Shown piece after piece: positions 1 through 38,522 of a stretch of 38,522 nucleotides of DNA. A program made the position numbers and the translations under genes. Numbering within the stretch: position 1 is the first letter of the stretch; every line of letters starts with the position of its first letter. Source of the stretch: Actinomycetota bacterium (lineage in GTDB: Bacteria; Actinomycetota; Acidimicrobiia; Acidimicrobiales; Ilumatobacteraceae). The stretch covers positions 1 through 38,522 of the forward strand of contig JAPKZR010000290.1 in assembly GCA_026393695.1 (NCBI GenBank). Reading direction: 5' to 3'. Under the pieces are notes generated by a model. That model searched no databases. It worked only from the letters and a program-made list of their open reading frames with translations, and had not been told where the DNA came from.

Positions 1-302
1 CCTTCACGAACGGGAGCGAAGCCGACGCCACAGTTGCCCATAACAACGGTGGTAACACCGTGATTGGCCGATGGCGCAAGGTGGCTATCCCACGTGGCTT
101 GACCGTCGTAGTGAGTGTGAATGTCGACAAAGCCTGGCGTGACCAATGCTCCGTGGGCATCGATCACTCGCGTGGCATCGCCCTGAACATCGCCAACCTG
201 CACCACAACGCCGTCGCGCACGGCGACATCGGCGATGCGGCCGGGTTCTCCCGTGCCATCGAGCACGAGGCCACCGCGGACAATGAGATCGAACTTGGTC
301 AT
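1..302 (-). CDS. N-acyl-D-amino-acid deacylase / amidohydrolase family protein, N-terminal part (runs off the window)
   Basis: Reverse-strand translation from ATG at 302: [38 protein letters not shown]...[19 protein letters not shown]; HxH metal-binding motif of amidohydrolases. Paralogous to the gene at 25546-27201. Confidence 0.85.
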
Positions 303-568
303 GCGCCCCCCTGACGAAAGTACTTGCGCTCTACAACTTACTGACTCAAGTGCTCTGACGACGCAGCGCAGCGACGCACTCGATCCCCACGCAGCACACG
401 AGACCCGTGTGACCGACGGCCTCAGACCGGTCGAGTGCGATTCGGATTTGACACTGATACATTCGATGTGCTGTTCAACGGAACAGAACACACGTGAGTA
501 GCTGAGCATCCCATAACTGGGCGCAGGCAAGTTGCTGCGAACGTGTGCCGCCCATAAGGAGCTACAAC

Positions 569-2905
569 GTGTCCCAATCATTTGCAGATCTTGGCGTCCC
601 CGCGCGCCTCGTCGAAGCACTCGCCGCTGATGGCATCACCGAACCGTTCCCGGTTCAGGCCATCACCCTCCCCGATGCCCTAGCCGGCAAAGACCTGTGT
701 GGCCGTGCGCCAACCGGTTCAGGCAAGACCCTCGGTTTCGGAATCCCCATGATGGTGCGCATCGGCCAAGCCGCGCCGCACCGTCCAACCGGTCTCGTGC
801 TGGTGCCAACCCGTGAGCTCGCCGAGCAAGTCCAAAAGGTGTTCGTCACCCTTGGTCGCGCCCAGTGGCGTTTCGTGCAGGCCATCTACGGCGGCGCCTC
901 GTTCGGCCCGCAGATTCATTCGTTGCGCAAGGGCGCCTCGGTCGTTGTTGCAACGCCCGGCCGCTTGCTCGACATCATCGAAAAGGGTTACTGCGATCTC
1001 AGCGCCGTCGAGGTGTGTGTCATCGACGAAGCCGACCGCATGGCCGACCTTGGCTTCATGCCCGACCTTCGCAAGATTCTCGACATGACCCCGGCCACGC
1101 GCCAGACCATGTTGTGGTCAGCAACGCTCGACGGCGATGTGCAAGAGATCATTCAGGACTACATGAAAGATCCTGTGCGTCACGACCTGATGGACGATGT
1201 CGAGCAGGCACCTGTCGATCACCGTTTCGTGGTCACCCGCCCATCCGAGCGCATCGACGCAGCCGTTGCCCTCATCGAAGAGCACGGCCCAACGGTTGTG
1301 TTCGTGAAGACCCGTTACGGCGTCGATGATGTGAGCGAAGACCTCAACCGCGCTGGCGTGAAGGCCGGCGCATTGCACGGCGCTCGTAGCCAGGCCGTGC
1401 GTCAGCGCACGCTCGACGATTTCAAGCGCGGCAAGATTCAGGCACTCGTGGCCACCGACGTTGCCGCCCGCGGCATTCACGTCGACAACGTGAGCCTCGT
1501 GTTGCACTACGACCTGCCCGACAACGACAAGGACTACACCCACCGTTCAGGCCGCACCGGCCGCGCCGGTAACGCAGGTGTTGTTATTGCGTTCGTGCCA
1601 CCAAGCCGTCAGCGCATTGCCCAGCGCATGAGCGACAACGTAGAAGCCGAAGTCACCTGGGAGCAGGGCGAGAAGCCCATCGAGCGCGTGCCTGCCGGCG
1701 AACGCGAAACAGGTAACCGCGATCGCGGCGAGCGCGAACGCGGCGGCTACCAGGGTCGTGGCGATCGCAATGCCGATCGTGGCGCCTATAGCGACCGCAC
1801 CAGCCGTGGCGGATACGTAGACCGTGCCGCAGCAAGCGATCGCGGCTACGGCGGCGACCGTGACCGCAGCGACCGTGGCGAGCGCACCGAGCGCACCGAG
1901 CGTCCGGCATACGGCGGCGAGCGTCCCGCATACGGCGCAGCACGCACCGAGCGTCCCGCATATGGCGCCGACCGTGACCGCAGTGATCGTGGCGAGCGCA
2001 GCGAACGCAATGATCGTCCTGTGTATGGCGCAGCACGCGCCGAGCGTCCGGCATACGGCGCCGATCGTGGCGAGCGCGGCGGCTACCAAGGTCGCAACGA
2101 CCGCACTGGCGGCAGCGGCGGCGATCGCCCCGCATACGGCGCAGCACGCGGCGGGTATCAGGGTCGTGGCGGCAGCGGCGAACGCGGCGGCTACCAGGGT
2201 CGCAACGACCGAACCGACGCAGCACCACCACCACGCGACCGCAACGACTGGTCGCCACGCCCACGTCGCGACGACTCACCAGCAGCACGCGCCGAGCGTC
2301 CGGCATATGGCGCTTCACGCGGCGGGTATCAGGGTCGCAACGAGCGCACCGATGGCGCACCAGCCTCACGCGATCGCAACGACTTCACGCCGCGCCCACG
2401 TCGCGACGACGACCGTGGCAACGACCGTGGCCGCTTCAACCGCGACGACCGCCCACGGTTCAGCGCCGAGCGCGGCGACAGCCGCCCGGGTGGCTCACGC
2501 CCAACCGGCGATCGTCCCGGCTTTGCACGCGACGGACAGCGTCCTCCATACGGACGCGATGGCAGCGGCGATCGCCCATGGCGCAACCGCGACGACGCAG
2601 CTGGCGCCGACCGCCCTCGTTACTCAAGTGACCGCGGCGATCGTTCGGGCGCACCACAGGGCGATGCCCGTCCAAGCCGTCCCGGCTACGGCGCTGGCAA
2701 GCCAGGCGGTTTCGGCGGCAACTCCGGTGGGGGCTACCGCGGTGCTAGCGGTGCAGGTGGCGCAGGCGGCGGCTACAAGGGTGGCGGCGCTGGCCGTTCA
2801 ACCGGTGGCTTCAAGCCAGGTGGCGCACGCACAGGCGGGTTCAAGCCCGGCGGCTTCAAGCGCGGTCCGGCCACGGCCGACAAGCGCCGCCCACAGGGCG
2901 ACTAA
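569..2905 (+). CDS. DEAD-box ATP-dependent RNA helicase with long Arg/Gly-rich repetitive C-terminal tail
   Basis: Motifs [38 protein letters not shown] start at 569 is preceded by AAGGAG (about 555-560); the track start at 545 is upstream of that RBS. Confidence 0.93.
1690..2890 (+). repeat. Degenerate coding repeats encoding RPAYG (6 copies plus one RPVYG), GGYQGR (5 copies) and RGG/GGFKPGG-type units
   Basis: Read directly in the helicase ORF translation; low-complexity tail after the helicase core. Confidence 0.85.
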
Positions 2906-2928
2906 ACGCAAGTAAGCAGCGCCGGGTT

Positions 2929-2966
2929 GGCGGGTCAGGGTCGAGTTACGAGACCCTGACCGCCGG
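2929..2966. terminator. Putative bidirectional terminator hairpin between convergent helicase and VWA genes
   Basis: Perfect 10-bp inverted repeat GGTCAGGGTC (2933-2942) / GACCCTGACC (2952-2961), 9-nt loop, extendable past one bulged G; no clear U-tract. Overlaps the last codons of the VWA gene. Confidence 0.5.
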
Positions 2967-4152
2967 CCCAGGTGCCGAGGTCGCGGCGATTAATCGCTGC
3001 GCCCAGTAAGTCTGGAAATGCATCGGGTGTGCACGCGAATGCCGGCACACCCAGTTCGGCGAGCGCACTGGCTGCACCCCGATCGAATGACGGAGCGCCC
3101 TCGTCGCTCAGCGCAAGCAGCGCAACACACGTCACTCCGCTACGCGCCATTGCTGCGATGCGAGCTACGAAATCGCCGCCCGGAGTGCCCTCGTACAGAT
3201 CGCTGACCACGATGAGCACCGTGTCGGCGGGTCTGGTGATGATCGATTGGCAATAGGCCATCGCTCGGTTGATATCGGTGCCGCCGCCCAACTGAATGCC
3301 GAACAACAAATCGATCGGATCGTTGAGTTGCTCGGTGAGGTCGACCACTGCCGTGTCGAACGAGACGAGACGGGTCTGCAACGAGCGCACCGACGCCAAC
3401 GCTGCGCCGAACACACTCGCGTAGACCACGCTGTCGCTCATTGAACCGCTCTGGTCAATCGCAATGATGATCTCGCGCTGCACCGCCGACGCCCGACGCG
3501 AATAGCCAATGAGCTTGTCGGGGATCACCGTCTTGAGTGTTGGCTGGTAGTTGGCGAGGTTGGCGCGAATGGTGCGGTTCCAGTCGATGTCGCCAGGCAG
3601 CGGCCGACGTGTGCGCGCCGAGCGAGCCAATGCGCCGCGCACCGCCTGCGCCGTGGGCTGAGCGAGACGATCGTGCAGTTGGGCGACCACTTTGCCGACC
3701 ACCAAACGCGCCGTCGCGCGAGTGGTGTCGGGAAGCAGATGTTGTAACGAGAGCAGCGTTGACACAAGGTGAATGTCGGGCTCGATGGCCTCGAGCAATT
3801 CGGGCTCGAGCAACATGCGTTGCAGATTGAGCCGCTCGATTGCGTCGCGTTGCATCACCTGCACCACGCCGGCAGGAAAGTAGCGGCGAATATCGCCGAG
3901 CCATCGCGCCACGTTGGGGGCCGATGCAGCAAGGCCGCCTGCGCGCTTTGATCCGCGACCGCGCGCACCCGAGCTGGTGGGTGCGTCGTAGAGCGCTCCG
4001 AGCGCGGCATCGATGGCTCGATCGTCGCCATCGAGTGAACCCTCGGCACCGCTGGCCATCTCGGCGGAGTCGGAGTTGTCGGCACCGAGAACCATGCGCC
4101 ATCGTCGCAAGCGCTCGCCTTCGTGCACTCGGTAATCGTCGGCCGTGGTCAT
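2935..4152 (-). CDS. VWA (von Willebrand factor A) domain protein, MoxR-associated
   Basis: MIDAS-like motif IAIDQSGSMSDS, GGGTDI, and VVSDLYEG; last gene of an overlapping five-gene operon with a MoxR ATPase. Confidence 0.88.
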   Translation of the reverse strand: MTTADDYRVHEGERLRRWRMVLGADNSDSAEMASGAEGSLDGDDRAIDAALGALYDAPTSSGARGRGSKRAGGLAASAPNVARWLGDIRRYFPAGVVQVMQRDAIERLNLQRMLLEPELLEAIEPDIHLVSTLLSLQHLLPDTTRATARLVVGKVVAQLHDRLAQPTAQAVRGALARSARTRRPLPGDIDWNRTIRANLANYQPTLKTVIPDKLIGYSRRASAVQREIIIAIDQSGSMSDSVVYASVFGAALASVRSLQTRLVSFDTAVVDLTEQLNDPIDLLFGIQLGGGTDINRAMAYCQSIITRPADTVLIVVSDLYEGTPGGDFVARIAAMARSGVTCVALLALSDEGAPSFDRGAASALAELGVPAFACTPDAFPDLLGAAINRRDLGTWAGGQGLVTRP

Positions 4153-6416
4153 CGTGGCGCCCCGAGCAGTTGCGCAACGGTGTGGAGGCCTGCCGCTACA
4201 CGCTCGGCCGACAAGCTGAACGTTGCGAGCCCAACGGCGGGCGCGTTGCCGTTGCGAACTCGGTCGCCAATCTGGCGGCGCTCGGCGAGTTCGAAGGTGC
4301 CGAAGGTTCGCCGCAGCAAGGGCAGGGTCTCGACGAAGGCTTCAGAGTCGAGCGTGGCAAGCCAGCGATCAAGCAGGGCGAGCAACTCGGCATCGTGCAT
4401 CAGCACCACACCTGAGCCACCGAGGAAGCCTTCGATAAACGCGGCACCATCGGCGGGCGTCGTGCCGCGTGACAGCGCCCGTGAGACACGGGCTTCTACG
4501 AGAGCCGCCGATATGTGACCGGCATCGGCGAGCAATCGAGTGGCCCGACCCTGAAGCGACCCATGCACGCGATCTCGTTCGACCAAGTCGCCAAGCGCGC
4601 CGTGAAAGGCGCTGAGCAGTTGGCCGCCGCCAAGCAACGACAACGCCGATTGGGTTTCGTTGATCTGCACACCAACCACATTGGCGGCGTCGTCGCTGAG
4701 GTTGACGCACGCCAGCACCAGCCCCGCAGCAATGCGCTGCACCACGCCGTGCAACACCGACTGCAGCGACTGGGCATCGGTGCCGCGCACATCGCCGTAA
4801 CGAATGGTGCGCGACAGCGCCGGTAGCGCAGACATCAGGTGCGACACATCGAGATCGAGCGCCGCGCGATCGGCAATGAGCGCCACAATGCCCGGCAGCG
4901 TGGACGCAAGGTTGGCGAGCAGGCACACCTCGACTGCGTGGGTGAGCTCACCCAACGACGATGCCCCGATTGCATGCTGCGCCATCGCTGCGGCAGCGGC
5001 AACTTCGATGGTGGTGCCCAGCGCCGACGCCTCGATGAGACGCACCTCGAGTTCGGGCTCCCACAGCAGTTGCCATGTCTCGCGGAAGGTGCCGACGCTA
5101 CGACGACCATCGACCTCGCGGCCCCACGGCACGCGAAGCACCGCAAGGCGATGCAACAGTTGCGAACGCGAGAGATCGAGCGGTTTACGCAGATCGAGCT
5201 CAAGCGTTTGCAGCGAGGCATCGGGTTTGAGCCGCAATCGTTTTTGCTCTGCCGCAAGGTTGCGAGCCAGCGGAACCATCGGCGTGTGGGCGGGCACCCG
5301 CCCGATGAGCGCACCCACGATGAGTTCGTTGTTCAGCAGTGTCATCGGCGCATCGGTGCCGTCGCCCAGCACAGCGCGGGCCGCATCGTTGACCTCAACA
5401 AGACCCGCCAATGGTCGACCACGAAGCGCCGCCAGAGAAGTGGCGAGGCGGGTTGCCTCGAGCACGTCGGCAGCCGACGCGCCATAGTCGGCGGCGCGCA
5501 GCACGTGCGCGGCTTGGGCGAACCAGCGCGCAATGGTGTGCTCGCCGGGGTGGGTGAACAGGTGGTGATACCAACCGGGCGACGAAACGCCGGCGCCGTA
5601 ACCGCTAGCCGAGGCAAGGCGGCGATGGGTCCACGGCACCCAGGTGATGGACACTTTGGTTTTGGGCATGCCGCGCAACTGAGCGGCATCGACCCGAGCT
5701 TGCTTGGGATGCTGGGCGCGCTCGAGCGCAGGCACATGCCAAGCACCGCACACCACCGCAATGCGCACATAACCGTCGGAGAGCGCGGTGCGAATGCCGG
5801 TGCGCATCTGCGCCTCGCGGCAACGTTCGATGCGCTCGGCGGGTACAAGATCGGGGTCATAGGCCTGACGAAGCACGCCCATTGCCTCGGCGATGGCCTC
5901 GAAGATAGAGCCGCCCTCACGATGCTCGACGACGTCTTCCCACCACCGCTCGGGATCGTCGTAGCCAGCGGCGAGCGCCAGTTCGTCGAGCGAGCTCTGC
6001 ACCTCGGCTGGCCACGGTGCCAGCACGTTGGCAAGCGCGAGATCGATGAACCGCACCGGCACATCGGCATCGGTGGCCCAGCGCAGCGCCACCCACTCGG
6101 GGCTAAACGATGCGTAGGGGTGAAACAACGCTCGGTCGGGTTGGCCAATGGCGTACCCGAGCATGGTGACCGGCGGATGCATATCGGGGTCGGCAGCCAA
6201 CGCTGCGATGGCGTCGGCTTCGCGTGGACCCTCGATGAGCACCATGTCTGGCGGGTTATCGCGCAGCGCGCGTTTGATGGCCAACGCAGACCCCGGCCCG
6301 TGGTGACGCACGCCGTATAGGCGAACCTCGGGGCCGCGGGCTGGGGTGCTCGGGGCGGGGTCGGCGTTAGCGCCGGGCGAGAGAGTCGAGATACTCACGC
6401 CACACCACCGCGTCAT
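4149..6416 (-). CDS. DUF5682-like protein with TraB/ChaN/EreA-like motifs
   Basis: VRLYGVRHHGPGSALAIKRAL...MVLIEGPREADAI...IAVVCGAWHVPALERA; stop overlaps VWA start (4149-4152). Start uncertain (6416 or 6398), in either case overlapping the MoxR 3' end. Confidence 0.75.
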   Translation of the reverse strand: MTRWCGVSISTLSPGANADPAPSTPARGPEVRLYGVRHHGPGSALAIKRALRDNPPDMVLIEGPREADAIAALAADPDMHPPVTMLGYAIGQPDRALFHPYASFSPEWVALRWATDADVPVRFIDLALANVLAPWPAEVQSSLDELALAAGYDDPERWWEDVVEHREGGSIFEAIAEAMGVLRQAYDPDLVPAERIERCREAQMRTGIRTALSDGYVRIAVVCGAWHVPALERAQHPKQARVDAAQLRGMPKTKVSITWVPWTHRRLASASGYGAGVSSPGWYHHLFTHPGEHTIARWFAQAAHVLRAADYGASAADVLEATRLATSLAALRGRPLAGLVEVNDAARAVLGDGTDAPMTLLNNELIVGALIGRVPAHTPMVPLARNLAAEQKRLRLKPDASLQTLELDLRKPLDLSRSQLLHRLAVLRVPWGREVDGRRSVGTFRETWQLLWEPELEVRLIEASALGTTIEVAAAAAMAQHAIGASSLGELTHAVEVCLLANLASTLPGIVALIADRAALDLDVSHLMSALPALSRTIRYGDVRGTDAQSLQSVLHGVVQRIAAGLVLACVNLSDDAANVVGVQINETQSALSLLGGGQLLSAFHGALGDLVERDRVHGSLQGRATRLLADAGHISAALVEARVSRALSRGTTPADGAAFIEGFLGGSGVVLMHDAELLALLDRWLATLDSEAFVETLPLLRRTFGTFELAERRQIGDRVRNGNAPAVGLATFSLSAERVAAGLHTVAQLLGAPR

Positions 6417-7416
6417 GCACGGGATCTTTCACCACGGTGGATTCGATGCCGCCCAGTAAGGCATCGAAGCTGAGGGTGCCGTCGCCAAGATGCGCTGCCA
6501 TAGCGATGCCCTGCACCATCACCGAGATGGCCTCGGCAGTGCTCATCGTGCCCGACGGTGTCTTGAACTTGATGCGGCCGTCTTCGCTCTGACCCGAGCG
6601 CAGCTCGCGAAACACCGTGACCACTCGCCGGATTTCTTCGGCCGAGGTGGTGACCGCAGGCAACGACAACATGCCCGCCATGGCGGACACGCGCTGGGTA
6701 ACGATGAGCACTTCTTCTTCGACCGTGGCTGGCGATGGCAGCACCACTGTGTTGAAGCGGCGGCGCAGCGCACTGGACAGTTCGTTGACGCCTCGGTCGC
6801 GGTTGTTCGCGGTGGCGATGAGGTTGAACCCTGACAACGCCTGCATCTCGCCACCGAGCTCGGGGATGGGAAGCACTTTTTCGCTGAGCACCGTGATGAG
6901 CGCGTCTTGCACATCGCTGGGCATACGGGTGAGTTCTTCAATGCGCACGATGGAGCCCTGCTCCATGGCTCGATACACCGGCGATGGAACCAGCGCTGCG
7001 GGGCTGGGACCTTCGGCAAGAAGGCGGGCGTAGTTCCATCCGTAGCGAACTGCTTCTTCGGCGGTACCGGCAGTGCCCTGCACCAGCAATGTGGAGTTGC
7101 CGCTAATGGCCGCAGCGAGATGCTCGCTGACCCAGGTCTTGGCAGTGCCGGGCAGGCCCAACAGCAACAGAGCGCGATCGGTGGCAAGCGTTGCAACCGA
7201 TACCTCAATGAGGCGCCGTGGGCCTACGTATTTGGGTGTGATGACCGTGCCATCGGCGAGCGTGCCACCCATGAGATAGGTGACCACCGACCACGGCGAC
7301 AGCAACCAATGTGGAGGTTTAGCACGGGTGTCATTGGCCGCGAGCGCGGCGAGTTCGAGTGCGAATTCGGTCTCGGCGTGCGGCCGAAGAACGGTGGCGG
7401 CGTCGGGCTGAGTCAC
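6367..7416 (-). CDS. MoxR-family AAA+ ATPase
   Basis: LLLLGLPGTAKTWVSEHLAAAI (Walker A), SIVRIEELTRMPSDVQDALITVLSEK, FNLIATANNRDRGVNELSSALRRRF (sensor/arginine-finger region). GTG start at 7416 overlaps the upstream stop. Confidence 0.92.
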   Translation of the reverse strand: MTQPDAATVLRPHAETEFALELAALAANDTRAKPPHWLLSPWSVVTYLMGGTLADGTVITPKYVGPRRLIEVSVATLATDRALLLLGLPGTAKTWVSEHLAAAISGNSTLLVQGTAGTAEEAVRYGWNYARLLAEGPSPAALVPSPVYRAMEQGSIVRIEELTRMPSDVQDALITVLSEKVLPIPELGGEMQALSGFNLIATANNRDRGVNELSSALRRRFNTVVLPSPATVEEEVLIVTQRVSAMAGMLSLPAVTTSAEEIRRVVTVFRELRSGQSEDGRIKFKTPSGTMSTAEAISVMVQGIAMAAHLGDGTLSFDALLGGIESTVVKDPVHDAVVWREYLDSLARR

Positions 7417-8267
7417 GGCGTCAACCGTACACGCGTTCTAGTGTCGGCCGCCAAGGGATCCTCGGCGGCAGCATCCGCGTTTGCATCAGCTGCGGCGGGT
7501 TGCAACGCGGCCACCATCTCTCGGCGCACTCGTGCCAGCCCCAACAGATCGACTCGGGTGCGTTCGGTGACGGGATTAAATGCGACCCGATTGAGTTCGA
7601 GGATCAGCGCCGCCAACCATTCGGGGTGCAGCGCTGCCACGGCGATGCGCAACTGCGGGGCCGCAGCCCACGTGGCTTGGCGCTCGGCGAAGGCGCCAGA
7701 TATTGCGGTCACCACTGCCCCACTGTCGGGCGGCGGCGCAGGAGGCAAGAACGGCGTTGCCTTGGCAGGCAACGGTTTGGGCGCGGCACCAACACCGAGT
7801 TCGGGCATGGCTTGCGCGAGCCATGCAGCGCGGGGGCCGAGCACCGGGCGCACCGCGTGATCGAACGCTGGGTTGCGGCGGCCGCGCAGCAGCAACTTGG
7901 GTATCAGATGATGCGGCACCCGCAGCCCGGCGTGCAGACACAGCGAGATCCATTCGGGTAACAACGCTTCGTGCTGGCCGCCAAGCATGAGCACGAGCAA
8001 CTCAGCTGCGGCCGCGCTGCACACGGGCCGAGGGTCGAGCGGTGCAGGGGCTGCCAACATGGGCGCCACTTGTGGCTGCACGCCGGCACGGCGCGCCGTG
8101 GCCACTGCCGCTGCACGATTGAGCAGCTCGATGGCTTGGTCGGGGGCAGCGACAACCGACTCCCACCCTGGCGATGCCGGTGCCAGCGGACGACGATCGG
8201 TGCCAAGCAGCGCTGCGTTGAGCAACGTGGCCCACTCGGCAGCGGCTGATTGGGCGAGGTCGTTCAT
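7413..8267 (-). CDS. DUF5691-like protein of unknown function
   Basis: MNDLAQSAAAEWATLLNAALLGTDRRPLAPASP... within the SWIM/MoxR/VWA operon. ATG at 8267 overlaps the SWIM stop (ATGA, 8264-8267); the track's longer 5' end (8495) lies inside the SWIM gene and is rejected. Confidence 0.75.
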   Translation of the reverse strand: MNDLAQSAAAEWATLLNAALLGTDRRPLAPASPGWESVVAAPDQAIELLNRAAAVATARRAGVQPQVAPMLAAPAPLDPRPVCSAAAAELLVLMLGGQHEALLPEWISLCLHAGLRVPHHLIPKLLLRGRRNPAFDHAVRPVLGPRAAWLAQAMPELGVGAAPKPLPAKATPFLPPAPPPDSGAVVTAISGAFAERQATWAAAPQLRIAVAALHPEWLAALILELNRVAFNPVTERTRVDLLGLARVRREMVAALQPAAADANADAAAEDPLAADTRTRVRLTP

Positions 8268-9688
8268 AGTTCGATCACCATGTTGTCGGCCCACATTGTG
8301 AGCGGCAGGAAACCATCGGCGCTCCACTCGCCCATCACGCAGACCGCAAGACCTCCCGAGGAACACACCAATTCGGCGGTGGCCGAAAAGCCCGCAGCGA
8401 TGGGCACCGAACCGGTGGGGTCGACCAGCGCCCAACGCCCGTTGCCCAGCGGGGCAGGAACAGCGTTGATGCACATGGGATAACGCTCGAGCCACGGCTC
8501 ACGAGCCACAGCCCAGCCGCACGCGCTGAGCGCATCGGCGATGCTGCACGCTTGCGGAGCAACGGTGGACGGCGCAGGCTCGACATGCTCGCGGCCCACG
8601 ATGGCGCGCAGCGCGATGGCGCCTGGATACCAGTGCAGGTCTGCCTGGAACACACTGCCCACGTTGTATTCGAGCGTGGCTTCGGCGCCGAACACGCCAA
8701 ACGCCAACAACATCGCCCAAGTAGGGCTGCCGCTGGGGTCGGACGAATCGGACGCGCACAGCCACGTGCGCTGCACCGTGATGCGGTCTTCGCGGGTGCG
8801 GCTGACACCAGCCACAGTCCACCGAGCAGTGGTGGGCACCCCGGCGAGTACATCGTCTTTGGCCGAGGCCAGCCCCGTAGCAACGTGCACCCCATCGGCA
8901 AGGTCTGCAGGCAACGACGACGTGTGTTGCGCACCAACCGCAAGCACATGCATGAGCGCGAGTTCTTCGAGTACGTCTTCGTGCCACTGCGGGTGCTGAC
9001 CCACTTTGGCCGCCACTCGCTTCACCCGTCCGGCTAGCGACCCGCATTGCGCATCGATGAGGCGCGCCGCAAGAAGATCCCAGTTCGAGGTGTCGGCCAG
9101 CTCTGGCGAGGCAAGCCCCGCGCGAATGCGATCGGCCAGCCAACGGTCGAGCTCTTGCAGCCCGGCGCGCATGCGCTCGGCGCGATCGTGCTGGCGCTTG
9201 GAACGAGCGGGATCAGGCAACTGCATACCGGTGAGCGACGGCGACGCACCACGGTCGGCAGCCCCAACCGCCACTGCTGCGGATTCGACATCATCGGCAG
9301 CCGCAACACTGGCGAGCTCGGCTGTGGGCACGTCGGTGGATTGTGAACGGCTGGCCCGGCGCAACATGAACTGCTGAGCAAAGGGCAAACGAGGAGCGTG
9401 GACCACACCGTTATTGGCGTACAACAGCAACAGCCCTAGTGCGTGCTTGCACGGAAGTTTGCGGCTGGGGCACGTGCACCGATAGGCCGGGCCAGCAATG
9501 TCGTCGGAGAGATCGATAGCCACCGCATAGGGCTCGGCTGCAGCAGCGATGTAGTTACCCCACACCGCCTGGTCGTCGCAGCCAGCGAACGACCACGACG
9601 CCGGCACGGCCAGCGCCAGCGCGGCGGCACCAACCGCGCTATCGGGAGCGAGCGACAACACTTGCTCGGGGGTGGGCTGAACCGTCAT
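8264..9688 (-). CDS. SWIM zinc-finger domain protein
   Basis: CTCPSRKLPCKHALGLLLLY = CxCx6CxH SWIM motif; first gene of the five-gene operon. Confidence 0.88.
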   Translation of the reverse strand: MTVQPTPEQVLSLAPDSAVGAAALALAVPASWSFAGCDDQAVWGNYIAAAAEPYAVAIDLSDDIAGPAYRCTCPSRKLPCKHALGLLLLYANNGVVHAPRLPFAQQFMLRRASRSQSTDVPTAELASVAAADDVESAAVAVGAADRGASPSLTGMQLPDPARSKRQHDRAERMRAGLQELDRWLADRIRAGLASPELADTSNWDLLAARLIDAQCGSLAGRVKRVAAKVGQHPQWHEDVLEELALMHVLAVGAQHTSSLPADLADGVHVATGLASAKDDVLAGVPTTARWTVAGVSRTREDRITVQRTWLCASDSSDPSGSPTWAMLLAFGVFGAEATLEYNVGSVFQADLHWYPGAIALRAIVGREHVEPAPSTVAPQACSIADALSACGWAVAREPWLERYPMCINAVPAPLGNGRWALVDPTGSVPIAAGFSATAELVCSSGGLAVCVMGEWSADGFLPLTMWADNMVIEL

Positions 9689-9733
9689 TGGGTCACACGG
9701 TACTCAAGGGGCGCGCGACCCTTTCAGCGAAGC

Positions 9734-11011
9734 TCAGACCAGCGCCGCAGCGCGTCGTCCGCTGCGCAGCGCGCCTTCCATAAACCCAGCGCACGCGTCG
9801 GTGTGCTCGCCTGCCAACACCATGCGGCCATATCGGCGCTGCATCAGCGGCCAGGCGCGCATGAACTCGTTGGGGCCGAAGGTGGCATAACAGCCGAGGC
9901 TGTAGCGATCGTTGGTCCAATCGGTTTGCACGCGCTCGCCTGACATCGCTTTGAACCCGGGGAACAGCCGGTCGGTTTCATCAATGACCCGGTTTGTCGT
10001 GTCTGGCAATGCGGCCAGGGCGGCCCCATCATGCGACGTGAGCAGAATCGTGAGCACACCGCTGTCGCCCGGCTGGTCTTCGCTGGTCTCCCACATCTGA
10101 CCCCACGCGCGTTCGGTGATGACCGTGCCATCGCACCCGTGGTCGTTCCAGACGCGACGTGTTGTCTGCACACTCACCTTGCCGCCGATGCCGTAGCTCA
10201 CAGCGGCAAGCTCGTGTGGCATGTCGGCCCACATCCGCCCGAGCACAGGCAACGGCACGGTGACGATGAGATGGTTAGCGCGCACGATGTCGCCGTTCAC
10301 GAAGAACACTTCGCCGGTGTCGGGATCGATGCGATCGACGGGCAACGAGAGGCGAACACGTTCGCCCAGTTTCGCTGCCAGTCCGTGGGCGAGCAGATCG
10401 TTACCGCCCTCAATGCGATACGCCTCGCGACCCTCGCCGGAACGAAGATGCAACGCCGTCATCCACCCAGCCATCAGCTGCGAAATCTCATCGGGCCCGA
10501 GCATGAATTCGCTGCGCACCTCGCGGCCCACGACCACCCGCGCCATTGGGCTCAGCTGCAACTCGTTCACAATGTCGCTCAACCGGAGCGCGTCGAGTTC
10601 GGCCGCGCCTGGACTCAGGTACGGATCATCAGCGTTCACGGCTGCGGCCAATGCCCCAATGGCTTCGTGCCAGCGCTCGAGTTCGCCCAGCAACGAGTGA
10701 TGCAACGCAAACGGAGCAGTACGGCCGCTGACATCCAGCCAACGCGTCTCATCGTTGTGACCGCTGCGCACGTCGGTGAGCCGCAGCCCAAGCTCAGTCA
10801 CAAGATCGAGCACAACGGCGTGGTCTGTGTCGATGAACTCGGCGCCGCGTTCGCACCACTGGCCGTTGTCGAACGCATGGCTCCACACTCGGCCACCAAC
10901 GCGATCGCGCGCTTCGACCACAACAACATCACGGCCTGCATCGACAAGATCGACACCGGCGCGCAGGCCCGCGAGGCCCGCGCCAATTACCAGAACATCA
11001 ACTTCGGTCAC
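9734..11011 (-). CDS. Flavin-containing amine oxidase / NAD(P)/FAD-dependent oxidoreductase
   Basis: MTEVDVLVIGAGLAGLRAGVDLVDAGRDVVVVEARDRVGGRVW (GxGxxG FAD motif) and C-terminal VLAGEHTDACAGFMEGALRSGRRAA. Confidence 0.88.
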   Translation of the reverse strand: MTEVDVLVIGAGLAGLRAGVDLVDAGRDVVVVEARDRVGGRVWSHAFDNGQWCERGAEFIDTDHAVVLDLVTELGLRLTDVRSGHNDETRWLDVSGRTAPFALHHSLLGELERWHEAIGALAAAVNADDPYLSPGAAELDALRLSDIVNELQLSPMARVVVGREVRSEFMLGPDEISQLMAGWMTALHLRSGEGREAYRIEGGNDLLAHGLAAKLGERVRLSLPVDRIDPDTGEVFFVNGDIVRANHLIVTVPLPVLGRMWADMPHELAAVSYGIGGKVSVQTTRRVWNDHGCDGTVITERAWGQMWETSEDQPGDSGVLTILLTSHDGAALAALPDTTNRVIDETDRLFPGFKAMSGERVQTDWTNDRYSLGCYATFGPNEFMRAWPLMQRRYGRMVLAGEHTDACAGFMEGALRSGRRAAALV

Positions 11012-11026
11012 TGCACAACTCGATTC

Positions 11027-11704
11027 TTAGAACAGCGTCGGTTGATCCGGCCGAACAACGCGCATGCCAGGCCATGGTACGAAGTTCTCCATGAACACCC
11101 AAGTGCGACGGTGAATTGCCGAGGGCCCATAGCCCTGCAGTGCCGTGCGGTGCAATGGGCACGGGTAGCCCTTGTTGGTATCGAAATGCCACTGCGGATA
11201 GTGCACGGCTTGCTCGCGCATGATTCGGTCGCGGGTGACCTTGGCAAGGATCGATGCGGCCGCTACCGAGAGGCAGATTGCATCGGCTTTCACGCGCATC
11301 TCTACGTGACGCACATGGGGTGCCACGAAGTTCCACTTGCCGTCGACCACTGCGGCATCGGCCGACACGCCAAGCGAATCGAGGGCCCGCTTCGCCGCCA
11401 ACTTTTGCGCGGCCGCCATGCCCAATTCATCGCACTCGACATGGCTCGCCGCACCAACAGCCCACGCATCGCACCAGCCTGCAACCCGATCAAAAATCTG
11501 CTCGCGGCCAGCCTCGGTAAGCATCTTCGAATCACGCACGCCATTCACACGCCGGTCACGTGGTAACACCGCAACACCAACCATGAGCGGACCGGCCCAC
11601 GAGCCACGACCAACTTCGTCGATGCCAACCACAATCTCGTGGCCGGCCTGCCATAACTCGCGCTCGATGTCGCGGGTGGGGGCTTTACTGCGACGAGCGG
11701 CCAT
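11027..11704 (-). CDS. rnhB: Ribonuclease HII
   Basis: VVGIDEVGRGSWAGPLMVGVAVL, DSKMLTEAGRE, ASILAKVTRDRIM. Confidence 0.92.
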   Translation of the reverse strand: MAARRSKAPTRDIERELWQAGHEIVVGIDEVGRGSWAGPLMVGVAVLPRDRRVNGVRDSKMLTEAGREQIFDRVAGWCDAWAVGAASHVECDELGMAAAQKLAAKRALDSLGVSADAAVVDGKWNFVAPHVRHVEMRVKADAICLSVAAASILAKVTRDRIMREQAVHYPQWHFDTNKGYPCPLHRTALQGYGPSAIHRRTWVFMENFVPWPGMRVVRPDQPTLF

Positions 11705-11710
11705 CGGGCG

Positions 11711-12724
11711 TTACTGCAGCACGATCTGAGCGTCGCCCGCGATGACGGTGCCGATGGTGACAAACCCGGCAGCAACCAGATCGGCCTCAGCCGAAGCGCT
11801 CACTGCTGCGAGCAGCCCGCCCGACGTTTGTGGGTCGTAGCCAATTGCCACTTGCGCATCGGTGAGATCGGCCGACGCACTCACGTGATGCTGCACATGC
11901 TCACGATTGCGGGGGTCGCCGCCGGTGCGTACGCCACGAGCCAAGGCATCGACCACACCCGAGTACATCGGCAGTCGGTTGTAGTCGTACGCAAACACTG
12001 CGCCAGCGCGCTCGGCCATCTCCCACGAGTGGCCGAACAATCCGAAGCCGGTGACATCGGTAACCGCGTGCACTGCAGCGCCCTCGGCCTGCAATGCCTC
12101 GGATGCCAAACGGTTGAGTCGACGCATGCCCGCAATGGCCTCGGCCTTGTCGGCATCGCTGCCTCCTGCCAATGCAATTGCTGTGCCGAGCGGCTTCGAG
12201 ATCATCAAGATGTCGCCAACCAACGCGCCCTCTTTGCGGAAGATGCGATCGGGGTGAACCAAGCCCTGCACCGCGAGTCCGAAGATGGGCTCAGGGTTGC
12301 GGATGGTGTGCCCGCCGGCAATGGCGCCACCTGCTTCGGCAACCACTGCGGCCGCCGCGTCGAAGATGGCAACGATGGCTTCGCGAGGGAAGTGCTCGGG
12401 GAACGCAGCCACATTGACGGCAACCGTGACGCGACCACCCATCGCGAACACGTCGCTGCACGCGTTGGCCGCAGCGATAGCGCCGAAGTCAGACGGATGG
12501 TCGACAAGCGGAGGAAAGAAGTCGGTGGTGCTGACCATCGCGAGGTCGTCGCTGATCTTGTACACGGCCGCATCGTCGAACGGAGCAAGTCCAACAATGA
12601 GCGCCGGATCTGATGCTGCGGGAAAGTCTTGCACCAGGCTCGAGAGCAACGAGGCTCCCCACTTGGCTGCGCAGCCTCCGCAAGAAGTCCACTCGGTGAG
12701 GCGCATATTGTCGATGTCAGTCAC
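11711..12724 (-). CDS. selD: Selenide, water dikinase (selenophosphate synthetase), Cys form
   Basis: LTEWTSCGGCAAKWGASLL (catalytic Cys/Lys region), DDAAVY, ANACSDVFAMGG, GGHTIRNPEPIFGLAVQG. GTG start at 12724 or ATG at 12706; the track start at 12886 lies inside the divergent MOSC gene. Confidence 0.9.
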   Translation of the reverse strand: MTDIDNMRLTEWTSCGGCAAKWGASLLSSLVQDFPAASDPALIVGLAPFDDAAVYKISDDLAMVSTTDFFPPLVDHPSDFGAIAAANACSDVFAMGGRVTVAVNVAAFPEHFPREAIVAIFDAAAAVVAEAGGAIAGGHTIRNPEPIFGLAVQGLVHPDRIFRKEGALVGDILMISKPLGTAIALAGGSDADKAEAIAGMRRLNRLASEALQAEGAAVHAVTDVTGFGLFGHSWEMAERAGAVFAYDYNRLPMYSGVVDALARGVRTGGDPRNREHVQHHVSASADLTDAQVAIGYDPQTSGGLLAAVSASAEADLVAAGFVTIGTVIAGDAQIVLQ

Positions 12725-12748
12725 GCGGCACAGCCTACGGTGAGAGCC

Positions 12749-13519
12749 ATGATCAGCCTCGGCCCCTACGAGTTCACCCAGACCGACGCCCTCCGAACGC
12801 TTGGCAACCTCGGCGACCTGTGGCTCACGATGATGCAGGGCCGCAGAAGCGCCGCCGCAGACGCTCTTGAGCAGAACCTCATTCACTCAATCACCGAAGC
12901 GATGGGCACCGCGCCAAACGCTTCGCTCAGCGAACTCGGAACCCTTGGCGCGCAAACACTGGGCGACTCCCCCGCACTCGAAGGAATCTTGGCAAGCGTG
13001 TGGTCTACGTTGGCCGCGGCCTCGCAGGCGTTGCGCGCCGACGGGCAGATGCCAGCCACAGCTACCGGCACGGTGACCCAACTCAGCTCGTCGAAAGGCG
13101 GAGTTCCGAAGTTGGCTCTTGAGTCGGTCGACGTTTCGTTTCGCGGCGTCGTCGGCGACATGCAAAAGTCTCGCAATCACCACGGGCGACCGTGGCAAGC
13201 GTTGTGCATCTATAGCGACGAAGTCATCAACCAGTTCCGCACCGACGGCCACCCAATTGAGCGCGGATCATCCGGAGAAAACATCACCACGTCGGGTCTC
13301 GATTGGGTCGACATCCGGCCCGGGGTACGGCTGCGCATCGGCACTGTGCTGGCCGATGTTCAGGCCTACGCAACCCCGTGCAAACACAACGCGCAATGGT
13401 TCAGCGACGGCGACTTCAACCGCATGAATTATCTGCGCGGTGCAGCGAGCCGGGTGTATGCAACCGTCATCGAACCAGGGCGTATTGTCACCGGCGATGC
13501 AGTGATTCTCGAGCCGTGA
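12749..13519 (+). CDS. MOSC-domain protein with about 110-residue N-terminal extension
   Basis: VDVSFRGVVGDMQKSRNHHGRPWQALCIYSDEVINQF...ERGSSGENITTSGLDW...YATPCKHNAQWF...GRIVTGDAVILEP, typical of MOSC/YiiM-like proteins. Confidence 0.82.
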   Translation: MISLGPYEFTQTDALRTLGNLGDLWLTMMQGRRSAAADALEQNLIHSITEAMGTAPNASLSELGTLGAQTLGDSPALEGILASVWSTLAAASQALRADGQMPATATGTVTQLSSSKGGVPKLALESVDVSFRGVVGDMQKSRNHHGRPWQALCIYSDEVINQFRTDGHPIERGSSGENITTSGLDWVDIRPGVRLRIGTVLADVQAYATPCKHNAQWFSDGDFNRMNYLRGAASRVYATVIEPGRIVTGDAVILEP

Positions 13520-13529
13520 TGAGCGCCAC

Positions 13530-14393
13530 TCAAAACGTGTAACGCACGTACTCGTTCTCGCATGGAGAACCAAGCAACATCAAGGCGCTGGGTGGCGCAC
13601 CAACCGGCAACTCAGCGATGATCGACGATGTCGTGACCTCGATGCCATCGACATGCATGCACACGCTCCATCCGGGCTCGACACATGAGTCGTGTGAGCG
13701 CAGGTGAGCTTCGATCGCGGTGCGCGTGACGGGCAGCTGGGCGAGCATCGCACGCGATGCGTTGAGGCGAGGATCGATGAGCCGCTCTACGGGTTGCTGA
13801 GGATGACGATGCGCTGCGTCGAACGATGCAATACATGTGCGGTTTGAGATTGCTGCGACATCGGCAACCTGTTCGGCCTGCCATTGGTTGCCGCTGGTCT
13901 CAAGGATCCACGCATCGATTGGATCGGCGATGAGAAAGCTCGACCAGTAGGGCCGGTCTTTGCCGATGAGCGCCACATCGTGGCCCGTGCCGCCCTGCCC
14001 GTAACGCTCGAGCAACGTCGTCATCACCTGCACCGCATCGCGCGCGGTTGCCGCCCGCTCTAGGCCGAGCCGCACAAGGTCCATGCCGATCAGCGCGGTG
14101 GGCGCGCTGCGCGGATCGAGCGTTGTGTAGATGGCTTCATTGCCGATCGCCACACCCGCTTCGTTGACTCCTTGCTCGGCACCCCAACACCAACTCGGCC
14201 GACAGATGACGCTGCGGATGGTGGCTCCGGCCGAGCCTTCGATGGTGATGTGAGTGGCCTGAGTGAAGGCTTCGATACGCGGCATCGACCACTCGATGAC
14301 CTGAGACTCTTGCGGCGGACGATCGCTGTTCTTGGCGAACAAGGTGACGCCGTTGGCCGCAGCCGAGGCAAGGGCGACGAGCGTGTCACACAC
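13530..14393 (-). CDS. Secernin-like / C69-family Ntn hydrolase
   Basis: From GTG at 14393: (V)CDTLVALASAAANGVTLFAKNSDRPPQESQVIEW...WGAEQGVNEAGVAIGNEAIYT; near-N-terminal Cys nucleophile. The longer track ORF runs into the upstream gene. Confidence 0.8.
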   Translation of the reverse strand: MCDTLVALASAAANGVTLFAKNSDRPPQESQVIEWSMPRIEAFTQATHITIEGSAGATIRSVICRPSWCWGAEQGVNEAGVAIGNEAIYTTLDPRSAPTALIGMDLVRLGLERAATARDAVQVMTTLLERYGQGGTGHDVALIGKDRPYWSSFLIADPIDAWILETSGNQWQAEQVADVAAISNRTCIASFDAAHRHPQQPVERLIDPRLNASRAMLAQLPVTRTAIEAHLRSHDSCVEPGWSVCMHVDGIEVTTSSIIAELPVGAPPSALMLLGSPCENEYVRYTF

Positions 14394-14395
14394 GA

Positions 14396-15637
14396 CTAGT
14401 TGAACGAAATGTCGGCGCCAGGATCGACAACCACGGCACTCGGCACAACGATTGTCTCTGCGCCCGGTGGAGCAGGCCACAACGCTTCGCCAGAGGCTTC
14501 GGTGCTCGACCAGTCGGGCGCTACGGCTGGCGCTATGAGACGAACCGGTGCGCCATCGGTCTGCCACAAGACAGCGGGGCGGTCGCCGTGCCAACGCACT
14601 GCAAACGACACCGTCGTTTCGGGACCAACCGCAAGATCGTGGACTTCGAAGTTGAGGCCGAGCCATGCCTTGGGCATGCCGCCAGCCATCAGCTCGGCCA
14701 CGCCTGCACCAGCGGCGCGGGCAACGCGTTGCTCAAGCCAGCCGAGCATGCGTGAATCGTCGGTGTCGGCCGGCAACGAACCCGGCAAGGCGGCAGCGGC
14801 TGATGACCGCATCCGCGAGACATCGCGCACGGCACGGGTTTCGCCGGCCCGATGCAACACAACCGCTGCGGCGTCGAGCGCTGCGGCAACATCCCACGCG
14901 TGATCGAGGCGAGCCACAACAGCCACCGCGTCGGCGATGTCGGGGACCCACGGATCGGCGCGCTCGCCAAGTCGAACGAGCTGTCCGACGTCGATCAGGA
15001 ACGCAACGGCGTCGTCGCTTGGCTCGGCTGGGCCATTGAGCGCAAGCTCGGTGCGCAGTCGAGCGATCTCGGCCATCACTGATTCTTCGGGCAACTCGAG
15101 ACGGCCAGCGCGATCGAGAATCGAGGTCCATCCACGCGTAACTTGCTCGACCGACGACAACCCATCGGGCAACAACGTGGGGGATGCCGTCGCGCCGCCA
15201 GCGTGCGCTAACGCAACACGAATGGTGGAGTGATGACCCACCGGAAACACGACCGAGCCTTCGGGCAGTTCGATGCCCTCAATTGGCACATTCGTTGGCG
15301 GCCGCACCGACAAGATGTCGTTGCGGCTGAATGCCACTGCGAACGGAAGGGTCGACTCGTTTTCGATCTCGATGACCGTGTAGCCGCCACCATCGGCAAC
15401 GCACCACACGCGCTGCACTGCGTCGCCCGAGGGCACCCGTAAACGCGTTTCAAAAATGGGAGCGTTGTCGATACGACGCTGGCGAACAGCCGCCTCTTGC
15501 GATGGCACATGCCAACGATCGTCGGCAGCGATGAACCAATCGAGTGACGGTTCATCGCCGTTACCCCACGGCTGAATGACGCCAGCAGCGCTGACAGTGG
15601 CGCGCCAATGGCGGCCCAAGACACCAATTGTGTTCAT
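14396..15637 (-). CDS. Conserved-looking protein of unknown function
   Basis: 413-aa ORF MNTIGVLGRHWRATVSAAGVIQPWGNGDEPSLDWFIAADDRW..., tightly packed between gpsA and the secernin gene. Confidence 0.7.
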   Translation of the reverse strand: MNTIGVLGRHWRATVSAAGVIQPWGNGDEPSLDWFIAADDRWHVPSQEAAVRQRRIDNAPIFETRLRVPSGDAVQRVWCVADGGGYTVIEIENESTLPFAVAFSRNDILSVRPPTNVPIEGIELPEGSVVFPVGHHSTIRVALAHAGGATASPTLLPDGLSSVEQVTRGWTSILDRAGRLELPEESVMAEIARLRTELALNGPAEPSDDAVAFLIDVGQLVRLGERADPWVPDIADAVAVVARLDHAWDVAAALDAAAVVLHRAGETRAVRDVSRMRSSAAAALPGSLPADTDDSRMLGWLEQRVARAAGAGVAELMAGGMPKAWLGLNFEVHDLAVGPETTVSFAVRWHGDRPAVLWQTDGAPVRLIAPAVAPDWSSTEASGEALWPAPPGAETIVVPSAVVVDPGADISFN

Positions 15638-15643
15638 CTCGAT

Positions 15644-16639
15644 CTAACCGATCTCGCTCTTAATGCTGCGTTGCATGAGCAAAGTCATGGCGTCTTTGGC
15701 TGACCGGCCGTGATGACACACGGCGACGACCTGTTCGGTAATCGGCATCTCCACACCGTATCGGCGAGCAAGCTCCAACACCGAAGACGAACTCTTCACT
15801 CCTTCGGCAACCATGCTCATGCCCGCAAGGATCGAGTCGATGCTGCGCCCTTGGCCGAGCTGCAGGCCAACGGTGTTGTTGCGGCTCTGCTTCGATGAAC
15901 ACGTAGCGACGAGGTCACCGATGCCCGCCAGGCCAGCAAACGTGAGTGCGTTTCCGCCAAGCGCCAATCCGAGGCGGCTCATTTCGGCAAGACCGCGGGT
16001 GATGATGGTGGCACGGCTGTTCTCGCCGAAGCCCATGCCCTCGGCCATGCCGGCGGCAATCGCAATGATGTTCTTGACCACACCACTGACCTCGCATCCC
16101 ACGACGTCGGGGTTGGTGTAGATGAGCAGGCTGGGTCGGGTGAAGATGCGCTGCAGTTCATGCGCGATCGTTTCGTCATCAATGGCCACAACGCTCGCCG
16201 CTGGTTGTCCGGCCAAGATCTCTTTCGCCAAGTTGGGTCCCGCGAGCACCGCTACCGGATGGCCTGGCATCTCCTCGGCGGTCACCTCGCTCATCCGCTT
16301 CAACGAATCGCGCTCGACCCCTTTCACCAAGCTGACCACCGGCACCCACGGCCGCAGGTATGGCGCCGCCTCAGCGGCCACCGCCCGATAGCCGTGCGAC
16401 GGCACCGCCATCACGAGAACGTCGGCGGCACTCACCGCCTCGCGCAAATCGCTCGTGGCACGAAGACTTTCGGGCAGCGAGAATCCTGGCAAGTAGTCGC
16501 AGTTCTCGTGCGTGCTGTTGATTGCGTCGGCGAGGTCGCCACGACGAGACCACAACGTTGTTGATGTGTTCTCGGCCGCAAGCGCGGCCACCGTGGTTCC
16601 CCACGAACCAGCACCGATAACCGCAACGTTGATCCTCAT
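15644..16639 (-). CDS. gpsA: NAD(P)H-dependent glycerol-3-phosphate dehydrogenase
   Basis: MRINVAVIGAGSWGTTVAALAAENTSTTLWSR...PNLAKEILAGQPAASVVA...VVGCEVSGVVKNIIAIAAGMAEGMGFGENSRATIITRGLAEM. Start taken at 16639. Confidence 0.93.
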   Translation of the reverse strand: MRINVAVIGAGSWGTTVAALAAENTSTTLWSRRGDLADAINSTHENCDYLPGFSLPESLRATSDLREAVSAADVLVMAVPSHGYRAVAAEAAPYLRPWVPVVSLVKGVERDSLKRMSEVTAEEMPGHPVAVLAGPNLAKEILAGQPAASVVAIDDETIAHELQRIFTRPSLLIYTNPDVVGCEVSGVVKNIIAIAAGMAEGMGFGENSRATIITRGLAEMSRLGLALGGNALTFAGLAGIGDLVATCSSKQSRNNTVGLQLGQGRSIDSILAGMSMVAEGVKSSSSVLELARRYGVEMPITEQVVAVCHHGRSAKDAMTLLMQRSIKSEIG

Positions 16640-16671
16640 CGCCCTAGCGTAGGCGCTCGGGGTGCTGCGAG

Positions 16672-17778
16672 TTAGCCCAGAATGTCGAGCAACGGCCGCA
16701 GATCGAGACGCTCGGCAGCGGGTAAGCACAACGTGACAGCCTCTTGCTGCAGTCGCCGCCAGTATTCGGGCTGGAAGAAGTTGTCGCCTTCGCGCACCAC
16801 GTAGTTCAAGATGAAGAACCTGTACACCTCACGCATGAACAGCAGTTCGTTTTCGTTGAGCGGGTAAATGCGGTGGTACGCCGTCAAGAACTTCCTGAAA
16901 CGCGGCTCGAGCAAGGTGTGCGGCGAGTACGAAAACACCGTGCGGTCGCCCGTGGCGCTCGACACCCGCGACAAAAAATAGAAGTCGAGTAGCCGCGGCT
17001 CAATGCGAAACCAGTCGTAGTCCCAGCGGCTGAACAAACGAATCTGCTGTTGATCCATCGACACTGAAAAGTTGCCGAGGTTCCAATCGATGAGCACCGG
17101 AATCTTCGACCAGTCGTCGTAGCCGAAGCGATCGAGTTGCTCGAGAAACTCGTGACACTGCCGGCGCAGGTACTGCTTCTGCTCGGCGTTGTATTGAAAC
17201 TTGAGCGACGAATGTTTGTCGGATAACAGGTCGAGCAGATGAATCGCATCGGACTTGATCGACTTCGAGGTGAGCGGAATGCGCCGGGCGACATCGGCAC
17301 AGTCGCGGTGCAGCAATGCCATCTCTTCGCCGAGCTCGCCGATCTGAGCATCGGACAGCACCCGCGGCAACGACTGATCCACCGCTACGTCTTGATAGAA
17401 CGCCGTCCACAGCTGGCCGTTGTAGTGAGTAAACACGCGAGGGGGTCGAGCGCGCCGCGAAGGGCCACCGGGCAGCTGGTCGCGCTCGACGAAGACGTCG
17501 GCAAGCAGGCCAGCCCAACGAGTGTCCTGCAGCAGTTCACGGGATCGATGAATTCGATCGTGGTCTTCGCGGAACAAGTAGTACGAGCCGTACGAAGACA
17601 CCTTGGCGATGGCACTACCGCCGTCGTCGAGGTGCAGTCGGTACACGTGGTTGGTTGACACCTTGGCGCTGACCTCGACCACCGACGTGATGACCCGGGG
17701 ATCTCCGTAGGCACGCCACGCATCGCGCACCTCGCCGTCGTAGCTGGCTGAGTGATCCTCACGCGCCTGGGTCGTCAT
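16672..17778 (-). CDS. Phosphotransferase / APH-like kinase family protein
   Basis: SAIAKVSSYGSYYLFRED...LLHRDC...VLIDWNLGNFSVS...WDYDWFRIEPRLLDFYFL (kinase-like catalytic HRD/DxxxxN and metal-binding D patterns). Confidence 0.7.
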   Translation of the reverse strand: MTTQAREDHSASYDGEVRDAWRAYGDPRVITSVVEVSAKVSTNHVYRLHLDDGGSAIAKVSSYGSYYLFREDHDRIHRSRELLQDTRWAGLLADVFVERDQLPGGPSRRARPPRVFTHYNGQLWTAFYQDVAVDQSLPRVLSDAQIGELGEEMALLHRDCADVARRIPLTSKSIKSDAIHLLDLLSDKHSSLKFQYNAEQKQYLRRQCHEFLEQLDRFGYDDWSKIPVLIDWNLGNFSVSMDQQQIRLFSRWDYDWFRIEPRLLDFYFLSRVSSATGDRTVFSYSPHTLLEPRFRKFLTAYHRIYPLNENELLFMREVYRFFILNYVVREGDNFFQPEYWRRLQQEAVTLCLPAAERLDLRPLLDILG

Positions 17779-17834
17779 CGCCGCAGCCTAGAACGCTGCG
17801 TAACCCTGTAACACCCATTGGTCATCATCACTCC

Positions 17835-18068
17835 ATGAGCACGATCGCAAACACGCCAGAACTCGCCAGCACACTGGGCGCTGCCGAACAACTTTCGCTT
17901 CTCAGCACCTCGGCACCGGTGCCCCTGCAGTTTCGCCTCAGCGAGCAGACGCGCGTGTCGGGCCTCGCCCACGTGTCGGCGCTACGAGCACAGCTCGCAG
18001 CGCAGGCCGCAGCCCGCGCAACGAACACCACCCCCGAGCGTCGCTCGTCGCGTCAGATCGCAGCCTGA
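17835..18068 (+). CDS. Small protein of unknown function (77 aa)
   Basis: ATG ORF in the gap between the kinase gene start and the LLM gene end; not antisense to any recognised gene; weak RBS. Confidence 0.4.
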   Translation: MSTIANTPELASTLGAAEQLSLLSTSAPVPLQFRLSEQTRVSGLAHVSALRAQLAAQAAARATNTTPERRSSRQIAA

Positions 18069-18075
18069 CCCGCGG

Positions 18076-19068
18076 TTACGCGCCGGCGGTGGGTGCCAGA
18101 TCGCGCACTGCCTGCCAGTGCTTCAATTCTGGGTCAAGACCCAGAATTGCCAACGACGTAGTGGTCACGCCGTTGTCGAAATAGGCCTGAATCTTGGCAC
18201 GGCATTCGGCTGGCGAACCATGCACGATGATGTCGTCTACCAACTGATCCGGAATGGCAGCCAAGGCCGCCTTGCGGTCGCCGGCTTTCCATGCGTCCCA
18301 CATTGGTTGCAGCATTTCGCCGCGGCCGAGCCACTCATGGAATGCGGCATACACGGGCACGTTGAGATAAGCCGCAATCGCGAACTTTCCCGCAGCGCGC
18401 ACCACATCAGCGTTCTCGCTGGGGCACACAAAGATGCGACACACAATCTCTTTTTGCTCGCCACCGGCAGCATCGTTCACTACGGCGGCCACCTTGGTCA
18501 CGTCTTGCGCCGACAGCCAGTTAATGATCGCGCCATCGGCCTCGCGCGCCGCAAGTTTCAACATGCCTTCGCGCAGCGCCGCCACCAGAATCTGTGGCTG
18601 CTGCTCTGGGCGCACGCCCAAACGAAACCCATCGACCTTGAACGTGTCGTATTGCTTCGACACCTTTTCGCCGCTGAGCGCATCTTTCAAAAAGCGAACG
18701 ACATCGCGTACCTTCTTGTACGGCTCTACAAACGGCACACCGTTCCATCGCTCGACAATCACATTGCTGCTCGAGCCAATACCAATCGCAAATCGACCAG
18801 GCGCCGCGTCGGCCATGCTGGCCACACTCTGCGCAAAGCACGCCGGCGAACGCGTGTAGGCAGGCACGATTGCGGTGCCCAGACGAAGGCGGGGCTCCCA
18901 CGCTGCGGCCATCGCCAGAGGCGTAAAGGCATCGGCGCCATCGCTCTCGGCCGACCAGATGTCGGTGTACCCCAGATCGGCGAGTTCGCTGAGCTTTTCG
19001 CGGTGGCTATGCAACGGTCCCGGCAACGGCACGGTCATCCCCGGACGCTTTGGAAGTGGTGTGCTCAT
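18076..19068 (-). CDS. LLM-class (likely F420-dependent) flavin oxidoreductase
   Basis: LGYTDIWSAESDGADAFTPLAMAAAWEPRLRLGTAIVPAYTRSPACFAQSVASMADAAPGRFAIGIGSSSNVIVERWNG. Confidence 0.88.
   Translation of the reverse strand: MSTPLPKRPGMTVPLPGPLHSHREKLSELADLGYTDIWSAESDGADAFTPLAMAAAWEPRLRLGTAIVPAYTRSPACFAQSVASMADAAPGRFAIGIGSSSNVIVERWNGVPFVEPYKKVRDVVRFLKDALSGEKVSKQYDTFKVDGFRLGVRPEQQPQILVAALREGMLKLAAREADGAIINWLSAQDVTKVAAVVNDAAGGEQKEIVCRIFVCPSENADVVRAAGKFAIAAYLNVPVYAAFHEWLGRGEMLQPMWDAWKAGDRKAALAAIPDQLVDDIIVHGSPAECRAKIQAYFDNGVTTTSLAILGLDPELKHWQAVRDLAPTAGA
18124..18149. repeat. Perfect 12-bp inverted repeat with 2-nt spacer inside the LLM oxidoreductase 3' region
   Basis: CAATTCTGGGTC-AA-GACCCAGAATTG read directly. 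Confidence 0.9.
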
Positions 19069-19910
19069 TTCGATTCCCCTTGCTGAGACGCTGGGCGAGG
19101 CTCATCGGGCTCGCCTTTCCAGTACCTAACTATGCAGCTTTGGCTGGCAGTGGCCATCAGCGTGCCATCTTCGGCGAACATATGCACAAGTCCATGACCG
19201 AACCCGCGGCCCACGGCATGCACGCGAATGTCGAGCAACACCCACTCCGTAGGCACCAATCGAGCCACCCGCAATGTGTTATCGAGGCTGTTGCCGCCGC
19301 CACGCACACCAAGCGCTTGGCCGACGCCCATCGGCACAAAGTCGCCGAGGATGGCCAGCGTTGTGGCATCGACGCCTTCGATCACATCTGGGATACGCGC
19401 CCACAGCAGCACCTGACCATCGCCATGGGTGCCATCGAGCGACTCGAGATCGCGGCCCTTCACCATGCGCTGCTCAAGGCGTTCGTTGATGGTGCCGTCG
19501 GCCGGCAAGCGGTAATCGCGGGCCTCGCACTGCGAGGGTGGCGGCACATCGGGCATGGTCTCCCATTGGCCCGAGTGCTCAATTTCGCGATGTCCAAGCG
19601 CTGCGTTCACGGTGAGAATCTCGCGGTTACCTACATGGCACACAGCGCGGGCCTGCGAGATCTGGTGCCCTTCGACAGCCATCGTGATGTCGATGTCCAT
19701 CACCTCGCCAGGCTTTGCGTACGACAGGTACTGCCCCGTGGCCCACACACAATTGCGACCCGAGGTTTGCTCGAGCGCCGAGATCGCTGCACCCAGACCA
19801 CATCCGCCAAACAAAAACCCACCCCAAGTGGACAGCCCCGGGGTCACCGGCAGGCTCCAGCGATATGGGTTGTGGCTCGGACGAAGATCGAGAAAGGCGC
19901 GGCTATCCAT
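19065..19910 (-). CDS. Acyl-CoA thioesterase family protein (double hotdog-like)
   Basis: STWGGFLFGGCGLGAAISALEQTSGRNCVWATGQYLSYAKPGEVMDIDITMAVEGHQISQARAVCHVGNREILTVNAALG; ATGA overlap with the LLM gene. Confidence 0.8.
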   Translation of the reverse strand: MDSRAFLDLRPSHNPYRWSLPVTPGLSTWGGFLFGGCGLGAAISALEQTSGRNCVWATGQYLSYAKPGEVMDIDITMAVEGHQISQARAVCHVGNREILTVNAALGHREIEHSGQWETMPDVPPPSQCEARDYRLPADGTINERLEQRMVKGRDLESLDGTHGDGQVLLWARIPDVIEGVDATTLAILGDFVPMGVGQALGVRGGGNSLDNTLRVARLVPTEWVLLDIRVHAVGRGFGHGLVHMFAEDGTLMATASQSCIVRYWKGEPDEPRPASQQGESK

Positions 19911-20020
19911 GACGCTGCCGACTCTATGGGCAGCGGACAGCTATCGACAGATCAATCGATTTTGACGAACGCAACCGCAGGAGTACGGCAGGCGAACCAT
20001 CTGCAACTATCGTGCGCCGC

Positions 20021-21424
20021 ATGGCGAACACACCGTGGTTAGGCGATAGCTGCTCATTGGTCGAAGCATTCCGAAGCGGCGAGCGTTCGCCAGCCGAAGA
20101 GTTGCAGGCCACCTACGACGCGATCGATGCAAGCGATCTCAACGCCTTCGCGTACACCCCTCGCGAAGAGGCCATGCGCGCCGCCGAGCAGGCCGACATC
20201 TCGCTGCCCTTTGGTGGCGTGCCCATCGGCGTGAAAGAACTCGACTCGGTTGCCGGCTGGCCCGCCACCGAGGCATGCGTGGTGTTTGCCGATCACGTGG
20301 CCACGCACACATCGGTCATGATCGATCGCATGGTCACCCAAGGCGGCGCCGTGTTAGCTGGCCAGACCACCTCAAGCGAGTTCGGCGGAGTCAACCTCAC
20401 CCGCACCGTGTTGCACGGTGCCACCCTCAACCCATGGAACACGGCGCACACCCCCGGCGGGTCGAGTGGCGGTACAGGCGCGGCAGTTGCCGGCGGTCTT
20501 GTCACCATTGCTTCGGGCGGCGATGGCGGCGGCTCAATCCGCATCCCCGCTGGCTTCACCGGACTCTTCGGCCTCAAGGCAACCTTCGGCCGCATTCCAC
20601 GAGCCCCACGCACCACCATCGGCAACATGACCGTCACCATTGGCTGTCTCAGCCGCTCAGTGCGCGACACCGCCCGTTGGTTCGACGTGTGTAACGGCTA
20701 CGACGCTCGCGACCAGTTCAGCCTGCCCCGCACCAGTGGTTGGGAAAACGAACTCGGTACTCACACCGAGTCATTGCGCGGCATGCGCGTTGCTGTGGTT
20801 CCCGACTGGGGTGGCGCCGTTATCTCGCCCGCCATGTGGGTCGTGCTCGAAAACGTTGCCGACGATCTCATCGCCAACGCTGGCATGCGCCGCATCGACG
20901 GCGTCGACATCAGCCTGCCCAGCATGGGCGCGGCGTGGTCCATCAGCGGCATGATCGAGATTCAATCGCAACTCGCCGCTTATTGGCCCGAGTGCAAAGA
21001 CGTGCTCACCCCCGAAATTCGCAGCGGCATCGAGCACACGATGGGTCGCTATGGCGTCGAGGCACGCGCCAAGATCGAAGACCGTCGCATGGAACTCAAC
21101 GAGCGCATGGCTCAGATCTTCTCCGAGGTCGACTTTGTCATCACGGCCAGCAACCCCGACATCGCCTTCGGCGCCGAGGGTCCGTTGCCACATGAGTTCG
21201 GTGGCATCACTGCTGGAGCCGCCAACAACGGTCGCCTCACGTTCCCCGCAAACCTGCACGGCAACCCAGCGGTCAGCGTTCCGGCTGGCACCATCGATGG
21301 CTTGCCCATTGGTCTGCAGATCGTTGGTCGTCACTACTCCGAGCAGTTGCTGCTCGACGCCTCACTCATGATTGAGCGCACGCAGCCGTGGCCACTCGTG
21401 GCCCCTTCTGTCACCCGGGGCTAA
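20021..21424 (+). CDS. Amidase (amidase signature family)
   Basis: GVPIGVKELDSVAGWPATEAC...TSSEFGGVNLT...NPWNTAHTPGGSSGGTGAAVAGGLVTIASGGDGGGSIRIPAGFTGLFGLKATFGRIP (Ser-Ser-Lys signature). Confidence 0.93.
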   Translation: MANTPWLGDSCSLVEAFRSGERSPAEELQATYDAIDASDLNAFAYTPREEAMRAAEQADISLPFGGVPIGVKELDSVAGWPATEACVVFADHVATHTSVMIDRMVTQGGAVLAGQTTSSEFGGVNLTRTVLHGATLNPWNTAHTPGGSSGGTGAAVAGGLVTIASGGDGGGSIRIPAGFTGLFGLKATFGRIPRAPRTTIGNMTVTIGCLSRSVRDTARWFDVCNGYDARDQFSLPRTSGWENELGTHTESLRGMRVAVVPDWGGAVISPAMWVVLENVADDLIANAGMRRIDGVDISLPSMGAAWSISGMIEIQSQLAAYWPECKDVLTPEIRSGIEHTMGRYGVEARAKIEDRRMELNERMAQIFSEVDFVITASNPDIAFGAEGPLPHEFGGITAGAANNGRLTFPANLHGNPAVSVPAGTIDGLPIGLQIVGRHYSEQLLLDASLMIERTQPWPLVAPSVTRG

Positions 21425-21454
21425 CCACCACGGCTCGTCTCTAGACTGGCCACG

Positions 21455-22801
21455 ATGACACGCGCCCCCCTCGACGCGAGCCAGCGCGCTCTCGCCGTTG
21501 GACTCGTACTCAGCGTCACGCTTGTTGCATTCGAGACAACTGCCGTCATCACGGCGCTACCCACCATCGCCGACGCTCTGCACGGCGACTCGTTGTATGG
21601 CGCCACCCTTGCGGCCTACATGCTCGCCGACCTCGTGGCATTGGTGTGGGCTGGCGAACAAGCCGATCTCCACGGTGTGCGCCGGCCATTCCTCGCGTGT
21701 ATCGGAATCTTCCTCATCGGACTCGTCGTGGCTGCGTCGGCGCAGTCGATGACGATGGTGCTCATCGGCCGACTGCTGCAGGGGGCCGGAAGCGGCGGCT
21801 TCGCCCCCCTGTCGTATATCGCCGTGCGCCGCGCCTTTCCGGTCGAGCGCCAAGCCTCGATGTACGCATACCTCAGCGCTGGCTGGGTGTTGCCCAGTTT
21901 GCTCGGCCCCGTGGTTGCTGGCGTCGTAGTCGACCGCGCCGGTTGGCGCTGGGTCTTCATCGGCATCGCTCCACTTGCCGCCGCCGTCGCACTGCTCACG
22001 GCTCGAGCGATGACTCACCTCGCGCCATCCGAGGCGATCATCGATCGCCGACCAACGCGCTTACATCGCGCCTTTCAGGCCTCCGCCGGTGTGGGCATTC
22101 TGGCCGCCGGACTCCAGAACAAACATCTGCTGTTGGCTGTTCCGCTTTGCATTGCCGGCATCGCCATCGCTCTTCCCGCGTTGCGGTTCATGCTGCCCGC
22201 CGGAGTGTTTCGGGCTCGCCGCGGCCTACCCGCCATCGTGGCCGTTCGCTTTCTCGCCACCGCCACATTCTTAGGTGTCGACAGTTTCGTGCCTCTTGCC
22301 GCCGACCGACTCCATGGCGCTCGACCAATCGTGCAGGGCTTCGTGATCTCCGGCGCAGCCATCACGTGGACCATCGGCCAGGCGGTGACAGCCCGCCGCG
22401 TCGACCGCATCAACCCGGGTCGAGTGTCGGGCATGGGCTTTGGCTTCTTGCTGATTGGTATCGCCACCGTTGCACCGGTGTTGTCCACATCGTGGCCGTT
22501 GCCGATGGTGTTCGTCACTTGGGCAATCGGCGGCTTCGGTATGGGCATCTTGTTTAACCCCACCACCGTTGCCTCGATGACCTACGCCGACGACGGACGC
22601 GAAGGCGAGATCAGCAGCCAGATCCATCTCGCCGATTCTCTGGGCTTCGGAATGATGGGGGTTATCGGCGGCTCAACCGTTGCGTTCGCTGATCGCACCT
22701 CGGCCACCTTGCAGAGCGCTATCGGCGTGAATTTCGCACTGGCCGCGCTGTGCGCTGTGCTTGGCCTCGCTGCCAGCCGCGGCGTTCGATCTCGCGCCTA
22801 A
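21455..22801 (+). CDS. MFS transporter
   Basis: Multiple hydrophobic segments; VAFETTAVITALPTIADALHGDSLYGATLAAYMLADLV...GRLLQGAGSGGFAPLSYIAVRRAFP (drug:H+ antiporter-type pattern). Confidence 0.88.
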   Translation: MTRAPLDASQRALAVGLVLSVTLVAFETTAVITALPTIADALHGDSLYGATLAAYMLADLVALVWAGEQADLHGVRRPFLACIGIFLIGLVVAASAQSMTMVLIGRLLQGAGSGGFAPLSYIAVRRAFPVERQASMYAYLSAGWVLPSLLGPVVAGVVVDRAGWRWVFIGIAPLAAAVALLTARAMTHLAPSEAIIDRRPTRLHRAFQASAGVGILAAGLQNKHLLLAVPLCIAGIAIALPALRFMLPAGVFRARRGLPAIVAVRFLATATFLGVDSFVPLAADRLHGARPIVQGFVISGAAITWTIGQAVTARRVDRINPGRVSGMGFGFLLIGIATVAPVLSTSWPLPMVFVTWAIGGFGMGILFNPTTVASMTYADDGREGEISSQIHLADSLGFGMMGVIGGSTVAFADRTSATLQSAIGVNFALAALCAVLGLAASRGVRSRA

Positions 22802-22804
22802 GCG

Positions 22805-23965
22805 CTAGCCACCCACAACGCTGCGGCCGACGATCTCTTTCATGATCTCGCTGGTGCCGCCGTAGATGGTCTGAATGCGGCTGTCCGCCCACGCCCGAGC
22901 GATGGGGTACTCACGCATGTAGCCGTAACCGCCGTGCAATTGCACGCAACGATCGACCACCTTGTTCTGCAGCTCGGTGCACCAGAACTTGGCGGCCGCT
23001 GCCTGCTCGACAGTGAGCGCTTGGTTGAGATGCAACTCGATACACCGGTCGACGTACACCTGCGCAATCTGCACTTCAGTGGCGAGTTCGGCGAGCAAGA
23101 ACTTGCTGTGCTGAAAGTGTGCAATCGATTGCCCAAACGCCTTGCGCTCGGTGGTGTAGTCGACTGTCCAGTTCAGCGCTGCTTGAGCAACCGCCACAGC
23201 GCCAATCGCAATTCCGAGGCGCTCTTGAGCGAGGTTGGTCATCAAGTACATGAAGCCCATGCCTTCGTCACCAAGCATGTTGGTGGCGGGCACCTCGACA
23301 TCGGTGAAGAACAACTCGGCGGTGTCTTGAGCGTGCATGCCCATCTTGTCGAGGTTGCGTCCACGCTCGAAGCCGGGCATGCCCCGCTCGAGCACAAGCA
23401 GGCTCATCCCGCGATGGGCCTTGGATGGATCGGTCTTCACCACGGTGATGACCGCGTCGCTGAGGATGCCGTTCGAGATAAATGTCTTCGCGCCGTTCAC
23501 CACAAATGAGTCGCCGTGACGCACAGCCGTGGTCTTGATGCCGACGAGATCGCTGCCGGTGTTCGGCTCGGTCATCGCAATTGCACCGATGCGTTCGCCG
23601 GTAACCATGCCGGGCAGCCACCGCTGCTGCTGCTCTTCGTTGCACAGGCTGACGAAGTAGGGCAGCACGATGTCGTTGTGCAGGGTCATGCCGTTAGCGC
23701 TGCCGATGACACCGGTCATGCCGATCTCTTCGGCCATGACGGCTGCAAAGCGATAGTCGTCGGTGCCGCCGCCGCCGAATTTCTCGGGAACCGTGAGACC
23801 GAGGAATCCGTGTCGTCCGGCTTCGAGCCAAATCTCGCGCGACACAAGACCATCGCGCTCCCACTGCTCATGGTTCGGAACGACCTCGTTGTCGAGCCAC
23901 GCCCGAAAGGCAGTGCGGAACTGATCGTGATCGTCGTTGAACAGGGTGCGCGGAATCTGTTGCAT
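22805..23965 (-). CDS. Acyl-CoA dehydrogenase
   Basis: IGAIAMTEPNTGSDLVGIKTTAV, GAKTFISNG, AQVYVDRCIELHL, QLHGGYGYMREYPIARAWADSRIQTIYGGTSEIMKEIVGRSV. Confidence 0.93.
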   Translation of the reverse strand: MQQIPRTLFNDDHDQFRTAFRAWLDNEVVPNHEQWERDGLVSREIWLEAGRHGFLGLTVPEKFGGGGTDDYRFAAVMAEEIGMTGVIGSANGMTLHNDIVLPYFVSLCNEEQQQRWLPGMVTGERIGAIAMTEPNTGSDLVGIKTTAVRHGDSFVVNGAKTFISNGILSDAVITVVKTDPSKAHRGMSLLVLERGMPGFERGRNLDKMGMHAQDTAELFFTDVEVPATNMLGDEGMGFMYLMTNLAQERLGIAIGAVAVAQAALNWTVDYTTERKAFGQSIAHFQHSKFLLAELATEVQIAQVYVDRCIELHLNQALTVEQAAAAKFWCTELQNKVVDRCVQLHGGYGYMREYPIARAWADSRIQTIYGGTSEIMKEIVGRSVVGG

Positions 23966-23987
23966 GACCGCCGATGCTAAAGCCGGA

Positions 23988-24749
23988 CTAGCCAGCAAGC
24001 ACCGCTCGGGCGACCAGGTCGGTGCCGAAAGCGGTGAGAATTGCGAGATACAGCAGTCCGGTGGCGGCCATCACTGCCGAGTAATACCGCTCACGAAGCG
24101 CTCGCTTGGTGACCCAGCACAACACGGCTGTGGTGATCGAACACGCCACCCAGAAGTACCCGAGCGTGCCGTTCCATCCGTCGGAAACGGTGCCGCTGAG
24201 CACGCTGAGCATGCCCGTTGGCAGCAACAACGCAGCCACCTCTACAGGCAACACATACTGCGTGACCTGCACCAATTCGTTCAGCAGGCCGCGTGGCAGA
24301 CCTGGCTGCACCAGATACCAGTGGCCGAGCAACATCGCATCGGTGACCGCTCCGAGGAACGCTGCACCCACCACCGTGCGGATTACCGCGACCAGATCGT
24401 TTCCGCCGGCGCCAATGCCAGCGGCAACAAGACCCACAAGACCAATTGCTGGAGCCACCAGATCGAGCCACGGAGCAAAGCGATCGTCGCGACGGTGCAC
24501 GATGGACATCACCAGAGCGACCAGAGCCGCAAGGCCGACACCGAACGATGCGACCTCGCGCACAACTTCGGAGCCAAAGCGCAGGCCGCACACCAACGCG
24601 CCAAAGGCCATCAGCAAATAGACGCCACGCAGCAGCCAGCCATAGCCAGCGCCAACGAGTCGGCGCCGCGTGGTGAACCACAAGAAAAACAGTCCACCGG
24701 TGGACCACTGCAGCAATACGGTTGCGGCATCGATACGGATCACGATCAC
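23988..24749 (-). CDS. Multi-pass membrane protein of unknown function
   Basis: 253-aa ORF with repeated hydrophobic segments (e.g. GLVGLVAAGIGAGGNDLVAVIRTVVGAAFLGAV). Confidence 0.65.
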   Translation of the reverse strand: MIVIRIDAATVLLQWSTGGLFFLWFTTRRRLVGAGYGWLLRGVYLLMAFGALVCGLRFGSEVVREVASFGVGLAALVALVMSIVHRRDDRFAPWLDLVAPAIGLVGLVAAGIGAGGNDLVAVIRTVVGAAFLGAVTDAMLLGHWYLVQPGLPRGLLNELVQVTQYVLPVEVAALLLPTGMLSVLSGTVSDGWNGTLGYFWVACSITTAVLCWVTKRALRERYYSAVMAATGLLYLAILTAFGTDLVARAVLAG

Positions 24750-24817
24750 CGACGATAGGCGCGCAAGGGCCGACAGACACCGTTTCGCTCAGTTCATCCC
24801 CTACGATCGCAACTCGT

Positions 24818-25438
24818 ATGCGTCTCTTCCGCTCTTTCGCCGTCGCCATTGTCGCCCCGCTGTTGTTCAGCGGGTGCATCACCGGCGAGCGCCCGTCGTT
24901 CGGATCGCAAGCAGACCCAGCGATCGAGGCAGTGCTCAGCAAGCTCGATACGTCCATCGGCCCGTTCACCGCGAGCTATTCGATCCTCACCCGATTCGGC
25001 AATATCGTCACGCCCGTCACGGTTGCCATCCAGAACGAAAGCGAACGCTCGATCACCTTTGGTGACATTCGCTTCCTGCAATCAGTGGGCGGCTTCCGCA
25101 CCTGCACGTTGTCCACCGGGCAGTGCTCAATCACGGCCGACGATGCCACCATTAGCAATCTCTCGGTCACTCACGAGTTCTATGGCTCCGCTCCAGCAGC
25201 ACGCATTCGCCAAGACGTCACCGCGATGGTTGGCCCAGCGATCGCTTCGGTCGAGCAATTTGTCGACCAGACCGCCACGTGCGTGCAACTCAGCTTCACC
25301 AGTGGCACCAAGAAGTACTGCGTGCTCGAAAACGGCATGCTCGCCTACCAAGACACGCCCGACCTGCAGATCACGATCACCAAACTGACCGACACGATCG
25401 ATGTCAGGATGTTCAACACCTCGCTCGCCGGCCAATAG
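24818..25438 (+). CDS. Putative lipoprotein of unknown function
   Basis: MRLFRSFAVAIVAPLLFSGCITGERPS: signal peptide with lipobox-like LFSGC. Confidence 0.65.
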   Translation: MRLFRSFAVAIVAPLLFSGCITGERPSFGSQADPAIEAVLSKLDTSIGPFTASYSILTRFGNIVTPVTVAIQNESERSITFGDIRFLQSVGGFRTCTLSTGQCSITADDATISNLSVTHEFYGSAPAARIRQDVTAMVGPAIASVEQFVDQTATCVQLSFTSGTKKYCVLENGMLAYQDTPDLQITITKLTDTIDVRMFNTSLAGQ

Positions 25439-25545
25439 GCCAGCGGGTTACTGCACCCGCACGGTGTTCGTGTCTCGACCGCTGCGCAGTAAGGTGCCAG
25501 GGCGCGCATCGAGCATCTCGCCATGCTGCACGCACGGCACGCCAT

Positions 25546-27201
25546 TCACGAGCACATGGCTGATGCCGTTGGCCTCGCCGTAAACACGACCAGCGCCGCC
25601 AGGTAGGTCGAACTTGGTGAACACCTCACCCGGACCAATGCAGGTAGGTCGAACTTGGTGAACACCTCACCCGGACCAATGTTGTGGCGATCGAACACCA
25701 CGATGTCTGCAGCGTTACCCACCGCCAACGTGCCGCGACCCTTCAGGCCGTACAACGCCGCCGGCGCGCCGGTGAGATAGTGCACGGCTTCTTCGAGCGG
25801 AAGTAGCTGGCGATCGACAGTGGTGCGAGCAATCAACGTGGTGGCGTAGCTGAAGCTGTCGATCATGTCGAGGTGTGCCCCGGCGTCGGATGCGCCAACG
25901 ATGGCACGAGGGTCGCGCCACACCTCGACGCGCTTTTCCCAACTGGCGTCGGTCTGGCCGGTATCCATGCTGGCAATGACGGTGTTGAGATCGTCGTCGA
26001 TCGCGATGTCGACCAACGCGTCCCACGGGTCTTTGTTGAGTTCGGTGGCGATGGCCCCGATAGACAGTCCCTCAAAGCGCTTCCAGTTTTCGCTGAAGGT
26101 TTCGAGCAACGTGTACGTACCCCAGTTGGCCAACGAGCGCAGCGGTTCTGGCGCCGATTGCGCAAGGCGATTCATCTCGGCGCGGCCCGCAGGATCGCGC
26201 AGCATCGCCAGCTTGGTCGCAGGATCGAGCGCCATGAGCTTGTCCCAGCCCGGCAAGATGTCGAGCACGAAACCACTGCGCAGGTTCAGGCGCAGACGGA
26301 ACGTGTCGGGCAACGTGAGCGCCAAGACGCGTCCGCCCTTGGCTTCGGCGATGTCTCCGCCCGTGAGCTGATGCTGCACCTGTTCCCAGTTTTGAGCCTG
26401 AACCTGCAACAGGTTCCAGTTGAGCGGACGGTTGGCCGCCACGCTCATTGCGGCCATGAGATCGAACGACTCGTCGGTGAAGCGTCCGACCTGAGGGATG
26501 AACTCAAGCGTGGTGCCGGGGAACTCGCGCACAACACTGCACAGGGCTACGAGCTCTTCGCGGGTGCCATGGCGAGACGGAACTGGCGAGCCAGTGTGGT
26601 CGTTGTGCGAGGTTGACCATGTCGACGAAAAACCCATGCCACCGGCTGCGAGGCCCTCGCGCAACAGGTTCTGCATCTTGATGATCTCTTCGGGAGTGGC
26701 CGCTCGCTCGGTGGCTTGGTCCTTGAGCACGCTGCGGCGAATGGCCGAGTGCCCAACCAAGAAACCAGCATTGGGCATCAAGGTGCCATCGAGGCGGTCG
26801 AGGTATTCGCCGGTGGTGCGCCAGTCCCACGGCACACCTTGCTGCAGCGACTCGAGCGGCATGCCCTCGACTCGGGCCAACATACGCATCAGGTAGTCGC
26901 CGTCTTCGGGGGCAAGCGGCGCAATCGTGAAACCGCAGTTGCCGCCCATCACGGTGGTGACGCCATGCAACGGCGATGGGCTCAGCGTGGTGTCCCAAAA
27001 AGCCTGAGCGTCGTAGTGAGTGTGGATGTCGATGAACCCAGGGGTCACCACCTGATCGGTGGCATCAATACGTTGGTGCGCAGCCTCGGTGACATCGCCG
27101 ATCTCAACGATGATGCCGTCGCGAATTCCGATGTCGGCGGCAACGGCAGCGCGGCCGGTGCCGTCGATGACCTTGCCTCCGGTGATCACTACATCCAACA
27201 T
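25546..27201 (-). CDS. N-acyl-D-amino-acid deacylase / D-aminoacylase-like amidohydrolase with frameshifted C-terminus (ancestral stop at 25448)
   Basis: MLDVVITGGKVIDGTGRAAVAADIGIRDGIIVEIGD...VTPGFIDIHTHYDAQAFWD...GASDAGAHLDMIDSF...VGNAADIVVFD. The 41-bp duplication shifts the frame. The 810-aa track ORF extends spuriously upstream through the thiolase/DUF35 side. Confidence 0.85.
   Translation of the reverse strand: MLDVVITGGKVIDGTGRAAVAADIGIRDGIIVEIGDVTEAAHQRIDATDQVVTPGFIDIHTHYDAQAFWDTTLSPSPLHGVTTVMGGNCGFTIAPLAPEDGDYLMRMLARVEGMPLESLQQGVPWDWRTTGEYLDRLDGTLMPNAGFLVGHSAIRRSVLKDQATERAATPEEIIKMQNLLREGLAAGGMGFSSTWSTSHNDHTGSPVPSRHGTREELVALCSVVREFPGTTLEFIPQVGRFTDESFDLMAAMSVAANRPLNWNLLQVQAQNWEQVQHQLTGGDIAEAKGGRVLALTLPDTFRLRLNLRSGFVLDILPGWDKLMALDPATKLAMLRDPAGRAEMNRLAQSAPEPLRSLANWGTYTLLETFSENWKRFEGLSIGAIATELNKDPWDALVDIAIDDDLNTVIASMDTGQTDASWEKRVEVWRDPRAIVGASDAGAHLDMIDSFSYATTLIARTTVDRQLLPLEEAVHYLTGAPAALYGLKGRGTLAVGNAADIVVFDRHNIGPGEVFTKFDLPALVRVRCSPSSTYLAALVVFTARPTASAMCS
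25600..25681. repeat. Perfect 41-bp tandem duplication (2 copies)
   Basis: CAGGTAGGTCGAACTTGGTGAACACCTCACCCGGACCAATG at 25600-25640 and again at 25641-25681. Confidence 0.97.
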
Positions 27202-27306
27202 TGCGGCCCCTCTCGGCGAATCTCCACGTGACGTTATTGCACGAGTGGGTGATCGGGCGTGTCCTCCGCTTTGCCTTTTGTCCACCAACTCCCTAAGAAT
27301 GCAACT

Positions 27307-27702
27307 GTGTCCGAACAGATCCCCTTCGTCGAGTATCTCCATCTCGCTCCCACCCCTCACCTCGTTGCCCACCAGTGCACCTCGTGTGGCGCCCGGTTCT
27401 TCGATCGCCGCAACGCCTGCGCGTCGTGCTTTGGCACGTCGTTCGCCGACGCTGACATCGCCACCGAAGGCTTCGTGCGGTCGTTCACCATCGTCTCGTT
27501 CGCAGCGCCGGGTATTCCTGTGCCGTTCGTGTCGGCCATCATCGAGTGCGACGGCACCAGCGTTCGCGGCAACCTCACCAACGTCACTGCCGACCCAGAG
27601 CACGTCTCGCTCGGCATGAAGGTGCGCCTCACCACCTATGTCGTCGGCAGCGACGAAGCCGGCACCGAAGCCGTCAACTTCGCCTTCGAACCTGTCTCCT
27701 GA
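27307..27702 (+). CDS. Zn-ribbon / OB-fold (DUF35-type) acyl-CoA-associated protein
   Basis: HQCTSCGARFFDRRNACASCFGTSF (two CxxC knuckles) then OB-like domain; directly upstream of a thiolase. GTG start at 27307 chosen. Confidence 0.82.
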   Translation: MSEQIPFVEYLHLAPTPHLVAHQCTSCGARFFDRRNACASCFGTSFADADIATEGFVRSFTIVSFAAPGIPVPFVSAIIECDGTSVRGNLTNVTADPEHVSLGMKVRLTTYVVGSDEAGTEAVNFAFEPVS

Positions 27703-27783
27703 TCTGCACGCAGACCAGCACCCTTTCTTCATTTTCTTCATCAACCAATAAGAACTCTTAGAACCCACTTGTAAGGAGCAGCC

Positions 27784-28986
27784 ATGTCTAGCGGCGACGT
27801 TTGGATCCTCGGGATCAACATGACCAAGTTCGGTAAGCACACCGACAAAGACACCGTCGACCTCGCTGCGCAAGCAGCGATGGCCGCGCTTGCCGACGGC
27901 GGCGTCACCATGGCCGACATGGGCGTGTTGGCCGCAGGTTGCCTGATGGGCGGCGGCGGTATTGCCCAGATGATTCAAAAGCAGATCGGCCAGACCGGTA
28001 TCCCGGCGTACAACGTGTCGAACGCCTGCGCCACCGGCGCCACGGCGTTGCGCGTGGTCTACATGTCGATCAAGAGCGGCGAGTGCGACTTCGGTCTCGC
28101 TGTAGGCGTCGAGAAGCTCAGCGGCGTTGGCCTGTTGTCCGGCGGCAACCGCAAAGACGACGGCAAGACCTGGAACCGCTTCGGCCGTTACGGCGCAGTG
28201 GCCTCAACCGATGGCCGCATTGGCACCGACACCATGCCTGGCGTGTTTGCTCAGGTCGGCATGGAATACGCGCACAAGTACGGCGGCGCCGACTTCAAGT
28301 TGTTCGCTCAGATCAGCGAGAAGAACCACGCTCACTCAACGCTCAACCCGTTGGCTGCCTACCAGAAGCGCTTCACCCTCGACGAGATCATGAACGACAT
28401 GATGATCGCGTACCCAAACACCCGCGCCATGTGCTCAGCCAACTGCGACGGCGGCGCCGCAGCAGTGTTGGTCAGCGATGCCAAGCTCAAGACCTTGTCG
28501 CTCGAGCAGCAGCGCCGTGCGGTCAAGATCTCAGCGTCGGTGCTCACCTCTGATCCATACGAAGAGGCCTGCCAGGTGCTCCCCGATGTGAACACGCTCA
28601 CCCGTCGTGCCGCCGCTCAGGCGTACGCCAAGGCTGGCATCGGTCCCGAAGACCTCGACCTCGTTGAGCTGCACGACTGCTTCGCCACAGCCGAGCTCGT
28701 GCACTACGACAACCTCGGTCTGTGCAAGCCAGGCGAAGCTGCCGACTTCTTCAAGAGCGGCGCCACATGGCGCGATGGCTCAACCCCGGTCAACGTGTCG
28801 GGCGGCCTCGAGTCAAAGGGTCACCCCATCGCAGCCACCGGCATTGCCAACGTCTGGGAAGTGTGTCATCACCTGCGCGGCGAGGCTGGCGATCGTCAGA
28901 TCCAAGGCGCCAAGGTTGGCTTGGCCCATGTCATCGGCCTCGGCTCGGCATGTGGCATCCACATCCTCGAGAAGTCAGGCCTCTGA
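27784..28986 (+). CDS. Thiolase-family protein (acetyl-CoA acetyltransferase / lipid-transfer-type)
   Basis: AYNVSNACATGATALRVVYMSIKSG, LVELHDCFATAELVHYD, NVSGGLESKGHPIAATGIAN; AAGGAG upstream of ATG 27784. Confidence 0.92.
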   Translation: MSSGDVWILGINMTKFGKHTDKDTVDLAAQAAMAALADGGVTMADMGVLAAGCLMGGGGIAQMIQKQIGQTGIPAYNVSNACATGATALRVVYMSIKSGECDFGLAVGVEKLSGVGLLSGGNRKDDGKTWNRFGRYGAVASTDGRIGTDTMPGVFAQVGMEYAHKYGGADFKLFAQISEKNHAHSTLNPLAAYQKRFTLDEIMNDMMIAYPNTRAMCSANCDGGAAAVLVSDAKLKTLSLEQQRRAVKISASVLTSDPYEEACQVLPDVNTLTRRAAAQAYAKAGIGPEDLDLVELHDCFATAELVHYDNLGLCKPGEAADFFKSGATWRDGSTPVNVSGGLESKGHPIAATGIANVWEVCHHLRGEAGDRQIQGAKVGLAHVIGLGSACGIHILEKSGL

Positions 28987-29003
28987 GCCCAACTGTTGTG
29001 AGT

Positions 29004-29034
29004 GAGCCGGCTGGGGGCAACCCCAGCTCGGCTC
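29004..29034. terminator. Putative bidirectional terminator between thiolase and carotenoid oxygenase genes
   Basis: GAGCCGGCTGGGG-GCAA-CCCCAGCTCGGCTC: 13 bp with one bulge and a GCAA tetraloop, between convergent genes. Confidence 0.65.
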
Positions 29035-29062
29035 GATCAACTCGTTCTCAGCGAACGTTGTT

Positions 29063-30430
29063 TCAGTCGGCGATCCAGCTGCCGTGAAAGCCAAACGGCA
29101 CTCGCTGCGGTAGTGGCACAATCGCCAGTGGCTCTGCACTCATGTCATGTGCATCGAGCACCACGAACGATGAACTCTGGGTGGCCTTGTCGTAGAGGTA
29201 TGTAATCACGTAGCCATCATCTTCGGCAGTGCCGTTTGCGGAGGGCACAAACACTGGCTCGCCCGACACGGTGGTTGGGCCGAAGTCGTGCACTTCGCTT
29301 GTTCCCTTGCCAAGGTCGTACTTGAGAAACACGCTCGAGCCGTCCATCTCGCTTGAACCTTGGTCACGCGAGCTCAATGCCCAGCCGACCTTGTTCTGCA
29401 ACCCACAGCGACGATCGTCGATGCGCGGAAAAGCGTGCTCGCGGTCGTCGAGTTGCTCTTCGTGCACAGTGCCCGTGTTGAGATCGAAGCGCCAGCGCCA
29501 CAGGTAGCACGGCTCAAACTTGTCGGCGCCGCCCTGCCACATGCTTGCGTGACGACCAGCGTCGAGCCACACCGTGTGACCGTCGGGACCATCGTCCCAT
29601 GCGTTCATGATGTGGAAGATGTAGCACAGGTCGATGTCGAACCAGCGTGGCTGCTCGCCGCGGCGCGCTGCATCGCGGTTCAACAAACCAATGCGAGCTC
29701 CGTAGCCCTCTTCCCAACCGAACGGCATGCCGCCCGTCATTGCGTCTTCGATGTTGAAGGTGACGGGAAGGTCGAGGAAGATCGCGTAGTTGCGACTGAT
29801 CGCAAAGTCGTGGATCATCGTTGGACCCGGCACGTCGATGGCCTGAGTGTGCACCAACTGTCCGGCGGCGTCGGCCACGTGATACGTGACGAACGGCGGC
29901 ATGAATCCGTACCCGAAGAAATGCATCTCGCCGGTCTCGGCGCACGTGTGCGGGTGCGCTGTCATCGGCGTATCGAGACGGCCCTCAAAGTTGTATGGCC
30001 CAAGCGTGTCGAGTTCGTTCGACAACTCGTTGGGCAAGCTGCCCTCTTCGAGCGCCAAGATGCGGTTCGCGTGGCTCACGATGTGCGTGTTGGCCAAACC
30101 AACGGTGAGGTCCATGCTGCCATTTGTCATGTCGAAACGATCGACGCCGGCGAGCGCCTTGGTGCGCACCAGACGGTTGCGATACCACTCGGCCTTGCCG
30201 TCGCGAATGCGGATGCCATGAATCATTCCGTCGCCCGCAAACCAATGCAGCGTGGGGCCGTTCATCGGGTTGGCCCCATTGCGGAAATAGCGACCGTTGA
30301 GATCGGCTGGCAGCTTGCCAATCACGGGCAGATCGAATGCTTCGACCTCATCCATCACCGGGGCATAGTTGCCACGCATGTGCCAAGGGAGTCGGGTATC
30401 GATACCGGGCTGATCGTCGAGCGCTGTCAT
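29063..30430 (-). CDS. Carotenoid oxygenase family protein
   Basis: LPADLNGRYFRNGANPMNGPTLHWFAGDGMIHGIRI, ...TAHPHTCAETGEMHFFGYG, MIHDFAISRNYAIFLDLPV, FHIMNAWDD, FGFHGSW (His ligands). Confidence 0.92.
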   Translation of the reverse strand: MTALDDQPGIDTRLPWHMRGNYAPVMDEVEAFDLPVIGKLPADLNGRYFRNGANPMNGPTLHWFAGDGMIHGIRIRDGKAEWYRNRLVRTKALAGVDRFDMTNGSMDLTVGLANTHIVSHANRILALEEGSLPNELSNELDTLGPYNFEGRLDTPMTAHPHTCAETGEMHFFGYGFMPPFVTYHVADAAGQLVHTQAIDVPGPTMIHDFAISRNYAIFLDLPVTFNIEDAMTGGMPFGWEEGYGARIGLLNRDAARRGEQPRWFDIDLCYIFHIMNAWDDGPDGHTVWLDAGRHASMWQGGADKFEPCYLWRWRFDLNTGTVHEEQLDDREHAFPRIDDRRCGLQNKVGWALSSRDQGSSEMDGSSVFLKYDLGKGTSEVHDFGPTTVSGEPVFVPSANGTAEDDGYVITYLYDKATQSSSFVVLDAHDMSAEPLAIVPLPQRVPFGFHGSWIAD

Positions 30431-30496
30431 GGGCGAATTCTTACACCTCGAGCAACCGAAAAACGTGCTCAACGGCATCACATTTCGCGCAGCGGA

Positions 30497-31633
30497 CTAC
30501 ACGTCGAGGCAGACCAGTTCGTGCCGGGCCGAGTTCATCGGCACTGGGCCATCGTGCGAGGCCACCACGATGTCTTCGAGACGCATGCCCCACTTGCCCT
30601 CGACATAGATGCCGGGCTCAACGCTAAAGGCATGTCCGGCCGCAAGCGGCAGCGAGTTGCCCTCGACCATGTATGGATCTTCGTGGGCCTCCATGCCGAT
30701 GCCGTGCCCGGTGCGATGAAAGAAGTACTCGCCATAACCGGCCGCTGTGATGATGCGACGAGCCGCACGGTCGACCTCTTCGCACGGGGCACCGACTACG
30801 CCAGCAGCAACGGCTGCAGCCTGAGCTTCTTGCAGCACCGCGTAGGCCTCGGCCACTTCGGCGGGCGGGGTTCCCAGGTACACGCAGCGGGTGATGTCGC
30901 TGCAGTAGCCATTCATCGTGCCACCGAAATCGCACAGCAAGATCTCGTTCTTGCGGATCACGCGATCACCGGGGCTGTGGTGCGGCGACGCTGCATTTTC
31001 GCCGGCGGCAACAATGGCGAAGTTCACCACCTGATGGCCCTCGGCCAAAATACGCTCGCCCAGATCGGCCGACACGGCTGCCTCGGTTCGTCCAACCAAC
31101 TCGATATTGCCAGCCTGAAGCTCTCCAGCAATTCGATCGACTGCAGCGCCAGCGGCAAACAACGCAGCGATCTCGTCGGCGTCCTTGGCCATGCGCATCG
31201 AGGTGACCACATCGGCTCGCTGATATTGAGCGCCCGGCAGCAATGGCAAGAGCTCAACGAGGAAACGCGCCCACATCTGATCGCCTACAGCCACGTTGTG
31301 CGTGGCGCCAGCTTCGCGTGCAAGACGAGCAACGATCTCAACTGGGTTCTCGGTTTCTCCCCACGGATGGATCTCGAACACACCAGGCTGGGGCGCCACA
31401 CGTGGCGCTTCCATACGCGGAATCACCATGCGCGCTTCGCCTTCGCGGGGCACCACCAACATGGTGAGACGCTCGAGCGGCATCGCGTGATAGCCGGTGA
31501 TGTACGGCAGGTCGAGGCCCAGTGAAAGCAACAGCACATCGATGTTCTTGTCACGCATCTGAGCACGTGCGCGATCGAGACGATCGGCGTATACGGCAGT
31601 AGACAAGGGAGCTGCGGCGCCTGGAGTTTGCAT
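30497..31633 (-). CDS. M24-family Xaa-Pro aminopeptidase
   Basis: LLCDFGGTMNGYCSDITRCVYLG, HRTGHGIGMEAHEDPYMVEGNSLPLAAGHAFSVEPGIYVEGKWGMRLEDIVV. Start 31633 chosen (31645/31657 possible). Confidence 0.9.
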   Translation of the reverse strand: MQTPGAAAPLSTAVYADRLDRARAQMRDKNIDVLLLSLGLDLPYITGYHAMPLERLTMLVVPREGEARMVIPRMEAPRVAPQPGVFEIHPWGETENPVEIVARLAREAGATHNVAVGDQMWARFLVELLPLLPGAQYQRADVVTSMRMAKDADEIAALFAAGAAVDRIAGELQAGNIELVGRTEAAVSADLGERILAEGHQVVNFAIVAAGENAASPHHSPGDRVIRKNEILLCDFGGTMNGYCSDITRCVYLGTPPAEVAEAYAVLQEAQAAAVAAGVVGAPCEEVDRAARRIITAAGYGEYFFHRTGHGIGMEAHEDPYMVEGNSLPLAAGHAFSVEPGIYVEGKWGMRLEDIVVASHDGPVPMNSARHELVCLDV

Positions 31634-31663
31634 GGGCACCATTCTGCCCGAAACCAACGCCCG

Positions 31664-33394
31664 TCAGCCGATGCGAACCTCAACGGCCTCAGCGGATTGA
31701 CGAGCGTGATAGCTGCTGCGCGTGAGCGGGCTGGATTCGACATGCCCAATGCCCAACGATTCGCCAAGCACCTTCCAGCGTTCAAACTCGGCTGGCTCAA
31801 TCCACCGTTGCACCGGCAAGTGGTTCGACGTTGGCCGCAGGTACTGCCCGATGGTGACGACATCGACGCCGATAGAGGCGAGGTCGAGCAACACGCCATC
31901 GACCTCGTCGACCGTTTCGCCCATACCCAACACAAAGCCTGACTTCGTGACGAGGCCTGCCGCCTTGGCCCGGGCTAACACGCTCAGGCTGCGCGCATAA
32001 CCAGCCGATGGCCGAACCGCACGCTGCAACCGAGGCACGGTCTCGACATTGTGGTTGAGCACATCGGGCCGAGCGGCAAACAGCAACGACAGTGCAGCGG
32101 GATCGCCCTTGCAATCGGAGATGAGCGTCTCGACTCGCGTGGTGGGACAACGAAGATGAATCGCTTCGACGCACGCTGCGACGTGAGCCATGCCACCGTC
32201 GTCGAGATCGTCGCGGGCCACCATCGTGAGCACTGCATGCGACACGCCCATGCGCTCGATGGCTTCAGCCACGCGTTGGGGTTCGTCGGGCGACGGGGGC
32301 AGCGGCTTGTTGGTGTCGACAAGACAGAACCCGCACGCACGCGTGCAACGTTCGCCTAGCACCATGAATGTCGCTGTGCCATCGGCCCAACACTCGCTCA
32401 GATTTGGGCATCCAGCTTCTTCGCACACGGTGACGAGATTGAGGTCGCGCACGGTTCGTTTCAGCGCCAGCACCTCGGCGCCAAGCTGCACCTTGGGCCG
32501 CAACCACTCGGGCTTGCGGTCGCTGAGCGCAACCGATTCGGTCACGCCGGCTTGCGCCAAACGCGCCCGCATGCGCACCGGCTCTGGTCGAGCGTGGTCA
32601 TCGCGTTGAGGTTGGGCCACACCATGGTCGCTCGCCGAACGCACTGGCGCGCCCGGACCTTCGCCACGCGAAAACGCAGACAGGTCGTCGGGACGCTCAC
32701 GCCACGCCACGTCTTGACGCTCGGCGGCGCCGTGTGCCCAACGCGCTGCAGCGAGACGAGCAACGACATCGACCACATCGGCCATCGACGCATCGATGCC
32801 TTCTTCGAGCAGCGACGTAACGGGTCGATCGGCGATACCGCACGCAACGATGTACTCACGCAAGTAGCGCATATCGGTGCTCACGTTGAGCCCGAATCCG
32901 TGCATGCTTCGACCCCGCGACACGCGAATGCCAATGGCACAAATCTTGCGGGGATTCGGACCGTCTGGGTCGACCCACACACCTGGATACTCGGCGAGGC
33001 GTCCGGCATTGGGCACGCCCAGTTCGCTGAGCGCGTCGATAATGAGCTGCTCGACATTGCGCACATGCGCCACCGTGTCGGCAGGACCAGCAGCGCCACC
33101 GTGCTTAGGGTTCAACGACAACACCGGGTAACCCACCAGCTGACCGGGGCCGTGATACGTGACATCACCGCCGCGGTTCACCGCCAGCAGTTCGGCACCC
33201 ACCGAGGCGGGATCGACCAACACGTTGGCCGATACATCGGCCCGCGAACCGTGGGTAAACACATGGCGATGCTCGAGCAACAACAAGTGGTTGCGTGATC
33301 CGTGTTCGAACAACGCGTTCTGCACCGCCAACGCTTCGCTGTATGGAACGCGGCCGAGCCAACGCACTTGCAGCGGCCCGGCGGAAGAGCTCAT
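31664..33394 (-). CDS. LipB-LipA fusion: octanoyltransferase (N-terminal) plus lipoyl synthase (C-terminal) in one ORF
   Basis: LipB part: NRGGDVTYHGPGQLVGYPVL...RKICAIGIRVSRGRSMHGFGLNVSTDMR...ACGIADRPVTSL. LipA part: CEEAGCPNLSEC, CTRACGFC, RSSYHA. No intervening stop in the 582-aa track ORF; ATG at 33394 chosen. Confidence 0.9.
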   Translation of the reverse strand: MSSSAGPLQVRWLGRVPYSEALAVQNALFEHGSRNHLLLLEHRHVFTHGSRADVSANVLVDPASVGAELLAVNRGGDVTYHGPGQLVGYPVLSLNPKHGGAAGPADTVAHVRNVEQLIIDALSELGVPNAGRLAEYPGVWVDPDGPNPRKICAIGIRVSRGRSMHGFGLNVSTDMRYLREYIVACGIADRPVTSLLEEGIDASMADVVDVVARLAAARWAHGAAERQDVAWRERPDDLSAFSRGEGPGAPVRSASDHGVAQPQRDDHARPEPVRMRARLAQAGVTESVALSDRKPEWLRPKVQLGAEVLALKRTVRDLNLVTVCEEAGCPNLSECWADGTATFMVLGERCTRACGFCLVDTNKPLPPSPDEPQRVAEAIERMGVSHAVLTMVARDDLDDGGMAHVAACVEAIHLRCPTTRVETLISDCKGDPAALSLLFAARPDVLNHNVETVPRLQRAVRPSAGYARSLSVLARAKAAGLVTKSGFVLGMGETVDEVDGVLLDLASIGVDVVTIGQYLRPTSNHLPVQRWIEPAEFERWKVLGESLGIGHVESSPLTRSSYHARQSAEAVEVRIG

Positions 33395-34842
33395 CAGAGC
33401 TCGGCACCCCAATCGCGGGTCTCGAGCAGTGCCTTCACCTTGACCAAGAAGCCGGCGGCATAGGCGCCGTCGAATGCCCGATGGTCCCAGCTCATCGCGA
33501 GGTTGCCCATCGGATGAATGGCGATGCTCTCGCCACCATCTACCGAGCGCACAACCACGGGCTTACGCACGATTGCATCGGTAGACAAAATCGCCACCTG
33601 AGGCTGGTTGATGATGGCCATCGTGAGCACGCTGCCAGCGGAGCCGTTGTTGCTAATGGTGAACGTGCCGCCAGAGATCTCGTCGGGACCGAGCTTGCGA
33701 CCACGAGCTCGTGTGCCGAGATCATTGATCTCGCGAGCAATCGCGCGCAGGCGCTTGGTCTCGGCGCCACGGATAACCGGCACCAGCAGACCGCTGTAGT
33801 CGAGGTCTACGGCGATGCCGAGATCGACGAAGTTATGCACGATCAAGTTGTCGCCATCGACGGTGGCGTTGAGATGTGGAAACTCGCGCAACGCGTCGAC
33901 AACGGCGCGGGTGATAAAGCTCAGATACGTGATGCCGAAACCTTCGTCGGCTTTCCACGAGTCCTTGATCTTGTTACGTGTGGAATCGACGTTCGAGAAG
34001 TCGACCTCAACAACGCTGAATGCGTGAGGACTGACACCCTTGCTCATCACCATGTGAGCGCCAGTGAGCTTGCGAATCTTGCTGAGCTTCACGACATCGT
34101 CGCGTTCGTCGCTGACCGCCGGGGCCGGTGCTGCGACTGGAGCGGGAGCCACTGGGGCTGGAGCCACCGGAGCGGCAGCGACTGGCGCTGGCGCTGGCGT
34201 AGGAGCCGGAGCGACCGGCGCTGGCGCTGGCGCTGGAGCAGCTACCGGTGCAGGCGCCGCATTGGCTGCCATCGCATCGATGCGATCAAGCACATCTTCG
34301 CGAGTGATTCGTCCGCCAGGACCGGTGCCCACAAGCGACGCCGTATCGATGTTGTGCTCGGCCACGAGACGGCGCACCACTGGCGACAACAAGCGGTTGT
34401 CGTCGACACCGGCGGCCACAGCGGCTGCAGATGCAACTGCTGCAGCAACAGGGCTGACGGGCGCAGCGGCGGGCGCTGGGGCCACCACAGGGGCAACTGG
34501 CGCCACGGGGGCGGGCGCTGGAGGTGGGGGTGGTGGCGCCGGGACCTCAACAACTACGGGTGCAGGAGCAGGTGCTGGCGTGGGCGCCGGGGCTGGGGCA
34601 GCGCCGTCGGCTGCGCCCACCACGGCGATGATTGCTCCGACCGGAACTGTGTCGCCTTCTTGGGCGCGGATCTCAAGCAACACTCCGCTGCTTGGGGCTG
34701 GCACCTCGGTGTCGACCTTGTCGGTAGACACTTCGAACAATGGCTCATCGACTGTGACAGCGTCACCGACCTTTTTGAACCAGCGCGTGATCGTTCCCTC
34801 GGTCACTGTTTCGCCGAGTTGTGGCAACGTGATGTCAGCCAT
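33394..34842 (-). CDS. Dihydrolipoyllysine-residue acyltransferase (E2 of a 2-oxoacid dehydrogenase complex)
   Basis: Lipoyl domain EPLFEVSTDKVDTEVPAPSSGVL, Ala/Pro-rich linkers, peripheral-subunit-binding domain LLSPVVRRLVAEHNIDTASLVGTGPGGRITREDVL, catalytic MSWDHRAFDGA. Confidence 0.92.
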   Translation of the reverse strand: MADITLPQLGETVTEGTITRWFKKVGDAVTVDEPLFEVSTDKVDTEVPAPSSGVLLEIRAQEGDTVPVGAIIAVVGAADGAAPAPAPTPAPAPAPVVVEVPAPPPPPPAPAPVAPVAPVVAPAPAAAPVSPVAAAVASAAAVAAGVDDNRLLSPVVRRLVAEHNIDTASLVGTGPGGRITREDVLDRIDAMAANAAPAPVAAPAPAPAPVAPAPTPAPAPVAAAPVAPAPVAPAPVAAPAPAVSDERDDVVKLSKIRKLTGAHMVMSKGVSPHAFSVVEVDFSNVDSTRNKIKDSWKADEGFGITYLSFITRAVVDALREFPHLNATVDGDNLIVHNFVDLGIAVDLDYSGLLVPVIRGAETKRLRAIAREINDLGTRARGRKLGPDEISGGTFTISNNGSAGSVLTMAIINQPQVAILSTDAIVRKPVVVRSVDGGESIAIHPMGNLAMSWDHRAFDGAYAAGFLVKVKALLETRDWGAEL

Positions 34843-34878
34843 GAAATCCTTCCAAATCCTGCATTGCGTACGTGCGAA

Positions 34879-36321
34879 TCAGCTGTTGAGACTACGCCCG
34901 GTGAGAGACAACATCGTCTCACCGAACAGCTCGCTCAGGCTGGGATGCGGCTGAATGAATTCAGCAACTTCGGCGACGGTGGCTTCCCAGTTCACGGCGA
35001 GATACCCGCCGCTGAGCTGCTCGGTCACCCATGGGCCAACCATGTGCACACCGAGCACCTGGCCGGCGCTGCCGTCGGCGTTCTTCTTGGCAACGACCTT
35101 TACTAGGCCATCAATCTCGCCGATGATCTGAGCGCGGCTGTTAGCCCTGAACTGATGCTTGCTGACCACGATCTCGAAGCCAAGGGCAATCGCCGCCTCT
35201 TCTCCGAGACCAGACCACGCAACTTCGGGGTGACAGTAAATGGCCCACGGAACCCGGTCGTAACGAATTGGCATTGGCTTCTCGCCGAGCAGATCTTTGA
35301 CCACCAAGATCGCCTCTGCGTACGCGACGTGCGCGAGTTGCGGCGTGTTGATGAGGTCGCCGATTGCGTAGACGCCGGGCTCGCCGGTGCGGCAGAACTC
35401 GTCGACCTCGACAAAGCCTCGCTCGGTGACATTGACACGGGTGGAGGTCAATCCGAGTTCGTCGGCATAGGGGCGCCGGCCAACCGACACCACAACAGCA
35501 TCGACCTCAAGGCTCTCACCCTCACCAAAGTGAACCGTGGTGCTACCACGTCCGTCGGCTGCGGTTTGCGGCGTATGCCCGTTCACAGAAACGCCGGTGC
35601 GAATGTCGATGTTCTTCTTCTTAAAGCTACGCACCACAACATTGGCAAGGTCTGCATCGAGACCCGGCAAAATCTTTGGTAGCCCCTCAAGGATGGTGAC
35701 CTGCGAACCGAGGTCGGCAAACGTAGATGCGAACTCGCAGCCGATGGCACCGCCACCGATGACAGCCAAACGCGCCGGCACGTAATCGAGCATCAGCACT
35801 TCGTCGCTGGTCATGATTGGACCACCGCGATCGAAGCCTGGGATGGTTCGCGGAACCGAACCGGCAGCCAGCACAACTGCCCGGCCCTGGGCCTGCACAG
35901 TGCCACCCTCGGCCAACGCAACAGTGACCGTGCGGTCGGCGCCAAGCGAGCCAGAGCCAAGGTAGTACGTGACCTTGCGGCTCTTGATGAGCCCGCCGAT
36001 GCCCTTGACCAAACCGTCGACGATCTTTTGCTTGCGAGCCTGAGCCACAGCAAAGTTCACGTGCGGAGCGCTGGCCTCGATGCCGAAGTCGCCGGCGTGC
36101 ACAACGTGACGATTCACCGCGGCCGTTTCGAGAAACGCCTTCGCTGGAATGCAGCCTCTGTTCAGGCAGGTGCCGCCGACAACGTCTTTCTCGACGAGTG
36201 CCACGTTGAGACCAGCCGACGCTGCATACAGCGCGGCTCCGTAGCCTCCGGGGCCTCCCCCAATAATCACGAGATCGAACTGCTCGGCCAGACCAACCAC
36301 CTCCACACGTTGCTCTCGCAC
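34879..36321 (-). CDS. lpdA: Dihydrolipoyl dehydrogenase (E3)
   Basis: FDLVIIGGGPGGYGAALYAASAGLNVALVEKDVVGGTCLNRGCIPAKAFLE; C-terminal PHPSLSELFGE. Start may be slightly downstream of 36321. Confidence 0.93.
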   Translation of the reverse strand: MREQRVEVVGLAEQFDLVIIGGGPGGYGAALYAASAGLNVALVEKDVVGGTCLNRGCIPAKAFLETAAVNRHVVHAGDFGIEASAPHVNFAVAQARKQKIVDGLVKGIGGLIKSRKVTYYLGSGSLGADRTVTVALAEGGTVQAQGRAVVLAAGSVPRTIPGFDRGGPIMTSDEVLMLDYVPARLAVIGGGAIGCEFASTFADLGSQVTILEGLPKILPGLDADLANVVVRSFKKKNIDIRTGVSVNGHTPQTAADGRGSTTVHFGEGESLEVDAVVVSVGRRPYADELGLTSTRVNVTERGFVEVDEFCRTGEPGVYAIGDLINTPQLAHVAYAEAILVVKDLLGEKPMPIRYDRVPWAIYCHPEVAWSGLGEEAAIALGFEIVVSKHQFRANSRAQIIGEIDGLVKVVAKKNADGSAGQVLGVHMVGPWVTEQLSGGYLAVNWEATVAEVAEFIQPHPSLSELFGETMLSLTGRSLNS

Positions 36322-36409
36322 AGGGCGAGATCTTCGGCTGTCACCGTAGCTGTTGGGCCCTTGCGTGCCACCACATGAAGGCGTCTCAAGGGGTTGCTAG
36401 CAGTAACCC

Positions 36410-36841
36410 TTACGGCAGATCAATGTCCCAGCGCACGGCCTCTTGCGCTCGCTCGTAACGCAACACGCCTCGCTTGCTCGACGTGACGAACGCCAACACA
36501 CACGACGTTGGCTCAGCCACCTTTGTGGCACCGCACTGCGCGCCGACACTTGACGGCGCTGCCACAGGAGCAAGGTTTGCGTCGGTGCCCGAACCGAGCA
36601 CCCACGTGGTGGCCCCGTTCGGGTCGTCGGCTCCCACCAAGGTGACCGCAACGAGCATGAGATCGAGTTCGCGCTTGGCCGACACAACCGAGACCTTCAT
36701 GTCGCCGATGGTGGCGCTTTGGCCAACCGCCAGATGCGCTGGCGGGGATTTCTCGGTGATCAAAAACAGCTTGACGCTGCCAGCGAGCAAGATCACGAGC
36801 CCACACGTAACCGCAAGCAGGAGCAACGTTCGGGTCTTCAT
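36410..36841 (-). CDS. Membrane-anchored protein of unknown function
   Basis: MKTRTLLLLAVTCGLVILLAGSVKLFLITEKSPPAHLAVGQSATIGDMKVSVVSAKRELDLMLVAVTL; start 36841 chosen. Confidence 0.6.
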   Translation of the reverse strand: MKTRTLLLLAVTCGLVILLAGSVKLFLITEKSPPAHLAVGQSATIGDMKVSVVSAKRELDLMLVAVTLVGADDPNGATTWVLGSGTDANLAPVAAPSSVGAQCGATKVAEPTSCVLAFVTSSKRGVLRYERAQEAVRWDIDLP

Positions 36842-36902
36842 CCCCCACAGACTACGAACCAGTGCGACCCACACCTACTCGTGCCTCGGTAGGGTTGCGC
36901 AC

Positions 36903-37442
36903 ATGGCCACCGTTTTTCTTCACCGGCGCGCGATGCGCACGGTTGCTTTGATCGCCGCTGCCGCCGCACTCACGGCGTGCGGCAGCTCCGCGAAGATCAC
37001 TACCGCCGAGCCAACAACTGTGGCCACCTCGCCATCGAGCCTGTTGACCTTCACCTCTGCCACCGTCGGCGGCGGCCAGATCGATGCTGCCTCGTTCATC
37101 GGTAAACCCGTCGCCTTTTGGTTCTGGGCCCCTGGTTGAAGCGCGTGCAACGCAGAAGCCGCCTCGGTCGAGGCGGCCAGCAAGAAGTGGGCCGACAAGA
37201 TCACGGTTGTGGGCGTGGCATGGAACGGCGACGAAGCCTCAATGCAGGCGTTCATCGACCGTCACGGCATCACCTTTGCGAACATGAATGATCAGACCGG
37301 CGAACTCTTCGCCCGTTTCGGCGTACCGGCGCAACCCGCATGGGCCTTTGTGTCGCCAAACGGAAAGGCCACCGCCTATCTTGGCGTTATGGAAGAGACA
37401 GCTCTCGACGCCGCCCTCACGAACACGATTGCAGGCAACTGA
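36903..37442 (+). CDS. Predicted selenoprotein: DsbE/Mpt53-like thioredoxin-fold lipoprotein with in-frame TGA (Sec79) in a UxxC motif
   Basis: MATVFLHRRAMRTVALIAAAAALTACGSSAK...GKPVAFWFWAPG[U]SACNAEAASVEAASKKWADKITVVGVAWNGDEASMQAFIDRHGITFANMNDQTGELFARFGVPAQPAWAFVSPNGKATAYLGVMEETALDAALTNTIAGN*. The track splits it (36474..37139 and 37209..37442) in the same frame at TGA 37137-37139. Start 36903 or 36933. Confidence 0.88.
37158..37177 (+). promoter_or_regulatory. Putative bacterial SECIS hairpin
   Basis: GCCGCCTC-GGTC-GAGGCGGC: perfect 8-bp stem, GGTC apical loop at 37166-37169, first loop base 26 nt after the TGA. Confidence 0.75.
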
Positions 37443-37798
37443 TGGGGCTTCGCGATCTCGCCCAGCGGCTCAAGTCGAAGCCCGAGCATCTTGATGCCGA
37501 ACGACTGCAACAGCGCTTCACCGATCTCAAGCTGATGCCTATCTCCGAGCTGCAGTGCCGCGTGCCTTCGCGAGTTGGCGGCGAGGTCAAGCGCATTCGG
37601 GTCGCTCCACGCAAGGGCATTCCAGCGCTCGAGATCGTGGTATCCGATGGCACGGGCGATGCCGTTGCCGTGTTCACCGGCCGACGCGCCATCCGGGGCA
37701 TCGAGCACGGTCGCGCAATGGTCATCGAAGGCGTGGCGCACGACGAGCGCGGCCGCAGAGTAATGCTCAATCCGTCGTACACGCTGATCGCAAGCTAA
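37442..37798 (+). CDS. OB-fold nucleic-acid-binding-like protein
   Basis: MGLRDLAQRLKSKPEHLDAERLQQRF...RVPSRVGGEVKRIRVAPRKGIPALEIVVSDGTGDAVAVFTGRRAIRGIEHGRAMVIEGVAHDERGRRVMLNPSYTLI; TGATG overlap with the selenoprotein stop. Confidence 0.78.
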   Translation: MGLRDLAQRLKSKPEHLDAERLQQRFTDLKLMPISELQCRVPSRVGGEVKRIRVAPRKGIPALEIVVSDGTGDAVAVFTGRRAIRGIEHGRAMVIEGVAHDERGRRVMLNPSYTLIAS

Positions 37799-37848
37799 GG
37801 CACAACGACCGCTTCTTTGCCGCACCAACTTGAGCGGCGATGCGGCGC

Positions 37849-38520
37849 CTATTCGGCGATGAGAATACGACGAACGTCGGTCTCGCTGTCGCCGGTAACC
37901 AACACGATCACTTCGTCGCCGGCGCGCAGCACGGTGTCGCCGCGCGGATGCACCATGTGGTCGTGACGCAAGATGGCCACCACGGTGGCATCGCGAGGAA
38001 ACCCAAGTGCAGTGATCTCTTTGTCGACGGCTGGCGAGTCGGCCGCCAAGGTGACCTCGGCCAATTTGGCCTTGCCGCCCTCGAACGACAGCAGTCGCAC
38101 GAACGAACCCACAGCAACCGCCTCTTGCACCAAGCCAGTGATGAGGTGCGGCGTCGACACCGAAACGTCGCCACCCCACATCTCATTGAACATCCACGCG
38201 TTGTTGGGGTTGTTCACCCGAGCCACCACTCGGGGCACACCAAACTCTTGCTTCGACAACAACGACACAACCAAGTTGTCTTCGTCGTCGCCGGTAACGG
38301 CTGCGACAACATCGCAGTCAGACAGGCCAACAGCTTTCAGCGCACCGAGGTCGCAACCGTCGCCCTGCACCCACGAAACGCCGGCAAGCTTTTCGGCCTT
38401 CTGATACTGCTTGAACACCCGAGGGTCATTGTCCAAAATCACCACGGTGTGGCCCGAGCTGCCGAGCTGCTCGGCGATGAACCGACCGACGCTTCCGCCG
38501 CCAACGATCACTGCTTTCAT
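37849..38520 (-). CDS. TrkA-family potassium uptake regulatory protein (RCK: TrkA-N and TrkA-C)
   Basis: MKAVIVGGGSVGRFIAEQLGSSGHTVVILDNDPRVFKQ...VVAAVTGDDEDNLVVSLLSKQEFGVPRVVARVNNPNN...HPRGDTVLRAGDEVIVLV. Confidence 0.9.
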   Translation of the reverse strand: MKAVIVGGGSVGRFIAEQLGSSGHTVVILDNDPRVFKQYQKAEKLAGVSWVQGDGCDLGALKAVGLSDCDVVAAVTGDDEDNLVVSLLSKQEFGVPRVVARVNNPNNAWMFNEMWGGDVSVSTPHLITGLVQEAVAVGSFVRLLSFEGGKAKLAEVTLAADSPAVDKEITALGFPRDATVVAILRHDHMVHPRGDTVLRAGDEVIVLVTGDSETDVRRILIAE

Positions 38521-38522
38521 GA

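Follow-up and report, generated by a model that had tools for sequence, protein, structure and literature searches.

An in-frame TGA interrupts a thioredoxin gene in a draft Ilumatobacteraceae genome, and we are highly confident that it specifies selenocysteine (Sec): positions 36903-37442 (+) very probably encode an exported lipoprotein thioredoxin of the Mpt53 (DsbE)/DsbF type whose active-site motif begins with Sec (U79-S-A-C82). The gene lies on contig JAPKZR010000290.1 of assembly GCA_026393695.1 (2.70 Mb, 346 contigs, 88.9% complete), and "the window" denotes this whole 38,522-nt stretch. Because the same arrangement is kept in most members of a large aquatic family, we regard the locus as a real selenoprotein gene and not as a broken one.

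The frame comprises 179 residues and reads MATVFLHRRAMRTVALIAAAAALTACGSS...GKPVAFWFWAPG-U-SAC-NAEAASVEAASKKW...VPAQPAWAFV...IAGN-stop. Its single internal TGA (37137-37139), read as U79 on the evidence of the sequence and its homologues, occupies the first position of a UxxC motif whose resolving Cys82 is encoded by TGC at 37146-37148; 100 sense codons then lead to the stop TGA at 37440-37442, which shares one base with the ATG (37442) of the next ORF. The sequence-only reading had described one frame broken by this TGA alone and continuing for about 100 codons to a stop coupled with the next gene, and both its coordinates and its reading were right. It had also recognized a signal peptide with an LTAC lipobox (36903-36980, lipidation predicted at Cys26), a feature that proved to be kept in most Sec homologues (84 of 104 by pattern, with the lipobox visible by eye in several others). 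An alternative start, ATG 36933 (M11), offers an equally good lipoprotein signal, MRTVALIAAAAALTAC. A lipobox combined with a single thioredoxin domain indicates that the protein is extracytoplasmic and anchored to the membrane. Translation with table 11 breaks the region into mere fragments, a 221-aa ORF that stops at the TGA and another ORF, out of frame, from 37340; since such calling ends the frame at the UGA, annotation is likely to truncate the gene or miss it.

Table 11 does read a stop at 37137-37139, as expected if the locus were a pseudogene or encoded a programmed short N-terminal peptide, with the downstream part decaying or separately translated. However, in an alignment of 20 homologues (39-91% identity) 23 columns are invariant, and they lie to either side of the TGA. 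Cys82 is invariant there, as are Q144 and P145 of the cis-Pro region (Ala-Gln-Pro codons A143-Q144-P145, 37329-37337, +); the sequence-only reading had noted the resolving Cys and the cis-Pro region as intact. The TGA is moreover conserved across 137 genomes, and silent sites after it covary. A genuine stop is refuted by this conservation, and we consider it very improbable.

A strong homologue bearing the TGA was found in 137 of 222 Ilumatobacteraceae genomes with the downstream frame kept, which makes decay or a sequencing error unlikely, in line with the earlier judgment. The TGA stands at the active-site codon in all 30 of the 30 best Ilumatobacteraceae loci, and in a second, independent named collection the same codon is TGA in 77 and TGC in one of 78 motif copies. 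The draft state of the genome (346 contigs) could suggest a sequencing, assembly or MAG artefact replacing TGC or TGG, but independent assemblies from numerous studies show TGA at this codon, the single-contig genomes G102, G109 and G111 carry the in-frame TGA, and so does Ilumatobacter nonamiensis YM16-303 (L055), a named strain. Given this recurrence we rejected an error of sequencing or assembly, whose probability we regard as negligible.

Homologues carrying either TGA or Cys at residue 79 were both recovered. More distant TGA forms, again at the active-site codon, occur in many other Acidimicrobiia families, and a profile search counting stops found TGA forms beside Cys forms in further Actinomycetota families. 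The Cys homologues (L172-L180, L183) have CxxC at the TGA position, and most are without the hairpin described below. A quick tree of 75 proteins implies about 5-6 switches of the Sec/Cys label, of which starred branches force at least 4; judged by this codon, Sec forms are interspersed with Cys forms in Acidimicrobiia and in other Actinomycetota. The lone TGC copy of the named collection (L172, G122:C154:60205-62022) sits in tandem with a TGA partner that has the hairpin (L102) in one Ilumatobacteraceae genome and itself lacks it, with TCTACCGTCCAGT in place of CCTCGGTCGAGG. This pair constitutes a natural Sec/Cys swap inside one genome. At another locus (L164, G475:C11:11105-12753), two adjacent TGA homologues stand in tandem, each with UxxC and a GGTC loop. 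Such natural exchanges of Sec and Cys, one of them within a tandem pair, can serve to ask what advantage Sec gives an extracytoplasmic thioredoxin.

Downstream of the TGA we identified a bacterial SECIS-like hairpin (37158-37177, +) at the expected distance, with arms at 37158-37165 and 37170-37177 forming 8 perfect pairs around a GGUC loop (37166-37169) whose first G lies 27 nt after the UGA. It fits the described bacterial SECIS feature of a small apical loop with a guanosine (PMC1088965), here just 3' of the UGA. Across 31 diverse sequences, pairing was retained in 88.0% of cells versus 71.6 ± 1.9% after shuffling and 33-57% with slid partners, double-change cells numbered 33 versus 10.6 in shuffles, and the covariation score was reached by 0 of 500 shuffles, while among 114 distinct sequences the four pairs varying on both sides exceeded all 2000 shuffles. 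The strongest single observation for the hairpin is synonymous covariation at codons 87 and 90: in sequences with Glu at position 90, the third bases of the two codons are C:G in 86, U:A in 4 and G:G in 1, with C:A and U:G in 0 (Fisher p=4e-7). Codon choice in the loop is also restricted, TCG-GTC-GAG/GAA being used in 73 of 73 genes, compared with GTC for 35% of Val and TCG for 24% of Ser elsewhere in the same genes. All these hairpin statistics come from related sequences, and their probabilities are guides rather than exact values. The folding energy of the single window sequence is unexceptional (z=-0.75); the case for the hairpin rests on conservation. Some Sec copies outside Ilumatobacteraceae pair poorly at single positions, and the window has no Rfam matches at gathering thresholds. 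When the genome was searched with a SECIS covariance model (R1), the Sec locus was the sole confident match (E=2.5e-15; next best 0.1), and none of the nine next matches, which we inspected, has a TGA followed by a long open frame, so no further selenoproteins were revealed by this search.

The genome encodes the complete set of Sec genes sought, selA, selB and selC, plus selD; with the homologues and the hairpin, all checks proposed by the sequence-only reading that sequence can answer were positive. tRNA-Sec with anticodon UCA scored over its cut-off (64.3 bits), selA reached 395.5 bits (cut-off 267.9), and selB lies directly behind it (288.1 bits, cut-off 242.25). selD, encoding selenophosphate synthetase, is located in the same window as the Sec gene (11711-12886, -; TIGR00476 317 bits, cut-off 125); its longest ORF places about 58 residues ahead of the SelD domain, so translation probably begins at a more internal start, and RNase HII (11027-11704, -) is the next gene after it. 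A formate dehydrogenase alpha subunit (Fdh-alpha) with one in-frame TGA (G000:C215:8747-10615, -) is a second, canonical selenoprotein candidate of the genome, and its presence makes it very probable that UGA is read as Sec at other places in this organism as well. Read-through of the UGA in the thioredoxin gene would also follow from a general reassignment of this codon, for example to Trp, but the other window genes have ordinary table-11 frames, the Sec gene itself ends in TGA, homologues have Cys and not Trp at the position, and the Sec pathway genes and the hairpin are present. Reassignment was rejected on these grounds and appears extremely unlikely.

Across the 222 genomes, selA and the TGA homologue were found together in 125, the homologue only in 12, selA only in 42 and neither in 43, a co-occurrence (Fisher p=4e-12) calculated ignoring the relatedness of the genomes. 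Among genomes at least 95% complete the corresponding counts were 24, 0, 3 and 5, and just one of the 12 TGA genomes without a selA match is at least 90% complete. Of the 125 genomes that carry both selA and the TGA homologue, 72 (29 of these being at least 90% complete) have no TGA-bearing Fdh-alpha among the matches listed, which extend down to weak ones and could miss short pieces. Because of these 72 genomes, selA retention is not explained by formate dehydrogenase alone, and the Sec thioredoxin may be the main Sec user in Ilumatobacteraceae. Another 34 selA-bearing Ilumatobacteraceae genomes have neither the TGA-thioredoxin nor a TGA-Fdh among the matches listed, and these probably hold other selenoproteins or have the genes in missing draft parts. 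We tentatively suggest, giving the idea slightly less than an even chance, that Ilumatobacteraceae, even those with 1-2 Mb genomes, keep the Sec pathway mainly for an as yet unnamed subfamily of exported Sec-thioredoxins, which in many species may be the sole reason to keep it. If true, their Sec economy would be built on extracytoplasmic redox and not on formate dehydrogenase, suggesting a reason other than that enzyme for small genomes to keep costly Sec decoding.

The read-through protein matched the Pfam domains AhpC-TSA (PF00578, 49.2 bits, cut-off 26) and Redoxin (PF08534, 45.1 bits, cut-off 26.6). Its closest solved relative by sequence is M. tuberculosis Mpt53/DsbE (1lu4, E=2.9e-25), in a match that spans the TGA, followed by DsbF (3ios, E=2.3e-22); in both, the first active-site Cys lines up with the TGA, exactly as the sequence-only reading had placed it. 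An AlphaFold model built from 20 homologues has a mean pLDDT of 84.9, rising to about 97 across most of the domain. Its best PDB fold matches are the same two proteins (3ios, rmsd 1.1 Å; 1lu4, rmsd 1.4 Å), and in the model Sec directly precedes the helix after strand 70-75, like the CxxC of thioredoxins. The Mpt53/DsbE-type assignment made from the sequence thus holds by sequence and by fold. The window protein stays below the cut-off of every NCBIfam model of release 20.0, including those for ResA (NF002854, 50.8 of 170 bits) and dsbE (TIGR00385, 26.5 of 123), and the 20 aligned homologues match the same generic models. As AhpC-TSA is the best Pfam model (PF00578), the selenoprotein might act mainly as an extracytoplasmic AhpC/TSA-type peroxidase; we consider this improbable, given a motif that is UxxC at the thioredoxin position and not the peroxiredoxin PxxxTxxC/U, and closest structures that are Mpt53, DsbF and ResA.

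The surroundings of the gene gave no function for it across the family loci. Downstream lies a 118-aa ORF (37442-37798, +) whose start overlaps the Sec gene stop; it has no Pfam match, looks OB-fold-like by eye only and is often syntenic. On the other side, a divergent 154-aa ORF (36410-36874, -) is a syntenic neighbour in 31 of 80 loci. Further upstream of the Sec gene, at 31664-36321 (-), the window carries genes identified by eye as a lipB-/lipA-like frame, a dihydrolipoyl acyltransferase E2 and a dihydrolipoamide dehydrogenase, and many family members conserve this arrangement beside the Sec gene. Part of Ilumatobacteraceae commonly shows the order Lpd - 154 aa - Sec gene - 118 aa - TrkA, and other genomes have unrelated neighbours.

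We propose that the UGA at 37137 would be decoded by tRNA-Sec(UCA), a step suggested by the pathway genes, the conserved UGA and the covarying hairpin. The tRNA would be charged through SelA with selenophosphate from SelD, and SelB would bring in the Sec-tRNA by recognising the GGUC-loop hairpin 27 nt downstream. Following export, the protein would be cleaved, lipidated at Cys26 and held at the outer face of its membrane, as its lipobox predicts. There, by homology, U79 would attack substrate disulfides or sulfenates and C82 would resolve the mixed selenenylsulfide. The protein might act as a fast, oxidation-resistant reductase or exchange enzyme fed by a CcdA-type membrane partner.

The direction of the reaction is more finely balanced. 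As a rule, Sec lowers redox potential and gives protection from irreversible oxidation. We weakly favour a reductase or exchange role over that of a primary oxidase, because Sec usually has this effect on potential, a CcdA-like gene was found and VKOR was not. The CcdA-like gene, the only one in the genome, scores 23.4 bits, under the Pfam cut-off of 27.1, and is found on another contig. It lies directly behind a Cys-only TlpA-like paralogue (L181, G000:C203:2723-3754; L184), with which it possibly forms the organism's reductive pair. The selenoprotein could instead work mainly as a disulfide-forming oxidase, a substantial possibility to which we give rather less than an even chance: in vitro, the closest relatives that have been characterised, Mt-DsbE and Mt-DsbF, are able to oxidise hirudin but not to reduce insulin, and DsbD or Rv2877c has been proposed as their partner (PMC3853704). 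The same fold and cis-Pro region are found in the Sec protein. Against a main role as oxidase stand the tendency of Sec to lower the potential and the lack of a VKOR match in the draft genome, which is 89% complete. The gene brings a very probable exported Sec enzyme to bacteria that occur in many assemblies from lakes and groundwater.

The protein is of a known kind of selenoprotein, because UxxC families with a thioredoxin fold have already been described. Known umbrella families comprise the Prx-like thiol:disulfide oxidoreductases (PF00578), the thiol-disulfide isomerase-like proteins (cd02966) and Redoxin (PF08534) (PMC9312934; PMC13188914), which share the thioredoxin fold and UxxC with the Sec protein. 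These are broad domain classes, and the Sec protein may be identical with one of them, for example with the Redoxin family protein that the reviews represent by MBA3499694.1 and HEU0032618.1. The exported Mpt53-type actinobacterial branch is not described in those two reviews, and among publications open without subscription we found nothing relevant on selenoproteins of Ilumatobacter, Acidimicrobiia or Actinomycetota, nor is the gene covered by any NCBIfam model of release 20.0. Two families linked to Sec by name, NF041054 ("ResA-like WAxxUGC motif-containing protein") and NF053656 ("TUGYCR motif thioredoxin fold (seleno)protein"), also have a thioredoxin fold, but their motif is UGC or TUGYCR and not UxxC, and they matched weakly (2 of 20 members, or E=0.057). 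The extracytoplasmic thiol-disulfide oxidoreductases ResA, StoA and TlpA belong to the same superfamily and gave significant NCBIfam matches below cut-off, but their characterised references are Cys forms and the Sec protein falls far below the curated cut-offs. Closest of all are Mpt53/DsbE (Rv2878c, 1lu4) and DsbF (Rv1677, 3ios) of M. tuberculosis, which like the Sec protein are exported single-domain thioredoxin folds, with a common WFW-x-P-x-C/U-x-x-C motif and QPA cis-Pro region; whereas the mycobacterial proteins have Cys at the first active-site position, the Ilumatobacteraceae protein has Sec there, together with a SECIS hairpin and a clear lipobox.

Follow-up and report, generated by a model that had tools for sequence, protein, structure and literature searches.

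An open reading frame (ORF) in the window, by which we mean the whole 38,522-nucleotide stretch of Ilumatobacteraceae DNA analysed here, carries an in-frame UGA at codon 79, the point at which ordinary annotation would cut the gene short. A small GGUC-capped hairpin follows this codon, raising the question of whether UGA79 is decoded as selenocysteine (Sec) under the direction of a bacterial SECIS element, or whether codon and hairpin have a more trivial origin.

The putative Sec ORF and its hairpin

Reading through UGA79 yields an AhpC-TSA/Redoxin-like product by domain match, whose closest solved proteins are Mycobacterium MPT53 (1lu4, E 2.9e-25) and DsbF (3ios, E 2.3e-22); these matches suffice to assign the fold. 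Its redox motif, FWFWAPG-U-SAC, places Sec at the first position, so that thioredoxin-fold homology and Sec at the first CxxC position coincide in one ORF. None of the NCBIfam selenoprotein models reaches its cut-off against this protein. Because a lipobox-like LTAC sequence lies near the N-terminus, the protein is probably an exported lipoprotein; an internal ATG at 36933 is an equally possible start. A search after the terminal UGA found no rule-compatible hairpin, and that UGA is therefore read as the stop. Coordinates are collected in the table below.

Coordinates of the features discussed; positions refer to the window unless a contig handle is given
Feature	Position	Strand	Basis or remark
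selD (selenophosphate synthetase), Cys form	11711..12886	-	TIGR00476, 318 bits, above cut-off, at 11789-12703
DsbE/MPT53-like thioredoxin-fold ORF with Sec	36903..37442	+	179 aa if UGA79 is Sec
In-frame UGA, codon 79	37137..37139	+	aligned with first Cys of CxxC
Cys82 codon, resolving residue of UxxC motif	37146..37148	+	direct reading
Putative SECIS stem, 5' arm, GCCGCCUC (DNA GCCGCCTC)	37158..37165	+	direct reading, fold, covariation
Apical loop GGUC (GGTC)	37166..37169	+	presumed SelB wing-3 contact
Putative SECIS stem, 3' arm, GAGGCGGC	37170..37177	+	direct reading, fold, covariation
Terminal UGA stop of Sec ORF	37440..37442	+	
FdhA (formate dehydrogenase alpha) of the same genome, L190	G000:C215:8747-10615	-	one in-frame UGA

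In its mRNA form the hairpin reads GCCGCCUC-GGUC-GAGGCGGC (37158-37177). As the initial annotation had stated, its stem is a perfect 8 bp, with 18 nt between UGA79 and the 5' arm and the loop starting 26 nt past UGA79. RNA folding, which that annotation had proposed as a check, gives a minimum free energy structure of 37110-37200 that includes exactly this hairpin, although this stretch, taken as a whole, is of ordinary stability (z = -0.81; equalled by 43 of 200 shuffles). The annotation had also cautioned that Ala-rich codon usage might partly account for the stem, rightly so where one sequence is concerned: GGTC with 8 bp is regained in 341 of 20,000 synonymous recodings of the same protein (1.7%). 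Judged from the single sequence alone, the hairpin is weak, suggestive evidence.

The published bacterial SECIS model (the Zhang and Gladyshev consensus as given in PMC13188914) calls for an apical loop of 3-9 nt with a G among its first two positions, 16-37 nt past the UGA, and an upper stem of 4-16 bp with an energy of -7.5 kcal/mol or lower. With a stem energy of -16.2 kcal/mol, this gene agrees with the model throughout, in loop, spacing, stem and energy. It resembles known bacterial SECIS elements in its small GGUC apical loop, its stem of at least 4 bp, its 26-nt spacing and its location inside the coding region, but differs in that its 8-bp stem is unbroken, whereas in most relatives the stem is interrupted, beneath the four pairs next to the loop, by a 1x1 mismatch in place of the bulged U of E. 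coli fdhF.

Comparison of UGA and Cys homologues

Homologues were gathered across the order, from 397 genomes, and aligned with the redox codon as anchor; this codon is TGA in 106 homologous copies and TGC or TGT in 27. Among the 102 distinct TGA sequences to which these copies reduce, 96 carry GGTC exactly at +26, where codon-preserving shuffles lead one to expect 12 ± 3%, and 81% combine GGTC with all four upper pairs, against an expectation of 3.7 ± 1.9% (300 codon-preserving draws, maximum 9.8%). As judged from the aligned sequences, conservation of the hairpin across the UGA homologues is far beyond chance.

Around the invariant loop the upper stem varies (CCUC/GAGG, CUUC/GAAG, CUGC/GCAG, CGGC/GCCG, CCAC/GUGG, ACGC/GCGU and others). 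At column pair 25/38, below the four upper pairs, standard pairing is seen in only 33% of the TGA sequences, as against 79-95% for the three outer stem pairs. In the usual family structure, a 4-bp upper stem capped by GGUC is thus separated from a 3-bp lower stem by a 1x1 mismatch. In this gene the 25/38 mismatch has become G-C, which accounts for the unbroken 8-bp stem. Scored on the contiguous upper stem alone, 27 of the 106 TGA homologues pass the published limit of -7.5 kcal/mol; that many relatives lie above it, because the mismatch splits their stem under the simple rule applied, is a point against the SECIS reading.

Covariation was assessed in 78 diverse TGA sequences, picked on the loop and not on pairing, with two shifted-hairpin sequences omitted. 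Paired cells amount to 92.3% (76.0 ± 0.9% when shuffled), double-change cells number 76 (16.4 ± 3.1 when shuffled, with 0 of 500 shuffles attaining 76), and the covariation score is 0.475 against 0.169; all slid registers score far below the true stem register. A protein tree that excluded the hairpin codons puts the number of changes in the three variable upper pairs at no fewer than 11, 11 and 12; the covariation therefore does not reflect a single inherited change.

The Cys homologues provide the matching control. In 26 of them pairing is no higher than after shuffling (51.1% vs 52.0%), no consensus fold was found, and GGTC occurs in two (8% vs 5% expected). Other Actinomycetota supplied a second control set of 75 distinct Cys homologues. 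They were retrieved by a contig search whose back-translated query had Cys in place of Sec and which therefore returned Cys homologues only; nine of the 75 contain GGTC, by chance. GGTC with a 4-bp stem was found in 0 of 26 and 0 of 75, or 0 of 101 in total. The structure thus appears to be under selection in the UGA genes and is missing from their Cys counterparts. At one locus (L050, G211:C154:59000-62900), Cys and Sec paralogues lie about 750 bp apart, and the hairpin is present in the Sec copy only.

The initial annotation had named two observations that would speak against its SECIS-like reading: a lack of hairpin conservation or compensatory change among TGA homologues, and an equally strong hairpin in Cys homologues. 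Conservation and compensatory change were both found, and the Cys homologues lack the element; the reading is borne out on both counts.

Selenium machinery and competing explanations

The genome encodes the remaining parts of a Sec pathway. Here selA adjoins selB, whose product carries a SelB-wing_3 domain; a tRNA-Sec has the anticodon TCA (UCA in RNA); and the selD of the window bears the motif TSCGGCAAK, with Cys instead of Sec. SelA, SelB, SelD and tRNA-Sec are accordingly all present. Across 50 genomes examined, selA was found in all 31 tested genomes having a UGA homologue, and none of the 12 genomes without selA contains one.

The SECIS of E. coli fdhF has GGUC in its apical loop and a bulged U in its stem. 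The present gene shares the GGUC loop, as does FdhA of its own genome in the form GGUCU, but has no bulged U. The FdhA hairpin, GUGGUC-GGUCU-GGCCAC, has a 6-bp stem and places its loop 18 nt past the UGA, so that the distance from loop to UGA is 8 nt longer in the thioredoxin-like gene. FdhA is a second, unrelated gene of the same genome sharing the GGUC loop core; a covariance-model search of that genome turned up no other gene with the exact element of the thioredoxin-like gene. The initial annotation was correct that the stem lacks a bulged U, but the divergent SelB specificity that it thought this might indicate is not supported: the lack of a bulge is peculiar to this gene, in which 25/38 is now G-C, and there seems to be no need for a divergent SelB. 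The FdhA hairpin, too, has a GGUC loop. Rfam gave no match in the window, nor in FdhA and homologue loci run as a check, so its silence on the window is uninformative.

Three other explanations were weighed. That the hairpin is a roleless by-product of Ala, Glu and Ser codon choice in a GC-rich coding region would agree with a stem that fits the encoded peptide, with the 1.7% of synonymous recodings that yield it and with the ordinary stability of the local fold; yet codon-preserving shuffles of the UGA family fall far short of the observed frequency of loop plus stem, nothing of the kind is seen in Cys homologues, whose protein fold is the same, and paired positions covary, so that the comparative counts already refute this explanation and we consider it exceedingly improbable. 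No greater credence is due to the ideas that UGA79 stems from a sequencing error, that it is the stop of a pseudogene, or that it truly ends translation and is followed by a separately translated segment. The window does come from a draft assembly of 346 contigs, but UGA at exactly the redox codon recurs in dozens of independent genomes, always replacing the redox Cys and with the downstream protein conserved, and this recurrence is itself a refutation.

Decoding of UGA79 as another amino acid, such as Trp or Cys, through a reassigned code or a suppressor tRNA, with the hairpin only modulating read-through, seems very unlikely too, if marginally less so. Nothing specific favours it, and against it stand the gene's own UGA stop, the full Sec pathway including the TCA-anticodon tRNA-Sec, the confinement of UGA homologues to genomes where selA was found (50 tested) and the strict alternation of UGA with the redox Cys. 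On the strength of the homologue comparison, not of the single sequence, the hairpin at 37158-37177 is almost certainly a bacterial SECIS element directing Sec into a thioredoxin-fold oxidoreductase.

Under this SECIS reading, the mRNA hairpin would present its GGUC loop 26 nt 3' of UGA79 to SelB, which, carrying GTP and Sec-tRNA-Sec(UCA), would bind the loop via its C-terminal winged-helix domain and deliver Sec as UGA79 enters the A site. The product would be secreted and probably lipid-anchored: a thioredoxin-fold thiol-disulfide oxidoreductase akin to MPT53, DsbE and DsbF, whose active site reads U-S-A-C. What the sequences show is the hairpin with its covariation, the alternation of Cys and Sec, and the genes selA, selB, selC and selD; that SelB binds, that Sec is inserted, that the protein is exported and that it has a redox role are expected from established knowledge.

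Variant elements, paralogues and relation to known families

A further point against the SECIS reading is that GGUC at +26 is absent from 6 of the 102 UGA homologues, and two more that do carry GGUC belong to the same shifted group. These eight departing homologues fall into two groups of families (L033, L042, L052, L064 and L066; L145-L147). Nearly all of these few sequences allow a hairpin at 34-35 nt, with loops such as AGGUG, AGUUC or GUU, which would replace the GGUC element at +26 or compete with it; for L042 and L147 a different hairpin received the best score under the rule. A similar sequence, CGAGC-AGUUC-GCUCG, occurs in another UGA homologue, L188.

At eight loci (L101, L103, L115, L126-L129 and L148) UGA occupies both positions of the redox motif (FWAPW-U-PF/PH-U). 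The two UGAs precede a single GGUC hairpin by 26 and 17 nt, spacings that fall within the published 16-37 nt, and the homologue is possibly a diselenide thioredoxin-like protein. In a single genome, G277, no fewer than six TGA paralogues bear the GGUC hairpin (L056, L060, L127, L180, L181 and L182). Two further candidates were rejected: a G211 homologue with an in-frame TAG, considered as UAG recoding, has an ordinary Cys codon at the redox position, and a weak covariance-model match in G102, which lacks selA, considered as a fossil SECIS, sits in an unrelated frame.

Taken together, these variants may be read as follows, at what we judge to be even odds. Acidimicrobiales-type actinobacteria would hold a many-copy, order-wide MPT53/DsbE-like selenoprotein family, one genome containing six or more UGA paralogues and some members having a UxxU motif whose two UGAs, at 26 and 17 nt, share a hairpin; on one or more occasions the SECIS would have moved 8 nt and acquired a different loop (AGGUG or AGUUC), the protein fold being unchanged, so that SelB proteins of one order would accept different loops and spacings.

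Sec-containing thiol-disulfide isomerase-like, Redoxin-family and Prx-like thiol:disulfide oxidoreductases, with UxxC and sometimes UxxU motifs, are listed in Table 1 of PMC13188914. The present family resembles these in its PF00578/PF08534/cd02966-type fold, its UxxC motif and the UxxU of some members, but its nearest solved relatives are the actinobacterial MPT53 and DsbF, and it may either belong to one of the listed families or represent a parallel Cys-to-Sec change. The literature searched yielded no paper on selenoproteins in this order, though such papers may exist.

This kind of SECIS is already known, and the element described here is a new, well-supported example of it; conservation of the putative SECIS extends throughout an order of Acidimicrobiia-type actinobacteria. 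The locus thus adds what is almost certainly a real selenocysteine gene in a widespread, little-studied actinobacterial order. The roughly 100 homologous elements, together with matched Cys controls, form a useful set for probing SelB recognition, one in which the GGUC loop is invariant, the 4-bp upper stem covaries, a mismatch is tolerated and the spacing varies.
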